Below, piece by piece: positions 1 through 64,000 of a stretch of DNA of 64,000 nucleotides. The DNA comes from Halostagnicola kamekurae (GTDB lineage Archaea; Halobacteriota; Halobacteria; Halobacteriales; Natrialbaceae): contig NZ_FOZS01000001.1 of the NCBI RefSeq assembly GCF_900116205.1, forward strand, positions 186,001-250,000. Reading direction: 5' to 3'. The position numbers were made by a program, and so were the translations under genes. Every line of letters begins with the position of its first letter. Within the stretch, counting starts at the first letter, position 1. The notes under the pieces are model-generated. The model searched no databases and was not told where the DNA came from. It was given only the letters and a program-made list of their open reading frames with translations.

Positions 1-2
1 TG

Positions 3-380
3 TTCGGACTGATCGCGGGGACGCTGTTCGTCACCATCGTCGGCCTCTCGATCCTCGGCGGACTACTCGGCGCGTACGTCGCGCGGGAGTACCCCGACAA
101 ACACGCCGCCTCGCGGGAAACGATCGGAATGGATCGAGGACCAGCCCATTCGACCGACGTGTCGTCGACCCCACGATCACCCTCCGACACGGCCGATCGG
201 GTCGACCGCTCCGACGCCGATCGGGCCGACGACCGCCAGTCGGACTCCTATTGGGATCGTGACCGACCGCCGGTCACCGACGACCGCGAGGAACACCGGA
301 CCGGCTCTCGAGACGAGGCCGCCGATGAGCGCGACGACGGGCGAGATAGCGACGCTCGAGATGCCGACGATTCGCGATAG
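3..380 (+). CDS. Membrane protein, C-terminal part only (gene enters from the left edge)
   Basis: The reading frame is open from base 3 to a TAG stop at 380, so the true start lies outside the window. The visible part begins with about 27 hydrophobic, Gly/Ala/Leu-rich residues that would form one transmembrane helix ending in AREYPDKH. About 90 very hydrophilic residues follow, rich in Asp, Arg and Ser with many DR and RD pairs, which look like a disordered cytoplasmic tail. An ATG at 129 lies inside this frame but would leave out the helix, so I do not take it as the start. The family cannot be named from this fragment. The gene converges on the ABC permease that ends at 437. Confidence 0.6.
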   Translation, partial: FGLIAGTLFVTIVGLSILGGLLGAYVAREYPDKHAASRETIGMDRGPAHSTDVSSTPRSPSDTADRVDRSDADRADDRQSDSYWDRDRPPVTDDREEHRTGSRDEAADERDDGRDSDARDADDSR

Positions 381-436
381 ATCACCGGCCGATCGCCGGG
401 CCGTCTCGATCACCGACCGCCTCGATCGCCGACCGC

Positions 437-1924
437 CTACTTGTACCGGAGCGCGTCGATCGGATCCGTCCGCGCGGCCCGCCAGGCGGGATACAGGCCG
501 GAGACGATGCCGACCAGAACGCCGACGACGATGGCGAGCGCGACGTACTCGAGCGGGTAGACCAGCGGGAGGTCGATGTACCACGCGCCGAGATAGCCCG
601 TCGCGAACCCGAGTGCGGTCCCGAGCACCGCGCCGACGAGGCCGAGGATCACCGACTCCATCAGGAAGAGGCCGAGCACGTCGCGGTTCTGCGCACCGAC
701 GGCTTTCATGATGCCGATTTCGCGCGTGCGCTCGGTGACCGACACCAGCATGATGTTCGCGATTCCGATCGAGCCGACGAGCAGCGAGATCGCCGCGATG
801 CCGACGATGAAGCTCTGGAGCAGGTTCAGGATGTCCTGTACCTGCTGGAGGAGCTCAGTACTCGTCTCGAGCGAGACGACGAGATCGTCTCCCAGGAACT
901 CGCTCGCGTCGGACTCGTCGCTCTCGAGGTAGTTCGTGGCGGCGTCTCGAGCGGCCTCGATGGCCGCGTCGTCGCTCGACTCGGCCTCGACCACGATGGC
1001 GGTGAACCGGACGTTTTCGGCGCTCGAGTCGCCGTCTGCCCCGTCCTGTATCGAGAGCGTGCGGGTTTGCAGGCCGCCAGTGTCAGTGTGACTCGCGGCT
1101 CCGTACCGTTCCGCGTTGCTCGTAGTAACTAGCTGTCCACCGCCGCTCGCGTTCGTCGGCTGTCCGCTGTCGTTCGCTCCCGTTTCGCCGCTTTGATTCG
1201 TCCCGCCGCTCTGATTCGCCCCGCCGTTCTGGCTGGCTCCGTCTCCCTGACTGGTTCCGGCGCCCAGTCCCGCAATCTGCTCCGTGTAGTAGGGGTCGGT
1301 CGGAACGTAGATTCGCGGCGCGCTCTCGAAGCCTTCGAACGGACTCAACCCCTCCGACGTCTCGGTGATTCCGACGACCTCGGTTTCGATCTCCTGACCG
1401 CCGAGCAGGGTGAGCGTGACGGTGTCGCCGACCGCCACCTCATCTTCGAACTGGCCGGCTGCAGCGGGGTTGAGCACCGCTTGGGTCTCCCCCATCTCGA
1501 ACCGTTCGCCCTCTTCGAGATTGTCGTCCCCGATATACGACGGCCCGGACGCGACCACCCCGTCGCCCTGTGGGACCGTCTCGTTTCCGCTGGAGACCGT
1601 CTGCGCCTGTAACGGCGCGTAGCCGTAGGCCGCCTCGACCTCCTCGAGTTCGCCGACGGCCTCGAGGTCGCTCTGGCTGAAGATCGGCTGTCCGCCGGCA
1701 CCCGGTCCGGCCTCGACGTCGGGATCTGCCGCCCAGCCGTAGAGGGACCGCTGGTCGTCGGGGCTGATGTCGCCGATGATACCCGCCTGCAGGCTCGCGC
1801 CGAGCGTGACGAACGCGATCACCGCCGCGATGCCGATGACGATTCCGAGCATCGTCAGTCCAGATCGAAGTTTGTGGCCGGCGATCGAGCGCCATGAGAG
1901 CCGCAGCGTCTCGAGGACCTTCAT
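437..1924 (-). CDS. ABC transporter permease, MacB/FtsX type
   Basis: This is a 495-residue permease of the MacB/LolCE class, expected to act with the ATPase encoded just upstream to export or extrude a substrate from the membrane. Visible parts are an N-terminal helix (after MKVLETLRLSWRSI, hydrophobic GLTMLGIVIGIAAVIAF), a large extracellular MacB-PCD-like domain of about 320 residues, and three C-terminal helices ending in YPAWRAARTDPIDALRYK, the usual end of this family. The extracellular domain holds a low-complexity stretch rich in Gly, Asn, Gln and Ser (roughly residues 210-260, with repeated NQSGG). The ATG overlaps the ATPase stop (ATGA at 1921-1924), so the pair is translationally coupled. 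The substrate cannot be told from sequence. Confidence 0.88.
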   Translation of the reverse strand: MKVLETLRLSWRSIAGHKLRSGLTMLGIVIGIAAVIAFVTLGASLQAGIIGDISPDDQRSLYGWAADPDVEAGPGAGGQPIFSQSDLEAVGELEEVEAAYGYAPLQAQTVSSGNETVPQGDGVVASGPSYIGDDNLEEGERFEMGETQAVLNPAAAGQFEDEVAVGDTVTLTLLGGQEIETEVVGITETSEGLSPFEGFESAPRIYVPTDPYYTEQIAGLGAGTSQGDGASQNGGANQSGGTNQSGETGANDSGQPTNASGGGQLVTTSNAERYGAASHTDTGGLQTRTLSIQDGADGDSSAENVRFTAIVVEAESSDDAAIEAARDAATNYLESDESDASEFLGDDLVVSLETSTELLQQVQDILNLLQSFIVGIAAISLLVGSIGIANIMLVSVTERTREIGIMKAVGAQNRDVLGLFLMESVILGLVGAVLGTALGFATGYLGAWYIDLPLVYPLEYVALAIVVGVLVGIVSGLYPAWRAARTDPIDALRYK

Positions 1925-2646
1925 CTCTCCTCGACCCCGTCGAGCTCCTCGATTCGCTCGATCTCGCCGTCGAGCAGGTGGACGATTCGCTCGGCGCGCT
2001 CTGCGACGTGGCGCTCGTGGGTCACGACGATCATGGTCGTTCCGCCGCCGTGAAACGCCGCGAAGAGGTCGAGCACCTGCGACTCGGTCTCGGTGTCGAG
2101 ATTCCCCGACGGCTCGTCCGCGAGGACGATCGCCGGGTCGTTCACCAGCGCTCGAGCGAGCGCGACCCGCTGGCGCTGGCCGCCCGAAAGCTCGTTCGGC
2201 AGGTGGTCGATCCGGTCTCCCAGTCCGACGCGCTCTAAGAGTTCGCGCGCCCGGTCGCGCCGATCGCCTCGAGAGATCCCCTGAAATAGTTGTGGAAGCG
2301 CGACGTTCTCGAGGGCGTTCAGCCGCGGCATGAGGTTGAACGTCTGGAAGACGAAGCCGACCTCGCTGCCGCGCAACCGGGTTCGCTCGCGGCCGGAGAG
2401 GTCGCGCACGTCCCTGCCGTCGACGACGACCGCCCCCGCCGTCGGCGTATCGAGACAGCCGACGAGGTTCATCAGCGTCGACTTGCCCGAGCCGCTCGGG
2501 CCCATGATCGCGGTGTAGGATCCGCGGGGAATCTCGAGCGAGACGCCGTCGAGCGCGTGGACGGGCTCGCCGAGCTGATAGGTTTTCCGGACGTCCTCGA
2601 GCGCGACCGCTACGTCGGGCTCCGAAATCGTCCCCGTGTTCGACAT
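1921..2646 (-). CDS. ABC transporter ATP-binding protein, MacB/LolD type
   Basis: This 241-residue ATPase would drive the FtsX-type permease that overlaps its 3' end. The Walker A motif GPSGSGKST is at residues 49-57, the signature LSGGQRQR at about 153-160 and Walker B IVLADEP at about 173-179, followed by SGNLD. This order and length are typical of the LolD/MacB ATPase family. I chose the ATG at 2646 because the protein then begins about 15 residues before the first conserved strand (ALEDVRKTY). The open frame upstream of it is only read-through of the region antisense to rpiA. Confidence 0.9.
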   Translation of the reverse strand: MSNTGTISEPDVAVALEDVRKTYQLGEPVHALDGVSLEIPRGSYTAIMGPSGSGKSTLMNLVGCLDTPTAGAVVVDGRDVRDLSGRERTRLRGSEVGFVFQTFNLMPRLNALENVALPQLFQGISRGDRRDRARELLERVGLGDRIDHLPNELSGGQRQRVALARALVNDPAIVLADEPSGNLDTETESQVLDLFAAFHGGGTTMIVVTHERHVAERAERIVHLLDGEIERIEELDGVEER

Positions 2647-2769
2647 GGTGGTCTCCTCCACATCGTCGGCGAAAAACCTTCGCGGGTGTTCCACCGGGTG
2701 CAGACCGCTCGCCGTCGCCAGCGGACGGGAGGTGCAACGTTTTTTGCGCCCCCGCACAGTGCTCGAGAC

Positions 2770-3504
2770 ATGAAGCGCACGGGCGGCTCCGACGAGGCGA
2801 AACGCCGGGCGGGCGAACGCGCCGCCGCGGAGGTCGAAGACGGGTTCGTCGTGGGGCTCGGCACCGGCTCGACGACGGCCCACGCGATCAGGGCGATCGG
2901 CGAGGCGGTCGAGAACGGCCTCGAGGTTCGGGGCATCCCCACGTCCTTTCAGTCCCGACAGCTCGCGCTCGAGGTCGGGATCCCGCTCACGTCGCTGGAT
3001 GCGGTCTCGAGCGTCGACCTCGCCATCGACGGCGCCGATCAGGTGGTCGACACCGACGACGGCACCGAGCAGGTCCTCGAGCGGTCCGACGCGGGCGACG
3101 GCGACCTGATCAAAGGCGGCGGCGCGGCCCACACGCGCGAGAAGATCGTCGACGCCGCGGCCGATCGGTTCGTCGTCGTGGCAGATCCTTCGAAGCTCGT
3201 CGACCGCCTCTCGGGACCCGTCCCGCTCGCGGTGGTTCCCGACGCCCACACGGTGGTCGCAGACGCAGTCCGCGAACTGGGCGGGGAGCCGTCCATTCGG
3301 GCGGCCGAGTGCAAGGACGGCCCCGTCGTCACCGACGCCGGCAACCTCGTGCTCGATTGTTCGTTCGGCCCGCTCGAGGATCCGGAGCACCTCGCGAGCC
3401 GACTTGCGTCGATCCCCGGCGTCGTCGAGCACGGGCTGTTCGTCGGGCGAACCGACGCGACCTACGTCGGGTCCGAGTCGGGCGTCGAGGTTCGCGAGTA
3501 CTGA
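2770..3504 (+). CDS. rpiA: Ribose-5-phosphate isomerase A
   Basis: This enzyme interconverts ribose 5-phosphate and ribulose 5-phosphate and supplies pentose phosphate for nucleotides and histidine. The 244-residue product has the family landmarks in order: GLGTGSTTAHAI near residue 30, the DGADQV loop near residue 83, KGGGAAHTREKI near residue 118, and a C-terminal GLFVGRTDATYVG. The length is normal for RpiA. Transcription diverges from the MacB-type operon, and the 123-base gap between the two starts must hold both promoters. A T-run just before the start (ACGTTTTTTGCG, near 2737-2748) is the likely A/T-rich promoter element. Confidence 0.95.
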   Translation: MKRTGGSDEAKRRAGERAAAEVEDGFVVGLGTGSTTAHAIRAIGEAVENGLEVRGIPTSFQSRQLALEVGIPLTSLDAVSSVDLAIDGADQVVDTDDGTEQVLERSDAGDGDLIKGGGAAHTREKIVDAAADRFVVVADPSKLVDRLSGPVPLAVVPDAHTVVADAVRELGGEPSIRAAECKDGPVVTDAGNLVLDCSFGPLEDPEHLASRLASIPGVVEHGLFVGRTDATYVGSESGVEVREY

Positions 3505-3678
3505 GCGACTGGCGGCAGGCGATTTTGGTGACGGGCGGTTATTGCCAGCGGACGGCTATTGACGACAGGCGACTCTCTCCGAGAGACGACTACCGTGGCG
3601 AAAGCCGATTGCTGACGAAGCGCCTCCCGACGAAAAGCGCCTATGCCGAGAGACGACCCCCTCAACCAAACGTGCGAG
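3505..3678. repeat. Convergent intergenic spacer with short degenerate direct repeats
   Basis: This gap lies between the rpiA stop and the stop of the ABC-2 permease. It holds imperfect units around GGCGGTTATTG / GACGGCTATTG and an exact 12-base direct repeat, CCGAGAGACGAC, at 3579-3590 and 3646-3657. I see no gene and no clear terminator hairpin here. Confidence 0.4.
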
Positions 3679-4524
3679 TCACAGGTCGGCGCCCCGGAAC
3701 CGGCGGTGTCCGAACCACGTCGCGAACGCGATCCAGCCCAGCAGGACCGCGACGGCGAACGCCGGGCGCTCGTAGAACGCGGGCTCCTGGGGCGGTCGAA
3801 TAAAGCCGATTCCGCCGAGGGCCGGGAATACGTCTGCGATCAGGTAGGTGTAGGCCGCCATCGGATTCAACGCGACGACGAAGGCGTACCACGCGGGGAA
3901 GGTCTCCGGATACGACAGGCCGTTGATAGCGTACACGACGAGGCGGGGGAACTGCGCCCAGATGTTGGCGGCGAAGATCACGAAGGTAGTGAACGCGGCG
4001 ACGGTCGCTCGAGTCGCCGTTCGCGTCGTCGCCGATAGCAACACCGCGATGGCGGTGAACGTAATCGCGAGGAGGATCAACACGAGCGTGGACCCGACGA
4101 GGGTGACGGGGTCGATGGAGATCCCGCGGAAGTAGGCGATTGGGAGGGCGACGACGGTCGCGAGCAGTATCGCCGTCGTGATGAGGATACTGCGCCCGAT
4201 CAGCGTCCCGAGGACGACCGTCTTCCGCGAGAACGGGAGCCCGAGAACGACCGTCAACGCGCCGGACGTCCGCTTTTCGACGAGCGAGGAACAGAAGAAT
4301 CCGAGCACGAGCAGGGGCGTGAGCAACGTAAGCGGGGACGAGAGTTTCGTGAACAGTTCGACGTCCGCGGGGTCGATCGCCGGATTGGCCGTGGCGGTGT
4401 TAGTCACCCAGAACCCGACGAGCGCGTACAGTCCGAGGATCACCTGCGCCTGTCGCTCGCGGACGGTGTCGCGAACGTCTTCGCGAACGTACAGCCCCAG
4501 TCGCGAGCCGTCGTCGACCGCCAT
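3679..4524 (-). CDS. ABC-2 type transporter permease
   Basis: This 281-residue integral membrane protein is the permease partner of the ATPase at 4524-5456. It has about six hydrophobic helices: near residue 30 (LGLYALVGFWVT), residues 80-105 (LTLLTPLLVLGFFCSSLVEKRTSGAL), and repeated helices through the centre such as LILLAITFTAIAVLL. The motif EKRTSGALTVVLGLPFSRKTVVLG is the usual cytoplasmic loop of NosY/ABC-2 permeases. Its ATG overlaps the ATPase stop in an ATGA. The family exports drugs, lipids or polysaccharides or works in nitrous oxide reductase maturation; no nos genes lie nearby, so the cargo is unknown. Confidence 0.85.
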   Translation of the reverse strand: MAVDDGSRLGLYVREDVRDTVRERQAQVILGLYALVGFWVTNTATANPAIDPADVELFTKLSSPLTLLTPLLVLGFFCSSLVEKRTSGALTVVLGLPFSRKTVVLGTLIGRSILITTAILLATVVALPIAYFRGISIDPVTLVGSTLVLILLAITFTAIAVLLSATTRTATRATVAAFTTFVIFAANIWAQFPRLVVYAINGLSYPETFPAWYAFVVALNPMAAYTYLIADVFPALGGIGFIRPPQEPAFYERPAFAVAVLLGWIAFATWFGHRRFRGADL

Positions 4525-5456
4525 CAGGCGACACCCCGCGTGTAGTGCTCGAAGAGGTCGTCGAGCGACGTCTCGCTGGTCGTCACGTTCGTCACGTCGG
4601 CCGCCGACTCGTGGAAGGCGGCGATCACGGGCGCTTTCGCGTCGTTTCGACAGGCGACGACGACCGACGTTCCGTTCGTTCGAACGTCGGCGACGCCGTC
4701 GATCTCGCCCACCCGAGCGGGGACGTCCGACGGGACCGTCGACAGTTCGACCGTGACCTTGGCCGACTGGCCGGTCTCAGACCGGAGGCTCTCGAGGTTA
4801 TCGACGGCGACCAGTTGCCCGGCGTCGAGGATACCGACCCGGTCGCAGACCGACTCGACCTGCTCTAAGATGTGACTCGAGAAGAAGACCGTCGCGCCGC
4901 GTGCGTTCTCCTCGCGGACGATTTTGCGCATGGTTCGTGCTCCGTTGGGGTCGAGTCCCGTCGATGGCTCGTCCAGAATCAGGAGGTCGGGTTCGCCGGC
5001 GAGGGCCATCGCGAGCATGAGTCGCTGGGCCATCCCCTTCGAGTACTCCTCGACGGGGTACTCGTCGGGCCCGCGCATGTCGACCCGCTCGATGAGTTCG
5101 TCCGGGTCGTCGTCTGCGTCCTTGGCGTCGATGGCAAACTCGACGTGTTCGCGGCCCGTTCGCTCGCCGATCGGGCCGTAGCCGTCGGGGAGCACGCCGA
5201 TCCGCTCTCTGGCGGCGACGCTCTCGTCGGGGATCTCGTTGCCGAACACCTGAACCGAGCCCTCTGTCGGTTCGGCGTAATCGAGGAGGAGGTCGATCGT
5301 CGTCGACTTGCCGGCCCCGTTCGGGCCCAAAAAGCCGAATATCTCACCCTCGCGAACGGTGAGATCGAGGTCCTGTACGGCCGTGACCGAGCGGTTTCCG
5401 AAGAAACCGAAACTCGTGTACCGCTTGGTCACGCCGCTGAGTTCGATGGCGGCCAT
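4524..5456 (-). CDS. ABC-2 type transporter ATP-binding protein
   Basis: This 310-residue ATPase of the CcmA/NosF class has Walker A GPNGAGKST at residues 44-51, a signature reading YSKGMAQRL (the Ser-Lys-Gly variant usual in ABC-2 exporters), and Walker B LLILDEPSTGLDP. The C-terminal 90 residues form the accessory domain common in this class. The start at 5456 puts MAAIELSGVTKRY at the N-terminus and sits about 31 bases after a TATA-like box on the same strand. A longer upstream frame exists but crosses that promoter. The gene is coupled to its permease. Confidence 0.9.
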   Translation of the reverse strand: MAAIELSGVTKRYTSFGFFGNRSVTAVQDLDLTVREGEIFGFLGPNGAGKSTTIDLLLDYAEPTEGSVQVFGNEIPDESVAARERIGVLPDGYGPIGERTGREHVEFAIDAKDADDDPDELIERVDMRGPDEYPVEEYSKGMAQRLMLAMALAGEPDLLILDEPSTGLDPNGARTMRKIVREENARGATVFFSSHILEQVESVCDRVGILDAGQLVAVDNLESLRSETGQSAKVTVELSTVPSDVPARVGEIDGVADVRTNGTSVVVACRNDAKAPVIAAFHESAADVTNVTTSETSLDDLFEHYTRGVA

Positions 5457-5486
5457 ACTCGAGAGCGAGCGCCCAGGCACATAGAC

Positions 5487-5494
5487 TTTATTAT
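5487..5494 (-). promoter_or_regulatory. TATA box for the ABC-2 operon
   Basis: Read on the minus strand the sequence is ATAATAAA. It lies about 31-38 bases before the ATG at 5456, the usual distance for a leaderless haloarchaeal transcript. Confidence 0.55.
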
Positions 5495-5536
5495 GCGTTG
5501 TCATTTGGGCCGGGTCGGATTTGGCCCGGTCCTGCT

Positions 5537-5578
5537 CGACGGATGCGTCCCTACAATCGATGGATGCGCCCATACAAG
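5537..5578. repeat. Two tandem 21-base direct repeats between divergent promoters
   Basis: Copy one (5537-5557) reads CGACGGATGCGTCCCTACAA plus T. Copy two (5558-5578) reads CGATGGATGCGCCCATACAA plus G. They match at 17 of 21 positions and abut exactly. They lie between the start of the ABC-2 operon and the start of hef, so they could be a regulator site serving either gene. Confidence 0.5.
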
Positions 5579-5623
5579 ACGGACGGCGTACCGGCGGCGA
5601 CCACTTTCACCCCGATACACGAA

Positions 5624-5630
5624 TTCTTAA
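5624..5630 (+). promoter_or_regulatory. TATA-like box for hef
   Basis: The sequence TTCTTAA ends 26 bases before the ATG at 5656, the spacing expected for a leaderless haloarchaeal gene. Confidence 0.45.
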
Positions 5631-5655
5631 CCGGGGCCGCCTCGAACCGACGGCA

Positions 5656-8178
5656 ATGGCAGCGACGGACGAGGAGATCCCCTCCATCGATCACCCCCTG
5701 CTCGAGCCGGACTTCCTCGAGCGCCGACTCTATCAACTGAAACTCGCGGGCACGGCCGCGAACGACCACACGCTCGTCTGTCTCCCGACCGGGCTGGGCA
5801 AGACGACGGTGAGCCTGCTCGTGACCGCCCGCAGGCTTGAGGAGGTCGGCGGCAAGTCGCTCATGCTCGCGCCGACGAAACCCCTCGTCCAGCAACACGC
5901 GGAGTTCTATCGCGAGGCCCTCCAGATACCCGACGACGAGATCGTCGTCTTCACGGGCGACGTGAGTCCGGACGATCGGGCCGCGCTGTGGGACGAATCG
6001 ACCGTCATCATGGCGACGCCGCAGGTCATCGAGAACGATCTCGTCGGCAGCCGCGTCTCGCTTTCCGACGTGACCCACATCACCTTCGACGAGTGCCACC
6101 GGGCGACCGGCGACTACGCCTACAACTACATCGCAGAGCGGTACCACGCCGACGCGAACCAGCCCCTCGTGACCGGGATGAGCGCGTCTCCGGGCGGCGA
6201 CGAGGAGGCCATCCTCGAGGTCTGTGAGAACCTCGGACTCCACGAGGTCGAGGTGATGACCGAGGAGGACGCCGACGTGGCGGAGTTCACCCACGACACC
6301 GACGTCGAGTGGGAGCGGATCGACCTCCCCGAGGCGGTCATCGAGATCCGCGACGCCCTGAACGAGGTGATCACGGAGCGCCTCGAGAAACTCAAGGAAC
6401 TCGGCATCGCGAAGTCGACCCAGCCCGATCAGTCCCAGAAGGATCTAAACCGGATGCGCGCCGAGTTACAGGAGCTGATCAACAACGACCAGTCGGAGGG
6501 GTTCAAAGGCATGTCCGTCCACGCCGAGGTGATGAAGCTCCGGCAGGCGGTGACGCTCGTCGAGACCCAGAGCGTCGAGGCGCTGCGGCGGTACTTCGAC
6601 CGCCAGCGCAATCAGGCCCGATCCTCGGGCGCATCGAAGGCGAGCCAGCGACTCGTCTCGGACCCGCGGGTCAAAGAGTCGATGCGGAAAGCCGAGAAGT
6701 ACGACGAACTCCACCCCAAGTATCGCAAGACGCGGATGCTGCTCGCCGAAACGCTCGGCCTCGAGGGCGGCGAGCGGGTCATCGTGTTCACCGAGTCCAG
6801 AGACACCGCGGAGGCGCTGACGGACTTCCTCGACGACAGCTTCGACGCCAAACGCTTCGTCGGCCAGGGCGACCGCGAGGGCTCCGACGGGATGACCCAG
6901 ACCCAACAGCAGGAGGTGCTGAACGACTTTCGGGCGGGCGAGTTCGAGGTGCTCGTCTCGACCTCCGTCGCCGAGGAGGGCCTGGATGTCCCCGAAGTCG
7001 ACCTCGTACTCTTTTACGAACCCGTGCCGACGGCGATCCGATCCATCCAGCGCAAGGGCCGTACCGGCCGCCAGTCCGAGGGTCGCGTCGTCGTCCTGAT
7101 GGCAGAAGACACCCGCGACGAGGCCTATTTCTGGATCTCCCGACGCCGCGAGAAGGAGATGGAGAACGAACTGCGCGAACTGAAGGGGATGGCCGACGAC
7201 TTAGAGGAGGAACTCGACGACGCCCAGCAGTCACTCGCCGCGTTCGAGAGCGGTGGCGGGGGCGGGGACGGGGCCGGGAGCAATAGCGGAAGTGCCACTG
7301 CGAGCGAAACCGAAGTGGAAGTGAACAACGGAACGCAGAAATCGCCCGATGGAGCTGCCTCTTCCAGTGGAAATGAGGGGGTTGCCGATCGGCCGGGACT
7401 GCGCGAATTCGACGGCGGCGACGGCGGTGATGACGGTGATGACGGCGACGGCGGTGACCGGACCGACGACTCCGCGGACGCCGAGGTCGAACCGCACGAG
7501 CCCCACGCCGAGGGCGACGCGATCGAGATTGTCGCCGACCAGCGCGAGATGGACGCGAACATCGCTCGAGAGCTCTCGAAACGCGAGGACGTCGAGATCC
7601 GCCTCGAGACCCTCGATGTGGGCGACTACGTGCTCTCGGATCGGGTCGTCGTCGAGCGCAAGTCGGTCGCCGACTTCGTGGACTCGCTGGTCGGGGGCGA
7701 TCGGTCGGTCTTCGAGCAGGTCGGCGCGATGGCCAGACACTACTCCCGTCCGGTCGTCGTCGTCGAGGGCGACGGGCTGTACGAACAGCGGGACGTCCAC
7801 CCGAACGCGGTCAGAGGCGCGCTCTCGAGTCTCGCTGTCGACTTCGGCGCGAGCGTGCTCCGGACCGAGGACGAAACCGACACGAAGGAACTGCTCGGCG
7901 TTATCGCCGGGCGCGAACAGGAGACGTCGGACCGCGAGGTCTCGGTCCACGGCGAGAAACAGAGCAAGACACTCGCCGAACAACAGGAGTACGTCGTCGG
8001 CTCCATCGCCGAAATCGGGCCGGTGACCGCCCGGTCGTTACTCGAGGAGTTCGGCACCGTCGAGGCGGTGATGATCGCGACCGAAGACGAGTTACAGGCC
8101 ACAGACGGCGTCGGGTCGGTCACCGCAGAGCGGATCCGCGAGGTCGTCGGGAGCGACTACACCGGCTCTGGAAAATAA
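5656..8178 (+). CDS. hef: Hef: archaeal XPF/FANCM-like helicase-nuclease
   Basis: Hef processes stalled or branched replication forks; it joins an SF2 helicase of the FANCM type to an XPF-type nuclease. In this 840-residue protein Walker A PTGLGKTT is at about residues 44-52 and the DECH box at 145-148. The second helicase lobe ends in QRKGRTGR near residue 465. An acidic, Gly/Asp/Ser-rich linker occupies roughly residues 530-625. The nuclease domain carries the XPF signature ERKSVADF (from residue 667). A double helix-hairpin-helix tail (IGPVTARSLLEEFG and TDGVGSVTAERI) closes the protein. The start at 5656 gives the conserved N-terminus and fits the TATA-like box; an in-frame upstream ATG would lie before that promoter. 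All key motifs are present. Confidence 0.95.
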   Translation: MAATDEEIPSIDHPLLEPDFLERRLYQLKLAGTAANDHTLVCLPTGLGKTTVSLLVTARRLEEVGGKSLMLAPTKPLVQQHAEFYREALQIPDDEIVVFTGDVSPDDRAALWDESTVIMATPQVIENDLVGSRVSLSDVTHITFDECHRATGDYAYNYIAERYHADANQPLVTGMSASPGGDEEAILEVCENLGLHEVEVMTEEDADVAEFTHDTDVEWERIDLPEAVIEIRDALNEVITERLEKLKELGIAKSTQPDQSQKDLNRMRAELQELINNDQSEGFKGMSVHAEVMKLRQAVTLVETQSVEALRRYFDRQRNQARSSGASKASQRLVSDPRVKESMRKAEKYDELHPKYRKTRMLLAETLGLEGGERVIVFTESRDTAEALTDFLDDSFDAKRFVGQGDREGSDGMTQTQQQEVLNDFRAGEFEVLVSTSVAEEGLDVPEVDLVLFYEPVPTAIRSIQRKGRTGRQSEGRVVVLMAEDTRDEAYFWISRRREKEMENELRELKGMADDLEEELDDAQQSLAAFESGGGGGDGAGSNSGSATASETEVEVNNGTQKSPDGAASSSGNEGVADRPGLREFDGGDGGDDGDDGDGGDRTDDSADAEVEPHEPHAEGDAIEIVADQREMDANIARELSKREDVEIRLETLDVGDYVLSDRVVVERKSVADFVDSLVGGDRSVFEQVGAMARHYSRPVVVVEGDGLYEQRDVHPNAVRGALSSLAVDFGASVLRTEDETDTKELLGVIAGREQETSDREVSVHGEKQSKTLAEQQEYVVGSIAEIGPVTARSLLEEFGTVEAVMIATEDELQATDGVGSVTAERIREVVGSDYTGSGK

Positions 8179-8203
8179 CCGGCACAGAAGATTCAACGTC
8201 ACC

Positions 8204-8983
8204 TCACCGCAACGCCGACAGCGCCTCGCTCGCCTCGCGAGCGGCCTCGAGACACTCTTTGGCGTATCTGGGGTCGTCCGTTTCGGCGGCCTTCCGTGCG
8301 AACCGCTCGAGGGATTCGACCAGCGCGTCTCGGCCGGCTTCGATGTCGCCCTCGACCGCGACGGGAGCGGAGCGGTCGTCGCCGGCGCGGGTCCGGGAGG
8401 GCGTTGTGCTCGGCGCGGTTCGAGGCGACTCGTCCCGGGTCTCGGACGGCTGTGCGGCCGGTCGGTCGGGGCTCGAGCGCTCGGTCGAACCGTCTCGAGG
8501 CTGGGCCGGCGATGTCTGCTCCGTCGCCGTCACACCCGATCGGTCGGCGGCTGTCTCGGACGCGTTGGCGGTCATCCCGGACGCGTCGGCGGTCGTCTCG
8601 GACACATCGACTGGCCCGGACGCATCGGCGGCTTCGGATGGGTTCACCGGCTCGGACGCATCCGCTGGCGTCGCGGTATCCGCCTCGGACCCCGCGGCCG
8701 GGGGTTGGCCGTCGGGAGCGCTCGCCTGTTGTGAATCCTGCGTCGTCGACTCGTCGGCCGGAGACGCCTCCACGCCCTCGGGGCTGCCGTGACAGGACGG
8801 ACAGAAGGTGGTGCCGTTCTGCTGGAAGAGCGGATCGCCGCAGGTGTTACAGTGGGTGTTGGTCATCCGCGCCCCCTTGAGCAGGAGGTCGCTCATCCGC
8901 TGGGTCGCCTCCCGCTCGCGTTTGTCCTGCTCGTACTTCTCCCGAAGCTTCTCCCGCTCGGCTTCCTTGTCGAAGTCGCTCAT
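8204..8983 (-). CDS. Sjogren/scleroderma autoantigen 1 family zinc-ribbon protein
   Basis: This 259-residue protein starts with a charged helix (SDFDKEAEREKLREKYEQDKRE), then MSDLLLKGARMTNTHC and a zinc ribbon with CNTC...CPSC near residues 45-65. That is the pattern of the archaeal members of the autoantigen p27 family. A long low-complexity stretch rich in Ala, Ser, Thr, Asp and Pro (about residues 70-200, with repeats of ADASG/VDVSE type) follows, and a helical C-terminal domain (LVESLERFARKAAETDDPRYAKECLEAA) ends the protein. The function of archaeal members is not established; a scaffolding or nucleic-acid role is a guess. It converges on hef, 25 bases away. Confidence 0.8.
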   Translation of the reverse strand: MSDFDKEAEREKLREKYEQDKREREATQRMSDLLLKGARMTNTHCNTCGDPLFQQNGTTFCPSCHGSPEGVEASPADESTTQDSQQASAPDGQPPAAGSEADTATPADASEPVNPSEAADASGPVDVSETTADASGMTANASETAADRSGVTATEQTSPAQPRDGSTERSSPDRPAAQPSETRDESPRTAPSTTPSRTRAGDDRSAPVAVEGDIEAGRDALVESLERFARKAAETDDPRYAKECLEAAREASEALSALR

Positions 8984-9065
8984 ACTCGTCTCAACGGGCT
9001 GGAACGTCGAAAAAGCTGCGAAGGCGGGGCAGGCGCGTTCGGACGGTCAATCTCGGTCGTCTCCA

Positions 9066-9509
9066 TCAGCGAACGGCCCCCTCGAGCGCGGCGACCGCCG
9101 CCTCGGGTGTGTCGACAGTCTCGATTCCGGGGACCTCGTGCGTGTCGATCCCGACGATCGGGCGGTCGTAGACCTGCGCGAGGCCGATCTCAGAGAGCGT
9201 CCCCGCGCCGCCGGCCAGCGCGAGGACGGCGTCCCCGTTCATCGGGACGAGCGCGTTTCGGGCGTGGCCGAGCCCCGTCGCGATGGCCGTGTCGACGTAC
9301 TCGTTGGCGTCGGCTCGTCGATCGGTCGGCAAGATCCCGATCGTCTCGCCGCCTTCGGATTTCGCGCCGCGACAGACCGCTTCCATCGTACCGCCCAACC
9401 CGCCACAGACGACCGTGTGGCCGCTCGCCGCGAGCGCTTTCCCGACTGCGACCGCGGTTCGCTCCTGTCCTCCCGTAATCGTTCCGCCGCCGACGACGCT
9501 CACGCGCAT
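9066..9509 (-). CDS. TIGR00725-like / LOG-family Rossmann protein
   Basis: The 147-residue product has a compact Rossmann-like fold: MRVSVVGGG at the N-terminus, VVCGGLGGTMEAVCRGA near residue 35, and ALAGGAGTLSEIGLA near residue 103. The GGxGT loop and the preceding Gly-rich strands are characteristic of the LOG/DprA-related superfamily, and the short length fits the TIGR00725 branch rather than true LOG phosphoribohydrolases. The PGGxGTxxE signature of cytokinin-activating LOG enzymes appears here as AGGAGTLSE, so a nucleotide-binding role is likely but the substrate is unknown. Confidence 0.8.
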   Translation of the reverse strand: MRVSVVGGGTITGGQERTAVAVGKALAASGHTVVCGGLGGTMEAVCRGAKSEGGETIGILPTDRRADANEYVDTAIATGLGHARNALVPMNGDAVLALAGGAGTLSEIGLAQVYDRPIVGIDTHEVPGIETVDTPEAAVAALEGAVR

Positions 9510-9643
9510 ACTCGAGTTTCGACACCCCGTCCTATGATCGGTTCGGTCGTCGACGGTGTGTAGAGAACTCGAATGCTCCCTCGTTCACTCGACGACCATC
9601 GATCTGACGAGGGGTATCTCGTCCAAACCGACGGGTTTCGACG

Positions 9644-9651
9644 GATTTAAC
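9644..9651 (+). promoter_or_regulatory. TATA-like box for mdh
   Basis: The sequence GATTTAAC is about 28-35 bases before the mdh ATG at 9679, consistent with a near-leaderless transcript. Confidence 0.5.
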
Positions 9652-9678
9652 GCGTGGGATGGTGCACCATTACGTGGT

Positions 9679-10593
9679 ATGACGAAAGTTAGCGTGGTCG
9701 GCGCGGCCGGGACGGTCGGGGCCGCCGCAGGCTACAACATCGCGCTTCGAGATATCGTGGACGAACTCGTCTTCGTCGACATTCCGGACAAGGAAGACGA
9801 CACGATCGGACAGGCGGCCGATACGAACCACGGCGTGGCCTACGACTCCAACACGGTCATCCGACAGGGGGGATACGAGGACACCGCAGGCTCGGACGTG
9901 GTCGTCATCACGGCGGGCATCCCGCGCCAGCCGGGACAGACCCGAATCGACCTCGCGGGCGACAACGCGCCGATCATGGAGGACATCGGCTCCTCGCTCG
10001 CGGAGCACAACGACGACTTCGTCACGATCACCACGTCGAACCCGGTCGACCTGCTCAACCGGCACCTCTACGAGACCGGCGAGCGCGCACGGGAGCAGGT
10101 AATCGGCTTCGGCGGCCGACTCGATTCGGCTCGCTTCCGGTACGTGATCGCCCAGCGCTACGACGTTCCCGTCCAGAACGTCGAAGCTACCATTCTCGGC
10201 GAGCACGGCGACGCGCAGGTGCCCGTCTTCTCGAAGGTCCGGGTCAACGGCCGCGACCTCGAGTTCACCGACGACGAGAAGGCGGAACTCCTCTCGGAAC
10301 TCCAGACCTCGGCGATGAACGTCATCGAGAAGAAAGGCGCGACCCAGTGGGGGCCGGCCACCGGTGTCGGTCACATGGTCGAGGCCGTCCTCCGCGATAC
10401 GGGCGAAGTGCTACCCGCGAGCGTAAAACTCGAGGGCGAGTTCGGACACGAGGGGACCGCCTTCGGCGTCCCCGCCAAGCTCGGCGCGAACGGAATCGAA
10501 GAGATCGTCGAGTGGGACCTCTCGGAGTTCGAGCGCAACGAACTCGGCGAGGCCGCGGAGAAACTCTCGGAACAGTACGAGAAGATCTCGTAG
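9679..10593 (+). CDS. mdh: Malate dehydrogenase
   Basis: This enzyme oxidises malate to oxaloacetate with NAD in the citric acid cycle. The 304-residue protein is the normal length of the LDH-like, tetrameric haloarchaeal enzyme. It shows the nucleotide-binding VGAAGTVG (residues 5-12), the substrate-loop arginines in [10 protein letters not shown], and the catalytic histidine in GEHGD (His176). The ATG at 9679 begins the conserved [11 protein letters not shown]; an in-frame open stretch reaches back to 9556 but runs through the promoter. The acidic composition is typical of a cytoplasmic halophilic enzyme. Confidence 0.96.
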
Positions 10594-10620
10594 GCGTCCC
10601 GTCCCGTTGGAGCGATTTTC

Positions 10621-10637
10621 GTCGGTTCACCACCGAC
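10621..10637. terminator. Hairpin between convergent mdh and DUF892 gene
   Basis: GTCGGT and ACCGAC form a 6-base stem around a 5-base loop, between the two convergent stop codons. It could act as a bidirectional terminator, but it has no strong T-tract. Confidence 0.35.
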
Positions 10638-10639
10638 TC

Positions 10640-11113
10640 CTAGTAGCTCTCCGAGAGGTCTCGGAGCGTCTCGAGTCCGTCCTCGGCCTCCAGTTTGTTC
10701 TGCTCGAGGGCGTCGGTGCCGTCCGCATCGAGGTCGATTCGGTCCGCGAGCACCAACAGCGCCTCTAGCTGCGTGATCTCGAGGCGCTCGACCGCTTTTC
10801 CGGTTTCGGTCGTCTCGAAGTCCGCGAGATCCGACCGTTCTATATCGGCGACGACGGCCTCGTGGACTTCGAGGATGCCCTCGAGCGTCGCCGGGTCGCG
10901 GCCGGACGGCTCGGCGTTTATCGCGTCGAAGACGTCCTCGGCTCGATCGCGTTGCGCTCGAGTGGCCTCGTGATGACTCGCAAAGAAGTCCGCGACGTCC
11001 TGGTCGGTCGCGTTCGACGCCAGTTCGGGCTGGAGGTCGTCGAGCGCGTTTTGTACGCCGTAGTACTCCTCGAGTTTCCGCTCGAACAGCTGGCGCTCGC
11101 TTTCGATGGTCAT
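10640..11113 (-). CDS. Ferritin-like DUF892 (YciF-type) protein
   Basis: This 157-residue all-helical protein has the YciE/YciF pattern: LFERKLEEYYGVQNALDDLQPEL at the N-terminus, ASHHEATRAQRDRAEDVFDAI near residue 50 and EITQLEALLVLADRIDLD near residue 115. Several Glu and His residues sit at positions that in this family line a ferritin-like four-helix bundle. YciF-type proteins are stress-associated, but their metal chemistry is not firmly established. The gene is alone on its strand, with a 96-base gap to the ferredoxin behind it. Confidence 0.8.
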   Translation of the reverse strand: MTIESERQLFERKLEEYYGVQNALDDLQPELASNATDQDVADFFASHHEATRAQRDRAEDVFDAINAEPSGRDPATLEGILEVHEAVVADIERSDLADFETTETGKAVERLEITQLEALLVLADRIDLDADGTDALEQNKLEAEDGLETLRDLSESY

Positions 11114-11209
11114 GGGTCTCGTGCAACGACTCGACTCCGGCGCAAATAGCTGGGACTTTCATATTCAGCACGTCGACCGGAGCGTGAGAGTCAGGAGAGA
11201 ACCGATCGA

Positions 11210-11455
11210 TCAGGGAATCAACTGCTCGCCGTCGTCGTCGTAGATCGTAATCGCGTCGACGGGACAGGTCCGGGCCGCGAACTTCGCGTCGAGTTCCGCA
11301 TCACCGGGAACGTCGCGGACGAAGATCCCTTCCGTTTCCTCCTCGCTGCCCTCGAGAACTGCTTTGCCCGCCGACTTGTCTTTCGAGAACGCGTCCCACT
11401 CGGCGACACACTGGTACATTCCGATGCACGTGTCCTCGTCGAATTCGACTCTCAT
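11210..11455 (-). CDS. Small 3Fe-4S-type ferredoxin
   Basis: The 81-residue acidic product has three cysteines in the pattern CIGMYQC (C-x5-C) near the N-terminus and CPVDAI near the C-terminus. That is the layout of small ferredoxins with a 3Fe-4S (or incomplete 4Fe-4S) cluster that often serve cytochromes P450 and related oxygenases. MRVEFDEDTCIG is the conserved N-terminus, so I use the ATG at 11455 rather than the longer frame upstream. It is divergent from the poly-gamma-glutamate hydrolase gene; no obvious redox partner is adjacent. Confidence 0.85.
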   Translation of the reverse strand: MRVEFDEDTCIGMYQCVAEWDAFSKDKSAGKAVLEGSEEETEGIFVRDVPGDAELDAKFAARTCPVDAITIYDDDGEQLIP

Positions 11456-11545
11456 GCTCGAAGGTTCGTGAGTCACCGACATACCGCTTCCGGACCGGAT
11501 TTCGAGCCAGAACAGAGATGACAATAGTAATACAACTAGCCAGTA

Positions 11546-11555
11546 AATTAAAATG
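11546..11555 (+). promoter_or_regulatory. A/T-rich promoter element before the poly-gamma-glutamate hydrolase gene
   Basis: The run TAAATTAAAAT lies about 26-36 bases before the ATG at 11581, inside a notably AT-rich 125-base gap between two divergent genes. Confidence 0.45.
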
Positions 11556-11580
11556 AATACGATATAGGTTTGGTATTATA

Positions 11581-12657
11581 ATGTCCGAGAAGGAAGGATA
11601 TTTGGGAGACCGTACCACAGAGCAACGATACTCGCGGCGGCGGATCGTCGCGGGTGCCGGCGGAATCGTCGGCGCTGGCATACTGGGAGCGGGCGTACAG
11701 ACTCAGATCGTTCGCTCACAGGAAGCACCGCCGAGCGGAACCGATACGGACGTCTACGCGGAAGGCTGCGAGGACGTCGATCACTGGGAACTCACGCTCG
11801 AGGAGGCGAACGAAGACTGGAGTGCTCGAGCGGATCCGAGTCTGTACTGTTCGGTCCCGTGTTCGTTGACCGATACCGACAACGTCGCGATCGGCCAGCA
11901 AGTCCGGATCGGCAACGGAACCGGCGAGTTCGAAAACGCGGTCTACACCGTCGCGTCGGAACACGAAACCGATGAGACGCTCTGGCTGACCGCGAGCGGG
12001 CTCGACCGGATCGACGCGAGCGACTCGGAGACGGTAACACTCGGGTCCAGCGCGATCCATCCGAGCTACAACACCCGTCAAGGCGGGGAGCTCAACGACG
12101 AGTACGTCGAATATCTGGTCAATGGCGACGATGGCGGCGACGGGAACGACGTCGTCGTCCTCGCACCCCACGGTGGCTACATCGAGTACGGTACCGACTT
12201 TCAGGCGGAGCGGGTCGCCGAATCGATCGGCGCGACGGGGTGGATCTGCTCGGGCTTTAACGCGGGCGGCGGCGGGTTCGACCGCTGGCACACCTACTCT
12301 ACCGAGATCCACCGGCGATCGTTCCCCGAACTCGACTCGCTGCTCGAGCAAGAGTTCGAGTGGGGCGTCGCCTTCCACGGCTATTCGAACGGTGAGATAC
12401 TGGTCGGCGGTACTGCAGACGAGTCGGACAAAGCGATCGTCGTCGAGGCGATCGAAGATCTGCTCCCCGATCAAACGGTCACCGTCGTCGAACGCGACGC
12501 TACGGAGTACACCGGGGCGAACCCGGAGAACGTGCTCAACGATCTCGCACCGATCGGCCAGACCATCCAGATCGAACAGCCCACCGACGTCAGAGAGAGC
12601 GACTGGTCGGTCGTCGCCGATGGCGTCGTCGACGCCCTCGAGACGATCCGCGGGTGA
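11581..12657 (+). CDS. Secreted poly-gamma-glutamate hydrolase family protein (Tat substrate)
   Basis: The 358-residue protein matches the YjqB/YmaC-type family (Gamma_PGA_hydro), zinc-dependent hydrolases first found in phages and bacilli that cut poly-gamma-glutamate. The motif HGGYIEYGT (His197 to Thr205), a following acidic QAERVAESIG, WHTYSTEIHRRSFPEL, and the second histidine in FHGYSNGEILVGG (His266) are the expected metal and substrate residues. The N-terminus carries a Tat signal (SRRRIVAGAGGIVGAG, twin arginines at 19-21 before a Gly/Ala-rich hydrophobic core), so it should be exported folded. About 150 residues precede the conserved HGG, including four cysteines. Whether the substrate is poly-gamma-glutamate is inferred from the family. 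Confidence 0.85.
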   Translation: MSEKEGYLGDRTTEQRYSRRRIVAGAGGIVGAGILGAGVQTQIVRSQEAPPSGTDTDVYAEGCEDVDHWELTLEEANEDWSARADPSLYCSVPCSLTDTDNVAIGQQVRIGNGTGEFENAVYTVASEHETDETLWLTASGLDRIDASDSETVTLGSSAIHPSYNTRQGGELNDEYVEYLVNGDDGGDGNDVVVLAPHGGYIEYGTDFQAERVAESIGATGWICSGFNAGGGGFDRWHTYSTEIHRRSFPELDSLLEQEFEWGVAFHGYSNGEILVGGTADESDKAIVVEAIEDLLPDQTVTVVERDATEYTGANPENVLNDLAPIGQTIQIEQPTDVRESDWSVVADGVVDALETIRG

Positions 12658-12741
12658 CACGATACATTCGAGACGATCCGCGAATGGGACGACTCGCTCG
12701 GAGACGATAGTTTAAACCGCGGGACGGCACAAGAGCGTGTA

Positions 12742-15159
12742 ATGAACGTCGAGGAGCTGTCGGGGCTCCCGCCCGGGGCGCTCGAGCACTTTCGAGACGA
12801 GGGTATCGAGGAGCTGTATCCGCCCCAGGCCGAGGCCGTCGAAGCGGGGATTCTCGAGGGGGACAGTCTCGTCGCCGCGGTGCCGACCGCAAGCGGGAAG
12901 ACGATGATCGCGGCCCTCTCGATGCTTTCGGCCGTCCAGCGCGGCGGAAAAGCGCTCTACATCGTGCCGCTTCGCGCCCTGGCCAGCGAGAAGAAGGCCG
13001 AGTTCGACGCCTACGAGGAGTTCGGCGTGACGACCGGCGTCACGACGGGCAACTACGAGTCGACCGACGAGTGGCTCGCCACGAAGGACCTGATCGTCGC
13101 GACCAGCGAGAAGGTCGACTCGCTCGTGCGAAACGGCGCGGACTGGCTCTCGGATCTCACCTGCGTCGTCAGCGACGAAGTTCACCTCATCGACGACCGG
13201 AACCGGGGACCGACCCTCGAGGTGACCCTCGCCAAACTCCGAGAACTCAACCCAGGCCTCCAGACGGTCGCACTCTCCGCGACGGTCGGCAACGCCGACG
13301 AGATCGCAGACTGGCTCGAGGCCGACCTCGTCGACACCGACTGGCGGCCGATCGACCTCCAGATGGGGGTCCACTACGGCAACGCACTGGAGTTTCACGA
13401 CGGCTCCACGAGGGAGGTTCCCGTCGAGGGCTCGGAGAAACAAGAAGCCGCGCTCGTCCGCGACATCCTCCAGGAAGGCGGCTCGTCGCTCGTGTTCGTC
13501 AGTTCGCGTCGAAACGCCGAGGCCGCCGCACGGCGACTCTCGCAGGTATCGAGTCGCGAACTGACCGACGAAGAGCGATCGAAACTGTCGGAACTCGCCG
13601 ACGACATCCGCAACGTGAGCGACACCGAGACGAGCAAGGACCTCGCAGACTGCGTCGAGCGCGGGGCCGCCTTCCACCACGCGGGGCTCGCGAGCGAGCA
13701 CCGAACGCTCGTCGAGGACGCCTTTCGGGACCGTCTGCTCAAGATGATTTCCGCGACGCCGACGCTCGCGGCGGGAGTCAATACCCCGGCTCGCCGCGTC
13801 ATCGTCCGCGACTGGCGTCGGTTCGACCCCACCGCGGGCGGCATGTCTCCCCTCGATGTCCTCGAGGTCCACCAGATGATGGGCCGTGCCGGCCGGCCGG
13901 GGCTCGATCCCTACGGCGAAGCCGTTCTGCTGGCGAACAGCCACGACGAACGCGAAGAGCTGTTCGAGCGGTACGTCTGGGGCGAACCCGAACCCGTTCG
14001 ATCGAAACTCGCAGCCGAACCCGCGCTGCGCACGCACGTCCTCGCGACCATTGCCTCCGGTTTCGCGCGAACTCGCGAGGGGCTGCTCGAGTTCATGCAG
14101 GCGACGCTCTATGCGAGCCAGTCGACAGAGGGAAGCCGACTCGAGTCGGTCACCGACGACGTACTCGAGTACCTCGAGTCGAACGACTTCATCGAGCGCG
14201 AGGGCGGAGCGTCGACAGCAGGATCCACGGAGACCGATCAGACCGTGGAGGCCGCAACTGACGCGTTCGTCTCCGCGTCGGAACTCACGGAGGATTCAGA
14301 CGCCGGGAGCGATGGAGCCCAAGCGGCGGACAGCGCCGCGGTCGACCTGACCGCGACGAGTCTGGGACACACCGTTTCGCGGCTCTACCTCGATCCGATG
14401 ACCGCCGCCGAAATCGTCCACGGCCTCGAGTCCGCGGACGATCGGCCGACGGCGCTCGGGCTCTATCAACTCATATCGCGCACGCCGGACATGTACGAGC
14501 TCTACCTCCGCTCCGGTGAGGACGAGACGTTCGGCGAACTCTTCTACGAGCGCGAGCCCGAACTGCTCGGCGACGCGCCGAGCGAGTACGAAGACGCCCG
14601 ATTCGAAGACTGGCTCGCGTCGCTGAAGACGGGCAAACTGCTCGAGGACTGGGCCGACGAACAGGATGAAGACCGGCTCACCGACGAGTACAAGATCGGG
14701 CCGGGCGACCTCCGCGGGAAGGTCGATACGGCGGAGTGGCTGCTCGGAGCGGCCGAATCGCTCGCGAACGAGATCGGGAGCGAGTGGACCGTCGCGGTCC
14801 GGGAGGCCCGCGCCCGCGTCGAACACGGGGTGCGCGAGGAACTGCTCGAGCTCGTCTCGGTTCGGGGCGTCGGCCGCAAGCGCGCTCGACAGCTCTACGA
14901 CGTCGGCATCGAAGGCCCCGCGGACCTCCGAACCGCCGACAAGGGCGTCGTTCTCGCGGTGCTCAAGGGAGAGAAGACCGCGGCGAACATCCTCGAGAAC
15001 GCCGGCCGCGAGGATCCGTCGATGGACGGCGTCGAGCCCCGGACCGATCTCGAGGGCGTCGAGGTGAGGACGGACCGTGGCGGGAGTCGAGCGACGACCG
15101 ACGGAAACGGCGGGACGGACGAGCCCGACGACGATCAAGCCAGCCTGGGTGATTTCTGA
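12742..15159 (+). CDS. hel308: ATP-dependent DNA helicase Hel308
   Basis: Hel308 is a 3'-to-5' SF2 helicase that unwinds lagging strands at stalled forks. This 805-residue protein shows the Q motif near [10 protein letters not shown], Walker A PTASGKT (about residues 48-54), DEVH at 145-148, SATVGN, and motif [13 protein letters not shown]. The central winged-helix and ratchet regions follow, with an acidic Ser/Thr/Ala-rich insertion around residues 490-535 that is common in haloarchaea. A helix-hairpin-helix ([17 protein letters not shown]) near residue 710 and an acidic tail ending SLGDF close the protein. Its stop overlaps the start of cgi121 (TGATG), so the two are one transcription unit. 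Confidence 0.95.
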
Positions 15160-15716
15160 TGGAGGTGCTCGAGGGCCGACTCGCGGTCGAGGATCTCGAC
15201 GCGTTCGTCGCTCGACTTGGCGAACTGAGTGAGCGACACGAGGTAACGATCCAGGCGTTCGACGCGACCTATCTCGCGGGTCGACGCCACCTCGAGCGAT
15301 CGGTCGAACTGGCCGACCGCGCGCTCGAGCGCGGCGAGAACGTCGCTCGCGATCGGGCGGTCGAAATCCTGCTGTACACCGCCGGCCGCAGACAGATCGA
15401 CCGCGCGCTCGAGATGGGCGTGAGCGAGGGCAAAAATCGCGTCGCGGTGCTGTTCGATGCCGGTCCGGACGGCGAGCCGAGCGCGGAAGCGCGCGCCAGC
15501 GAGGCGTTCGAAGACGCCGAACAGTTCGAGCCCGAGCCGACGATCGCGACGGCCGCGGAGAGGGGGCCTGAGACGCCGGACGAGACGCTCGAGACGCCGA
15601 ACGAGGAAACGCTGCAGACGTACTTCGATATCACCGACGCCGAGCGCGCGGCGACCGACGCGAGTCTCGAGGACCTGGTCTGCGAGCGGGTCGCGCTGCT
15701 CGAGGTCGAAAAGTAA
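15159..15716 (+). CDS. cgi121: KEOPS complex subunit Cgi121
   Basis: Cgi121 binds the kinase Bud32 in the KEOPS complex, which installs N6-threonylcarbamoyladenosine on ANN-decoding tRNAs. The 185-residue protein has the family core: a short strand-rich N-terminus, IQAFDATYLAGRRHLERSVELADRAL near residue 30, and EILLYTAGRRQIDRALEMGVSEGKNRVAVLF near residue 70. An acidic, Pro/Thr-rich linker separates this from a C-terminal segment (LQTYFDITDAERAA...LEDLVCERVALLEVEK). The start overlaps the hel308 stop. The pairing of hel308 with cgi121 is, to my knowledge, frequent in Halobacteria. Confidence 0.9.
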   Translation: MEVLEGRLAVEDLDAFVARLGELSERHEVTIQAFDATYLAGRRHLERSVELADRALERGENVARDRAVEILLYTAGRRQIDRALEMGVSEGKNRVAVLFDAGPDGEPSAEARASEAFEDAEQFEPEPTIATAAERGPETPDETLETPNEETLQTYFDITDAERAATDASLEDLVCERVALLEVEK

Positions 15717-15736
15717 CCGGCGATCTCTCGCCGGTT
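15715..15736. terminator. Terminator-like hairpin after cgi121
   Basis: AACCGGCGA and TCGCCGGTT form a perfect 9-base stem around the loop TCTC, beginning inside the cgi121 stop codon. It sits between cgi121 and the convergent DUF59 gene. Confidence 0.55.
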
Positions 15737-15768
15737 CGAACCACTTGACCGCTCTTCGATGCAGTCGT

Positions 15769-16551
15769 TCAGTCGTCGCCCTCGAACCGAGCGCGTCTGG
15801 ATTCGTTCAACGCATCACAGATGCCGCCCTGCCCGGACATGTTGACCTGCGCGAGTCGGCCGCGTCGGTGGACGAGTTCGAACTCGTCGGAATCGATCGG
15901 CTCCCCTTCGGGTGTGCGAAAGAGAACATCGTCCGGGTTAGCCCCGATCCCCGCCTCCTGTGCTTTCTCGAGGTAGCTCTCGATCGGTTCGAGCGGCGCG
16001 GTCGCGGTAAATCCCCGGTCGGAAAGCTCGATCGCGGCGATGCCGGCCGACTCGTCGCGCTCTATGTCACGCCGCCGCAGCGAAACGATTCGGGCCGGCT
16101 CGAGGCCGACTCCCAGCAGCGCTTCGATCGCGTCGTACTGGCGGCCGACTCGAGCCTTCTCGTCGAGTTGGGCGCGAACGTCCTCGATTTCGCCGTCGGC
16201 GTCGGGGAACGCGGCCTCGAAAGAGCGGCGCTCGTTGACGCCCCGATTGATCTCGGTCTCGTGGAGGTGTTCCTGCAGGACGATTTCCGCAGTCTCGACG
16301 CTCGAGAGCGCTTCGACGGCGTCGCGGGCGTCGGTCGCCATCATCCAGGCGAACGCCGGCGAACACCACGCCGTTGGAAGGGTGAATCGGACCGTCACCC
16401 GCGACCCGTCGATCTCGATCTCGTCGACGTACTCGAGGTCGACGATCGAGCGGTCGAGCTCGGGGTCGGTCACCCGCCGGAGACGATCGCGCACGGTGGC
16501 CCGATCCGGGCCGTTCGAGGCGTCGTGCGGCGTGCTCGAGTTCGACGCCAT
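15769..16551 (-). CDS. DUF59/MIP18 iron-sulfur assembly domain protein with long C-terminal region
   Basis: Residues about 15-95 of this 260-residue protein form a DUF59 (MIP18/SufT-like) domain: VRDRLRRVTDPELDRSIVDLEYV, then VRFTLPTAWCSPAFAWMMATDAR, with one conserved cysteine. The family takes part in Fe-S cluster or metal-centre assembly. The other 165 residues contain an LRRRDIERDES segment with faint resemblance to tyrosine-recombinase helices, and GEPIDSDEFELVHRRGRLAQVNMSGQGGICD; I cannot assign them. The ATG at 16551 overlaps the amidohydrolase stop (ATGA). The pairing with an amidohydrolase of the propane-operon type suggests a dedicated maturation role; that is inference. Confidence 0.8.
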   Translation of the reverse strand: MASNSSTPHDASNGPDRATVRDRLRRVTDPELDRSIVDLEYVDEIEIDGSRVTVRFTLPTAWCSPAFAWMMATDARDAVEALSSVETAEIVLQEHLHETEINRGVNERRSFEAAFPDADGEIEDVRAQLDEKARVGRQYDAIEALLGVGLEPARIVSLRRRDIERDESAGIAAIELSDRGFTATAPLEPIESYLEKAQEAGIGANPDDVLFRTPEGEPIDSDEFELVHRRGRLAQVNMSGQGGICDALNESRRARFEGDD

Positions 16552-17612
16552 CAGTCTGCCGCTGCCGGTTCGCCGCCCGCGTAGTGGTCTGCCAGTTCGA
16601 ACGTCTCGGTGATCTCGTCGTCCCGGAAAGCTCGTTTTTTCTCCTCGATGTCGATGTCGTAGAGTTCGGCCGCGTTCTCGCCCATCACCTTCCGTTTGGT
16701 CTCGAGGTCCCACTCGACGCCGTACTCGGCGCGGTGTTCCGGCGTCAGTTCGGCTTCGATCACTTCCTCGACGAGCCAGTCGGGGTTCCAGATAGCGTAA
16801 TCCGAACCGAAGAGGACCCGGTCCTCACCGAGCCACCAGAGCAGTTCTGACATGATCTCGGAGAACTTGCCGGGTCGATTCTGGGCGAACGGGGCGGCGA
16901 CCGCGAGCCCGCCGTAGACGTTCGGCTCCTGACCCGCAATCCAGCAGAAATCGTCGAGACGCGGGAGACCGACGTGCTCGACGACGAAGTTGAGGTCGGG
17001 GAACGACGACGCGGCGTCGTCAACGTCCTTGACGTCGAACGCGTCGCGATTGAGCGGACGGATCGTCGGCCCCTTGTGGGGGTGGACGTTCTCGATACCG
17101 AGTTCCGCGCACTTCTCGAGGAAGCGAAACGCCTCTTCGCTGTCGAGTCGCCAGCCTTTCGAGTCGCCGCGCCACTCCGCGGTGTAGAGTTTGACTCCCT
17201 GCAGGTCGTAGGTCTCGTCGAGTTCCTCGAGGTACTCGAGGCCCTCGTCGCCGTCGCGCGGGTCGAAGGTGCCGTTGAGGACGAACCGCTCCGGGTACGC
17301 CGTCGCGAGTTCGGCGTTCTGTTCGGTCGTGTTAAAGCCCTCGTCGTAGAAGTCGGTCAGGTACGTCGGCTGGAAGATGGCCATGTCCGCAGCCGCGTTT
17401 CCGAACAGGTCCTCGAGCATCCGTTCGCTCCCGTACTGTCGATACTCATCGATATCCCACTGCAGTTCCTCCGGCGTGAACGACGTGTGGTAGTCGTAGA
17501 AACACTGGATGAACTGTTCGCCGCCCTCGTGGATGATGTTCTGCTCGCTCGCGTCCCACAGATGGACGTGCGAGTCGATGACGAAGATGTTCTCGCCGTC
17601 GTGGTGATACAT
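16551..17612 (-). CDS. Amidohydrolase of the type found in propane monooxygenase operons
   Basis: This 353-residue TIM-barrel protein of the amidohydrolase_2 class starts with MYHHDGENIFVIDSHVHLWD (metal-binding HxH), continues with AIFQPTYLTDFYDEGFNTTEQNAELA, GVKLYTAEWRGDSKGW, NVHPHKGPTIRPLNRDAFDVKD, EHVGLPRLDDFCW, and LFGSDYAIWNPDW (metal-binding Asp). I recognise this motif set from the amidohydrolase that accompanies soluble propane/butane monooxygenases in actinobacteria and proteobacteria. Its exact reaction is not known to me. The gene leads a two-gene operon with the DUF59 protein and diverges from the alcohol dehydrogenase. The A/T-rich stretch at 17620-17637 is the likely promoter. 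Confidence 0.88.
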   Translation of the reverse strand: MYHHDGENIFVIDSHVHLWDASEQNIIHEGGEQFIQCFYDYHTSFTPEELQWDIDEYRQYGSERMLEDLFGNAAADMAIFQPTYLTDFYDEGFNTTEQNAELATAYPERFVLNGTFDPRDGDEGLEYLEELDETYDLQGVKLYTAEWRGDSKGWRLDSEEAFRFLEKCAELGIENVHPHKGPTIRPLNRDAFDVKDVDDAASSFPDLNFVVEHVGLPRLDDFCWIAGQEPNVYGGLAVAAPFAQNRPGKFSEIMSELLWWLGEDRVLFGSDYAIWNPDWLVEEVIEAELTPEHRAEYGVEWDLETKRKVMGENAAELYDIDIEEKKRAFRDDEITETFELADHYAGGEPAAAD

Positions 17613-17763
17613 TGTACATTGTTATTTATTATCATTACCCATCACTCTTTTTCAGCGCTGGGAGAAAATATCGCTATATGAACGTTCACAGGATTTAGAA
17701 CGTCGTTGCACCGCGAACGAACGAAGGGTTTTGGCGGAGTACGGTGAACTGTCACAGAGTACC
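17613..17763. promoter_or_regulatory. Divergent promoter region of the amidohydrolase and alcohol dehydrogenase genes
   Basis: This 151-base gap is AT-rich on its left side. On the minus strand AATAAATAAC and a direct repeat ACAATGT-ACAATGT end at the amidohydrolase ATG. On the plus strand CTATATGA (17673-17680) and ATTTAGAA (17693-17700) are candidate boxes for the dehydrogenase, which would then have an untranslated leader of about 40-60 bases. Shared control of the two sides is plausible but not shown. Confidence 0.45.
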
Positions 17764-18807
17764 ATGCAAGCAGCACGCCTCCACGAGTACACCGAGGAAA
17801 TGAGCGACGCGCTTACCGTCGAGGATATCGATCGACCCGAACTCGAGCGCTCCGATCACGTGCTCGTCGAAGTCGCCGGTGCGGGCTGGTGTCAGACTGA
17901 CAATCACGTCATCGAAGGGATGTGGACGGAGTACGTTCCACAGGAACTCCCGATGACGCTCGGCCACGAGAACGCGGGCGTCGTCGCCGAAGTCGGCGAC
18001 GAGGTGACGCTGGTCGAGGAGGGCGACCCGGTTATCTGTCACCCCGTTCAGACGTGTGGTATCTGTCGGCCCTGCCGCCTCGGCGAGGACATGTACTGCG
18101 AAAACAGCACATTCAATGGGCTCACGACCGACGGCGGGTTCGCCGAGTACCTCCAGACCAACGAACGCGCGGTCATCCCGCTGCCGGACGGGGTCGATCC
18201 GACCGAAATCGCGCCCCACGCCGACGCCGGAATCACGGCCTATCACGCCGCGAAGAAGGCGGTCCGCGAACTGAACCCCGGCGACACCGCCGTCGTCGTC
18301 GGTATCGGCGGCCTCGGTCACATCGGACTGCAATGTCTCGAGGCGATGAGCGCCGCTGACGTCGTCGCCGTCGATATCAAAGACGAGGCACTCGAGCTGG
18401 CCGAACGCCTCGGCGCGACCCACACCGTCAACTCGAGCGAGGAGGATCTCGGGCAAGTCGTCGACGACCTCACCGACGGCGACGGCGTCCAGCAGATCCT
18501 CGATTTCGTCGGCTCGGACGAGACGGCGGGCTACGGGACCGAAATTGCTGCCGCGGGGGCCGACCAGCACGTCATCGGCTACGGCGGCCACATTCACGAA
18601 CCGTGCCAGGCGCTGGTCGACGGCGAACTCTCGCTCAAGGGAACGCTGGTCGGGCGCTACGCCGAACTCCAGGAACTCGTCGCGCTTGTCGACCGTGACC
18701 TCGTCGAACTCCACACCAGCCGATACGACCTCGGCGAGATCAACGACGTCGCCGAAGCGCTCGAGCACGGCGAGATCGAGGGGCGGGCGGTGATCCTGCC
18801 GCCCTGA
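17764..18807 (+). CDS. Zinc-dependent alcohol dehydrogenase (MDR family)
   Basis: The 347-residue protein is a medium-chain NAD(P)-dependent alcohol dehydrogenase. Catalytic zinc ligands appear in GAGWCQTDNHV (Cys) and GHENAGVV (His, Glu). The structural-zinc cysteines lie in CGICRPCRLGEDMYC (four cysteines). The nucleotide fold shows VVGIGGLGHIGLQCL and a following acidic VAVDIKDEA, which suggests NAD preference. I start at the ATG at 17764 (MQAARLHEY), as in the family; a TTG 33 bases upstream is in frame. Secondary-alcohol dehydrogenases of this type sit beside the amidohydrolase in bacterial propane operons, where they oxidise propanol. Confidence 0.9.
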   Translation: MQAARLHEYTEEMSDALTVEDIDRPELERSDHVLVEVAGAGWCQTDNHVIEGMWTEYVPQELPMTLGHENAGVVAEVGDEVTLVEEGDPVICHPVQTCGICRPCRLGEDMYCENSTFNGLTTDGGFAEYLQTNERAVIPLPDGVDPTEIAPHADAGITAYHAAKKAVRELNPGDTAVVVGIGGLGHIGLQCLEAMSAADVVAVDIKDEALELAERLGATHTVNSSEEDLGQVVDDLTDGDGVQQILDFVGSDETAGYGTEIAAAGADQHVIGYGGHIHEPCQALVDGELSLKGTLVGRYAELQELVALVDRDLVELHTSRYDLGEINDVAEALEHGEIEGRAVILPP

Positions 18808-18958
18808 ACTCTCGGACGCGAGGCTCTTGTTCGCATCGTAAGCGGGCTCGACACGTGGTTTGGTCTCGCCCGCGGCATGAACTGGACACGGTTTCGTCTC
18901 GCTCGTGAGGCGAACCGACACCACGCTCTTGTCGCCGCCGCCCGAATCGAGGATACGT

Positions 18959-20371
18959 ATGGCAACGCTCGAGGATCCGATCGACATCGGCGGCGTGACG
19001 GTCCCTAACCGCCTCTACCGCGCCCCGCTACTCGAGTGCGCGGGGAACGGCCCGGACGCCGTCGACGTGCTCATCGACGATCTCGAGCCCGCTGCGGCGT
19101 CGGGGGTCGGGCTCATCTGCCAGGGCGCGACCGTCGTTCGTGGCGAGGGCGGCTGTGCCGCGCCGGGGATGACCCGCGTCCGCGATCCCGAGTTCGTCTC
19201 TCGACTGTCGCGGCTCACGGATCGGATTCGCGACCACGGGAGCCGGATTTTCGTCCAGCTCGAGCACGGGGGCCTCCGGAGCATGGAAACGTGGCACGCC
19301 GAGTACCGCGCGGAGAACCCTGCCCTCGAGCAGCTCGCGGTCTCGCGGCCGCCGTGGCAGCTTCGGGCGCTCGATCGGTTGGGGTTGCTCTCGTTCGATC
19401 CGCACGTACTGAGGACCGACGAAGTGTACGAACTGGCCGCGGACTTCGGGCGGGCTGCCAGTCGTTGCGTCGAGGCGGGCTACGACGGCGTCCACCTCGC
19501 CGGCGCGAACATGGGCATCATCCAGCAGTTCCTCTCGCCCTTTTACAACCGCCGCGAGGACGAGTTCGGCGGCGGTCCCGAGGCCCGCCTCGAGTTTCTC
19601 GCACTCGTCCACGACGAAATCCGCGAGCGAGCGGGCGACATTCCGCTGGTGACGAAAGTACCGGCCGAAATCGCCGCGCCGCCGTGGCCGATCGTCGACC
19701 GACGACTGTCGCTCGAGGACGGGATCGAGATCTGTCGCCGGCTCGAGCGAATCGGCTACGACGCCGTCGTCCCTGTCACAGCGTCGGTCGTCTGGGACAT
19801 GAGCATCGTTCGCGGGGCCTACCCCGACCGAGCGTGGGAGAACGAGGCGATGCGTGCGGGGTACGACGCTGCGTTCGGCGGCCCCGCTCGCCGCCGGCTG
19901 GTGGCCGCGGCGAACTGGGTACAGTCCCTGCAGTACGACTTCGAATCGGGCTGGAACGAGCCGTTCTGTCGACGGGTCCGTGAGGCGGTCTCCATCCCGG
20001 TCCTCGCGGAAGGGGGAATTCGAGAACGGGAGACGATGGATCGACTGCTCGGGGGGTCGAGCGATCGGGGGACAGGTTCGACTCGAGGAGCGACCTCGAG
20101 CGGGCGGGGGGACTCGACCGACCGAGCCGTGACGAGCCAGTCCGAACCGCCAGCCTGCGACATGGTTGGCATGGCCCGGCCGTTCTACGCCGAACCGAAA
20201 CTGGGTGCCCGACTACTCGAGCCCGACTCACCCGCCGCTCGCGTGCTGTGTGAAAGCTGTAACAACTGTACCGTGCCGCAGGTGACCGGCGCGCCCGGCA
20301 TCTGCCGAACGCCGTCTGTGCTCCGCGATCGGGGGGAACTCGAGCGGGCAGGTGCCTACGAACAGGACTGA
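18959..20371 (+). CDS. NADH:flavin oxidoreductase, old yellow enzyme family
   Basis: The 470-residue TIM-barrel flavoprotein starts with the family motif IDIGGVTVPNRLYRAPL. It has GVGLICQGATVV, the substrate-side FVQLEHGG, GYDGVHLAGANMGIIQQFLSPFYNRREDEFGG, VTKVPAE, and VGMARPFYAEP. Near the C-terminus CESCNNC...C gives the four cysteines of a 4Fe-4S cluster, as in 2,4-dienoyl-CoA reductase-type members, but the FAD/NADPH domains of those larger enzymes are absent. A Ser/Gly/Arg/Thr-rich insertion of about 35 residues (near 360-400) interrupts the barrel just before VGMARPF. It lies downstream of the alcohol dehydrogenase on the same strand, with a 151-base gap. Confidence 0.87.
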   Translation: MATLEDPIDIGGVTVPNRLYRAPLLECAGNGPDAVDVLIDDLEPAAASGVGLICQGATVVRGEGGCAAPGMTRVRDPEFVSRLSRLTDRIRDHGSRIFVQLEHGGLRSMETWHAEYRAENPALEQLAVSRPPWQLRALDRLGLLSFDPHVLRTDEVYELAADFGRAASRCVEAGYDGVHLAGANMGIIQQFLSPFYNRREDEFGGGPEARLEFLALVHDEIRERAGDIPLVTKVPAEIAAPPWPIVDRRLSLEDGIEICRRLERIGYDAVVPVTASVVWDMSIVRGAYPDRAWENEAMRAGYDAAFGGPARRRLVAAANWVQSLQYDFESGWNEPFCRRVREAVSIPVLAEGGIRERETMDRLLGGSSDRGTGSTRGATSSGRGDSTDRAVTSQSEPPACDMVGMARPFYAEPKLGARLLEPDSPAARVLCESCNNCTVPQVTGAPGICRTPSVLRDRGELERAGAYEQD

Positions 20372-20381
20372 TTACGGTCGC

Positions 20382-21119
20382 TTAGCTGTCGGCGGTGACC
20401 GGTTCACTCGTGAACTCCTCGAGCGTGCCCTCGACGGTGTAGTCGGGTGCCTCGACGATCAGTTCGGTCTCGGCGGTGACGTCCGGGAACCGGATCTCGG
20501 TCTCGTAGGTACCGTCGGGCTGGATCGTCGCGACTTCGTAGTTGCTTCCCTCGAGCGTGGAGATATCGACGTACTCGCCCGCGTTGGACGCATCGGCTTC
20601 GCCTTCGATCGCGTGTGTTTCGACATCCGCGTTCTGGTCGTTGCGTTCGGTCGGGTACTCGGCGTCTTCCCACCCGCCGTACCCCTCGTCGATCGCGTAC
20701 ACGTTCTCGAATCCCTCTGATTTGAGCTCCGCGGCACGCTGGCCGGCGAGCGTGTGCGGACAGCCACAGTACGTGACGATCCGCGTGTCGTGTGCCCACT
20801 CGTCCGTGGGATCGGTCCCGTCGCCGCCGACTGCAGGGCTGTAGACCGCGCCGGGAATGTGGCCGGCATCGTACTGGCCCATTCCGCGCGTATCGACGAA
20901 CCGAGCCTCCTCGTTTTCGTACCACTCGTAGGCCTCGTCGACGGGGACGAGCGGAACTTCCTTCCCCACGAACGTTTGCGTTTCGTACCCCGATTCGTCG
21001 CGATCGGTGTTCTCGTCGCCATCGCTATTCGTCCCACCGATTCCGATGTCGTCGAGACATCCTGCGACGATTGCCAGCGACCCGCTCCCGGCAACGGCGA
21101 GAAACGAACGCCTATTCAT
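20382..21119 (-). CDS. Rhodanese-domain lipoprotein with Tat/lipobox signal
   Basis: The 245-residue protein begins MNRRSFLAVAGSGSLAIVAGC: twin arginine, hydrophobic core and a lipobox cysteine at 21, so it should be exported by Tat and lipid-anchored outside. An acidic linker follows. Residues about 55-150 form a rhodanese domain with FVDTRGMGQYDAGHIPGAV and the active-site loop TYCGCPHTLAGQRA, whose first cysteine is the likely sulfur carrier. The last 80 residues look like a small beta-sandwich (YEVATIQPDGTYETEIRFP). Activity outside the cell (sulfur transfer or thiol chemistry) is inferred. It converges on the flavoprotein gene, 10 bases away. Confidence 0.85.
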   Translation of the reverse strand: MNRRSFLAVAGSGSLAIVAGCLDDIGIGGTNSDGDENTDRDESGYETQTFVGKEVPLVPVDEAYEWYENEEARFVDTRGMGQYDAGHIPGAVYSPAVGGDGTDPTDEWAHDTRIVTYCGCPHTLAGQRAAELKSEGFENVYAIDEGYGGWEDAEYPTERNDQNADVETHAIEGEADASNAGEYVDISTLEGSNYEVATIQPDGTYETEIRFPDVTAETELIVEAPDYTVEGTLEEFTSEPVTADS

Positions 21120-21242
21120 ACAGTCAGCTACAGAACGAATTCAAATAGGTGTTCCGGTGGATCGTACTCTCTCGGCACCCCCTCGTTTCGACTGGAGAAC
21201 ACGCTACTACGTCCTGACGGTGCTCGAGTTGAAACGGAGAAG

Positions 21243-21315
21243 TAGTCCATCCTGGATTCGAACCAGGGTCTCGGCCCCCAGAAGGCAGAAGGATTGGCCA
21301 CTACCCTAATGGACT
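21243..21315 (-). tRNA. trnQ: tRNA-Gln (anticodon CTG)
   Basis: On the minus strand the 73 bases fold as a cloverleaf. The acceptor AGTCCAT pairs with ATGGACT and is followed by discriminator A. The D arm contains GGGTAGTGGCCAATCC. The anticodon loop reads TTCTGGG with U33 and anticodon CTG. The T arm is CCTGG-TTCGAAT-CCAGG. No intron is seen and CCA is not encoded. The anticodon stem CTGCC/GGCCG holds one T-C mismatch. Confidence 0.93.
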
Positions 21316-21769
21316 TCGTGCGACCATTAGTTGGGGTGGACATAGTTTATCGCTTTCGGTTTGGCATCCGCGAATGCCGGGAAGGGACCGGGATCGCGAA
21401 ACGGTGATATGCCACGGGGTGACGAACGGACTCCATTCGACTATTCTTTCATCGATCGGCTATCGGACTGTTCGAATCGTAGACCTCCAGTCCAGCGGCG
21501 GCCTTCCCCTCGTTCACCTTCCCATTGTTCGGATGATGGTCTCCGAGGCGGGGGTCAGACCGAGCGACTCGTACTGCGCTTTCGACGGCGACTCCTCGAG
21601 TCGGTCGGCAGCCTGCTCTAACGCCGCGATGCAGTCCTCGACGGTCGTCACGGGCAGTCTGGCCGCGAGTTTGCATACAACCGATCGGCTTCGGGGTGTC
21701 TCCGTGGAGGAGTGCGAATCGCGAGTCCGAACCGATACCCCTTTTCCGCCTTCGCGCGCACCCTCGAGT
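21316..21769. other. Gap between tRNA-Gln and purO, mostly a decayed gene
   Basis: No intact gene fits this 454-base stretch. Its middle (21449 to about 21651) holds the remnant of an HNH-repeat gene on the minus strand. The part next to the tRNA (21316-21448) shows nothing I can name, and the part before purO (21652-21769) contains only a possible weak promoter element (GATACCCC near 21734). Confidence 0.6.
21449..21651 (-). pseudogene. Decayed homing-endonuclease-associated repeat (HNH_repeat) protein
   Basis: Read on the minus strand from 21651 the sequence gives [18 protein letters not shown], then [16 protein letters not shown], then [11 protein letters not shown] and a TGA. In the next frame it continues as [22 protein letters not shown]. 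Together these fit the helical repeat TxxDCIxALxxAAxxLGxSPTxxxYxxLGLxPSxxTIxRxxGxWNxAKxAAGL that accompanies HNH homing endonucleases and small haloarchaeal regulators. One base is missing near 21527 (expected TGG-AAC), which breaks the frame, and no start codon fits upstream. I see only one repeat and no nuclease domain, so this is a remnant. Confidence 0.7.
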
Positions 21770-22360
21770 ATGTACGTTGGACGCTTCGTCGTCGTCGGCC
21801 CCGACGTTGGTGCCTACCGCGTTTCCTCGCGGTCGTTCCCGAACCGGAAGATAACCGCTCGAGAAACGGCGTTGACGGTCGGACCGACCGACGACGCGCC
21901 GGAGACGGACAATCCGTACGTCGCCTACAACTGTCTGCGCGTCGTCGAGACGCCGACGGGAGAGACCGCCGCTTTCGGCAACGGCTCGCACGTCGATCCG
22001 ATCGCGGAGAAACTCGAGCGAGGGTATCCCGCTCGCGACGCCCTCGCGACCAGCCTGCTCGCGTTAGATTACGAGAAGGACGACTACAATACACCGCGAA
22101 TCGCCGCGACGATCGGCGACGACGGCGAGGCGCTGATCGCGACGGTTCGGAAGGACGCCCTTCGCGTCGAGAGCGTCGAGGAACCGACGCTGGTGGCGAC
22201 CTACGAGACGAACGCTCCGGAACCGTTCGCGTTCGAAGCCGCGAGCGCCGAGGAAGCCGCCAGCGAGGCCTACGACCTCGAGTTCGAACACGCCGTCTGC
22301 GCGGCGGGCGTCGCCCGCACCGACGACGGGTTCGAGACGGCGATCGAGAACGGCGAGTGA
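21770..22360 (+). CDS. purO: Archaeal IMP cyclohydrolase
   Basis: PurO closes the purine ring of IMP, the last step of de novo purine synthesis, and replaces the bacterial PurH cyclohydrolase in many archaea. The 196-residue product has the family pattern: [10 protein letters not shown] at the start, [12 protein letters not shown] near residue 18, [11 protein letters not shown] near residue 50, and [44 protein letters not shown] near residue 72. I begin at the ATG at 21770; the frame is open further upstream but that part overlaps a pseudogene. The gene is followed by a phosphoesterase on the same strand after 82 bases. Confidence 0.93.
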
Positions 22361-22442
22361 GGACGGAGACTGCGGGACCGTCACTTCTGGAACCGTCGGA
22401 ACCGCAGGAAGCCTCAAACGGCTCGAGCGAGTTAGTCGTCCC

Positions 22443-23150
22443 ATGAACGTCGGGCTCATCTCCGACATCCACGGTAATCGAATCGCCCTCAAGGCCGTTC
22501 TCGAGGACATGCCAGCGGTCGACGAACTGGTCTGTGCGGGCGATGTCGTCGGCTACAACCCGTGGCCGGCCGAGTGCATCGAGGCCTTACGAGCGGGTGC
22601 GATACTCAGCGCCGTGGGAACGCGGGCTGGCGCGCCCCGCGACCGCGACGTGCCGACGGTGCTCGGGAACCACGACGCGGCGGTCGCCGAAGGGTCGGCG
22701 TTCCGGTTCAACGGAATGGCCCGCGCGGGCGTCGAACACGCGCGGTCGACGCTGACCGACGACCAACGCGACTGGCTTGCGGCTCTGCCCGAGGAACGCC
22801 TCGAGTTCGACGACCGACTGAAACTCGTTCACGGTCACCCCGACGATCCGGACCGGTACACTCGTCCAGAGGACTTCTCGCCGCGATTGCTCGAGGACGA
22901 GGACGTCCTCGTGCTCGGACACACCCACGTCCAGCACGTCGAGACCTACGCCGAGGGGATCGTCGTCAATCCGGGCAGCGTCGGGCAGCCTCGAGACGGC
23001 GATCCGCGGGCGGGCTACGCTGTCGTCGACCTCGATGCCATGACTGTCGACACGCATCGCGTCGAGTACGACGTCGAGAGTGTGCAAGCGGCCGTCGAGG
23101 ACGCCGGGCTTCCCGATCGTATCGGGACCCGACTCGCTCGCGGGAAGTGA
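22443..23150 (+). CDS. Calcineurin-like metallophosphoesterase (YfcE/MJ0936-like)
   Basis: The 235-residue protein carries all dinuclear-metal motifs of the family: SDIHGNRIAL (residues 7-16), GDVVGYNPWP (residues 33-42), GNHDAAV, the H in LVHGHP and LGHTHVQH, then NPGSVGQPRDGD. Substrates in this family are usually phosphodiesters, which cannot be predicted. Between CIEALRAG and VPTVLGNHD there is an extra stretch (AILSAVGTRAGAPRDRD) longer than in typical members. Its distance to purO is 82 bases, so the two may be co-transcribed. Confidence 0.88.
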   Translation: MNVGLISDIHGNRIALKAVLEDMPAVDELVCAGDVVGYNPWPAECIEALRAGAILSAVGTRAGAPRDRDVPTVLGNHDAAVAEGSAFRFNGMARAGVEHARSTLTDDQRDWLAALPEERLEFDDRLKLVHGHPDDPDRYTRPEDFSPRLLEDEDVLVLGHTHVQHVETYAEGIVVNPGSVGQPRDGDPRAGYAVVDLDAMTVDTHRVEYDVESVQAAVEDAGLPDRIGTRLARGK

Positions 23151-23261
23151 GGCCGTAAACAGTTCGACCGCGGTCGCGAGAGGAACGGAGCGCGGGAATC
23201 GCGCTTTCTCGAGGAAGCGACCCCGAAGGGGTTTTGACCCGTCCGTTCGTGAGGTGCTGAT

Positions 23262-23414
23262 ATGGTATCCGCCAGCCACACCGGCCGTATCGACGGAACT
23301 CGACCGCGGGCTGCTGTGGCGCGGTGTTGTCGGGCCGATCGGATGGGGCGGCAGAGACGCGGAATCGGCGTTGCTCGCACCCGACCGAGCGGAGGGGACT
23401 ACGAGAACCGATGA
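23262..23414 (+). CDS. Small upstream ORF overlapping the cysE start
   Basis: An ATG at 23262 opens a 50-codon frame, MVSASHTGRIDGTRPRAA..., that ends in a TGA overlapping the cysE ATG (ATGA at 23411-23414). It contains a Cys-Cys pair (ARCCRADR) at about residues 22-23. It has no known domain and is basic, unlike most haloarchaeal proteins, so it may be chance. The position, the tight overlap with a cysteine-biosynthesis gene and the adjacent cysteines are what a cysteine-sensing leader peptide would show; that reading is inference. Confidence 0.3.
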   Translation: MVSASHTGRIDGTRPRAAVARCCRADRMGRQRRGIGVARTRPSGGDYENR

Positions 23415-23920
23415 TCCAGCAACTGCGCGAGGACACGCGAGCGATGTGCGAGCGCGACCCCGCTGCGACCGGCTGTCTCGGGGTCGCGCTCTGTTATTCG
23501 GGTTTACACGCCGTCTGGGCACACCGGATCAGCCACCGGCTCTGGAACGCGGAGTTCGAACTGCTCGCTCGAGTGTTCTCCCAGTTCGTCCGATTCTTGA
23601 CCGGCGTCGAGATTCACCCCGGCGCGTCGATCGGACGGCGGCTGACGATCGATCACGGGATGGGAGTTGTCATCGGCGAAACGGCCGATATCGGCGACGA
23701 CGTGCACATGTATCACGGCGTTACGCTCGGCGGGGACACGAACGAACCGGTCAAACGCCACCCGACGCTCGAGGACGGCGTTCAGGTCGGTGCGAACGCG
23801 ACGCTGCTGGGCGATATTACGATCGGGAAGAACGCGGCGGTCGGAGCCGGTTCGGTCGTCACGGGTGACGTCGAAAGCGAGACGACCGTCGTCGGGGTTC
23901 CGGCCGAACCCGTCGAGTAA
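23411..23920 (+). CDS. cysE: Serine O-acetyltransferase
   Basis: CysE transfers acetyl from acetyl-CoA to serine, giving O-acetylserine for cysteine synthesis. The 169-residue short-form enzyme has an N-terminal helical part (MIQQLREDTRAMCERDPA), then GLHAVWAHRISHRLWNAEFELLARVFSQFVRFLTGVEIHPGASIG. The left-handed beta-helix hexapeptide repeats follow, with IDHGMGVVIGETA (catalytic His), YHGVTLGG and VGANATLLGDITIGKNAAVGAGSVVTGDV. The start at 23411 is the family start. It is preceded by a 260-base gap with a possible leader ORF. Confidence 0.94.
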   Translation: MIQQLREDTRAMCERDPAATGCLGVALCYSGLHAVWAHRISHRLWNAEFELLARVFSQFVRFLTGVEIHPGASIGRRLTIDHGMGVVIGETADIGDDVHMYHGVTLGGDTNEPVKRHPTLEDGVQVGANATLLGDITIGKNAAVGAGSVVTGDVESETTVVGVPAEPVE

Positions 23921-23946
23921 CTGCTGTCTTACACGTTACACGGCAT

Positions 23947-24339
23947 TTACTGTTGCTCGTCGTCGACTGTCCCTTCCGATCCCGGCGGTGTTCCTTCGCC
24001 CGTGACGCCGTCGCTTTCCTCGAGATCCGCGTTTTCCTCGCCGGTATCGTCGCGATTGTCGTCGGAATCCGTGCCGTCATCGGCTGCCTCCACCTCCGAA
24101 TCGGACGTGTACGCGAGCTCCAGCGTGAGCCTTGCCGTACAGTTCATCGCGCCCTCGTCGAGTTCAGTCTCGTCTTCTCGCTGGTCCAGGTAGCCGTTAC
24201 AGCGGTTGTGCTCGACGACGTTCGTTAGCGTCGCAGCCGAGCCACACTCCGGGCAGTCGATGTAGTAGTTCCCGTCGTCATTCTGGTGCCACGCGTCCGA
24301 CTCGAGTTCCATCCGGGCGACTCCCTGCTGATCGCTCAT
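23947..24339 (-). CDS. Conserved haloarchaeal protein with cysteine motif and acidic tail
   Basis: The 130-residue product has a CPECGS pair, then CNGYLDQRED and a fourth cysteine in AMNCTARLTLELAY, so residues 30-75 could bind zinc or show a ribbon-like fold. The C-terminal 45 residues are almost entirely Glu, Asp, Gly, Thr and Ser and should be disordered. I do not recognise a named family. It converges on cysE (26 bases apart) and lies 100 bases downstream of the phosphohexomutase gene on the same strand. Confidence 0.7.
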   Translation of the reverse strand: MSDQQGVARMELESDAWHQNDDGNYYIDCPECGSAATLTNVVEHNRCNGYLDQREDETELDEGAMNCTARLTLELAYTSDSEVEAADDGTDSDDNRDDTGEENADLEESDGVTGEGTPPGSEGTVDDEQQ

Positions 24340-24439
24340 GGAGACTGATAGGACGGTGGGGCAGGTAAATACGGACCCGGCAAACGCAACCAGAAGGGGG
24401 TACGATCGCGACAGTGCGTGGAAGCGAAATGAGTCGGCT

Positions 24440-25849
24440 TCAGACCAGCGGCTCGAGCAACTCCTCCCCGGCGCCGAGCAACGTCGCGACCCGCTCTTCG
24501 TCGGTTGCCTCGGCGTATACTCGCAACACCGGCTCGGTTCCGCTCGGGCGAACCAGCAGCCACGAGCCGTCCGCGAGCAGGAGTTTGAACCCGTCCGCGG
24601 TGTTGACGTCCTCGACGGCCGTGTCGGCGACGGCGTCGGGAATCTCCGCCTCGAGATCCACGAGTACTCGCTCTTTCCGCTCGTCGGGACACGCCACGCT
24701 CGTCTTGTCCTGAACGACGGTCCCGTGGGTCTCGAGCAACCGGTCGACGCGCTCGTCGATCGGTTCTTCGTCGTGCATCGCAGCCGCCAGCAGCGCCAGC
24801 AAGACGCCGTCTTTCTCGCGGACGTGGCCGCGAATCGTGAACCCGCCCGACTCCTCGCCGCCGACGAGGGCATCGTGGTTGGCCATCGCCTGTGCGACCC
24901 ACTTGAAGCCGACGGGTACCTCGTGGACGGACGCGTCGTGAGCGTCGGCGATGCGGTCGACGAGGTACGTCGTCGAAACGGTTCTGACCGCGGCCCCGTC
25001 GGCCGACTCGAGCAGGAAGTCATAGAGCGCGGCGAAAAACAGGTTCTCGTCGAGGTAGCCCCGCTCGGGCGTGACGACCGCGATCCGGTCGGCGTCACCG
25101 TCGTTCGCGATTCCGAGGTCGATCGCTTCCCCGCCGCCCTCGCTCCCTGCCGTCACCAGTTCGATCAGTTCCTCGAGGTTCTCGGGTGCGGGTTCGGGAC
25201 CGGTTCCGCCGAAGTCGGGATCGAGTTCACAGCGAAGTCGCTCGACGGACGCTCCGGCGCGCTCGAGGAGGGCGTCGGTCGTGTCCCGCCCGCTGCCGTG
25301 CATGGCGTCGTAGGCGACGGTGGTTCCGGCGATGTCGATCGGCCTGCCGGTCGTCCGCTCGACGACGTCCATCGCGGCCTCGGCGTGCGACTCGGCGAAG
25401 TCGACCTCGCGGGCGCTGCCGTGTTCGGAGGCCGGCAGCGGGTCTGGTTCGGCGAGCCGGTCGGCGACGGCGTCCATCACCGGCGGAAGCGCCGGCGCGC
25501 CGTCCTCTGGGATGAACTTGACGCCGTTGTACTCCGGCGGGTTGTGCGAGGCGGTGACGACCAGCGCGCCGGCGAGGTCCCGATCGACGATGGCGTGTGC
25601 CACGAGCGGCGTGGGTCGGTCGCGTTCGCTGAGCAGCACGTCGAACCCGTTCGCACAGAGCACGCGCGTGAGTTCCTCGGCGAACCCCCGCGAGGTTTCC
25701 CGAGCGTCGTAGCCGACGGCGACGGGTCCCTCGAGCCCCTCGTCTGTGAGGTACGTCGCGACCGCCTGTCCGACCATCCGTACTCGAGGCGTCGTGAACT
25801 CCTCGAGCGTCGCCCGCCAGCCGTCTGTGCCGAACGAAATCGTCTCCAT
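24440..25849 (-). CDS. Phosphoglucomutase/phosphomannomutase family enzyme
   Basis: This 469-residue alpha-D-phosphohexomutase moves phosphate between C1 and C6 of a hexose. It shows the N-terminal ISFGTDGWRA, the phosphoserine loop TASHNPPEYNGVKF, the metal loop DGDADRIAVV, the sugar-recognition GGEESGGF and the C-terminal phosphate loop RPSGTEPVLRVYAEA. All four loops are intact, so it should be active. Whether it uses glucose, mannose or glucosamine phosphate cannot be told from these motifs. A flavin reductase gene diverges from it with a 133-base gap. Confidence 0.92.
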   Translation of the reverse strand: METISFGTDGWRATLEEFTTPRVRMVGQAVATYLTDEGLEGPVAVGYDARETSRGFAEELTRVLCANGFDVLLSERDRPTPLVAHAIVDRDLAGALVVTASHNPPEYNGVKFIPEDGAPALPPVMDAVADRLAEPDPLPASEHGSAREVDFAESHAEAAMDVVERTTGRPIDIAGTTVAYDAMHGSGRDTTDALLERAGASVERLRCELDPDFGGTGPEPAPENLEELIELVTAGSEGGGEAIDLGIANDGDADRIAVVTPERGYLDENLFFAALYDFLLESADGAAVRTVSTTYLVDRIADAHDASVHEVPVGFKWVAQAMANHDALVGGEESGGFTIRGHVREKDGVLLALLAAAMHDEEPIDERVDRLLETHGTVVQDKTSVACPDERKERVLVDLEAEIPDAVADTAVEDVNTADGFKLLLADGSWLLVRPSGTEPVLRVYAEATDEERVATLLGAGEELLEPLV

Positions 25850-25982
25850 GGCGCGAGTTTCACCGGCCGGTGCGAAAAAAGCGACGGCGTTCGTTCGAAT
25901 CAGCCCGATTCGTCACGTGGCGGTTCGGATCGACCCCGGGGTCGTCGATGGCGTTTTCACACCCGGGTTAGTACCTCGAGCT

Positions 25983-26576
25983 ATGACGACTGGTCCCACG
26001 GTCCTCGCCGTCTCCGGAAGCCTCAGATCGAAGAGCTACACCAGAACGGGGCTCAAGTACGTCCTCCGAGCCGCCGAGGAGGCGGGCGCACGAACTCGCC
26101 TACTCGATCTTCAGGAGCACGACTTGCCGCTCTACGATCCGGATCTCGACGGGCAAGGCGACGGCGACGAGGTGAAACGGCTCGTCCGCGAGGCGGACGC
26201 CGTCGCCCTCGGAACGCCGGTCTATCACGGGTCGTACTCCGGCGCGCTGAAGAACTTCCACGACTACTGCGGGTTCGACGAGTACGAGGAGACGACCGTC
26301 GGACTGCTCGCGACCGCCGGCGGCGGGAGCTACGGCTCGACGCTTGATCACCTCCGGATCACCGTGCGAGGCGTCCACGGTTGGGTGCTTCCCCACCAGG
26401 TCGGCATCCGCAGCGCGTCCGGGAAGTTCGAGGCGGATTCCGACGCCGTCGACGGGCGCGCTTTCATCGACGATAGCCTGCAAGAGCGCGTCGAAAAACT
26501 CGGCCGGATGCTCACCGACTACGCCTTCATCGAACCGGCCGTGAGCTCGCCTCGAGCGGCCGACGACAGCGAGTGA
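25983..26576 (+). CDS. NAD(P)H-dependent FMN reductase family protein
   Basis: The 197-residue flavodoxin-like protein has the FMN phosphate-binding loop SGSLRSKSYTRTGLKYVL at residues 10-27, then LPLYDPDLDG and GTPVYHGSYSGALKNFHDY near residue 80 and AGGGSYGSTLDHLRITVRGVHGW near residue 110. These features match azoreductase/NADPH-dependent FMN reductases (YieF/SsuE-like). The substrate is not predictable. It is followed within 35 bases by a small membrane protein that has its own promoter. Confidence 0.88.
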   Translation: MTTGPTVLAVSGSLRSKSYTRTGLKYVLRAAEEAGARTRLLDLQEHDLPLYDPDLDGQGDGDEVKRLVREADAVALGTPVYHGSYSGALKNFHDYCGFDEYEETTVGLLATAGGGSYGSTLDHLRITVRGVHGWVLPHQVGIRSASGKFEADSDAVDGRAFIDDSLQERVEKLGRMLTDYAFIEPAVSSPRAADDSE

Positions 26577-26582
26577 CAGCGA

Positions 26583-26590
26583 CTATATAC
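26583..26590 (+). promoter_or_regulatory. TATA box for the small membrane protein gene
   Basis: CTATATAC lies about 22-29 bases before the ATG at 26612, so this gene probably has a leaderless transcript of its own. Confidence 0.55.
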
Positions 26591-26611
26591 GTTCGACAGC
26601 TTCTCTCCGAC

Positions 26612-27013
26612 ATGAACGTGCAATCTCGAGCCGGTTCGTCCGCAGAGGTTTCTACCGGTATAAAACTGCTCGCGGGAGTCATGGGGCTCTGTGCCTGTGC
26701 GCTCGCCGGATTCGGTTTCGTCGCAGCCATCGTTCCCGCCCCCGGAGAGGGAACGGGACCGACGCTGTTCGTGACCGCGCTCGTGCTCGGAATGGGCGTG
26801 GGGATGCTCGTGCTCGCCGCCGGCCTGTGGCTCGGCACTTCGTGGGCGTGGACGTGTGGCTGCATCCTCTACGCCGGGAGCGCGTTCGGTGGGCTTTCTA
26901 CCGGTATCCGATCGGCCGGTCTCCCCGTGCTCGCCGGCGGCATCGTCTCCGGGCTCATCGCGGCGTACCTCTACCGCGAGCGCGAGCAGTTCGGCATCGA
27001 ATTCGGCCAGTAG
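26612..27013 (+). CDS. Small integral membrane protein, four predicted helices
   Basis: The 133-residue protein has four hydrophobic segments: residues 17-40 (IKLLAGVMGLCACALAGFGFVAAIV), 50-75 (LFVTALVLGMGVGMLVLAAGLWLG), 78-95 and 98-118. It ends in the charged YLYREREQFGIEFGQ. It has no motif I can name. The ATG at 26612 follows the TATA box at leaderless distance; a GTG at 26573 is in frame but lies before that box. Confidence 0.75.
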   Translation: MNVQSRAGSSAEVSTGIKLLAGVMGLCACALAGFGFVAAIVPAPGEGTGPTLFVTALVLGMGVGMLVLAAGLWLGTSWAWTCGCILYAGSAFGGLSTGIRSAGLPVLAGGIVSGLIAAYLYREREQFGIEFGQ

Positions 27014-27043
27014 CGTCCAGCGTACCAGAGGGCAGAACGTGAC

Positions 27044-27292
27044 TCACTCGAGTCCGACCAGCCGCTCTTTTTCGACCCGCGAGCGCTGTTTGATCTCGTA
27101 CTCGCGGGACATCGCGGCCGACTTCGAGTCGTAGCGCTCGCGGTAGACGACTTCGACTGGCGTTCGCGCTCGCGTGTACTTCGCGCCGTCGCCCGCGTTG
27201 TGCTCGGCGACGCGGCGCTCGAGGTCCGTCGTGTAGCCGGTGTAGAGACTCCCATCGGCGCACTCGAGGACGTAGACGACGTGGTCTGCCAT
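27044..27292 (-). CDS. GIY-YIG domain protein (UPF0213 type)
   Basis: The 82-residue product is a complete single GIY-YIG domain of the UPF0213 type: [48 protein letters not shown] and [17 protein letters not shown]. The active-site Tyr, Arg and Glu are present. Stand-alone members are thought to act in DNA repair or restriction-like roles, but few have been tested. I use the ATG at 27292 (MADHVVYV); a longer frame starts at 27319. Confidence 0.88.
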
Positions 27293-27400
27293 CGCGTATC
27301 GGTTCGTCGACGGCGACAAAAAGCGTCCGGACCGAAACCGGATGGTTCGAGTATCGACGCGTGATCGACCGCCGCTCCGTTAGAGCGCGTGATGACCGGA

Positions 27401-27550
27401 TCAGACGCTCCGAGCGCGCTCTCGAGCAGCTTCTGCGATTCCTGCGTTCGCCGAGCAGCTAACGCACGCGTGAATCTCGCCGTGCTCGTCTGCAAACACG
27501 CGAGCGAACCGTTCCGACACGTGCGCGCTGCAGTGGTTACACTGTGGCAT
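27401..27550 (-). CDS. Small DUF7563-type zinc-finger protein, 49 residues
   Basis: The minus strand from the ATG at 27550 to the TGA at 27401 encodes MPQCNHCSAHVSERFARVF, then ADEHGEIHACVSCSANAGIAE and a basic end. Two CxxC pairs (CNHC and CVSC) make a tiny zinc finger. This sequence pattern recurs across Halobacteria as very short single-domain proteins, here recognised from memory. Function unknown; DNA or protein contact is a guess. AT-rich sequence lies before the start (a TTATTTTCG stretch on the minus strand). Confidence 0.8.
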   Translation of the reverse strand: MPQCNHCSAHVSERFARVFADEHGEIHACVSCSANAGIAEAARERARSV

Positions 27551-27683
27551 GGTATGCCGGCGTTCGCCGGTACTCGAAAATAATGGTGCGCTACACTAAA
27601 TATCCTTCCATTAGAACAGCTTTCCTTTCTGCGTTACAAAGAATATTTTTCGAGATTCGGCATTCACCTTGTCCGTCGAACGC

Positions 27684-28457
27684 TTACTCGCGCTCGGCCG
27701 TGCGAGCGGCTCGATCGACGGCACGCGCGACGAGCGACGCCTGCGCCCCGGCGACGAAGCCGGCGTCGATGTTGACGACGGACAGCACGGTACAGGACTG
27801 GAGCATTCCGGCGAGGGCCGCCTCGCCGTCGCCGCCGTGTCCGTAGCCGCTCGAGACGGGGATCGCGATTACGGGCGCGTCGACCAGTCCGGCCACAACC
27901 GTCGGCAGCGCCCCCTCGCGCCCGGCGGCGACGACGACCACGTCCGCCGACCGTATCCTGTCGGTCTGGTCGAGTATGCGGTCGAGCGCCGCGACGCCGA
28001 CGTCGTCGATCCGGTCGACGGTCGCCCCCGCGTCCTCGCAGACGACCTGCGCCTCGTCGGCGACCGGCCCGTCGACCGTCCCCGCGGTGACGATCGCGAC
28101 GGTCGCCTCGAGCGAGGGGCGCTCGTACGACGACGACCGAACGAGCGCGGACGTGCTCCAGCGCTCGATGGTTGCCCCAGCCTCGGCGTCCTCGACCGCG
28201 GCCTCGAGAACCCGGAACTGTTCGTCCGAGAGGCGGGTCACGAGCGCCCGCCCCGTCGTCTCGAGTGCGGTCGTCGCCAGCGACGCGACGGCTTCGGGCG
28301 GTTTTCCGTCGGCCAGAATTCCCTCCGGAATGCCGCGACGCTGTCGGCGTGTCGCATCGAATCGACCGGCGTCGTCGGTGACGTACCCAGCGAGTTCAGC
28401 TTCGGCTTCTGCCGGGGAAAGAGAGCCCTCCGCAACGGCTTCGAGAAGTTCGCGCAT
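27684..28457 (-). CDS. larB: Nickel-pincer cofactor synthase LarB
   Basis: LarB carboxylates nicotinic acid adenine dinucleotide, the first step to the nickel-pincer nucleotide cofactor of lactate racemase. The 257-residue protein has an N-terminal helical part (MRELLEAVAEGSLSPAEAEAEL), then DATRRQRRGIPEGILADGK, and the PurE-like core: VTAGTVDGPVADEAQVVCEDAG, VVVVAAGREGALPTVVAGLVDAPVIAIPVSSGYGHGGDGEAAL. The ATG at 28457 gives the family N-terminus. No larC, larE or larA is in the window. Confidence 0.93.
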   Translation of the reverse strand: MRELLEAVAEGSLSPAEAEAELAGYVTDDAGRFDATRRQRRGIPEGILADGKPPEAVASLATTALETTGRALVTRLSDEQFRVLEAAVEDAEAGATIERWSTSALVRSSSYERPSLEATVAIVTAGTVDGPVADEAQVVCEDAGATVDRIDDVGVAALDRILDQTDRIRSADVVVVAAGREGALPTVVAGLVDAPVIAIPVSSGYGHGGDGEAALAGMLQSCTVLSVVNIDAGFVAGAQASLVARAVDRAARTAERE

Positions 28458-28663
28458 AGTCACCTCTCGTCGGTGCAACTACTCGAATCCGTCGGCACGG
28501 GTTCCGAACCGACTCGAGGAGCGCGCGCGAGCGAGGTTTCGGCGCATTTCGCCAATTCTCGGTCTGCCAGTGATTCATCGGACATATATTTTCCGGTGAG
28601 GTGGGGTGGCGGAACCGACGAATTGGCCCCTGCAAACCCAGTATTGGCGGTAGTAACCGAAAT

Positions 28664-28672
28664 GATTATAAG
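28664..28672 (+). promoter_or_regulatory. TATA box for the DUF1931 gene
   Basis: GATTATAAG is 26-34 bases before the ATG at 28698, fitting a leaderless transcript. Confidence 0.55.
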
Positions 28673-28697
28673 AGGGAAACGGAAACGAGTATTTCGT

Positions 28698-28865
28698 ATG
28701 GCAGATCTGATCGTCAAAGCCGCCGTAAAGGAAGCGCTCGATGACAAGAACGTCGCCTCGGACTTCTACGAAGCACTCGACGAGGAAGTCGACGAGCTTC
28801 TCGAGGACGCAGCACGACGTGCCGAAGCGAACGACCGGAAGACGGTCCAGCCGCGCGACCTGTAA
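28698..28865 (+). CDS. DUF1931 histone-fold small protein
   Basis: The 55-residue product, MADLIVKAAVKEALDDKNVAS followed by DFYEALDEEVDELLEDAARRAEANDRKTVQPRDL, is the haloarchaeal DUF1931 protein. The end RRAEANDRKTVQPRDL is the histone-fold L2-helix motif. Known relatives are short, acidic, histone-fold proteins; whether they bind DNA in haloarchaea is not established. A longer frame is open upstream but lacks coding character and crosses the TATA box. The nearest neighbours are larB (divergent) and the IPP isomerase (convergent). Confidence 0.9.
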   Translation: MADLIVKAAVKEALDDKNVASDFYEALDEEVDELLEDAARRAEANDRKTVQPRDL

Positions 28866-29027
28866 GGCTCGCTCGCAAATTTTTCATTTCTTCGCAACCA
28901 CTCGAGAGCGACGCAACTGCGATACCACCGATCGAGAGCGATGCTATCGGCTATATTCGAGTCGGGAACAGCAACAAGATCCATCCTCGAGCGTCGTGTC
29001 GGGCGTGTGTAAGCGGTGGGCAACCGC

Positions 29028-30092
29028 TCAGCGCTCGCGTCGTTCCTCGAGGTACTCCTTCGTCCGCCCGAGAACGACGTAGTCGGCCGACTGAAGCTCC
29101 GAGACCGACGCCGAGCCTGTGACGAACATCGCCGTCCGAAGCTCGAGTGCGAGCGTCTCGATCAGGTCGACGACCGCTTCGGTTCCCTGCCCGGCCGGCG
29201 CGAGAAACGGTTTCGCCAGGCCGCCGGCGCGAGCGCCCAGCGCGATGGCTTTCGCGATGTCGAGCCCCGAGCGGACGCCGCCGCTCGCGACGACGCAGTC
29301 GTGCGATTCTGCCGCCTCGAGCGTGCTGACCGCGGTCGGGACGCCCCAGGCGCGAAACAGCTGTCCGATGCCCTCCTGTCGGTCGGCGCCGACGGCGGCG
29401 GCCCGGTAGGACTCGATGCCCGACCACGTCGTCCCGCCCTTGCCGGCCACGTCGATGGCGTCGACGCCCGCATCGGCGAGCCGTCGAGCGACGTCCCTCG
29501 AGATGCCGTTGCCCGTCTCCTTGACGACGACGGGGACGCTCAGTTCGCTCGCGACGCGCTCTATCTCCGCGAGACAGCCCCGAGCGTCGATGTCGCCCTC
29601 GGGCTGGACGGCCTCCTGTAGGAAGTTCAGATGGATCGCCATCGCGTCGGCGTCGATCATCTCGACGGCTCGCTCGACGTCGCCGACGTCGTACTCGAGC
29701 AGCTGCGCCGCGCCGACGTTACCGTAGAGGACGGCGTCGGGTGCGACCTCGCGGACGACCGTGTAGGACTCGAGTAAGTCCTCGTCGGTTAGCTCGAGAC
29801 CGGCGCGCTGGCTGCCAACGCCCATGGCGATTCCGGTCTCCTGGGCGGCTTCGGCGAGCGCCCGGTTGAGCTTCGTGGTGTTGGGATGGCCGCCGGTCAT
29901 GCTCTCGATGACGATCGGTGCGGCCAGTTCGTGCCCGAACAGCGTCGTCGTCGTGTCGATTTCGTCGCGATGGATCTCGGGAAGCGCGTCGTGGACCAGA
30001 TCGATGTCAGCGAATCCCGTCCCCGACGTCTCGACGTCTTCTTCGTGAATGATGCGAATGTGGTCGTCTTTCCTGTCGGAAGTCTCGGGCAT
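29028..30092 (-). CDS. fni: Type 2 isopentenyl-diphosphate delta-isomerase
   Basis: This FMN-dependent enzyme interconverts IPP and DMAPP for the isoprenoid lipids of archaea. The 354-residue protein shows RKDDHIRI at residues 7-14, [65 protein letters not shown] and [29 protein letters not shown]. These include the flavin and diphosphate-binding residues. The start at 30092 ([11 protein letters not shown]) is the conserved one; the frame upstream is only read-through of the next gene's antisense strand. Confidence 0.95.
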
Positions 30093-30228
30093 CGGTTCGT
30101 CTCTACTACGGGAGTTACGATAGGAGATTGAAAAGGTGTCCATTCGGGGTGGTTCCTGTCGTCGGCGTTTCACGACCGCGAGAGCCCGACCCAGAACGTT
30201 TTGTCGACTGGTTCCGTCTCTCACTACC

Positions 30229-30645
30229 ATGTACCGACTCCCGCTCGTCGCGTTCGGCCTGCTCGAGGCAGCCTTCCCGGATCGGATCGTCGCCGCGGCG
30301 GAACGGCTCGCCTTCGACAACCCCGGCGAGGGACGGCTTCGGTCGTGGACGCTCCCGATGGCGCGACTCGAGGGACTCGTCTTCTGCTGGCTCGTCCTCT
30401 CCGGAAAGACGAACGCGCCCGTGATCACCCGAACGATCGGGGTCATCGGCCTGCCGGCCTTCCTCGCCCCGCGCCGATTCGTCACGCTCGCGCTCGAAAC
30501 GGCCTACGAGAATCCGGCGGATCTCGAGTTGAAACCGTGGGTCGTCCCCGCGACGCGGCTGCTCGGGGTCTGTTACGTCGCCGTCGCGTTGTTCTCCCGG
30601 CGAGCGCGGGCCGCGGCGAATCAGGATCTCGACACAGTCGAGTAA
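30229..30645 (+). CDS. Conserved haloarchaeal membrane-associated protein
   Basis: The 138-residue protein begins [50 protein letters not shown] and has short hydrophobic helices near residues 45-60, 65-85 and 112-128. A repeated theme ([23 protein letters not shown] and [23 protein letters not shown]) shows that it is an internal duplication of about 60 residues. I know of no function. It diverges from fni. Confidence 0.7.
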
Positions 30646-30709
30646 TCGAAAACAATCCATTGCAGTCGTTGATCGTGTCGAATTCGCTCATGTCGTGACG
30701 GGTGAAAGA

Positions 30710-30717
30710 AATATTTA
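30710..30717 (+). promoter_or_regulatory. TATA box for the next small membrane protein
   Basis: AATATTTA lies about 24-31 bases before the ATG at 30741. Confidence 0.5.
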
Positions 30718-30740
30718 CACACGCCTTCCATGGCTATCGT

Positions 30741-31127
30741 ATGGATACATCGCCATTGATAGCCGTTCTGGTTGGCACAGCCGTCAGTATCGCGACCTAC
30801 CAGCTGTTTTCACCCAGTTGGCACATCCTCCTCGTAGTCGGCTGTCTGTACGCCGCGACGGCGTATTTTCACTTCGCGACCGACGCCTCGCTTTTCAGCC
30901 GAACGCTCTCGTTCGAAGACAGGAAAACGGCAGTTGCCCACGGCGTCGGCCTGTTCGGGTTGGCCATGAGCCCAGTCGCGTTCGGACAGTACTACACTCG
31001 CGCCGACATCGATCCAGTGTTTTTGCTCTGGTTCGTCGGCCTGATCGCCTTTCTGCTCCTCGCTGCAGACGCGGCACTGAAGCAGTCCTCGAGTCGTCCG
31101 GAATCTGAATTCGGTTCAGTGCGGTAA
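30741..31127 (+). CDS. Small integral membrane protein, four predicted helices
   Basis: The 128-residue product has hydrophobic stretches near residues 5-22, 26-43, 66-83 and 90-112, separated by short charged loops (FSRTLSFEDRKTAVAHG). It carries no recognisable domain. The ATG at 30741 sits at leaderless distance from the TATA box; the longer frame beginning with GTG at 30702 would start before that box. Confidence 0.68.
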   Translation: MDTSPLIAVLVGTAVSIATYQLFSPSWHILLVVGCLYAATAYFHFATDASLFSRTLSFEDRKTAVAHGVGLFGLAMSPVAFGQYYTRADIDPVFLLWFVGLIAFLLLAADAALKQSSSRPESEFGSVR

Positions 31128-31355
31128 TTCACCGGAATCTATGCTCCAAATCCCCTCCAGATCCGCTGTACCAGCGGCACCGACGGGGCGAAGCTGTCGA
31201 CCGAGACTGCTCCACTGACTGCGTCGATCCGACAGTGACCGCGACTACCCTCGAGTCGAAACGGAGGGGTCGCGGACCGCTCGCTGTCGAAGCCGTTGTG
31301 GACCCGAGGCGAAACAAGGGGTTCGGCGGGGAACTCGACACGCCGCCGGAGCGTC

Positions 31356-31379
31356 CTCGAGCGACCCTGGTCGCTCGAG
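31356..31379. terminator. Long perfect inverted repeat between convergent genes
   Basis: CTCGAGCGACC and GGTCGCTCGAG are exact complements separated by CT. The 11-base arms lie 27 bases beyond the end of the dolichol-kinase-like gene and in the gap after the preceding membrane protein. A bidirectional terminator is the simplest reading, since the flanking genes converge. Confidence 0.5.
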
Positions 31380-31405
31380 TTCGACCACCAACGCGACTCG
31401 GCCCC

Positions 31406-31990
31406 TCAAACTGGTACGAACTCGAGGGCGACCCACGCCAGACAGGCGGCGTAGATCGGAATCGTCAGGTTGTCGTCGATGATGTAGGTGCGGATCTCGA
31501 GGGTGACGCCGTCGGCCAGCGTCGCGCCTACCGCGGCGGCGATCGCGGCGACGAGTCCCATGAAGGGGACCGCGATCACCGTCGAGACGAGAAACATCGT
31601 GACGAGAACCTTCGGGGGTTTGATCCGCTGGAGGCTGTTATCGGAGACCGCACCGCTGATCGGGTCGCCGAGCGCGAGCATCAACATCGCCGGGAGGGCG
31701 ATATCCGGTTCGAAGACGACGACGACGGCGGCCATGCTGATCATGTACAGCGCGTAGGCGGCGGGGTTGTCCTGTTCATACTCGCGGGTGAGCACGTCGT
31801 AGAGTCGCCAGTCGAGGCCCACCTGCAATCGCAGGAACTCGAGGACGAGCGCACCGGTCGCGAGAACCACCATGAGAGCCTGAAACCGGGGCCACGTCAG
31901 CCCGAGATCGAGGGCGGAAGCGAGCAAGTAGAGAGCAACCAGTCCGGAGCCGCTGGCGTGGACCAGTCGTCGCTTTAGTTCGTCGGCCAT
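31406..31990 (-). CDS. Dolichol kinase-like membrane protein (CTP-transferase fold)
   Basis: The 194-residue membrane protein starts MADELKRRLVHASGSGLVALYLLA, the motif typical of the dolichol/phytol kinase family (K-R-x-x-H near the N-terminus), and carries the CDP-binding-type motif MLALGDPISGAVSD and VGATLADGVTLEI. About seven hydrophobic helices fit the family. In archaea such enzymes are thought to phosphorylate dolichol for glycosylation or lipid salvage; the substrate here is inferred from family membership. Confidence 0.82.
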   Translation of the reverse strand: MADELKRRLVHASGSGLVALYLLASALDLGLTWPRFQALMVVLATGALVLEFLRLQVGLDWRLYDVLTREYEQDNPAAYALYMISMAAVVVVFEPDIALPAMLMLALGDPISGAVSDNSLQRIKPPKVLVTMFLVSTVIAVPFMGLVAAIAAAVGATLADGVTLEIRTYIIDDNLTIPIYAACLAWVALEFVPV

Positions 31991-32060
31991 CCCCTGAAAC
32001 CTCGAAACACGTGACCTTCAGTTCGTCGGTTACCCGACGAAGCGTTTATTCTCGGGCGAG

Positions 32061-33845
32061 TTACCGTTCTCCCTCGAGGTCGTCGAACGCGACCTCGCCT
32101 GCCCGAAGCGCCGTGAGCGTGTCCGCGATCTCGTCGATCGGCAGGCGTTTCTGATCGGTCGAGTCGCGCTCACGAACCGTGACGGTGGTTTCCTCGTTTT
32201 CGAGCGTCTCGTAATCGACGGTCACACAGAACGGCGTACCGACCTCGTCCTGCCTGCGATACCGCCTGCCGATGTTCCCCGAATCGTCGTAGGTGACCGC
32301 TAGTCCGGCCTCCCGCAGCGTCGAGGCGACCTCCTCGGCCAGCTCCTCGAGTTCGTCGTCGTTTTGCAGCGGGAACACGCCGACGAACGTCGGCGCGACC
32401 TCCGGCTCGAGTCCCAGGTAGGTCCGCTCCTCGCCGGCGACCTCGTCCTCGCGGTAGGCGTGGTGGAGGACGGTGTAAACGAGCCGGTCGACGCCGAAGG
32501 AGGGTTCGACGACGTGGGGGACGATGTGCTCGCCGGCCTCGGTCTGCTCCTCGACGGCGAAGCCCGTCTTCTCGAGCGGGATCTCGTGGGCCTCGCCCTC
32601 GAGTTCGATTTCGACCGTCTCGTTCTCGAAGGCCGCCCGATCGCGTTCTGCGAGGGCCTCGAGTTCGTCCACGACGGCCTGCGCGTCGCCGCCGAACTCC
32701 GGACCCAGGTAGCTCATGTCGGGATCGACGGTCGCGCGCTCGACGGTTTTGGGCTCGTCGTACTGCCGGAAAACGGTAAAGCGATCCTCCGAGTGCTCGG
32801 CGTGTTTCGAGAGGTCGTAGTCGCTGCGGTAGGCGAACCCGGCCATCTCGATCCAGTTACCGTCGATTTCGCTCTCGGCGTCCCAGCAGTCGGCGGCGTA
32901 GTGGGCGCGCTCGCCCGCGAGGTGCTGGCGGAACCGGAACCGGTCCATGTCGACGCCCACGGCGTCGTACCACGGTTTGGCGACGCCGAGGAAGTAGCCC
33001 ACCCACGGACTCGAGATCGTGCCGTCAGCGACGGCCTCGCCGATGGTCGTCCGGATTTCCGCGCCGTCCTCGGCGTTCTGCTCGTCGGCTGGGTACAGCG
33101 TCACTTCGACGTCTTCGACGGCCTCGAGGTCCGGCTCGTCCGTCTCGGGGTCGATGAAGTACTCGAGTTCGGCCTGGGTGAACTCGCGGGTGCGGATGAT
33201 CGACCGCCGCGGGCTGATCTCGTTGCGGTAGGCCCGACCGATCTGGGTGACGCCGAACGGCAGCGTGTTCCGGGCGTACTCCTTGAGCCGCGGGAACTCG
33301 ACGAAGATGCCCTGTGCGGTCTCGGGCCGGAGGTATCCCGGCTGTGCGTCGCCGGGACCGATGTTCGTCGCGAACATGAGGTTGAACGCCTCGACGGCTT
33401 GGCCCGCGAGCCCCGCGCCGCAGGCGGGACAGACGAGTTCGTGCTCGGCGATGACCTCCTCGACCTCCGGAATCGGCAGGCTCTCGGCGTCCTCGTACTC
33501 CGTCTCGTCCTCGACGACGTGGTCCGCGCGGTGGCTCTCGCCGCAGTCGGGACACTCGACGAGCATGTCGTCGAAGCCGTCGAGGTGACCCGACGCCTCG
33601 AAGACCGGCTCGGGCATGATGGTCGGTGCGTCGATCTCCATGTTGCCCTCCTCGAGGGCAAATCGGTCGCGCCAGGCGTCCTCGACGTTGCTCTTCAGCG
33701 AAGCGCCCTGCGGGCCGAAGGTGTAGAAGCCGCCGACGCCGCCGTAGGCACCCGAGGACTGGAAGAAGTACCCGCGGCGCTTGGCGAGTTCGACGAGCCG
33801 TTCGCTCGTTCGCTCGGCCGGTTCGGCGGACGCGTCGTCACTCAT
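32061..33845 (-). CDS. glyS: Glycine--tRNA ligase
   Basis: This class II synthetase charges tRNA-Gly. The 594-residue dimeric-type enzyme has the N-terminal GYFFQSSGAYGGVGGFYTFGPQG, motif 1 to motif 2 with LRPETAQGIFVEFPRLKEY, GRAYRNEISPRRSIIRTREFTQAELEYF, a zinc-knuckle-like CPDCGESH...CPACG, motif 3 near FGVDRLVYTVLHHAYRED, and a C-terminal anticodon-binding domain. All motifs are intact. Its ATG lies inside the CBS gene's last codons (8-base overlap), so the two genes are coupled. Confidence 0.96.
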   Translation of the reverse strand: MSDDASAEPAERTSERLVELAKRRGYFFQSSGAYGGVGGFYTFGPQGASLKSNVEDAWRDRFALEEGNMEIDAPTIMPEPVFEASGHLDGFDDMLVECPDCGESHRADHVVEDETEYEDAESLPIPEVEEVIAEHELVCPACGAGLAGQAVEAFNLMFATNIGPGDAQPGYLRPETAQGIFVEFPRLKEYARNTLPFGVTQIGRAYRNEISPRRSIIRTREFTQAELEYFIDPETDEPDLEAVEDVEVTLYPADEQNAEDGAEIRTTIGEAVADGTISSPWVGYFLGVAKPWYDAVGVDMDRFRFRQHLAGERAHYAADCWDAESEIDGNWIEMAGFAYRSDYDLSKHAEHSEDRFTVFRQYDEPKTVERATVDPDMSYLGPEFGGDAQAVVDELEALAERDRAAFENETVEIELEGEAHEIPLEKTGFAVEEQTEAGEHIVPHVVEPSFGVDRLVYTVLHHAYREDEVAGEERTYLGLEPEVAPTFVGVFPLQNDDELEELAEEVASTLREAGLAVTYDDSGNIGRRYRRQDEVGTPFCVTVDYETLENEETTVTVRERDSTDQKRLPIDEIADTLTALRAGEVAFDDLEGER

Positions 33846-34689
33846 ACAGCGCCTCCAGCAGGTCGACGTCGCAGACGATGCCCGCCAGGTGTTCGCCGGT
33901 CACCATCGGAATCTGCTCGATGTCGTTGCTGATCATGGCCTGTGCGGTCTCCTGAATCGACTTCTTGGCCGTCACCGTGACGACGTCGCCGGTCATGAAG
34001 TCCCGGACGGGACCGGTCGGAATCTCGATGTCTCGAGTCGGCAGGTAGCGGCTCCCGACGCCCTTGATACCCTCCCAGGAGTAGTCGGCGTCCTGGTCCG
34101 GGAAGTTGTTCCCCGTTTCCTCTTCGCCCTCGACGATCCGGGCGACATCGATGATGTCGACCTCGGTGAGCACACCGCTCATGGTTCCCTCGTTGTCGAG
34201 TGCGACCGCGTACGGGACGTTCGCGTAGAACAACTCGCGCTCTGCGACGATCAACGGCGTCCCCTCGTAGGTCGCGTTGACATCTTCGCTCGCGTAGGAT
34301 TCGACGACGTCGTCGGTCTCCTGATCGCCTGCCGCGATGGCGTGGATGACGTCGGTTACCGTGACTATTCCCTCGAACTCCCCGTCCACGACTGGAACGC
34401 GTCGTGCGCCCTGCTCGACCATCGTCCGCGCGACGTCCTCGAGCGACGTCTCCGCCGTCGTCGTCGGAACGTCCTCGAGCAGCATGACGAGCTGGTCTTC
34501 GTCGGGCTGTTCGATTAAGACGTCTCGAGAGACGAGCCCCCGGTACTCGGTCCCCTCGTCGGTCGATTTGACGACGGGAACCGACGAGAACGACTGCTTC
34601 TGGAGGTACTCGAGCACGTCGCTTCTGGTTCCCGGCAGTTCGACGGTCACGACGTCTTCGCGCGGCGTCATCGCGTCGGCTACGTTCAT
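33838..34689 (-). CDS. CBS-domain protein, four CBS motifs
   Basis: The 283-residue protein holds two Bateman pairs. Its motif runs MNVADAMTPREDVVTV, VPVVKSTDEGTEYRGLVSRDVL, VARTMVEQGARRVPVVDGEFEGIVTVTDVIHA, then YANVPYAVALDNEGTMSGVLTEVDIIDVAR and RDFMTGDVVTVTAKKSIQETAQAMISNDIEQIPMVTGEHLAGIVCDVDLLEALY. CBS pairs bind adenosyl ligands and often sense energy state. Located upstream of and overlapping glyS, it shares its transcript. Its ligand and target are unknown. Confidence 0.9.
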   Translation of the reverse strand: MNVADAMTPREDVVTVELPGTRSDVLEYLQKQSFSSVPVVKSTDEGTEYRGLVSRDVLIEQPDEDQLVMLLEDVPTTTAETSLEDVARTMVEQGARRVPVVDGEFEGIVTVTDVIHAIAAGDQETDDVVESYASEDVNATYEGTPLIVAERELFYANVPYAVALDNEGTMSGVLTEVDIIDVARIVEGEEETGNNFPDQDADYSWEGIKGVGSRYLPTRDIEIPTGPVRDFMTGDVVTVTAKKSIQETAQAMISNDIEQIPMVTGEHLAGIVCDVDLLEALYE

Positions 34690-34714
34690 GTCCCGGTTGT
34701 ACGGCGAAAATGAG

Positions 34715-34720
34715 TATAAA
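34715..34720 (-). promoter_or_regulatory. TATA box of the CBS-glyS operon
   Basis: On the minus strand TTTATA lies 26-31 bases before the ATG at 34689, so the operon probably begins without a leader. Confidence 0.6.
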
Positions 34721-34842
34721 CCCAGTGTTTCCGTCATCGCCCTCGAGTCGCTCCCGACCGCGGACGGAGCGGCGCTCTCGTCCTCGTATACGGTAGATTC
34801 GGTGCCGATCGTCTCTTCCCGCGGACAGTCCGTTTCGATGCG

Positions 34843-34848
34843 TTTATA
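34843..34848 (+). promoter_or_regulatory. TATA box for the DUF7556-type small gene
   Basis: TTTATA lies 25-30 bases before the ATG at 34873. Confidence 0.6.
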
Positions 34849-34872
34849 CGTGTGTGGGTGTGAACTTCTCCC

Positions 34873-35037
34873 ATGCCCAACACTCACGCACACTCGGTTG
34901 GGTCCGACGACACCGTCGTTGGCTCCATCGATTCGGGAGGCTCGAGCAGCGAGTACGTCATCGCGGACATCTCCGCCGACGGTGCGTGGCTCTCGATGCA
35001 AGCCGACGCCGCGCCGGAGCTCCCGGCCTGGCGATAG
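34873..35037 (+). CDS. Small DUF7556-type acidic protein, 54 residues
   Basis: The frame encodes MPNTHAHSVGSDDTVVGSID, then SGGSSSEYVIADISADGAWLS and MQADAAPELPAWR. The core EYVIADISxDxAWLSM and the ending PxWR match a very short family I know from other Halobacteria (DUF7556). It has a good leaderless promoter. Function unknown. Confidence 0.78.
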   Translation: MPNTHAHSVGSDDTVVGSIDSGGSSSEYVIADISADGAWLSMQADAAPELPAWR

Positions 35038-35109
35038 AGTCCGGGCGCGCCCGCTTTGTCGCCGGCCGAAATCGAAACCGGTGCCCGCTTCCAGTTCCTC
35101 GAGTCGACT

Positions 35110-35922
35110 ATGCCTACCGCGTCGAACGGCGATACTTCGCTTCACTACGAACTCGACGGCGACGGCTATCGCGACAGCGCCGACGGCGCCCCCGATACCG
35201 TCGTCTTCGTGCCCGAAGTCGGCCTCGGCGGCTGGTCGTGGGGCTGGCAACACGCGGCGCTTTCCGGACCGTTCGAGACGCTCGTCTGGGACCTCCGCGG
35301 TACGGGCCGTTCGGACGCGCCGCCCGGCCCGTACGACCTCGAGACGCTCGCGTCGGACCTCGAGGCCGTCCTCGCCGACGCCGACGTTCGGTCCGCCCAC
35401 GTCGTCGGTGCCGGCCTCGGCGGTGCCGTCGCGCTCGAGGCCGCGCGCGCCACGAACCGCGTCGAAACGCTCGCACTGCTCGGGACTGCTCCCACGGCGT
35501 CGGCGTTCGCGCTCGAGCCATTGTTCGCCCCGCCCGACGACCGCGAGGCGATCCGCTCGTCGCTCGAGACGGTGCTTTCGGTCGACTTCCGATCGCGCCA
35601 GCCCGACGTTCTCGAGGGAATAGTCGACTGGCGGGCCGACGGCGACGCGCCTCGAGCGGGCTGGGAGGCCCAACTCGCTGCCCTCTCGGGATTCGACGCG
35701 AGTGACTGGCTGGTCGAGCTCACTCAACCCGCGCTCGTCCTCCACGGCGCCGACGACGAACTCGTCGATCCCGACGCCGGCGAACGGCTCGCTCGCGGCC
35801 TTCCGCGCGGCGAGTTCGAGCGGATCGAGGCTGCCGGCCATCTCGCGTTCATCGAACGCTCTCGAACGGTGAACGATCGGCTGTTGGGGTTCCTCGAGTC
35901 CCAGCAGGAAGAGACAGGCTAA
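35110..35922 (+). CDS. Alpha/beta-hydrolase-fold protein lacking the catalytic serine
   Basis: The 270-residue protein has the alpha/beta-hydrolase fold: DTVVFVPEVGLGGWSWGWQHAAL, VWDLRGTGRSDAP, VVGAGLGGAVALEAA at the nucleophile elbow, LVLHGADDELVDPDAGE and AAGHLAFIERSRTVNDRLLGFL at the C-terminal histidine. At the elbow the usual G-x-S-x-G reads G-A-G-L-G, so the nucleophilic Ser is Gly, while the acid and His positions remain. It is therefore either a non-hydrolytic relative or an enzyme with another mechanism. The ATG at 35110 is the family-like start. Confidence 0.82.
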   Translation: MPTASNGDTSLHYELDGDGYRDSADGAPDTVVFVPEVGLGGWSWGWQHAALSGPFETLVWDLRGTGRSDAPPGPYDLETLASDLEAVLADADVRSAHVVGAGLGGAVALEAARATNRVETLALLGTAPTASAFALEPLFAPPDDREAIRSSLETVLSVDFRSRQPDVLEGIVDWRADGDAPRAGWEAQLAALSGFDASDWLVELTQPALVLHGADDELVDPDAGERLARGLPRGEFERIEAAGHLAFIERSRTVNDRLLGFLESQQEETG

Positions 35923-36053
35923 CTCGAACGACCCCTCGCGGCACTGTATAGTTCCGTTTAGCACCGTCGAATCCCGCCGTGGAGCTCTCGCTGAGCAGGT
36001 CTACGAGTCTTTTCTTAGACCGTCTCTACGAACTGCCTCCTTCTCAAACTGAA

Positions 36054-36929
36054 TCACGAAACGACTCCTTGCACGTAGATGTGCGCGTAGGCGCTCGCCC
36101 ACACGATAGAGAGGAATTCACCGAAACTTGCTGAAATCACGCTCAAAACGGGATGTAACCCACCCAGTTTCGTTCCCATCTCGGGGAGGTATGTCGGGAG
36201 ATAGAAGCTGATTGCGCTGCCAATAGCGATGATAAGAATGAGCACGAACTTTCCGCGGTAGTTCGTCGTAACGTGCCAGCTAATTCGAAGCGCTTCGACG
36301 GGGCCGTACTGGCCGATGACACAGGCCTCGGGTACGAACCAGAACTTGAACAGCAACAGCAGAAACGGAACGGTGACTACGACCACACTAATCGCCCCAA
36401 CAACGGGAAATCCAACCACCTCCACGGGATTGCCCGGGACGACGCCGACGAGAACGAGTAGCGGAAGTGACACGAGGAACGGAATCGCCATGACGGACAA
36501 AATGAATAGGACGATGGCCCCAACTAACGCAGGTATTCGGGTACTGGTTCGATGCAGTCCCTCGCGTATCGCTACGGTATCGCCGGTCAGTTCTCCGGCG
36601 ACGATCGTTCCGACGTAAGCCCGAATCAAAAAGACAAACGCGAACGCCGTAATCACGTCGAACAGGCCGACCACGGGCGTCGGGAGCATATTGATGCTGT
36701 CCGTCTCGAGGAGTCGGTTCGCGACGATGCCCACACCTGCGAAGGCAACGATCGACGGACGAGACCGAAACAGGCGAAGAGACCAGACTAACGCATCGAG
36801 GGCGGTCCGACGGGTGGTAACCGTCTCGATGTTTCGACATTCGAGACAGCCACAGCCATCGACGTCGTCTCGTGCTCTAATCGTCGGTGCCGCGTCACCC
36901 GCGGTTGTGTCGTCGGCAAGTTCGCTCAT
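36054..36929 (-). CDS. Multi-pass membrane protein with N-terminal CGCLEC motif
   Basis: The 291-residue protein has about 45 soluble residues containing DGCGCLECRNIET, then six hydrophobic segments, for example VGLFDVITAFAFVFLIRAYVG, LVGAIVLFILSVMAIPFLVSLPLLVLVGVV and VVVVTVPFLLLLFKFWFV, with the motif RISWHVTTNYRGKFVLILI between the last ones. It resembles the second membrane protein at 37467 in its layout, so both may belong to the same broad haloarchaeal membrane family (DUF7847-like). Its ATG overlaps the regulator's stop in an ATGA. GC content is clearly lower than in the flanks. Confidence 0.72.
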   Translation of the reverse strand: MSELADDTTAGDAAPTIRARDDVDGCGCLECRNIETVTTRRTALDALVWSLRLFRSRPSIVAFAGVGIVANRLLETDSINMLPTPVVGLFDVITAFAFVFLIRAYVGTIVAGELTGDTVAIREGLHRTSTRIPALVGAIVLFILSVMAIPFLVSLPLLVLVGVVPGNPVEVVGFPVVGAISVVVVTVPFLLLLFKFWFVPEACVIGQYGPVEALRISWHVTTNYRGKFVLILIIAIGSAISFYLPTYLPEMGTKLGGLHPVLSVISASFGEFLSIVWASAYAHIYVQGVVS

Positions 36930-37378
36930 TCACTAGTGACGAACCGCGAGATGGATTCGCCGACCGCAAGCAGAACCGCCGGTGGGCCGAGCAGCGACGC
37001 GAAGGATTTGAACGCGCGTTTGAGACTCGGTCGGTCGTCCTCGGTACCGAGAAAGAGGAGCGTCGGGTCTTCTGAGACGACGAAAACGCTCATCTCCCGG
37101 CCCTTCTCCGAATAACAAGTATCGGTGACTTCGACCACCCCGGCCGATTCGAGGTTCTCTAAGTGATAGTGGACGTTCTGTACGCTCTGGTCGAGTTGAT
37201 CGGCGATCCGTGATGGCGTGGCCGGCGTCTCGTTGAGCAGCCGGAAGATATCGTACGCGGTCTCGGAGGACAGCGCTTCGATCACGTCTCGAGTCGCAGC
37301 ATCGTCGAGACTGAGGACGGCTGGATTGTCGCTTCGTTCTACGGCGGCGTCTGTTCGCGTCGGGAGGAGTCGTGCCAT
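36926..37378 (-). CDS. ArsR-type winged-helix regulator with hydrophobic C-terminus
   Basis: The 150-residue protein has an ArsR-like winged helix: TRDVIEALSSETAYDIFRLLNETPATPSRIADQLDQSVQNVHYHLENLESAGVVEVTDTCYSEKGREMSVF, residues about 28-100. The C-terminal segment LGPPAVLLAVGESISRFVTSE is hydrophobic enough to touch a membrane or a dimer partner. The gene overlaps the membrane protein downstream (ATGA), so the regulator and that protein are made together. Control of the two flanking membrane proteins is an inference from position. Confidence 0.85.
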   Translation of the reverse strand: MARLLPTRTDAAVERSDNPAVLSLDDAATRDVIEALSSETAYDIFRLLNETPATPSRIADQLDQSVQNVHYHLENLESAGVVEVTDTCYSEKGREMSVFVVSEDPTLLFLGTEDDRPSLKRAFKSFASLLGPPAVLLAVGESISRFVTSE

Positions 37379-37466
37379 AGGTGCTGTTAATTCTGGTGAG
37401 GCAGGTTCTGGAGGTTCTTCCGGGTAGTGGTTGTTCGAACCGTTGGTACGTAGTTGTTGGTGGCTG

Positions 37467-38276
37467 TCACGCCGATTCTAAACTGGCGGGCGAGATCTCG
37501 ATCAAACGGAGGTAATACGCCGTGTACACCGTATAGAAGTACGCGAAGCCAATCGCAGAAAGGAGGGCTCCGACGAGGACCAAGATCGACGACGGGACCT
37601 CGAGAATGACAGGTAACACGTCCGCAGGCTCGGCGTCCGTCAGCGTCAACTGGAGTAGGTACTCGGGGATCAAGAAGGCGTTCAACAGGACGAGCCACAC
37701 CAGTGAGAATCCAGTAACGCTTTTCAGATTCGAGCGAACGAGGTGAACACTTCTCCGGAACGAGTCAACAACGTTCTCGTTTTCGACGACGATCGCGGCA
37801 TCGTAAAACTGCACGAACAGTATCACGACGAGGACGAGCAACGGCCAGACGAGTATGGAACCGACGCCCGCGATGACAGCGGCCATCTCGTGGATCAAAA
37901 CGAGTACCAGAGATCCGATACCGAGGATAAAACTGACGAACCCAAATCCGATTGCGCTGACTCCCACGACCAGTACGAACAGAACTATCCCAAGCAACAG
38001 TCGTACGTAGTAGGATCGTCCCGCAGCGACAAACCGGCCGAGTGACGTCCCTTTCCCTTCGATTGCAGCTTGGGCACTGGCGATGAAGCCGCCGAGAGCG
38101 AACGGAACGACGATCAGATAGGCGAGTGACGCACCTACTGAAAGCAGGGATGAGTCGATCAGACTATCGACGTACTGTAGCTGGCTCCCCGCTCCGATGA
38201 AGGGGCCAGCGACGAGAAGGATCGGATTCGCTCGGAGGGCGGCGTATCCATCTTTGAACGCGGAGACGATTACCAT
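37467..38276 (-). CDS. Multi-pass membrane protein (DUF7847-like)
   Basis: The 269-residue protein opens with VIVSAFKDGYAALRANPILLVAGPFIGAGSQLQ, the common 'amphipathic helix plus NP' start of this haloarchaeal membrane family, and has five further hydrophobic segments (for example YYVRLLLGIVLFVLVVGVSAIGFGFVSFILGIGSLVLVLIHEM and SILVWPLLVLVVILFVQFYDAAIVV). The motif SFRRSVHLVRSNLKSVTGFSLVWLVLLN is the usual cytoplasmic loop and helix. It lies 88 bases upstream of the regulator gene on the same strand. Function unknown. Confidence 0.72.
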   Translation of the reverse strand: MVIVSAFKDGYAALRANPILLVAGPFIGAGSQLQYVDSLIDSSLLSVGASLAYLIVVPFALGGFIASAQAAIEGKGTSLGRFVAAGRSYYVRLLLGIVLFVLVVGVSAIGFGFVSFILGIGSLVLVLIHEMAAVIAGVGSILVWPLLVLVVILFVQFYDAAIVVENENVVDSFRRSVHLVRSNLKSVTGFSLVWLVLLNAFLIPEYLLQLTLTDAEPADVLPVILEVPSSILVLVGALLSAIGFAYFYTVYTAYYLRLIEISPASLESA

Positions 38277-38489
38277 TGTACCTCTGAGTAGACTTCTCCG
38301 TATATTAGGTCGAACGTAGGATCAAAACCAAATTTAAGCATTTCGAGCCCTGGCGTCTGAACCGGTATGCCACTCCCCCTCGACACCATCTGTCCCCGAC
38401 GATGCCCGAAATCTACCTCCCGCGATTCGGTCTCGACAACCCCCTAGCGGGCGCAAGGCACTTTTGCGACGAGCCGTCTATACCCGGTA

Positions 38490-39209
38490 ATGAGTCAGCC
38501 TCGTATCGCCGTCCTCAACGCCGCACAGGAGGACGCGAACACGACGCGAAACTTCCGACGCGAACTCGAGGCCTCGCTGGCGGAGTTCGACGTCTGCAAC
38601 GGCGAAATTCCCGATACCGTCGCGTTCGACGGCGCGGTCGTCACCGGATCGCGCTCGTCGGTCTACTGGGACGAGGAGTGGATCGGCCCCGTCAAAGAGT
38701 GGGTCGGCGAGGCGATCGACGCCGGCGTTCCCTTCCTCGGGATCTGCTGGGGCCACCAGCTCCTCGCGGACGTGCTCGGGGGAACCGTCGCGGATATGGG
38801 CGCCTACGAGATCGGCTACAGCGAGATCGAACACACCGGTTCCTCGAGGCTCTTCGAGGGTATCGACGCCGAGTTCACCGCCTTCACGAGCCACTCCGAC
38901 GAGGTTGCCGAACTGCCGCCGGGTGCCGACTCGCTGGCTGAAAACGACTACTCGAACCACGGCTTTCGCAAGGACCGGGTCTTCGGCGTCCAGTTCCACC
39001 TCGAGTACGACCAGAAAACCGCCCGCGAACTCGTCCAGCGAAAGGACCTCTCCGACGACCGTCGCGAGTCCGTCCTCGAGGAAATCACGGACGAGAACTA
39101 CGGGCGGGCCTGTCAGGCGAAGCTGGTCTTCGAGAATTTCCTCGAGTACGTCCGCGAGGTTCGACTCGAGGATGCCGGTGGGAGGGCGTCTCGAGACGCT
39201 TCAGCCTGA
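38490..39209 (+). CDS. Class I glutamine amidotransferase
   Basis: The 239-residue single-domain protein has the amidotransferase triad: Cys in VPFLGICWGHQLLADVLGG, His in FGVQFHLEYD, and a Glu two residues later. ITDENYGRACQAKLVFENFLEYV ends the fold. These features fit stand-alone class I GATases of the GMP-synthase-like type; the partner substrate is unknown. Its last 16 residues read AGGRASRDASA-type low complexity and overlap the remnant antitoxin frame. A 213-base gap precedes it with no good promoter visible. Confidence 0.85.
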   Translation: MSQPRIAVLNAAQEDANTTRNFRRELEASLAEFDVCNGEIPDTVAFDGAVVTGSRSSVYWDEEWIGPVKEWVGEAIDAGVPFLGICWGHQLLADVLGGTVADMGAYEIGYSEIEHTGSSRLFEGIDAEFTAFTSHSDEVAELPPGADSLAENDYSNHGFRKDRVFGVQFHLEYDQKTARELVQRKDLSDDRRESVLEEITDENYGRACQAKLVFENFLEYVREVRLEDAGGRASRDASA

Positions 39210-39337
39210 TCGACTCGTTTCGTGATGAGTTCGAACCGCTGTCCGAAGACGAAATCGAGCAGTGGTTGTCCGGAAGTTCGGATTGGGGTGTCGAAACGAG
39301 TGAAGACGAGATTGATGTGGTGCTGTACGGTGAATGA
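39199..39337 (+). pseudogene. Antitoxin remnant coupled to the PIN gene
   Basis: A frame overlapping the amidotransferase end and reading into the PIN gene encodes SRRFSLIDSFRDEFEPLSEDE, then IEQWLSGSSDWGVETSEDEIDVVLYGE, and stops in an ATGA shared with the PIN start. That acidic C-terminal pattern directly before a PIN gene is typical of VapB-like antitoxins, but there is no ATG or GTG start in frame. The N-terminal half therefore seems lost. Confidence 0.45.
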
Positions 39338-39764
39338 GTCTCCTCATCGATACCGGCGTTTTCGTCGCCGCGCAGAACGAGCGGGACGAACATCACGAGG
39401 CAGCAACGAGCGCGCTACGAACGGCTTTGACCGGCGAGTTTGGTAGACTGTATACGAACGATTACGTACACGGCGGAGCCGTGGCACTCACTCGAATGCG
39501 AACGAACAGTCACCACGAAGCACGAACGATTGGTGATCGAATTGCTGGCCGCGGCTCGTTCCCGGATCGGATCGAGACGTTGTTCGTCTCCACCGATCGA
39601 TTCGAACAGACGGTCCGCGTTTTCGAACGATACGAGATCACACCCTCAGCTTCACGGATGCGAGTCTCATCGCGTTAATCGAAAGCACCGATATCGACGC
39701 CGTTTGCAGCTTCGACGACGATTTCGACGGACTCGTCGAGCGAACCGATCCCGCTTCGATTTAG
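39334..39764 (+). pseudogene. VapC-type PIN domain toxin broken by a 2-base insertion
   Basis: The gene starts MSLLIDTGVFVAAQNERDEHHEAAT (first acidic residue of the PIN site) and stops early at 39678 after YEITPSASRMRVSSR. Removing two bases from the AC repeat at 39640-39643 restores YEITLSFTDASLIALIESTDIDAVCSF, then DDDFDGLVERTDPASI, which carries the missing PIN acids and ends at 39764. The restored product would be 141-142 residues, normal for VapC. As it stands the toxin should be inactive. Confidence 0.75.
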
Positions 39765-41959
39765 GCCGAGACTTCGACGTTCGCCCGCTCTTCTTCCCCG
39801 ATCGCTTCGACGATGAGTTCGGCCACGTCGACGACCTCGATTTCGTCCTCGAAGCCGCCGGTTTTTCGCCCGTCCTCGTACATCGTCATACACATCGGAC
39901 AGGCGACGACGAACTTCTCGACGCCGGTGCCGGCGTCGGTGTCCTCGAGCGCTTCGCGAAGTCGTTCTTCGCTGGGTTTGGGCTCTTCCTCGAAGTCCAT
40001 CCAGAGACCGCCCCCACCGCCGCCACAACAAAAGGAGTTGGCGCGGTTGCGCGGCATCTCGTCAAGTTCACAGCCGGTCGCCCGAATAAGCTCTCGTGGC
40101 GCTTCGTACTCGTCGTTGTACCGGCCCAGATGGCACGGATCGTGGTAGGTGACCGTATACTCGAGTTCGGTTCCCGACAGCTCGAGTCTGCCTTCGTTGA
40201 CCAGTTCTTCGACGGCCTGGGTCCAGTGGAGCACATCGATCTCGCCGTTTTCGTTCCAGTGTTCGTCGTACTCGAAGGGCATGATCGGATCGTCGGCGAA
40301 CTCCTCGAAGTCGACCTCCGGGTACTCGTTTTTGAAGGTATTGTAGGAGTGGGGATCCGTACAGACGAGTTTCTCGAACTCGCAGTCTTCGAAGGATTCG
40401 ACGTGGTGGCCGGCGAGTTCGATGTAGAGGAACTCCTCGCCCACTCGGCGAATGTCGTTGCCGTCGTACTTCTCGTCCTCGAAGAGGATCCCGAAGCTCA
40501 CGTCGGCTTCCTGTAAGATAGTGGCCAGCGAGCGGGCGACCTGCTTGTTGCGCTCGTCGTAACTCGGGTAGTCGCCGACGTACCAGAGGTAGTCGACTTC
40601 CTGTTCGCGGGCGTCTGTGATGTCGAACGCGAGGTCGTCGGCCCAGTCGGCCCGATTGCGCTGGCTGTTGCCGAACGTGTTGCCGTCCTGCATGACGTTC
40701 TGGAAGACGTCCTGCATCGAACTCGAGACGTCGCCCTGGTCGGTCATCTGGCGGTTGAGCTTGGTGAAGGAGTTGAGGTGCTCGATCTCGACGGGGCAGG
40801 CGTCCATGCAGGCCATACAGGCCATACAGGACTCCATGGTTTCCGTATTAATGACGCTCGTGCCGCCGTCGGCGACGATCGGCTTTTCGTCACCGCCAGC
40901 TGCGAGATCTTCGCGATAGCTCTTGAGGTCGAGGATGACGTTGCGGGGGTCGAGCGGGCGGTCGGAGGCTTTCGCGGGGCAGACCGACGAACAGCGGCCG
41001 CACTTGGTGCAGGCGTCTTGGTCGAGAATGTCCTTCCAGGTGAAGTCGTCGATGTCCTCGGCGTTGGTCGCGTCCAGATCCGATGGAACGCCGGGGAGTC
41101 GGGCGCCGGCCTTCTCGTCGCGCGTGATGACGTTGGCGAACGACGAGAGCATGTGGAATGGCTTGGCGTAGGGGATCCACGCGATAAAGCCGAGCGCGAG
41201 CAGCGAGTGGCTCCACCAGGTCAGCCAGTGCAGCGTCTCGGCGTTCGCGCCGAAGACGCTCACCGCTTGGTAGGTTCCAGGATTCGCGGCCGCGTCGGTC
41301 GTCGGCACGCCGAGCGCGCCGAACAGCATGGCGAGGCCGTAGCCGACGAAGCTGACGATCTCGTGGGCTGGCATGCCCGTAATGTAGATCCGCAGGCCCT
41401 CGAGCAGGAAGCCACCGACGCCGAGCCCGAACAGCGTCCAGATGAAGATGTCGTCCTCGTTGGAGGTGTGACGGCCCCAGAGGCGTTCGTTGCGCACCCA
41501 GTACCGGCGATAGATCGCCATCCCGATGCCGACGACGAACAATAGCCCCATGGCGTCGACCATGAACTGGTAGGCCAGGTAGAACTCGCCCTCCCAGAAG
41601 CGCAGGCCCAGTAGGAGGTCGGTTCCGTAGCTCTCGAAAGCGATGATGCTCGTGGCGATAAAGAGGGTCAGAAAGCCCCACATGATAAACGAGTGCATCA
41701 GCCCGCCGTAGAGGTCGCGGTTGAACTGTTTCTCGTTCGAGAGAACGATCTTTGAGGCGCTGACGATCCGCGCCGGCAGGCCGTTTAGTCGGGCAATCGG
41801 GTCGTCGTCGCCGTCGGTGTAGCGGCTGACTCGCCGATAGACGCCGTAGGCGAAGACGGCGAGGACGACCGATACGAGAAAGTAAAACAGGAGCTTCTCG
41901 ACGCCGTGAAGCCCCAGGTACATCTCTCTGGAAGCGTCCGCCTGTGCGACAATCTTCAT
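39761..41959 (-). CDS. Membrane Fe-S oxidoreductase with heme-b-like and CCG domains (ETF:quinone oxidoreductase type)
   Basis: The 732-residue protein has a NarI-like membrane part (about five helices, residues 20-280, with HSFIMWGFLTLF and WWSHSLLALGFIAWIPYAKPFH as heme-ligand candidates). Two 4Fe-4S motifs follow: CTKCGRCSSVCP and CMACMACMDACP. The C-terminal half has two CCG-type domains (DPCHLGRYN...FCCGGGGGG and ACPMCMTMYEDG). This is the layout of HdrD-like proteins and of the ETF:menaquinone oxidoreductases. No etf genes are near. It converges on the PIN remnant with a 4-base overlap. Confidence 0.85.
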   Translation of the reverse strand: MKIVAQADASREMYLGLHGVEKLLFYFLVSVVLAVFAYGVYRRVSRYTDGDDDPIARLNGLPARIVSASKIVLSNEKQFNRDLYGGLMHSFIMWGFLTLFIATSIIAFESYGTDLLLGLRFWEGEFYLAYQFMVDAMGLLFVVGIGMAIYRRYWVRNERLWGRHTSNEDDIFIWTLFGLGVGGFLLEGLRIYITGMPAHEIVSFVGYGLAMLFGALGVPTTDAAANPGTYQAVSVFGANAETLHWLTWWSHSLLALGFIAWIPYAKPFHMLSSFANVITRDEKAGARLPGVPSDLDATNAEDIDDFTWKDILDQDACTKCGRCSSVCPAKASDRPLDPRNVILDLKSYREDLAAGGDEKPIVADGGTSVINTETMESCMACMACMDACPVEIEHLNSFTKLNRQMTDQGDVSSSMQDVFQNVMQDGNTFGNSQRNRADWADDLAFDITDAREQEVDYLWYVGDYPSYDERNKQVARSLATILQEADVSFGILFEDEKYDGNDIRRVGEEFLYIELAGHHVESFEDCEFEKLVCTDPHSYNTFKNEYPEVDFEEFADDPIMPFEYDEHWNENGEIDVLHWTQAVEELVNEGRLELSGTELEYTVTYHDPCHLGRYNDEYEAPRELIRATGCELDEMPRNRANSFCCGGGGGGLWMDFEEEPKPSEERLREALEDTDAGTGVEKFVVACPMCMTMYEDGRKTGGFEDEIEVVDVAELIVEAIGEEERANVEVSA

Positions 41960-42107
41960 GTTCTATCACCTGCGTGGATTCCCCTTAACTCTTGCCACCG
42001 GTTGAACCAGCCTGACTCGACGCCCTCTCCGTAAAATAACAAATGTATTCTCAGTTTTCTCCAGTTGCTCGTTGGCCCGTTTGCGATCGTGATCGTTGGC
42101 ACCAAGC

Positions 42108-42114
42108 TTATATA
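42108..42114 (+). promoter_or_regulatory. TATA box for cmi4
   Basis: TTATATA lies 25-31 bases before the ATG at 42139. Confidence 0.6.
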
Positions 42115-42138
42115 GCATCCTCCCGCCAGTGTCCATCC

Positions 42139-42732
42139 ATGAACGAAAAAACCGAAGAACTCCGCGACATCTTCACGAACGTCACCGACGGCGAGGAGAC
42201 GGTCACCGAATCGCAGACGGCGACCCGCGGCTCGCTCGAGAAAGACGAGCGAACGATCGACGAGCGCCTCGAGAACGTCATCGCGCAGATGCGCGAGCGC
42301 TACGGGTTTGAGACGGCCCTGTCGGACGAGGAGCTGATCCGGGTCGCGAAGGGATTCTACGACGACGTCTCTGACGACGACCTCGCCTCGGAGCTCGAGG
42401 TCTCGAGCGAGGACGTCTTCGACGCGCGGCTCTCCTTGCACCTCGTCGACGAGACCGACGCGCCCGAGATCGATCTCGCGGCGGTCCGCGAGCGCGCAGA
42501 CGACGACCTCGGCGCGCTCGCGGACGAGTACGATACGAGCGAGGCGCGGGTTCGTCGCGCCCGTCGCGTCGTGGCGGCCCAGGACGAATCCAGAGCTGCG
42601 AACGACCGCTACAGGGACGAGTTCGACAGCATCCTCGGGGATTCGGAACTCACGGACCGGCTCGCCAGCGACGTCCGGGAAGACGGTCTCGAGGACGCCA
42701 CCGAGGGGATGGAAACGGACGTTTCGCTATAG
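42139..42732 (+). CDS. cmi4: Conditioned medium-induced protein 4 family
   Basis: The 197-residue acidic protein begins MNEKTEELRDIFTNVTDGEETVTESQTATRGSL, the start that I recognise from proteins labelled conditioned medium-induced protein 4 in haloarchaea. It is helical, with a repeated theme (FYDDVSDDDLASELEVSSEDVFDARLSLHL and ADEYDTSEARVRRARRVV), which suggests two helix-turn-helix-like units of about 45 residues. The label implies induction by culture medium signals; I know of no tested function. A strong TATA box supports this start. Confidence 0.8.
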   Translation: MNEKTEELRDIFTNVTDGEETVTESQTATRGSLEKDERTIDERLENVIAQMRERYGFETALSDEELIRVAKGFYDDVSDDDLASELEVSSEDVFDARLSLHLVDETDAPEIDLAAVRERADDDLGALADEYDTSEARVRRARRVVAAQDESRAANDRYRDEFDSILGDSELTDRLASDVREDGLEDATEGMETDVSL

Positions 42733-42756
42733 CTTCGCAACTCGCCCCGCCGAGCC

Positions 42757-42764
42757 TTTTTATT
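42757..42764 (+). promoter_or_regulatory. TATA-like box for the Cas4-like gene
   Basis: TTTTTATT lies 23-30 bases before the GTG start at 42787. Confidence 0.45.
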
Positions 42765-42786
42765 GGATCAGGCGGCCAACGCGGCC

Positions 42787-43458
42787 GTGTCCCGCGTCGC
42801 CTTCAGCGATCTCCGCTCGGCCGCCTACTGTCCGCGAAAGTGCTACTACGACCGCCAGCGCGAGGATCGCGAACCACCGCCGGCGGTCGAGGCCGTCCGA
42901 TCGCTCGCGACTCGCTACGAGTATCTGCTCGAGGCCGAGCCGTCGGCGCTCGCAGACGAGCCAATCGAACCGGATCCGGCGTCGTATCAGCGCGCGCTCC
43001 GGAACACTCGCGCCACCCTCGAGCGCACGGGGCGGTGGGAGTCGATCTGCGATCCGGACGCCGAGTCAGTCCTCGTGACCGGCCGCGAAGTCCGCGGCAT
43101 CGTTCACAAGGTCCTCGTGGACCCGCTCGAGCCGACACTCGTATCGGTGGGGGAACCTCCCGAGACCGGCGTCTGGACGCCCCAGTCGGTCCACGCCGTC
43201 GCGGCCGCGAAGGCCCTCGCCTGGGAGCACGAAACGCCGATCGAAGGGGTCTGGCTCGAGTACCCGGCCTACGGCGTCGTCCGTCGCGTCGAGATGACGA
43301 CCCGGCGGAAGGCCAGGTATCGGCGCGTCCTTCGAACCGTCCGCGAACTCGACGGCCCTCCGGCGCGGATTCGAAACGACGCCAAGTGCGACGCCTGCGA
43401 GTACGCGAGCGAGTGCGGCGTCCGGACGCGGACGCTGCGCTCGCTGCTCGGGTTGTGA
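42787..43458 (+). CDS. Cas4-like Fe-S protein without the nuclease signature
   Basis: The 223-residue protein is annotated as Cas4-like by its frame: VSRVAFSDLRSAAYCPRKCYYDRQ (first cysteines) and CDACEYASECGVRTRT (the last three), so four cysteines could bind a 4Fe-4S cluster as in Cas4. Between them, where Cas4 has G-x-V-D and E-x-K of the PD-(D/E)XK site, this protein reads RGIVHKVLVDPLEPTLVSVGEPP, with His in place of Asp and no E-x-K. The QSVHAVAAAKALAWEH segment stands in the usual Q-x-x-x-Y place. No CRISPR locus is in the window. The GTG start at 42787 fits the promoter. Confidence 0.8.
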   Translation: MSRVAFSDLRSAAYCPRKCYYDRQREDREPPPAVEAVRSLATRYEYLLEAEPSALADEPIEPDPASYQRALRNTRATLERTGRWESICDPDAESVLVTGREVRGIVHKVLVDPLEPTLVSVGEPPETGVWTPQSVHAVAAAKALAWEHETPIEGVWLEYPAYGVVRRVEMTTRRKARYRRVLRTVRELDGPPARIRNDAKCDACEYASECGVRTRTLRSLLGL

Positions 43459-43480
43459 GACGCGGTATCCGGCCTCTGTC

Positions 43481-44071
43481 TCAGTTGTCCGCCAGCCACC
43501 GCTCGATCTCGTCGGCCATCGCGCCGCGCCGGTGGATTTCGCCACTCGAGACGTTCACGACGGTGCTTTCGGTCCCCTCGGTCCTGCCGTCGTCGAGCAC
43601 TGCGGCGGCGCGCTCGCGGATCTCCGGGTCCAGCTCGTCGACCGCTCTGGCGCTCTCTCGACCGCTTACGTTCGCGCTGGTGGCGGTGATCGGCGTTTCG
43701 GCGCGTTCCGTGAGCGCCAGCGCGAGCGGGTGATCCGGGACCCGGATGCCGACGCGGTCGCCGCCGGCCGTCAGGACGTCCGGGACGCCATCCCGGCGCT
43801 GACAGAGAACGGTGACCGGGCCGGGCAGAAAAGTCGCCATAAACTCGCGTTCGCGGGTCGTCGCACGGACGGACTCGAGTGCTGCGGGAACGGACGGCAC
43901 CGCCATCGAAACCGGCTTCGATCGATCCCGCCCTTTCGCGTCGAACACGGCCTCGACGGCGTCGGCGTCGAGCGCGTCGCCGGCGAGGCCGTAGACGGTC
44001 TCGGTCGGATAGACCACGAGGTCGCCGTTTCGGATCGCGGTCGCCGCCCGTTCGAGAGACGATGATGGCAC
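43481..44071 (-). CDS. tsaC: L-threonylcarbamoyladenylate synthase (Sua5/YciO/YrdC family)
   Basis: This enzyme makes the threonylcarbamoyl-AMP used by KEOPS to form t6A in tRNA, which links it to cgi121. The 196-residue product is a single YrdC domain: GDLVVYPTETVYGLAGDALDADAVEAVFDAKGRDRSKPVSMAV, GPVTVLCQRR, GGDRVGIRVPDHPLALALTERAETPITATSANVSGRESA and ESTVVNVSSGEIHRRGA. It lacks the C-terminal Sua5 domain. The gene uses a GTG start at 44071 (VPSSSLERAATAIRNGDL); no in-frame ATG lies near. Confidence 0.85.
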   Translation of the reverse strand: MPSSSLERAATAIRNGDLVVYPTETVYGLAGDALDADAVEAVFDAKGRDRSKPVSMAVPSVPAALESVRATTREREFMATFLPGPVTVLCQRRDGVPDVLTAGGDRVGIRVPDHPLALALTERAETPITATSANVSGRESARAVDELDPEIRERAAAVLDDGRTEGTESTVVNVSSGEIHRRGAMADEIERWLADN

Positions 44072-44171
44072 GGTTGGCTCGACCTCCGTTCGTCGCGGGC
44101 AAAAACGTACCGCGTTCGGTCGGCGAATTCGGCCGACAGTTTCGCCTATCCCGGCTTCACGCGGGGGCGGC

Positions 44172-44681
44172 TCACGCGAGACCCAGCGTCTCCTCGAGGT
44201 CGTCGTACTGGGGGAACTCGGGCCACTCGGTGGCGACCCAGCTCGCCTCGACGACGCCGTCGGCGTCGATTGCGAAGAACGCTGGCCGCGGTTCCGAGAC
44301 GCCCGCCATGCCGTCCAGATCGTGGGCGATGCCGTAGGCCTCGGCAACGCCGTTCGCGGGATCGGCGAACAGGTCGAAGGGGTACTCGTTGTCCGCGATC
44401 ACGCTCGAGTGTTCGTAGGGGCTCGAGGCGCTGACGCCGACGACGCGGGCGTCGCGTTCGTACCAGCCGCGTTCTGTGAGTTCGTCCCAGATGTACTTCG
44501 CCGCGTAGGAGCCGATCATGGGCGTGAAAACCAGGATCACGCGACCCTCGGCGGTCAGATCCGACAGGGAGCGATCCTCCCAGAACTCGTCGTTGACCAG
44601 CGGACGGGTGAAACCGGGCGCGTCGGTCCCGGCTTCTGGGTGGTCCGCCGGACCGAGTTCGACGACGTCGAAATCCGGCAT
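44172..44681 (-). CDS. Peroxiredoxin-fold protein lacking the peroxidatic cysteine
   Basis: The 169-residue protein has a thioredoxin/peroxiredoxin fold: APGFTRPLVNDEFWEDRSLSDLTAEGRVILVFTPMIGSYAAKYIWDEL near residues 22-70 and VVGVSASSPYEHSSVIADNEYPFDLFADP after it, ending RPAFFAIDADGVVEASW. Where active AhpC/TSA proteins have P-x-x-x-T/S-x-x-C, this one has FTPMIGSYAAKY with no Cys, and the protein contains no cysteine at all. It directly abuts a glutaredoxin gene (zero bases between), as though the pair were one unit. The chemistry is unknown. Confidence 0.83.
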   Translation of the reverse strand: MPDFDVVELGPADHPEAGTDAPGFTRPLVNDEFWEDRSLSDLTAEGRVILVFTPMIGSYAAKYIWDELTERGWYERDARVVGVSASSPYEHSSVIADNEYPFDLFADPANGVAEAYGIAHDLDGMAGVSEPRPAFFAIDADGVVEASWVATEWPEFPQYDDLEETLGLA

Positions 44682-44969
44682 TCAGTCGTCACCTCCCGCG
44701 ACGCCGGCGCTTTCGTTCTGGCTCGCGCCGTAGGTGTTCTCTATGTACTCGACGACGTTCGCGCTCTCGGCCATCGTGACGCCGGTGTTTTCGTCGACGA
44801 TGACCGGCACGGATCGCACGCCTGCGACGCGCTTGACCACGTCGCGGTCGGAGTGCATCGGCTCGACGTACCGCGAGGTGTACTCGAGGCCGTACTCCTC
44901 GAGGCGGGCCACGACGCGCTCGCAGAACGGACAGGCCTGCAGTCGGTACAGGGTGATCGGTGCGCTCAT
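44682..44969 (-). CDS. Glutaredoxin family protein
   Basis: The 95-residue protein shows ITLYRLQACPFCERVVARLEEYGLEY with the CPFC active-site pair at residues 13-16, then VAGVRSVPVIVDENTGVTMAESANVVEYIENTYG, the cis-Pro and GSH-binding-like strand region. This is a standard glutaredoxin fold; haloarchaea mostly use gamma-glutamylcysteine rather than glutathione, so the reductant is open. Stop and start of this gene and its redoxin neighbour abut, so they are co-transcribed with glutaredoxin first. Confidence 0.88.
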   Translation of the reverse strand: MSAPITLYRLQACPFCERVVARLEEYGLEYTSRYVEPMHSDRDVVKRVAGVRSVPVIVDENTGVTMAESANVVEYIENTYGASQNESAGVAGGDD

Positions 44970-45048
44970 ACCGATTGGTTGGGGCAACGAGCGGGTAAAC
45001 GTGTCGTCGCCGGAAACCCCCTCAAAAGGACAAAGGGTTAGTCGGTTG

Positions 45049-45062
45049 GGTGATAATTCACC
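45049..45062. promoter_or_regulatory. Inverted repeat near the start of the CNNM/HlyC-type gene
   Basis: GGTGA-TAAT-TCACC lies 9-22 bases before the ATG at 45071. Its arms are five bases. It could be an operator or a transcript 5' hairpin. Confidence 0.35.
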
Positions 45063-45070
45063 AGTAATCA

Positions 45071-46462
45071 ATGGCCGTATTTCCGTTCCTCGAGATTTTG
45101 CTCGCAACATACGAGGTTCCGGCGGTCGGACTCGAGCTAGACCAGTCGATGGTGACGATTCTCGGCTCTATCGCGCTCGTCTTCCTGCTGGCGCTGTCGG
45201 CGTTTTTCTCCTCCTCGGAGATCGCGATGTTCTCGCTCCCGAAACACCGCGTCGAGGGGATGGTCGAAGAGGGGATTCCGGGTGCACGTCGCGTCCAGTC
45301 GCTCAAGGAAGATCCCCACCGACTGCTGGTCACCGTCTTGGTCGGCAACAACATCGTCAACATCGCGATGTCCTCGATCGCGACCGTCCTTCTGGGCTTT
45401 TACTTCGGCGGGCTGGCTGCTGTCTTCATGGCGACGTTCGGAGTCACCGCGATCGTCCTGCTGTTCGGCGAGAGCGTGCCGAAGTCCTACGCCGTCGAAA
45501 ACACCGAATCGTGGTCGGCCAAGATCGCGAAACCGCTCAAGGGGTCCGAGTACCTGCTCTATCCGCTGGTGGTCCTGTTCGATTACCTCACTCGACAGAT
45601 CAATCGGATCACCGGCTCCTCGGGGGCGATCGAGACGCCGTACGTGACGCGAGACGAGATTCAAGAGATGATCGAATCGGGCGAGCGCGAGGGCGTCATC
45701 GAGGAAGACGAACACGAGATGTTGACCCGAATCTTCCGGTTCAACAACACGATCGTCAAGGAAGTGATGACGCCGCGGCTCGACATGACGGCGGTGCCGA
45801 AAGACGCCGACATCGACGAGGCGATCGAGACGTGTATCCAGAGCGGCCACGCGCGGGTGCCGGTCTACGAGAACAGCCTCGACAACGTCCTCGGCGTCGT
45901 TCACATCCGCGATCTCGTTCGGGACTTGAATTACGGCGAGACGCGAGTCGAGGACCTCGAGATCGACGACCTCATTCAGCCGACGCTACACGTCCCCGAA
46001 TCGAAGAATGTCGACGAGTTGCTGACGGAGATGCGCGAAAACCGAATGCACATGGCGATCGTCATCGACGAATTCGGCACCACCGAGGGGCTGGTGACGA
46101 TGGAGGACATGATCGAGGAGATCGTCGGCGAGATCTTAGAGGGCGGCGAGGATCTCCCGGTCGAGATGATCGACGACCGGACCGTCCTCGTCCGCGGCGA
46201 AGTGAACATCGAAGACGTCAACGAGGCGCTCGATATCGAACTCCCCGAGGGAGAGGAGTTCGAAACGATCGCCGGCTTCATCTTCAACCGGGCGGGCCGC
46301 CTCGTCGAGGAGGGCGAGGAACTCACCTACGAGGGAGTCCGGATCACCGTCGAGGGCGTCGAGAACACCCGGATCATGAAAGCGCGCTTGCACAAACTCG
46401 AGACGCCGCCGGAAGCGAGCGAGAGCGAAGACCACGGGGACGACGACGCCGTCGAAGAATAA
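45071..46462 (+). CDS. CNNM/HlyC-CorC family membrane transporter
   Basis: The 463-residue protein has the three-part family layout. A DUF21/CNNM membrane domain (residues about 25-200) contains ALSAFFSSSEIAMFSLPKHRV and TVLVGNNIVNIAMSSIATVL. Paired CBS domains (about 210-330) hold VKEVMTPRLDMTAVPKDADIDEAIETCIQSGHARVPVYEN and MHMAIVIDEFGTTEGLVTMEDM. A CorC_HlyC domain (about 345-435) reads VRGEVNIEDVNEALDIELPEGEEFETIAGFI. Relatives move magnesium or other divalent cations. Substrate is inferred. It diverges from the glutaredoxin gene. Confidence 0.92.
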   Translation: MAVFPFLEILLATYEVPAVGLELDQSMVTILGSIALVFLLALSAFFSSSEIAMFSLPKHRVEGMVEEGIPGARRVQSLKEDPHRLLVTVLVGNNIVNIAMSSIATVLLGFYFGGLAAVFMATFGVTAIVLLFGESVPKSYAVENTESWSAKIAKPLKGSEYLLYPLVVLFDYLTRQINRITGSSGAIETPYVTRDEIQEMIESGEREGVIEEDEHEMLTRIFRFNNTIVKEVMTPRLDMTAVPKDADIDEAIETCIQSGHARVPVYENSLDNVLGVVHIRDLVRDLNYGETRVEDLEIDDLIQPTLHVPESKNVDELLTEMRENRMHMAIVIDEFGTTEGLVTMEDMIEEIVGEILEGGEDLPVEMIDDRTVLVRGEVNIEDVNEALDIELPEGEEFETIAGFIFNRAGRLVEEGEELTYEGVRITVEGVENTRIMKARLHKLETPPEASESEDHGDDDAVEE

Positions 46463-46474
46463 TAGGAGAACGGC

Positions 46475-47185
46475 TCAGTTCGACTCGGAAAGCAGTCCCC
46501 GCACGTCGGTCGCGATCCCGGGCGGAACGACGATCGTTCGCGGGCCTTTGACGTACTGCCCGTCGGGTTGGGCGTACGTGAGATTCAGTATCGCGACGTT
46601 TCTGACGCGGTAGATCGACACGTCCTCGATCACGTCCAGATCGATCACTCGGTCGGGGTCGTGGAGGTAGATCGCCCGGTCGTCGTAATCGAGCGTGCCG
46701 ACGGATCGGAGAAACGACGAGAGCGCGAGCGCGACGAGCGCGAGCGGAATCGTCAGCGCCGCCAGAAGCGTAAACGGCCCCGCGCCGAGCGCCAGGAGTT
46801 CGTTCGTCGAGACGTAGCGCCCAACCGCCATCAGGACGACGATCGTCCCCGCCATCGCGAGCATGCCGAGTGCGGCGTCGAGCGCTCGATCCAGGCTCGT
46901 TCCGGTCGGTGCCGTGACCGGGAGTCGGTCGGTGAGTCGCTCGAGTCGGCGCTCGGTGTTAGAGCCGAACGCGACGACGAGGATCGCGAGGATTAACGCG
47001 GCGAACGCGGCGATGATAACGAACTCGGCCCCGAACTGGCGGGCCATGTCGTACAGCCGCCAGAAGACGATGATGAGGATGGCGGCGAAGAACGTCCCGG
47101 CCCCGAGCGACCACAGGATGCGCACGGTCGGCGAGGTCGCGGCGTCCTGTCGCCACTGAACCGGATTGGAATCGTCCACTGCCAT
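46475..47185 (-). CDS. Membrane protein with C-terminal soluble domain
   Basis: The 236-residue protein has about four hydrophobic helices (residues 23-45 GAGTFFAAILIIVFWRLYDMA, 50-70, 105-125 and 135-158), followed by a soluble part beginning SVGTLDYDDRAIYLHDPDRVIDLDVIEDVSIYRVRNVAILNLTYAQPDGQYVKGPRTIVVPPGIA. That end resembles a small PH-like domain. I name no function. I use the ATG at 47185; a GTG four codons earlier is possible. It converges on the CNNM-type gene, 12 bases away, and follows the phosphate transporter on the same strand. Confidence 0.68.
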   Translation of the reverse strand: MAVDDSNPVQWRQDAATSPTVRILWSLGAGTFFAAILIIVFWRLYDMARQFGAEFVIIAAFAALILAILVVAFGSNTERRLERLTDRLPVTAPTGTSLDRALDAALGMLAMAGTIVVLMAVGRYVSTNELLALGAGPFTLLAALTIPLALVALALSSFLRSVGTLDYDDRAIYLHDPDRVIDLDVIEDVSIYRVRNVAILNLTYAQPDGQYVKGPRTIVVPPGIATDVRGLLSESN

Positions 47186-47239
47186 ACTGGAGTTCACCGC
47201 TGTTCGTGTAAATGCCGTTCGGTCTCGTCGCTGGGTCCC

Positions 47240-48430
47240 TCACAGGAAAAGCGAGTCGATGAGCCAGTATCCGCTAAAGGAGACGACGATCGACCCGGCC
47301 AGCGAGAAGACCCACGCGAGCACCGTGTATCCCATTTTACTGGCGCTGACGCCGCCGCCGGCCGTCGATGCGGCGTAGCCGCTTCCGATGATGGCGCTCA
47401 CGATGATCTCGTTGAACGAGACGGGAATGCCGAACAAGACGGCAACCTGCGCGATCGCGAACGAGGGAATCAACGCGGCGATCGACCGCCGTGGGCCGAG
47501 CGAGGAGTAGTCTTGCGATATCGCTTTGATCATCCTCGGCGCGCCGGTCCACGAGCCGACCAGCAGTCCGACGCCGCCGCCGAGTAACAACGCGATCAAC
47601 GGGATCTCGAAGTCGCTCGAGATCGGGACCAGCGGCCCGATGGCGAGGCCGACCTGGCTCCCGCCCGCGGAGAACGCGACGAGTCCGCCCAGAACGAGCA
47701 GGAAGTGGCGTTCGCCCCGTTCGGTCCCCTTCGCGAGGTCTGCACCGACGACGACACCCCAGAGGAGCGCGATCACGAGCGTCACGAGCGCGACGGAGGG
47801 CGTCGACCCGAGCGGGATCCACCCGCCGATCGTCTGTGCGATCGATTGCCCCTCGCCCGGCGGGCCGAGAATCGCGAACTCGATGTTCGCGACCACCGCG
47901 CCGACGATCGCGCCGAGCCCCAGTATCAGTCGCTCCTCGCGAATCGGTTCGTCGCGTAACAATCGTGCGATCGTGTACGCGATGCCGCCGCCGGCGAACG
48001 GCGTCAGTATCCAGAGCGTGGCGATCTCCGTGTACTTCGCCCACGCCGGATCGCCCGCCATCGCCAGTCCGACGCCGATCACCGCCCCCGTCGAGGTAAA
48101 CGCCGTCGCGATCGGATAACCGGCGAAGACGCCGATGGCGACGAGCGTGGCGGCGACGCTGAGCGACACCACGGCGGCGATCGGAGTCAACGTCACGCCG
48201 TTTATCAACTCGCTTCCGACGGCTCGAGAAACGTTCGCACCCTGTAAGAGCGCGCCGGCGAAGCCGAGCAGTCCGACGAAAAACCCCGCCCGCATCACCG
48301 AAATGGCGTTCGCGCCGACGGCCGGCGCGAACGGAGTCGAGCCGCTCGAGCCTGCGCCGATCGACCAAGCCATAAACAGCGCCGCGAGTGCGGCCACGAG
48401 AAACGTCCCGATCGTCGCAATATCGACCAT
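47240..48430 (-). CDS. Inorganic phosphate transporter, PiT family (copy 1)
   Basis: The 396-residue membrane protein belongs to the PiT family of cation-coupled phosphate transporters. It has about ten hydrophobic helices and two PD-type repeats: GAGSSGSTPFAPAVGANAISVMRAGFFVGLLGFAGALLQGANVSR near residue 25 and FNEIIVSAIIGSGYAASTAGGGVSASK near residue 340. The short GANA motif is where PiT proteins bind phosphate. It is a different branch from the copy at 57141 (the two share the layout but little local sequence). Confidence 0.88.
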   Translation of the reverse strand: MVDIATIGTFLVAALAALFMAWSIGAGSSGSTPFAPAVGANAISVMRAGFFVGLLGFAGALLQGANVSRAVGSELINGVTLTPIAAVVSLSVAATLVAIGVFAGYPIATAFTSTGAVIGVGLAMAGDPAWAKYTEIATLWILTPFAGGGIAYTIARLLRDEPIREERLILGLGAIVGAVVANIEFAILGPPGEGQSIAQTIGGWIPLGSTPSVALVTLVIALLWGVVVGADLAKGTERGERHFLLVLGGLVAFSAGGSQVGLAIGPLVPISSDFEIPLIALLLGGGVGLLVGSWTGAPRMIKAISQDYSSLGPRRSIAALIPSFAIAQVAVLFGIPVSFNEIIVSAIIGSGYAASTAGGGVSASKMGYTVLAWVFSLAGSIVVSFSGYWLIDSLFL

Positions 48431-48558
48431 CTCTGGTAGGGGGATACTAGCGGATGCTACAAGTGTGTGCCGGCCTGTCCGCGACAGCTCCCGCTCGAGG
48501 TCGCCGGCCGAGCCACCCGATTACAGCTGAGCCCCCCGATCGCGGCCGTGCTCCCCGA

Positions 48559-49281
48559 TCAGTTCGTCGTAAATCCGGAGTTGTCTTCGGGTTCCGGCGG
48601 CGGTTCGACCCCCTCGGCGGCCTCGGCGGTTTCTGTGTCTTTCTCGGTGACGACGTGCCACCGATCGACCTCGTCTTCGTAGTCCGCGAGCGATTCGGAG
48701 ACGTCGTCTTTGAGCGCGTCGTCGTTGACGTTGATCTCGAAGACGAACGATTCGCCGTTCTCGGCGCTGCGAGTCGACTGCTGGATGTTCGCGCTGACGA
48801 GTTCGTTGTCGAAGTAGTACGGCGCGAGCTGGGTCATCACGTTCTGGTAGACGGTGTCCTCGACCCGCCGAAGCGCCTTTCGACTCGCCGAATCCGCAGC
48901 CCGCGCGACGTAGTCGATCGACTCCTTCCAGTTGTCGACGGCGGCTTCGGCGTCGTCTTCCTCTAACTGTTCATACGACTCCGAGAGCTTCTCGCCGGCC
49001 GTTTTGATGTCTTCGTCCGGGCCTTTTCCGGCTTTCTCGCCTTTGCCTTCCTCGACGCTCGCCTGCTCTGCGGTCTTCTCGCTTACGTCCCGCTCGAGCG
49101 TTTCGTGGGCTTTCGGCCGCCACTCCTCCCACTCCTCGAACGCTCGAGCGAATCGCGCTCCGGCGTCGTGGTCGGGATCGTGGACGCCAGCGTCTCTCAG
49201 TGCGCGTGTGACCCGCTCGCCGTGTTCGACGACGGTCGCCCAATCACCGCGGACTTTGAAACCCGAGATGCTTTCTTCCAT
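48559..49281 (-). CDS. DUF5828 family haloarchaeal protein
   Basis: The 240-residue product starts MEESISGFKVRGDWATVVEHGERVTRALRDAG and has EEWEEWRPKAHETLERDVSEKTAEQASVEEGKGEKAGKGPDEDIKTAGEKLSESYEQL, then VARAADSASRKALRRVEDTVYQNVMTQLAPYYFDNELVSANIQQ. This is a set I recognise from DUF5828 proteins of Halobacteria. Predicted structure is helical first, then an alpha/beta end. Function unknown. A TTTATACC box (minus strand, 49312-49319) lies 31-38 bases before the ATG at 49281. Confidence 0.85.
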   Translation of the reverse strand: MEESISGFKVRGDWATVVEHGERVTRALRDAGVHDPDHDAGARFARAFEEWEEWRPKAHETLERDVSEKTAEQASVEEGKGEKAGKGPDEDIKTAGEKLSESYEQLEEDDAEAAVDNWKESIDYVARAADSASRKALRRVEDTVYQNVMTQLAPYYFDNELVSANIQQSTRSAENGESFVFEINVNDDALKDDVSESLADYEDEVDRWHVVTEKDTETAEAAEGVEPPPEPEDNSGFTTN

Positions 49282-49311
49282 TCGGTTGGGCGAGTGGTAT
49301 GGCGCGGAGCG

Positions 49312-49319
49312 GTATAAAC
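49312..49319 (-). promoter_or_regulatory. TATA box for the DUF5828 gene
   Basis: TTTATACC on the minus strand lies 31-38 bases before the start at 49281. On the plus strand the same bases (GGTATAAA) could also serve upp, but they are about 70 bases from its ATG. Confidence 0.5.
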
Positions 49320-49389
49320 CTCTCCGCCGGGCCCCCGCTCTTCGAACCGGATCGATACCATGAACTATCCCGCCGAGCGCTGTACTACT

Positions 49390-50067
49390 ATGCCGATCGA
49401 CAAGCGGGACAACGCCTACGTCGTCACCCACGCACTGGCGAAAGACACGCTCTCACGGCTTCGAGACGTCGAGACCGAACAGGTCGGGTTCCGGAAGGGC
49501 CTGGTCAAGTTGGGCCGCATCTGCGGCTACGAGATCATCGACGGCCGCATGGAGACCGAGTACGCCGAGATCGAGACGCCCCTCGAGCCGACGATGGGCG
49601 AGCGGGTCAAAGGCCTCGACAACGTCGTCATCATCAACGTGCTGCGCGCGGCCACGCCGTTCGTCGAAGGACTGTTGAAAGCGTTCCCGCGCGCGAGACA
49701 GGGCGTCATCAGCGCGAGCCGAGACGAGGAGGCGGGCAGGGGCGAAGACGGCTCGTTCCCGATCACCATCGACTACGTGAAACTTCCCGAGATCCACGAG
49801 GAAGACACCGTCATCGTCGCCGATCCGATGCTCGCGACGGGAAGTACGATGTGTGCCGTGTTAGATCACGTCGTCGAGAACTCCGTCGATCCCGAGCACC
49901 TCATCGTTCTCTCCGCGGTTTCCGCGCCGGACGGATTGCTTCGCGTCGACGAGGAGTTCGATCAGGTCGACCTGCTCACCGTCTCGATCGACGACCGACT
50001 CGACGACGACGGCTTCATCGTCCCCGGACTGGGCGACGCGGGCGACCGCGCGTTCCGAACGACCTGA
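49390..50067 (+). CDS. upp: Uracil phosphoribosyltransferase
   Basis: Upp salvages uracil to UMP using PRPP. The 225-residue archaeal enzyme has [66 protein letters not shown], and the PRPP loop [22 protein letters not shown]. It ends [17 protein letters not shown] with the uracil-binding GLGDAGDR. I place the start at the ATG at 49390 ([11 protein letters not shown]), which matches the usual N-terminus. A second ATG at 49360 is in frame. Confidence 0.94.
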
Positions 50068-50146
50068 TCCTCGCCTCGGTTTCGGAGGCCGACTACTGTC
50101 GCCCGGCGGATCTCGAGCGCCGCGGGGGCCAGTTGCGGTCTGGATA

Positions 50147-50347
50147 TCACGCTTCGTCGCAGGTATCGATCCCCAGCAGCGCGTTTACCGGACACCGCCC
50201 GATGATCGCCGTCGCGAAGATGTCGCTCCCGGCGATAAACGCGAGCGCGCCGATCGTTCGCTCCCGATTCCGATAGCCGTAGTAGAGCAGGGCGAGTCCG
50301 CCCGTGAAGCGAACGAGTCGATCCGCGCCGCCGACGTTTCGATCCAT
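50147..50347 (-). CDS. DUF2892/YgaP-type small membrane protein
   Basis: The 66-residue protein reads MDRNVGGADRLVRFTGGLALLYYGY, then RNRERTIGALAFIAGSDIFA and TAIIGRCPVNALLGIDTCDEA. The start NVGxxDRxxR and the end CPxNxLLGxxTC are those of the inner-membrane DUF2892 proteins, which have two helices. Function unknown. It converges on upp. Confidence 0.85.
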   Translation of the reverse strand: MDRNVGGADRLVRFTGGLALLYYGYRNRERTIGALAFIAGSDIFATAIIGRCPVNALLGIDTCDEA

Positions 50348-50484
50348 GGGCGACCGTACGATCCGCCGGTTCTTAGTAGTCACCGCGAGGGCCCTTCGTT
50401 CGGCTCCGAACGACCCTCCCGTTTCGCCTCGAGCCCCCATCCCTGCACGCGGTCGTCCCACCCGAAGCTGCAGTCGAAGCGCAC

Positions 50485-52578
50485 CTACGAATTCGGCTCT
50501 TCGCTCTCGCTAGTGCCGCTTTCGGACTCGTCTCGTTCCCCGCCGCTCAGTCCCTCGTCGCGGCCGCGCTCGAGCGCTGGCGGGGCCTCGCGGTGGCTCG
50601 AGTAGCCGTCGAACCAGCGGACGATTCGCTCGAGGCGGTCGACGACGTGCGCCGGTTCCCCGCTGCGAGAGAGTTCGTGTCCCTCTCGCGGATACCGCAC
50701 GAGGCGGGTATCGACGCCGTGTTTTTTCAGCCCGAGGTAAAACAGCTCCGCCGTGTTCGCGGGCGTCCGGTAGTCCCGATCGGCGTGCACCACGAGCGTC
50801 GGCGTCTCGACGTCCGCGACGCGGGCGACAGGCGAGCGTTTCCAGAGGAGTTCCGGTTCGTCCCACGGCGTCGTGCCGAAGTCGCCCTCGATCAGCTTGA
50901 ATGCGTCCGTCGAACCGTAGAAGCCAGTCAGATCGTAGACGCCGCGCTGGGACACCGCCGCCCGAAAGCGGTCCGTCCGGGTGACCGCCCAGGCGGTCAT
51001 GAACCCGCCGAAGCTACCGCCGGTCACGTACGCCTCGCTCTCGTCGACGTACTCGCGCTCACAGACGTCATCGACGCCGGCGAGCACGTCGGAAAGCGTT
51101 ACGTCGCCCCAGTTCCGTTCGATCGCCGTCATGTGCTCCTCGCCGTACCCGGTCGACCCTCGCGGATTACACCAGAAGACGACGTAGCCCGCTGCGGCGA
51201 GCGCCTGGAACTCGTACCACATCGTCCCCGCGGGGGTCCACTGGAGGTGCGGCCCGCCGTGTATTTCGACGACGAGCGGGTACGTCTCGTCCTCGTCGAA
51301 CGCCGGCGGCGTGAGCACCCACCCCTGGATCGCTCCCGCGTCGCCGTCGATCCACACCTCCTCGGGCTGGGAAACCGCGCGGTCGGTGAGGTACGCGTCG
51401 TTGACTCGCGTCAGTCGCGTCGCCTCGTTGCCGCCTCGAGTCGTCGCGAAGACGTCGCCGGGGTGGTCCCACTCGCTCTGAACGAAGGCGATCGCGTCCG
51501 GGCCGACCGAGAAGTCCTCGACGGTGACGCCCTCGCCGTAGACCGGCGTCGGCGGTTCGCTCGCGTCGCCGGGCACCGAGTAACAGACGACCGAGCCCTC
51601 GTCGGGTGCGGTGAAGTACAGCAATTCGCCGTCCGGCCCCCACTCGACGTGGCCGTCGTGTGCGAGGTCGCGATCGAGCGGTTCAGTCGGCGTCGTCTCC
51701 GTTCCCGTCTCCCGATCGTGGACCCGGATCTGGGTCTGGGCCAGCGTCAGCCGGTCTTCCGGAGCGAAGGGGTAGGCGACCCGCCCGTCCGTGCTCGCCC
51801 ACAGCGAGTCGACCCACCCCGACGTCTCCGCGAACGCCTCGACCGATCCCGACTCGAGGTCGCGTTCGAGCAGGTCGAACATCACCGAGTCATCCGGCGA
51901 GCGGTCGCCCTCAACCGCTTTCCGCGCGTAGTAGACCGTCTCGCTGTCGCCCCACGTCGGCCCGACGTGGTCCGCGTCGCCGTCCGTGAGTCGCTCGATG
52001 GCGGACGCCCGATCGTCCTCGGTCTCGAGCGCCCGCTCTACGTCGAGGACGTAGACGTGCGCCCGTTTCCCGTCGAGGTACTCCGTGCCGGCGCGATAGA
52101 CCATCCGGTCGATCACGCGGGGGTCGGGCGCTTCCGGTTCGAAGCCGGGCTCGGCCGCCAGATCGCGTCCCTCCTCGCGGTCGAGCGCCGTCACGGTCTG
52201 GGTGAACAGGATCTTCGTCCCGTCGGGGCTCCACTCGAGGCCGGACACGCCGCCGCCGACGCCCGTCACCTGTTTCGCTTCGCCGCCGTCCGCGGGAAGG
52301 ACCCACAGCTGCGGGCGGTCGTCGTCGGCACCTCGCGTGCTGACGAACGCGAGGAACTCGCCGTCGGGGCTCCATCGGGGCTCGCTGTCGACGCCTTCGG
52401 CGATCGTGAACCGCTTCGGGTCGGCCCCGCCGAGCGAGACGACGTGAATCGTCGCTTCGTAGCGCTCTTCGTCCGTCGGTCGCTTCTCGACGTAGGCGAC
52501 GCGCTCGCTATCGGGCGATATGTGGGGGTTCTCGACCTGTGCGAGGTCGTAGTAATCGTCGGCGGCAACCGTCTTCAT
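50485..52578 (-). CDS. S9 family serine peptidase (acylaminoacyl-peptidase-like)
   Basis: The 697-residue protein has an N-terminal seven-bladed beta-propeller built of repeats such as RWSPDGEFLAFVST, then a C-terminal alpha/beta-hydrolase domain. The catalytic residues are visible: Ser in YVTGGSFGGFMTAWA, Asp in LVVHADRDYRTP and His in YPREGHELSRSG. The order and length fit prolyl-oligopeptidase or acylaminoacyl-peptidase members. No signal peptide is present, so it should be cytoplasmic. The protein may start at 52578 (MKTVAADDYY, used here) or at the in-frame ATG at 52590. Confidence 0.92.
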   Translation of the reverse strand: MKTVAADDYYDLAQVENPHISPDSERVAYVEKRPTDEERYEATIHVVSLGGADPKRFTIAEGVDSEPRWSPDGEFLAFVSTRGADDDRPQLWVLPADGGEAKQVTGVGGGVSGLEWSPDGTKILFTQTVTALDREEGRDLAAEPGFEPEAPDPRVIDRMVYRAGTEYLDGKRAHVYVLDVERALETEDDRASAIERLTDGDADHVGPTWGDSETVYYARKAVEGDRSPDDSVMFDLLERDLESGSVEAFAETSGWVDSLWASTDGRVAYPFAPEDRLTLAQTQIRVHDRETGTETTPTEPLDRDLAHDGHVEWGPDGELLYFTAPDEGSVVCYSVPGDASEPPTPVYGEGVTVEDFSVGPDAIAFVQSEWDHPGDVFATTRGGNEATRLTRVNDAYLTDRAVSQPEEVWIDGDAGAIQGWVLTPPAFDEDETYPLVVEIHGGPHLQWTPAGTMWYEFQALAAAGYVVFWCNPRGSTGYGEEHMTAIERNWGDVTLSDVLAGVDDVCEREYVDESEAYVTGGSFGGFMTAWAVTRTDRFRAAVSQRGVYDLTGFYGSTDAFKLIEGDFGTTPWDEPELLWKRSPVARVADVETPTLVVHADRDYRTPANTAELFYLGLKKHGVDTRLVRYPREGHELSRSGEPAHVVDRLERIVRWFDGYSSHREAPPALERGRDEGLSGGERDESESGTSESEEPNS

Positions 52579-52664
52579 GGCCCATGCCATCGCCGCGCGC
52601 GAATTAGCAGTTTCGGTCCGAAATACGAAGGGAGCCCAAAATACGAACGGCTACCGACTGCTGG

Positions 52665-53273
52665 TCACTCGAGGTCCGCCCGATCGCTCGTCGCGCTCCG
52701 AAGCCGGTTCTCGAATGCCTCGCGCTCGGCGACGGGCACGCGAACGTCGAACGTGACCGCGGCCTCGTAGGTCGCGTCGAACTCGTAGCCCTCGCTCTCT
52801 ATAATCCCCCTGACGGTCCCCGAATCGTCGTACTCGACGGTGATTTCGACCCGCTCGTGGGGCCGTTCTTCGACGACGCCCGCCGCCTCGAGGGCGTCTT
52901 TGACCGCCCGCGAGTAGGCCCGGACGAGGCCGCCGACGCCGAGGTTCGTCCCGCCGTAGTACCGCGTCACGACGACCGCGCAGTTCTCTACGTCCTCCTG
53001 CTCGAGAACGTTCAGTGCCGGTTTTCCCGCCGACCCCGAGGGTTCGCCGTCGTCGCTCGAGTACTCCCGCAGAAAGTTCCCCGACGCGTCCGCTCGCACC
53101 CGATAGGCGGGCACGTTGTGGGTCGCGTCGGCGTACTCGCGCTCGACCGTCTCGACGAACGCCTCGGCAGCGTCGACGGACTCGACGGGTCGGACGTGAC
53201 CGAGGAACTCCGATCCCTGAACGACGAACTCGACGGTGGCGGGCTCGGCGACGGTGCGGTAGGTGTCGGTCAC
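52665..53273 (-). CDS. YigZ/IMPACT family protein
   Basis: The 202-residue protein has the two-domain YigZ layout. An N-terminal UPF0029/IMPACT domain holds VEFVVQGSEFLGHVRPVESVDAAEAFVETVEREYADATHNVPAYRV, YSSDDGEPSGSAGKPALNVLEQEDVENCAVVVTRYYGGTNLGVGGLVRAYSRA. A C-terminal domain starts near VEITVEYDDSGTVRGIIES. Eukaryotic IMPACT inhibits a translation kinase; bacterial YigZ functions are uncertain. It starts with GTG (53273); there is no ATG nearby in frame. Confidence 0.88.
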   Translation of the reverse strand: MTDTYRTVAEPATVEFVVQGSEFLGHVRPVESVDAAEAFVETVEREYADATHNVPAYRVRADASGNFLREYSSDDGEPSGSAGKPALNVLEQEDVENCAVVVTRYYGGTNLGVGGLVRAYSRAVKDALEAAGVVEERPHERVEITVEYDDSGTVRGIIESEGYEFDATYEAAVTFDVRVPVAEREAFENRLRSATSDRADLE

Positions 53274-53348
53274 TGGTGGATGTGGCAGGTCTCGGCCATC
53301 GGTGGAGCGGTCGGTGTCGGCCTGCGATTGGGTCCGGTCACGGTTTCG

Positions 53349-53852
53349 TTACTGGAGTTCGATCTTGCGGACGAACGTGATCTCGCGCAGGTCCGTAAAG
53401 AGGTCGCCCGGAAGCTCCTCGTCGGTGACCAGGTACAGGCGCGGGTCGTCGGTGAACTCGGGATCTTCGCTGATCGTCTGGCGGATCGAGATGTCGTGAT
53501 CCGCGAGCAGACCCGTGATCGTCGCGACGATGCCCTTCTCGTCGGCGTCGTCGACTTCGATCGTGAGGACGGTCAGATCGAGCACGGGCGCGAGGTCCAT
53601 CAGACTCGGGACCTGCGAGATGTTCTGGAAGATACGACGCAGTTCCGGATCCTCGAGGATCGCGTCGGTCGTCGAGTCGACGACCCGCCGATCGACGTCG
53701 ATCTCGCGGGCGATACCCGTGTTCGGGATCTCGATCCCGCCGGAGACGACCCGGCCCTCGTCGTTGACGGAGAACCCGCGCTCGAGCAGGAGTCGGATAA
53801 CCGCCTGCTGGCTCGGCGACCCCTCGAACTTCTCCATGATCTCGTCGAACAT
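53349..53852 (-). CDS. ACT-domain amino-acid-binding regulator
   Basis: The 167-residue protein has an N-terminal helix-rich segment (MFDEIMEKFEGSPSQQAVIRLLLERGFSVNDEGRVVSGGIEIPNTGIAREI) resembling a winged-helix arm, and a C-terminal ACT domain with VLTIEVDDADEKGIVATITGLLADHDISIRQTISEDPEF...LYLVTDEELPGDLF. Haloarchaeal members are usually called amino-acid-binding proteins. The ligand is unknown. I use the ATG at 53852; the frame is open further upstream but that part is antisense to the next gene's promoter. Confidence 0.85.
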   Translation of the reverse strand: MFDEIMEKFEGSPSQQAVIRLLLERGFSVNDEGRVVSGGIEIPNTGIAREIDVDRRVVDSTTDAILEDPELRRIFQNISQVPSLMDLAPVLDLTVLTIEVDDADEKGIVATITGLLADHDISIRQTISEDPEFTDDPRLYLVTDEELPGDLFTDLREITFVRKIELQ

Positions 53853-53988
53853 TCGTTCGCGAGTGTAGGCGGGCCGGGGTATAATGTCCGGTGGTCGCCC
53901 GCTGTGGACACCCGCTCTCGTCTCGAATCCGGTTCGTCGATTCCACGTCTGACGGACGTTTTTGAGGGCGTAGCCGAAACCCCTCCCC

Positions 53989-54792
53989 ATGCGCGCACTC
54001 AGTCACTGTGATTTCTGCGGGGCCGACGCCGCCGGGACCTTCGAACTGCTGCCACCCGAACTCGAGCCGACCGAGGACGAACAGCGCCGCGTCGTCCTCT
54101 GTCAGGCGTGTTCTGCGCAACTGGAGGAACTCCTCAAGCCGCTGCTCGCTCGCGCTGGCAGCGATCGGGTCGACGACCCGGTCAACACCGAATCCGACGC
54201 TGAGACCGAGTCGGCTTCGCCGGTCGAGACGGACGACGATTCTCGCTCCGCCGACGCGACTGACCTCGAGACGGCGGACGGAGAGGAATCGAACGCCGAC
54301 ACGGCTGGTCGACCCGCCGTGATCGACGTGAGCGGGGCCAAAACGGAACCAAACGATAACGAGACCGGTGCGGATGCTGATTCGACCGATCGTGGAATTA
54401 CGCTCGAGCGCACCGCCGACGAGGACTCCGCCGCAGAGAGTTCGACTGCAGACTCCCCGGCGGCGAACGAGGACGATACCGACCCGAGTACGGACGAAGG
54501 CGATGCTGACTCGAGTACCGAAGAGGATCAAGATGTCGACAGCACCGTCGGCGATGCCGGGTCCGCGAACGCCGGCGGTTCGGCCGACGATTCGGGTACC
54601 AGTCCGCCGAGAGGATACGGGAAAGTTATTCGCCTCCTTCGGAACCGGGAGTTCCCCATGGCTCGCAGCGACGTCGAAACGCTCGCCGCGGGGGCGTACG
54701 ATCTCGAGTCCCACACTGTCGAGGAGATCGTCGAGTACGCGCTCGAGGACGGCGAATTCGAGCAAGAAGGCGAGCAACTCGTCCGTTCGTGA
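53989..54792 (+). CDS. Zinc-finger protein with long acidic linker
   Basis: The 267-residue product starts MRALSHCDFCGADAAGTFELLPPELEPTEDEQRRVVLCQACSAQLEELLKPLLARAG: CDFC and CQAC make one zinc knuckle. Residues about 60-205 are almost only Asp, Glu, Ser, Thr, Ala and Gly and should be disordered. A helical end, GYGKVIRLLRNREFPMARSDVETLAAGAYDLESHTVEEIVEYALEDGEFEQ, closes it. No family name comes to mind; the design (finger, linker, helical domain) resembles adaptor proteins. It converges on hisB. Confidence 0.78.
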   Translation: MRALSHCDFCGADAAGTFELLPPELEPTEDEQRRVVLCQACSAQLEELLKPLLARAGSDRVDDPVNTESDAETESASPVETDDDSRSADATDLETADGEESNADTAGRPAVIDVSGAKTEPNDNETGADADSTDRGITLERTADEDSAAESSTADSPAANEDDTDPSTDEGDADSSTEEDQDVDSTVGDAGSANAGGSADDSGTSPPRGYGKVIRLLRNREFPMARSDVETLAAGAYDLESHTVEEIVEYALEDGEFEQEGEQLVRS

Positions 54793-54879
54793 TACACCTG
54801 TCACGAGCGGTCGTCGGTAGGTGCGCCCTTCGATCGCTTCGGTGATCAGTGCCCTCTTCTGACCGTCACGCTTTCCGTC

Positions 54880-55476
54880 TCACTCCGAGAGCGTTCCCTT
54901 GGTGCTCGGCGCACCCTCTCGGCGCTCGTCGAACCGCGTCGCGTCGTCGAGCGCTCGAGCGAGCGCCTTGAACAGCGCCTCGACCTCGTGGTGGGCGTTC
55001 TCGCCGGTCTCGACCGACAGGTGAAGCGTCAGTCCGGCGTTCATCGCGAGCGATTCTCCGAAGTGTCGGGCCATGTCGCTCGTGAACTCGCCGATCTCGT
55101 CCTGCGAGAAGGCTCCATCGAAGTAAAACCGCGGCCGACTGCTCACGTCGACGATCGCCGACGCGACGGCTTCGTCCAGCGGAACCCGGCGATCGGCGTA
55201 CCGAACGATGCCCGTTCGATCGCCGAGCGCGTCCGACAGCGCCGTCCCGAGGACGATCGCGACGTCCTCGACCGTGTGGTGGTCGTCGATCTCGAGGTCG
55301 CCGTCGCACTCGACCGCGAGGTCGAACAGGCCGTGTTTGGCAAGCGCCGTCAGCATGTGATCGAAGAATCCGATTCCGGTTTCGACGTCGGCCGTGCCGC
55401 TTCCGTCGACCGCGAGTGTACACTCGATCGTCGTCTCGCCCGTCTCGCGGGTGACGGTCGCCGTTCGATCGCTCAT
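54880..55476 (-). CDS. hisB: Imidazoleglycerol-phosphate dehydratase
   Basis: HisB converts imidazole glycerol phosphate to imidazole acetol phosphate in histidine synthesis. The 198-residue protein has the characteristic metal ligands: [34 protein letters not shown], and the second set [29 protein letters not shown]. All His and Glu ligands are present. The start is the ATG at 55476 ([15 protein letters not shown]). hisA follows on the same strand at 56249-56980, with one small membrane protein gene in between on the other strand. Confidence 0.94.
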
Positions 55477-55725
55477 GGGAGAACGAGGGGGCCGCCGGTA
55501 CAAGGCGATTGCGCTCGTAGCGCCGACTCGATCGACGCTCGCCGAGCCGTCGATTCGATTCTGGCAGAACGTCAAAAACCTCTCAAAACACTCGGTAAAA
55601 TGTCTAAAGGTTTCTGAGGCCGTAACGAAACATCGGTTGGTATCGCCTACGCGCGTAAAACGGACCGAAATTAGACCAACCTTCTCCCTCTTATATGTTG
55701 TCGACGATGATAGTCAGGAATAGCC

Positions 55726-55731
55726 GAGGTG
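55726..55731 (+). promoter_or_regulatory. Shine-Dalgarno-like site for the small membrane protein
   Basis: GAGGTG complements the end of 16S rRNA and is spaced 9 bases from the ATG at 55741. It decides the start against the GTG at 55729, which lies inside the site. Confidence 0.5.
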
Positions 55732-55740
55732 AACACCCCA

Positions 55741-56007
55741 ATGTCCAACTCTTCCCCGCTCCCCAACGAATCGATCTCCACGTCGTCCCCCGAGAGAGAC
55801 GCCGATACCTACCGCCGCCTGCTCCGGACGATCAAACAACCCGCACAGTTCCTCTCGTTCTGGATCGCGATAGCATTGCCGTTCGTCCACGTTCCGCTGC
55901 TTGCTCAGGGGCTGAACGACCCGACGGTGACGATGACGTTTCTCACGCTCTTGGCGATCAACGTCCTCGCTCTCTATTTCGGTCACGGCTACAACGAGTC
56001 GTCCTGA
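55741..56007 (+). CDS. Small two-helix membrane protein
   Basis: The 88-residue protein starts MSNSSPLPNESISTSSPERDADTYRRLLRTI, then has two hydrophobic stretches, PAQFLSFWIAIALPFVHVPLLA and TVTMTFLTLLAINVLALYFG. An SD-like GAGGTG (55726-55731) lies about 10 bases before the ATG, which is unusual among the leaderless genes here; a GTG start at 55729 overlaps that site and is less likely. A TTATAT box lies at 55691-55696. No function is known. Confidence 0.7.
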   Translation: MSNSSPLPNESISTSSPERDADTYRRLLRTIKQPAQFLSFWIAIALPFVHVPLLAQGLNDPTVTMTFLTLLAINVLALYFGHGYNESS

Positions 56008-56044
56008 TCCCGGCCGAACGGCGTTCCCCCTCCATCGCCGTAAG

Positions 56045-56108
56045 CTCTCCAACCGCCGTCGAAACGCCCTCCAACCGCTGTCTCGGTGCTCTCAACCCGC
56101 CGTCACCG
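56045..56108. repeat. Three degenerate 20-23-base repeats
   Basis: Units near CTCTCCAACCGCCGTCGAAA, CCTCCAACCGCTGTCTCGGT and CTCTCAACCCGCCGTCACCG follow each other in the 241-base gap between a small membrane gene and the hisA stop. They are imperfect; the shared core is CTCCAACCGCCGTC. No gene fits there. Confidence 0.4.
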
Positions 56109-56248
56109 CCGCTCCGAGCTCCACATCAGTCGTCGGCCCGCTCGGTCACTTCGTGACCTCGCGGCTCAAAAAAGTGAGAACCGCCTGCCCTTCCCCGGAT
56201 CGCGGGCGTCTCGCAGTTGCTCGACGCCCGCTCTCGGCCACAGCCCGC

Positions 56249-56980
56249 TCACTCGTCGATGGCGGCCTGTGCCTCCTCGAGCGAAAACTTCCCCTCGTAG
56301 AGCGCGCTTCCGACGACGACGGCCGCTGCGCCGGCCGCTTCGAGCGCTCGCACGTCCTCGAGCGTGGCGACCCCGCCGCTGGCGACGATCGGTACGTCGG
56401 TGGCGTCGACGAGCTCTCGGACGGGTTCGGTCGCGACGCCCTCGAGCTGCCCCTCAACGTCGACGTTCGTAAAGAGGATTCCGGCGGCTCCGAGGTCCTC
56501 GTAGCGCGCTGCGGCCTCGACCGGCGTCATGCCGGCCCCTTCCGTCCAGCCCTCGACGACGACTTCGCCGTCTTTCGCGTCGAGGCTCACGATCACCGAG
56601 TTCGGCCGGCGCTCGCTGATTTCGGCGACGATCTCCGGATTCTCGACGGCGGCGGTGCCGAGGATAACTCGGTCGACGCCGCGCTCGAGCAGATCGATCG
56701 CGTCGCCCGCGGTTCGAATGCCGCCGCCGAGTTGCGTCGGAACGTCGACGGCGTCGACGACGGCGTCGATCGCGTCCGCGTTCGCTCGTTCCCCCTCGAA
56801 GGCCCCGTCGAGGTCGACGAGGTGGAGCGTCTCCGCGCCGGCGTCGATCCACCGACGGGCGGCGTCCACGGGGTTGCCGTAGCGCGTTTCGGTACCCCGT
56901 TCGCCCTGGACGAGCTGGACGACTTCTCCGTCCTGTACGTCGACCGCGGGGATCACTTCGAACGTCGGAAACTGGCTCAT
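56249..56980 (-). CDS. hisA: Phosphoribosyl-formimino-AICAR-phosphate isomerase
   Basis: HisA is the fourth enzyme of histidine synthesis, a TIM barrel isomerising ProFAR. The 243-residue protein has FEVIPAVDVQDGEVVQLVQGE (catalytic Asp8-type residue), AETLHLVDLDGAFEG, QLGGGIRTAGDAIDLLERGVDRVILGTAA, VSLDAKDGEVVVEGW, ILFTNVDVEGQLEG and VASGGVATLEDVRAL with GSALYEGKF at the end. Both phosphate-binding GG motifs and both catalytic acids are present. It lies in the same direction as hisB, about 770 bases upstream of it. Confidence 0.95.
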   Translation of the reverse strand: MSQFPTFEVIPAVDVQDGEVVQLVQGERGTETRYGNPVDAARRWIDAGAETLHLVDLDGAFEGERANADAIDAVVDAVDVPTQLGGGIRTAGDAIDLLERGVDRVILGTAAVENPEIVAEISERRPNSVIVSLDAKDGEVVVEGWTEGAGMTPVEAAARYEDLGAAGILFTNVDVEGQLEGVATEPVRELVDATDVPIVASGGVATLEDVRALEAAGAAAVVVGSALYEGKFSLEEAQAAIDE

Positions 56981-57110
56981 ACCCGAACGCGCGGTGGCTG
57001 TCGGGATAATCCCGTTGGTCCGGGTCGGGGATCGATGAGCCGAATCGCCGAACGATCCGGCACCCGCTTCTCGATCCGGACCGATCAGCGCTGGATAAAA
57101 ATACGCGTCC

Positions 57111-57140
57111 TTTTAGGTTTCGCAGGTCTACGTAGTAGAC
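57111..57140 (+). promoter_or_regulatory. Promoter and palindrome before the second phosphate transporter
   Basis: TTTTAGG (57111-57117) is about 25-30 bases before the GTG at 57141, and an alternative ATAAAAATA lies at 57095-57103. A perfect inverted repeat GTCTAC-GTA-GTAGAC occupies 57126-57140 and ends at the start codon, so a bound regulator could block transcription or translation. Confidence 0.5.
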
Positions 57141-58322
57141 GTGACAGAAGTACTGTTATTCGTCGGGATCCTCGTTGCAATCTTCGTCGGATACAATATC
57201 GGCGGTGCGACGACCGGGCCGGCGTTCGGCCCCGCTGTTGGCGCAAATATCATCTCGAAGGGAATCGCCGCGGCGCTGATGTCCGTCTTCTTTGCGATCG
57301 GCGCGCTTACCATCGGACGGCAAGTCGTCGACACGCTCGGAAACGAACTGGTGACCAGCACCGAGATTTTCACGCTCGAGGCGAACGTCGCCGTGCTCTT
57401 TTTCATCGGCGGCGCGCTCTTTATCGGCAACTACGCCGGCGTTCCCGCCTCCACCTCGATGACGGCGGTGGGCGCGATCGCCGCACTCGGATTCGCGACG
57501 GGCGAACTCAACGTGGCCGTCCTCGGGGAAATCGCGATCTGGTGGATCGTCGCCCCCATCATCGGCTTCTGGATCGGCGGTGTGGTCGGTCGATACTTCT
57601 ACACCCGGATCAACGAGTGGGTGGCGATCGAAGAAAACACCACGGGGTCGCCGTTGCTCAGCATCGACACCTCGGGGCACGTCCCCCGTCTCGGCACCGT
57701 CGCCGGCGTCTCGAGACGGGAGTGGACCGGCTCGCTGCTCGTCGTCGTCATCGGGTGTCTCATGGGATTCAGTTCGGGAACGAGCAACATCGCCAACGCC
57801 GTCGCGCCCCTCGTGGGAAGCGGCGAACTCGCGGAAGATCCCGCGCTCATCATCGGCTCGATCGCGGTCGCGATCGGCGCGTTTACGATCGCCCGACGAA
57901 CCCTCGATACGCTCGGCAACGACATCACGAATCTGCCGCTCACCGCGGCGGTCGTCGTCGCCGTGATAAGTTCGACGATCGTCGTTGGTCTCTCCTGGAT
58001 CGGCATCCCCGCGAGCTTCGTCGTCATCGCGACCATGGCTATCGTCGGGCTCGGCTGGGGTCGCGCGACCAGAACGACGCGCCTCTCGGACGCCGCTCGA
58101 GGCGAGGAGACGGCGGTCTCGGTCGGCGCGCTCACGGCCGACGAGGAGGGCGAGCCGTCCCCGGAAATCGGCGAGGAGAAGGTTAGCGACATCCCGAAAG
58201 CGTCCGACCTCTTCGATCCGACGACGACCGCGCGCGTAATCCTCATGCAAAACGTCGTCCCGCTCATCTCGACGGTCGGTGCCTTCCTCACGTTCCGTTA
58301 CGTTCCGCTCTTCGGATTCTAG
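57141..58322 (+). CDS. Inorganic phosphate transporter, PiT family (copy 2)
   Basis: The 393-residue membrane protein has the two PiT repeats: YNIGGATTGPAFGPAVGANIISKGIAAALMSVFFAIGALTIGRQVVDTLGNELV near residue 18 and MGFSSGTSNIANAVAPLVGSGELAEDPALIIGSIAVAIGAFTIARRTLDTLGNDI near residue 212. The second, with SNIANAV, is closer to the classic PitA signature than the first copy's. A charged cytoplasmic loop lies near residue 325 (RGEETAVSVGALTADEEGEPSPEIGEE). The gene uses a GTG start just behind a palindrome. Confidence 0.9.
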   Translation: MTEVLLFVGILVAIFVGYNIGGATTGPAFGPAVGANIISKGIAAALMSVFFAIGALTIGRQVVDTLGNELVTSTEIFTLEANVAVLFFIGGALFIGNYAGVPASTSMTAVGAIAALGFATGELNVAVLGEIAIWWIVAPIIGFWIGGVVGRYFYTRINEWVAIEENTTGSPLLSIDTSGHVPRLGTVAGVSRREWTGSLLVVVIGCLMGFSSGTSNIANAVAPLVGSGELAEDPALIIGSIAVAIGAFTIARRTLDTLGNDITNLPLTAAVVVAVISSTIVVGLSWIGIPASFVVIATMAIVGLGWGRATRTTRLSDAARGEETAVSVGALTADEEGEPSPEIGEEKVSDIPKASDLFDPTTTARVILMQNVVPLISTVGAFLTFRYVPLFGF

Positions 58323-58484
58323 GCGTGTGCGGCGTTTTTATCCATATTTTTCATTCTATCTCGAATGCCGTTCGAAAACGAAACGCCCGACGAGCTCTTT
58401 CTCGATATATTCTCAATCCTACGTGAAAGACAATTTAGGACCGAACAGCAAGCTATACCAATGCGGGACTCGAACCTGCGGTTG

Positions 58485-58874
58485 ATGCCCACGGTAGAAT
58501 ACCTCAACTACGAAGTGTTAGACGACCAGGGATGGGAGATGGACGACGACGACCTCTTCGAGAACGCGGCCGACGCCGGTCTCGACGAGGAGGACTACGG
58601 CACCCTCGATGTCGCCGAAGGCGAGTACATCCTCGAGGCCGCCGAAGCTCAGGGCTACGACTGGCCGTTTTCCTGCCGAGCAGGTGCCTGCGCGAACTGT
58701 GCAGCCATCATCACCGAAGGCGAGATCGATATGGACATGCAACAGATCCTCTCCGACGAGGAAGTCGAAGAGAAGAACGTCCGTCTGACCTGTATCGGTT
58801 CCGCCGAGACCGACGAGGTCAAAATCGTCTACAACGCCAAACACCTCGACTACCTGCAGAACCGCGTCATTTAA
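58485..58874 (+). CDS. fdx: Halophile 2Fe-2S ferredoxin
   Basis: The 129-residue protein is the plant-type ferredoxin of haloarchaea with its extra N-terminal acidic domain. It begins [43 protein letters not shown], and the cluster cysteines are in [14 protein letters not shown] and LTCIGS. It carries electrons from the pyruvate and 2-oxoglutarate oxidoreductases and is abundant. I use the ATG at 58485, the known mature start. The same frame is open back to an ATG at 58365 (extension [17 protein letters not shown]...), which I take as leader. Confidence 0.95.
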
Positions 58875-58903
58875 CGACGCATCGCACGCGCCAGTGGAAC
58901 GTT

Positions 58904-58923
58904 CGGGATCGGCTCCGATCCCG
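58904..58923. terminator. Terminator-like hairpin after fdx
   Basis: CGGGATCGG and CCGATCCCG pair over 9 bases around a 2-base centre, 30 bases behind the fdx stop, followed by CTTCTTTA. This is a good candidate terminator. Confidence 0.55.
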
Positions 58924-59141
58924 CTTCTTTACTACGACAATCGTCGATTCCTGTGAGCGTTCGCTCTGGAACCGCTCGACCACTCAACTATCCGGCCGGT
59001 CGTCGATCGACCTGCTCGGAAGCGGACTGATATAATTCACCTCACGAATATGGGATTATTTGCGCACTCATAACACAAAGATTGATAATTCTGCCTATTC
59101 GTGACAAGACTTTACCGTAACCGTCCAGTACTCTGCCCAAA

Positions 59142-61088
59142 ATGGGTTCCTCATCTGTGACTGGTACGGAACTCGAGACACGAGTTCACCAGCAGGACGT
59201 TCTCTCGAGGATCGGCTCGCGCGCCATCGAAACCGACGATCCGGACCGCTTGCTCGAGCATGCGACAGACGCCATTCGTGCGTCACTGAACGCAGAGCAC
59301 TGTCACGCCCTCGAGTTCCACTCGGATACCGGGCAGTTGCGCTCCCGCGTCGAGACTGGACCGGGACCCACGCTGGCCGATCCGACGACGCTCTCGACGA
59401 CGCCCGATTCCTACGTCGGCTATACGCTGTGTGCTTCCGAACCGGTCCTCGTCTCCGAGTTCGAACTCGAGGAGCGCTTTTCTGCCCCTGCAAGTTTCGT
59501 CGACCGTGACATCGAGAGCGCGCTCGCCGTTCGAATCAGTTCGGGCTCCGAACCGTGGGGCGTTCTGGGCGCCTACGCGACCGAGCCGCGAGCCTTCACC
59601 GATCGCGACGCCCGCTTCCTCGAGAACGTCGCGCGTCTCCTCGAGTCGGCGCTCGCGGACGGGGAATCGAAGTCGAAACGTGGTGGAGTATTGACGGACA
59701 AGCGAATCCTCGAGACGTGCCCGGTCGGAATCACGGCGATCGACGCAGACGGGCGGATCGTGTTCGCAAACGAGTACGCCGCGGACGCCCTCGGTGGTCC
59801 CGCGAGTGACCTTCCGGGATGCGTTGACGAGGAATCGTGGCGGTTCGCGGGCCCGGACGGGGGCGCCGTTTCGGTGAGCGAACTCCCCTACACGCGCGTG
59901 AAACGAACCGGCGAACCCGTCACCGACGAACTGCTCGGCATCACGAACGACGACGGGAACCGAGTCTGGCTGTCGGTCGACTGTCTGCCCGTGTCCGACG
60001 ACGACTCGTTCGAGGGCGCTATCTGTGCGCTCACGGACGTCACCGACCGCAAGCAACTCGAAGGGAAACTCGAGGAGATCCTCGGTCGGATCGACGACGC
60101 GTTCTGTGCGTTCGATGAGGACCTTCGGTACACGCTCGTCAACGACCGCGCGGAGGAGCTCCTCGACCACTCCGAAGACGAACTGCTCGGCAACACGCTC
60201 TGGGAGATGTTTCCCGAGGCGAACGACGATCTGGACGTCCGCGAGAGCTTCGAAACCGCCATCGAAACCAACGAACCGACGAGTTACCAGCACTACCACG
60301 AACCGTTGGGGAACTGGATCGAGGGGAACATCTACCCCTCGGACAGCGGCGTTTCGGTGTACTTCCGTGACATTACTGAGCGCAAGGAGTACCAGCAGCG
60401 ACTCGAGCGCTCGAACGAGCACTTAGAGCAGTTCGCCTACGCCGCCTCCCACGACCTGCAGGAACCGCTTCGGATGGTCACGAGTTATCTGAACCTGATC
60501 GACCGGCGGTACGGGGACGAACTCGCGGACGACGCACAGGAGTTCCTCGCGTTCGCCGTCGACGGTGCCGAGCGAATGCGCGAGATGATCGACGGCCTCC
60601 TCGAGTACTCGCGAGTCGAGACGCGCGGCGACTCGTTCGACCTCGTCGATCTGAACGACGTCTTCGCCGACGCCCGGCAGGATCTGATGGTCCAGATCGA
60701 AGAGACCGACGCGGCGATCTCCGTGGGTTCGCTTCCCGTCATCGAGGGGGACGGCAACCAGTTGCGACAGGTGTTTCAGAACCTCCTGAGCAACGCGCTC
60801 GAGTACTCGGGCGAGTCGCCGCCCCGCATCGACGTCTCGGCGACGCGGGACGGAGACGAGTGGCGACTTCGCGTTCGAGACAACGGGATCGGAATCGAGT
60901 CGACGAACGAAGACAGAATCTTTCAGGTGTTTCAACGGGTACACGACACTGAAGGCGAAAGCGGCAGCGGTATCGGCCTCGCTCTCTGCAAGCGCATCGT
61001 CGAGCGCCACGGCGGGTGGATCGACGTCGATTCGGAACCCGGTGCCGGGTCGGTGTTCACCGTGGCGTTCCCCGTCGCGAACCGCTAG
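59142..61088 (+). CDS. GAF-PAS-PAS sensor histidine kinase
   Basis: The 648-residue soluble sensor kinase has a GAF domain (about residues 15-175, EHCHALEFHSDTGQL to YATEPRAFTDRDARFLENVARLL), two PAS domains (about 185-300 and 305-415), then a HisKA dimerisation helix with the phospho-acceptor His437 (FAYAASHDLQEPLRMVTSYLNL). The HATPase follows: QVFQNLLSNALEYSGE (N box), RVRDNGIGIE and GSGIGLALCKRIVERHGG. All four ATP-binding boxes are intact. No transmembrane segment is seen, so it senses an intracellular signal. No response regulator is adjacent. Confidence 0.92.
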   Translation: MGSSSVTGTELETRVHQQDVLSRIGSRAIETDDPDRLLEHATDAIRASLNAEHCHALEFHSDTGQLRSRVETGPGPTLADPTTLSTTPDSYVGYTLCASEPVLVSEFELEERFSAPASFVDRDIESALAVRISSGSEPWGVLGAYATEPRAFTDRDARFLENVARLLESALADGESKSKRGGVLTDKRILETCPVGITAIDADGRIVFANEYAADALGGPASDLPGCVDEESWRFAGPDGGAVSVSELPYTRVKRTGEPVTDELLGITNDDGNRVWLSVDCLPVSDDDSFEGAICALTDVTDRKQLEGKLEEILGRIDDAFCAFDEDLRYTLVNDRAEELLDHSEDELLGNTLWEMFPEANDDLDVRESFETAIETNEPTSYQHYHEPLGNWIEGNIYPSDSGVSVYFRDITERKEYQQRLERSNEHLEQFAYAASHDLQEPLRMVTSYLNLIDRRYGDELADDAQEFLAFAVDGAERMREMIDGLLEYSRVETRGDSFDLVDLNDVFADARQDLMVQIEETDAAISVGSLPVIEGDGNQLRQVFQNLLSNALEYSGESPPRIDVSATRDGDEWRLRVRDNGIGIESTNEDRIFQVFQRVHDTEGESGSGIGLALCKRIVERHGGWIDVDSEPGAGSVFTVAFPVANR

Positions 61089-61395
61089 TCCACACTCGCT
61101 CTTCGAACGCCGACGGATGGCTTCATCTGAGAGTATATGATTGTAGATATGAGTGTGGTATACTAACCCTGTCTATAGTATATCAAATATGGTTGGATTA
61201 GGAAACAATCATAAACTTGTTATTTACACACCGATTCAACTCAGACTACAATATGTGTTCGTGGCGAGAAATGGATTATATGTGAAATCATGGCTCGTAT
61301 ACGGATTATAGTCTTAAAAAGAACTCCAATTAAATATATTGGTGATATTGGGAAAGCCATCAGTCAATTATATGATAAAAATGTGAAACTGTTAA
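61089..61395. other. AT-rich spacer between the kinase and liv genes
   Basis: These 307 bases have a far lower GC content than the rest (long runs such as ATTAAATATATTGGTGATATT). They lie between two converging genes. A 57-codon open frame starts with ATG at 61290 and runs into livF (61463), giving a basic MARIRIIVLKRTPIKYIGDI-type product; I do not trust it. I see no tRNA, repeat or terminator with a clear stem. Confidence 0.55.
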
Positions 61396-62118
61396 TTATC
61401 CGCCGATATACGTCTCGACGAACTTATCGGACTCGAGACTATCCGGCGTCCCCGAGCGTCTGACAGATCCGTTCTCGAGCAGGTAGAGCCGGTCGGCGTG
61501 TTCGAGCGCGAACGTGATGTTCTGCTCGCAGATGAGGATCTCGACGGATAGCTCTTGAATGGATTCGAGGGCCTCGCTTATGTCCTGTAGGATGACCGGC
61601 GCGAGCCCGATCGACGGCTCGTCGAGAATGAGAAACTCGGGGTCGCTCATCAGTCCGCGGCCGAGCGAGAGCATCTGCATCTCGCCGCCGCTCAGCGATT
61701 GGGTTTCCTGGGTCCGTCGCTCCTCGAGTCGCGGGAAGAGATCGAACACCTCCTCAAGCCGTCGTTCCTCGCCCTCGCCGTTCAGGTACGACCCGAGACG
61801 CAGGTTCTGCTCGACGCTCATGTAGTCGAACAGGTCTCGACGCTCGGTGCAGTAAAACAACCCGTCCGCGATCAGGTTCGACGTCGAGGAGTCGGCGACC
61901 TCCGTCCCGTTGTATCGGATCGATCCGTCGTAGTCGTGGAACCCGCCAATCGTATCGACCAGCGTCGACTTGCCGGCCCCGTTCGGGCCGATCACCGCGA
62001 CGGTCTCGCCGCTTTTGACGTCGACGTTCACGTCCTCGAGCGCCTGTACTTTCCCGTACGAGACCGAGAGATTCTCGACCGAGAGAACGGTGTCGATCTC
62101 CTGTTTCGTCGTGCTCAT
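61396..62118 (-). CDS. livF: Branched-chain amino acid ABC transporter ATPase LivF
   Basis: The 240-residue ATPase has Walker A GPNGAGKST near residue 44, a signature LSGGEMQMLSLGRGLMS, Walker B FLILDEPSIGLAPVI and H-loop region ICEQNITFALEHADRLYLLENG. It is the LivF subunit of a HAAT-type transporter. Its ATG overlaps the livG stop (ATGA at 62115-62118), so it is the last gene of livMGF. Such systems carry branched-chain amino acids, amides or urea; the substrate here is open because the binding protein is outside the window. Confidence 0.93.
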   Translation of the reverse strand: MSTTKQEIDTVLSVENLSVSYGKVQALEDVNVDVKSGETVAVIGPNGAGKSTLVDTIGGFHDYDGSIRYNGTEVADSSTSNLIADGLFYCTERRDLFDYMSVEQNLRLGSYLNGEGEERRLEEVFDLFPRLEERRTQETQSLSGGEMQMLSLGRGLMSDPEFLILDEPSIGLAPVILQDISEALESIQELSVEILICEQNITFALEHADRLYLLENGSVRRSGTPDSLESDKFVETYIGG

Positions 62119-62891
62119 AGTTCCCCTCCGAGGTAGGCTTCCTGTACCGTCGGATCGTTTCGAATCTCCTCGGGAGATCCTTCGGCGATCTTTTCGCCGA
62201 AGGAAATGACGACGACCCTGTCGACGAGATCGAGGAGTCCGTGCATGTTGTGGTCGATGACGATCAGCGTCATTCCGTCTTCGCGAAGCGACCGAAACAG
62301 CGCCGCTGTCCGCTCGACCTCCTCGGGCGTGAGCCCGGCGAACGGTTCGTCGACCAGCAGGAGGTCCGGCTCGGTCCCGATCGCCCGTCCGACCTCGAGT
62401 CGGAGCAATCCGGCGTGGGGAAGTTCGTCTGGCGTCTGGTGCATGTGTTCGCTCAGCCCGACCTGCTGGCAGATCTCTCTGGCCCGGTCCTCGACGGTAG
62501 TGCGGAACTCGTCGAACGAAAACAGCTCGTTCGGAACCATCGACAGCGAAACGTTCTCGAGGACGCTCCGGTCCTCGAGCGGTCGGAACGTCTGGTAGGT
62601 TCGTGCCAGTCCCTTCTCGACGAGCGCGTACTGCGGTACCCCCGTCACGTCTTCGTCTCGATAATAGATCGCCCCGTCGGTCGGCGGAAAGGCCCCCGAC
62701 ACGCAGTTGAACGTCGTCGACTTGCCGGCACCGTTCGGGCCGATAAAGCCCAGGATCTCTTCCTCGCGGACCGAAAACGACAGATCGTCGACCGCGACGA
62801 CGCCGCCGAAGCGCTTGGTCACGTTCTCGAGGCGGAGGACCTCGTCCGTGCGTGCTGTGCCATCGATCGATTGCGTAGCGTGTGAACTCAT
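62115..62891 (-). CDS. livG: Branched-chain amino acid ABC transporter ATPase LivG
   Basis: The 258-residue ATPase has Walker A GPNGAGKSTTFN near residue 50, Walker B DLLLVDEPFAGLTPEE and the C-terminal TLIVIDHNMHGLLDLVDRVVVISFGEKIAEGSPEEIRNDPTVQEAYLGGE typical of LivG. The ABC signature reads LPHAGLLRLEVGRA in place of the usual LSYGQQRRLE; this variant is common in archaeal LivG, as I recall, but it is unusual for an ABC protein. It lies between livM (12 bases upstream) and livF. Confidence 0.93.
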   Translation of the reverse strand: MSSHATQSIDGTARTDEVLRLENVTKRFGGVVAVDDLSFSVREEEILGFIGPNGAGKSTTFNCVSGAFPPTDGAIYYRDEDVTGVPQYALVEKGLARTYQTFRPLEDRSVLENVSLSMVPNELFSFDEFRTTVEDRAREICQQVGLSEHMHQTPDELPHAGLLRLEVGRAIGTEPDLLLVDEPFAGLTPEEVERTAALFRSLREDGMTLIVIDHNMHGLLDLVDRVVVISFGEKIAEGSPEEIRNDPTVQEAYLGGEL

Positions 62892-62903
62892 TGGTGGTTC
62901 CTC

Positions 62904-63929
62904 TCAGGTAGTTGGGTTCGCGCGTCGATCTCGCAACTCGAGGATCTTGCGGCTCAGCGCTCCCAGCCCCGGAATGAGTCCTTTCGGCAGGAAGAACAGG
63001 ACGAGCAACGCGAGCGTGAAGAAAATCACCATCGAGACGTGACTGAACGTCGTTTGCAGGAAGTCGCGAACGAAGTAGTAGGCGATCCCGACCGCTGCGG
63101 GGCCGGTGATCGTCCCCATCCCGCCGAGGATGCTGATCAACACGACTTCGATGCTAACGACGACAAACAGGAGGTTGCTTGGTGATGGGTTACCCGCCAA
63201 GTGAACGAACGCCGCTCCGGCGAGTCCGCCCACCGCACCGCTCATCGTGAACGCGAACACTTTGAACTTGGCTGGGTTGATGCCCGAAGCCAATACTGCG
63301 TCCTCGTCCTCTCTGATCGCGGTAAAGATATCGCCGACGTACGAGCGAGTGAACACATAAAACAGCGCAAAAATTCCCAGGAAGAACATGAGAGTGACAT
63401 AGTAGTCCACGAACACTTCCTGATCGAATGGCGTTCTGAACCCGATAGTCGTCAGGATCGATGCGACCGTATCGCCGACGGGAACCAGTCTCTCGGGGTT
63501 TCTGAGTCCCGCTTCGCCGCCGAGATATCCCGGGAAGATATTGGCTATCTGAACCAATATGAGCGGAATAATGAGCGTGATGAGCGCGAGGTACGGTCCT
63601 CGAAGCCGAAGCGCCGGAAACCCCACGACGACCCCGAGAAGGCCCGCGACGACCGTCCCCACCATGATTGCGCCGATCGGTGTGATTCCGAGATGGAGAT
63701 TTACGAGCGCTGCGGTGTACCCCCCCGCCGCGAAGAACATACTGTGGCCGAAACTCAACTGCCCGGTATACCCTGAGACGTAGTCCCAGCTCATCGCGAA
63801 CATGCCGAGAAACAGTGCCCCTGTGAGTTGATCCACCGTGAGAACGCCGGTTAGAAACGGTGCAAACAGCAACCCTCCCAGACAGACGATACCCACTATG
63901 TGCCGTGGTTCGAGATCTAAACGTGTCAT
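62904..63929 (-). CDS. livM: Branched-chain amino acid ABC transporter permease LivM
   Basis: The 341-residue permease has the LivM core: LTGALFLGMFAMSWDYVSGYTGQLSFGHSMFFAAGGYTAAL near residue 38, GFPALRLRGPYLALITLIIPLI near residue 102, the EAA-like loop AIREDEDAVLASGINPAKFKVFAFTMSGAVGGLAGA near residue 212, and a C-terminal LFFLPKGLIPGL. About nine helices are predicted. It opens the operon livMGF. Upstream, 71 bases contain CTTATATC (minus AAGATATAAG at 63971-63980) as a probable TATA box. livH and the binding protein are not visible. Confidence 0.93.
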   Translation of the reverse strand: MTRLDLEPRHIVGIVCLGGLLFAPFLTGVLTVDQLTGALFLGMFAMSWDYVSGYTGQLSFGHSMFFAAGGYTAALVNLHLGITPIGAIMVGTVVAGLLGVVVGFPALRLRGPYLALITLIIPLILVQIANIFPGYLGGEAGLRNPERLVPVGDTVASILTTIGFRTPFDQEVFVDYYVTLMFFLGIFALFYVFTRSYVGDIFTAIREDEDAVLASGINPAKFKVFAFTMSGAVGGLAGAAFVHLAGNPSPSNLLFVVVSIEVVLISILGGMGTITGPAAVGIAYYFVRDFLQTTFSHVSMVIFFTLALLVLFFLPKGLIPGLGALSRKILELRDRRANPTT

Positions 63930-63970
63930 GTCATCACTTACCCTCTCGTTAGAGAAGTCTCAACATGGTA

Positions 63971-63980
63971 CTTATATCTT
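63971..63980 (-). promoter_or_regulatory. TATA-like box for livMGF
   Basis: AAGATATAAG on the minus strand is 42-51 bases before the livM ATG. That would give a leader of roughly 20 bases, which contains a GAGAGGG that could act as a ribosome site. Confidence 0.45.
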
Positions 63981-64000
63981 GTTATCGGTTCGGTATCGAC

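Follow-up and report, generated by a model that had tools for sequence, protein, structure and literature searches.

A conserved amidohydrolase–DUF59–alcohol dehydrogenase gene trio in haloarchaea without a diiron hydroxylase gene

Organization of the locus

The window, meaning the whole 64-kb stretch of DNA that was analysed, contains an amidohydrolase gene (AMH) and a DUF59 gene on the minus strand and a zinc alcohol dehydrogenase (ADH) gene that diverges from them (Table 1). All three open reading frames were located as the first-pass annotation of the sequence had placed them, and their coordinates and strands confirmed its description of an AMH/DUF59 overlap and a divergent ADH. The overlap consists of one base, common to the ATG of the DUF59 gene (position 16551) and the stop codon of AMH, in the sequence TGATG. 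The TTG at 17731, given as the ADH start in the list of open reading frames, is probably not the true start, because the ATG at 17764 (MQAARLHEY) is kept in nearly all of the haloarchaeal loci examined. Approximately 35–50 bp 5′ of this ATG, many haloarchaeal loci carry a GAACGTTT-like element, recognized by eye, that is a putative BRE/TATA. The TGAACGTTCA palindrome in the divergent intergenic region of the window was considered as a conserved operator and rejected, because none of the relatives examined carries it.

Table 1. Features of the trio locus, in window coordinates
Feature	Coordinates	Strand	Basis
DUF59 / FeS_assembly_P protein, 260 aa	15769..16551	-	Pfam PF01883; N-terminal DUF59 (MIP18) at about residues 17–92 followed by a conserved C-terminal domain (~160 aa)
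AMH, 353 aa; TIM-barrel Amidohydro_2 protein of the type encoded in propane-monooxygenase operons	16551..17612	-	Pfam PF04909; identity; tree; structure match
Divergent intergenic region; putative promoters, one for AMH–DUF59 and one for ADH	17613..17763	.	Direct reading
Medium-chain, zinc-dependent alcohol dehydrogenase, 347 aa when read from the conserved ATG	17764..18807	+	Pfam ADH_N and ADH_zinc_N; ADH tree; conserved start
Oxidored_FMN (old-yellow-enzyme type) protein, 3′ of ADH	18959..20371	+	Pfam PF00724

The Oxidored_FMN gene is found next to the trio at 15 loci, all of them from Natrialbaceae, and is probably a lineage-specific neighbour outside the module. No constant fourth gene was found beside the haloarchaeal trio, the neighbours of which vary by lineage.

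Searches of the window with components of soluble diiron monooxygenases (SDIMOs) by tblastn returned no alpha, beta, MmoB or GroEL homologue. The sole reductase-like match spanned 72 aa at 36% (positions 58605–58814) and, this fragment aside, the window lacks a diiron hydroxylase, reductase and GroEL-like chaperonin, as had been proposed from the sequence. A search of the whole genome for a MimA/PrmA-type hydroxylase found no PF02332 protein, and the positive control for this search recovered both hydroxylase subunits in two bacterial genomes.

The encoded proteins

AMH matches PF04909 (Amidohydro_2) with 158 bits against a gathering cut-off of 26.4, and its translation contains both of the motifs by which the first-pass annotation had recognized it as a propane-operon amidohydrolase. 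This assignment is well founded: the protein is 54–60% identical to copies beside SDIMO genes in Caballeronia (60% for the SDIMO-operon copy), Paracoccus and R. aetherivorans, and lies in the same clade of the AMH tree as the SDIMO-operon amidohydrolases. The window protein carries the metal-ligand set H15, H17, K141, H179, H213 and D271, all of which are invariant across 62 aligned AMH rows except H17, replaced by A or G in five rows. The AMH structure resembles 3irs and decarboxylase-type Amidohydro_2 proteins, and a sequence search of the PDB yielded one weak relative only, again 3irs.

The DUF59 protein scores 60.2 bits against PF01883 (cut-off 23.5) and falls far under the NCBIfam PaaD/SUF equivalog cut-offs (37 versus 180, 24 versus 203 and 21 versus 108 bits). 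Its DPE motif, T60, C63, C245 and R252 are invariant among 29 homologues. In an AlphaFold2 model with a mean pLDDT of 91, the N-terminal half matches DUF59/CIAO2B structures. The C-terminal half of the window protein has no Pfam match, even at E ≤ 1. A Foldseek comparison paired this C-terminal domain with XerD at a probability of 0.99 but with E = 0.03; the Pfam integrase profile did not match it, and hhalign against a two-sequence integrase profile gave P = 0.38, so that profile comparison does not support an integrase origin.

Both Pfam domains, ADH_N and ADH_zinc_N, were assigned to the ADH. The best solved relative is the Aeropyrum pernix-type ADH 1h2b (343 bits), R. ruber ADH-A is also among the closest solved structures, and the trio ADHs of bacteria are 44–47% identical to the window protein.

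Distribution of the trio and of diiron monooxygenases

AMH was found in 123 of 391 haloarchaeal genomes (32%), where its sequences form a single clade of the AMH tree (support 100/85) with identities of approximately 68–97%. Two of five genomes of the window's own genus lack the AMH trio. The synteny of the trio is retained in nearly all of the full-length haloarchaeal loci fetched, from many genera and across halobacterial families. Chance can be excluded as the cause of the arrangement because these identities and the shared synteny extend across many halobacterial genera. The comparison of neighbourhoods across Halobacteria, an unconserved neighbourhood being the outcome named as contrary in the first-pass annotation, thus leaves its finding standing. 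The annotation's suggestion of an orphan module is supported.

The SDIMO hydroxylase family (PF02332) was detected in four of the 391 haloarchaeal genomes, all without AMH, and in none of the 123 that carry AMH. With just four SDIMO-bearing haloarchaea, this zero overlap alone does not reach significance (hypergeometric P = 0.22), and a statistical exclusion between the two was rejected. Because no AMH-carrying haloarchaeal genome has PF02332, the further proposal that the trio serves a monooxygenase encoded elsewhere is not supported as far as SDIMOs are concerned.

AMH is accompanied by the DUF59 gene. The latter is present at 151 of 152 AMH locus records and at all five loci of an AMH paralogue of 30% identity, a pair that Pfam confirms in the window's own genome. 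It is found at none of ten remoter Amidohydro_2 genes and at none of 13 SDIMO loci without AMH. The DUF59 gene tracks AMH, not the monooxygenase. A literature search on DUF59 and amidohydrolase found nothing relevant.

Among Actinomycetota, AMH occurs in 39 of 376 genomes, 24 of which have no PF02332 protein over the cut-off, although many of these genomes look like drafts for which completeness figures are absent, so that some calls of no SDIMO may reflect missed genes. Standalone trios were found in this phylum, and Thermomicrobium has a DUF59–AMH–ADH set without an SDIMO nearby. A propane-type SDIMO alpha subunit (≥55% identity) was present in at least 10 of the 39 AMH-positive actinobacterial genomes versus 1 of 160 AMH-negative ones, the latter comprising two sets of 80 genomes (Fisher p ~3 × 10⁻⁷). 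SDIMO operons without AMH or DUF59 also exist (L212, L213 and others). On the AMH tree the SDIMO-linked label requires at least seven changes; linkage to the monooxygenase has been gained or lost repeatedly. In Mycobacterium sp. AT1, the monooxygenase and the three trio genes are separately located (PMC6849523). The first-pass description of the genes as accessory to a propane monooxygenase seems to have the relationship the wrong way round, because trios lacking the monooxygenase are common and the propane/acetone-type monooxygenase is rare without the trio.

A proposed catabolic module and its relation to known systems

These patterns suggest that the trio is a small pathway in its own right, to which propane enzymes became attached in several independent events. 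From the sequence comparisons, we consider the trio to be probably a catabolic module that needs no SDIMO: AMH and DUF59 would make up a single metal-dependent unit, working together with the ADH on some small oxygenated compound. AMH would be a metal-dependent TIM-barrel enzyme and the DUF59 protein its dedicated partner, which might deliver or hold a metal or Fe–S cluster or serve as a second subunit, rather than a maturation factor of the monooxygenase. That the two proteins act as one unit is inferred. The same small compound, an alcohol, ketone or aldehyde, would be oxidized or reduced by the ADH in an NAD(P)-linked step. An SDIMO of the propane/acetone type would have joined the module repeatedly in bacteria and supplied it with 2-propanol, acetone or acetol; haloarchaea would obtain the substrate from another source. 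In actinobacteria grown on acetone or 2-HIBA, AMH makes up 3.2% and Adh1 6.1% of protein (PMC7176365), as expected for pathway enzymes.

Glyoxalase I or glyoxalase-like genes stand in tandem with bacterial trio loci (L082–L084, L095) or within a few kilobases of them (L179, L182, L197), and a GlcD-type oxidase gene is present in L081–L084 and a DJ-1/PfpI gene in L090. The glyoxalase I genes beside several bacterial copies may point to a hydroxyketone or 2-oxoaldehyde as an intermediate, and chemistry at the level of acetol or methylglyoxal might be tentatively read from them; the link comes from a few bacterial loci, with a background rate absent, and does not extend to the haloarchaeal copies, near which the search gave one strong glyoxalase match about 8 kb away (L057) and one fragment where L053 ends.

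The same bacterial neighbours (glyoxalase I, DJ-1/PfpI and GlcD-type genes) would also fit AMH and DUF59 as a unit with a housekeeping or protective role, such as the detoxification of a reactive carbonyl, but a patchy spread even within the window's genus, the occurrence of copies on plasmid records and the high abundance of AMH in an actinobacterium on acetone make this unlikely. Equally doubtful is that another oxygenase family elsewhere in haloarchaeal genomes (AlkB, P450, copper membrane or flavin monooxygenase) feeds the module: hydrocarbon degradation in hypersaline settings is reported or reviewed in the literature, but the trio's conserved neighbours include no such gene. Least probable by some way is that the three genuinely function as accessories of a diiron monooxygenase of the propane/acetone type, the haloarchaeal copies being either relics or helpers of a monooxygenase encoded elsewhere in the genome; many bacteria do have them inside SDIMO operons with GroEL, and the actinobacterial enrichment agrees, but the PF02332 count largely refutes this reading for haloarchaeal SDIMOs, some SDIMO operons do without AMH or DUF59, and AMH is not decaying in haloarchaea, as its identities and invariant metal ligands attest.

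The SDIMO-independent module is thus the reading we prefer. A bolder version, which we hold to be possible but the less likely outcome, is that AMH and DUF59 constitute an unrecognized two-protein metalloenzyme family that predates the monooxygenase link and forms, with the ADH, an oxygenase-free pathway for small ketones, alcohols or oxoaldehydes in archaea and bacteria. Two uncharacterized genes of well-studied propane/acetone monooxygenase operons are usually taken as monooxygenase accessories, and existing descriptions of these operons list the DUF59 gene as an iron–sulfur assembly factor with its target unspecified; the distribution of the two points to a separate pathway unit in which the DUF59 protein belongs to the amidohydrolase. 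Candidate substrates for the pair as an enzyme would be 2-propanol, acetone, acetol and methylglyoxal, and haloarchaea could serve as hosts for study of the pair free of interference from a diiron monooxygenase. An unassigned capacity for small-molecule catabolism would be implied for about a third of the sampled haloarchaeal genomes.

Among solved Amidohydro_2 enzymes (the γ-resorcylate, 5-carboxyvanillate and ACMSD decarboxylases and the LigJ hydratase), AMH shares the TIM barrel and largely retains the metal-ligand pattern HxH...H...H...D, but is only ~11–18% identical to them; we know of no DUF59 partner for any of the four. With PaaD, SufT and CIAO2B (MIP18, DUF59), the DUF59 protein shares the N-terminal domain, DPE motif and conserved cysteine; it differs by an additional C-terminal domain of ~160 aa with an invariant Cys and Arg, and by the genetic linkage of its gene to AMH. 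The propane/acetone-type SDIMO operons (prmABCD–amidohydrolase–DUF59–adh1–groEL; mimABCD–mimG), the gene set of which has been described (PMC4428276, PMC6849523, PMC9213486), encode a homologous AMH, a DUF59 protein with the same C-terminal domain and a related ADH, and their AMH and DUF59 genes are likewise adjacent and overlapping or nearly so; the window, however, has no hydroxylase, coupling protein or GroEL gene, its genome has no hydroxylase, and its ADH gene diverges from the other two instead of sharing their operon. Closest in composition are the standalone trios of Thermomicrobium roseum and Actinomycetota, in which the same three genes are adjacent with no SDIMO nearby, but all three are co-directional there, whereas the ADH is divergent in most haloarchaea, and an IclR regulator often adjoins the bacterial trio.

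The three genes and their products

The amidohydrolase (AMH), DUF59 and zinc alcohol dehydrogenase (ADH) genes are located exactly where the first-pass annotation had placed them and carry matching Pfam domains. The source genome (window, C1:186001-250000) comprises 4.1 Mb, and the closest named relative of the locus is in Halostagnicola sp. A56, with an AMH identity of 97%. The AMH stop codon and the DUF59 start codon share one base (TGATG), an overlap that makes translational coupling of the two genes probable. The ADH gene very likely starts at the ATG at 17764, which is kept in nearly all haloarchaeal loci examined; counted from there, 151 bp separate the divergent AMH and ADH genes.

Features of the trio and its surroundings, in window positions
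Feature	Positions	Strand	Remarks
DUF59 gene	15769-16551	-	Pfam FeS_assembly_P
C-terminal domain of DUF59 protein	15769-16275		~160 aa; invariant C245 and R252
AMH gene	16551-17612	-	Pfam Amidohydro_2
ADH gene	17731-18807 (as listed)	+	Pfam zinc ADH domains
Old-yellow-enzyme-type gene	18959-20371		downstream of ADH; C-terminal CxxCxxC-type cysteine cluster; kept beside the trio in Natrialbaceae only
Reductase-like match	58605-58814		72 aa, 36% match to SDIMO reductase

The AMH model is a TIM barrel (pLDDT 86) that comes closest, among solved structures, to 3irs and to decarboxylases and hydratases of the Amidohydro_2 family (identity ~11-18%). Residues H15, K141, H179, H213 and D271 are invariant across 62 rows, and H17 is replaced by Ala or Gly in five of them. 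The DUF59 protein (pLDDT 91) has a DUF59/CIAO2B-like N-terminal domain; its C-terminal domain matched no Pfam family, and weak Foldseek matches to XerD/XerA (tyrosine-recombinase catalytic domains) gained no backing from Pfam or profile comparison. The nearest relative of the ADH is the archaeal enzyme 1h2b, and the next is the secondary-alcohol ADH-A of R. ruber.

The trio and soluble diiron monooxygenases

The trio had been proposed to be an orphan module or to serve a monooxygenase encoded elsewhere. Within the 64-kb window, no hydroxylase subunit, coupling protein or GroEL homologue of a soluble diiron monooxygenase (SDIMO) was found. The accompanying statement that no reductase is present needs one qualification: a reductase-like match, possibly a 2Fe-2S ferredoxin, is the sole SDIMO-related match in the window and lies far from the trio. 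A profile search for the SDIMO hydroxylase (PF02332), which detected both bacterial operons used as positive controls, returned no protein from the whole genome. Across 391 genomes of haloarchaea, 123 encode AMH (E ≤ 1e-60), spread over 44 of the 86 genera, and four encode PF02332; no genome contains both, so in haloarchaea the module does not work for an SDIMO (0/123). The numbers are too small for mutual exclusion to be significant (P = 0.22).

The haloarchaeal SDIMO hydroxylase pairs above the PF02332 cut-off (L198, G020 C1:2868000-2886000; L199, G129; L214, G238; L215, G363) come from two genera, are just 19-25% identical to the propane type and have no amidohydrolase or DUF59 gene nearby.

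Synteny of the trio is kept across Halobacteria. AMH and DUF59 adjoin on every uncut contig, and the ADH gene adjoins the pair, divergent in almost all cases; in Halogeometricum it is co-directional and downstream, at L033, L066 and L078 it lies slightly farther away, and at L069 none was found beside the pair. Plasmid records of Halomicrococcus and Halorarius contain copies as well. The flanks are lineage-specific, with Old-yellow-enzyme and Hel308 neighbours restricted to Natrialbaceae, in which median identities are ~85% (AMH), ~80% (ADH) and ~65% (DUF59).

In Alphaproteobacteria, a close AMH was found in 5 of 367 genomes, all five with an SDIMO. In Actinomycetota, it was found in 39 of 376, with PF02332 above cut-off in 15 and not in 24, although the bacterial genomes carry no completeness figures and their SDIMO-negative calls are softer than the haloarchaeal ones. 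Actinobacterial AMH-DUF59-ADH stands alone at many loci and beside SDIMO and GroEL genes at others. No SDIMO lies near DUF59-AMH-ADH in Thermomicrobium roseum, AMH-DUF59-DJ-1 in Peribacillus or AMH-DUF59-gloA in Rhizobium N324, and Acidisoma (G405) has one SDIMO-linked and one free AMH. Of the 39 AMH-positive actinobacterial genomes, at least 10 have a propane-type SDIMO alpha subunit (≥55% identity), versus 1 of the 160 AMH-negative ones (Fisher p ~3e-7). The dependency is one-sided: the propane-type monooxygenase is rarely without the trio, whereas the trio is often without the monooxygenase.

In a maximum-likelihood tree of 67 rows, haloarchaeal AMHs form a single clade (100/85) nested in the group that holds all SDIMO-linked copies. 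This placement bears out the assignment to the propane-operon type, as does 54-60% identity to the amidohydrolase that follows the SDIMO genes of Caballeronia, Paracoccus and Rhodococcus aetherivorans, where DUF59, ADH and GroEL accompany it. Neither result that would have spoken against the assignment, a different clade or a lack of synteny, was obtained. The SDIMO-linked label requires seven changes on the tree, seven being forced by well-supported branches. Seen from distant paralogues, the earliest-branching lines (Thermomicrobium, G1081/G816 and Halobacteria) are SDIMO-free, which suggests an SDIMO-free ancestry, with early forks unsupported and a long outgroup branch. Trio ADHs cluster apart from the few other ADHs of the same loci, a partly circular test, as they were chosen by best score.

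Linkage of the DUF59 protein to the amidohydrolase

A profile built on these DUF59 proteins has a match at 151 of the 152 records of AMH loci, some of which overlap and are not independent loci; the exception, L080, is cut at a contig end. The same profile found DUF59 at 5/5 loci of the AMH paralogue (27-33% identity), one of them in the source genome (C1:1226315), and Pfam confirmed both members of the pair. By contrast, it found none at 10 remoter Amidohydro_2 genes or at 13 SDIMO loci lacking AMH, including two propane-type loci with GroEL (L212 and L213). The DUF59 protein therefore travels with the amidohydrolase, which from this linkage is its likely partner.

The paralogue pair of the source genome (C1:1226315-1227325; L200 6894-8365) combines an amidohydrolase of 30% identity with a short DUF59 protein; related pairs in L201 and L202 have acyl-CoA dehydrogenase, acyl-CoA synthetase, CoA-transferase and luciferase-like genes as neighbours. 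The paralogues lack H15 and D271 according to the alignment, which is less reliable at 30% identity.

Possible function and comparison with known gene sets

We favour, with moderate confidence, an SDIMO-independent catabolic module in which AMH and the DUF59 protein would act as one metal-dependent enzyme unit and the ADH would be its redox partner. In an actinobacterium on acetone/2-HIBA, an amidohydrolase-like protein and Adh1 make up 3.2% and 6.1% of the proteome (PMC7176365), as expected of pathway enzymes; the argument is not decisive, because the chaperonin MimG reaches 4.0% (PMC7176365). Glyoxalase I genes adjoin SDIMO-unlinked AMH-DUF59 in Alphaproteobacteria (tandems in L082-L084 and L095; those of L083 and L095, which were tested, exceed the TIGR00068 cut-off), a divergent GlcD-type oxidase gene adjoins AMH in L081-L084, three Actinomycetota have glyoxalase-like genes within a few kilobases of AMH-DUF59, and in Peribacillus the pair adjoins a DJ-1/PfpI gene. 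Together with the route from acetone through acetol to methylglyoxal that PMC7176365 discusses for a Mim-type organism, these neighbours point weakly to acetol/methylglyoxal-level chemistry; any specific C3 chemistry is a doubtful assignment.

Propane-type gene sets have been described as including a metal-dependent hydrolase, a metal-sulfur cluster biosynthetic enzyme, an ADH and GroEL (PMC4428276), or an amidohydrolase and an iron-sulfur cluster assembly protein (PMC9213486); in Mycobacterium sp. AT1, amidohydrolase, unknown-protein and ADH genes are sited apart from the monooxygenase (PMC6849523). The trio is a real, well-conserved module and a variant of this known gene set, not a new kind of system; the analysis adds two points, that the genes labelled accessory do not depend on the monooxygenase and that DUF59 is linked with the amidohydrolase.
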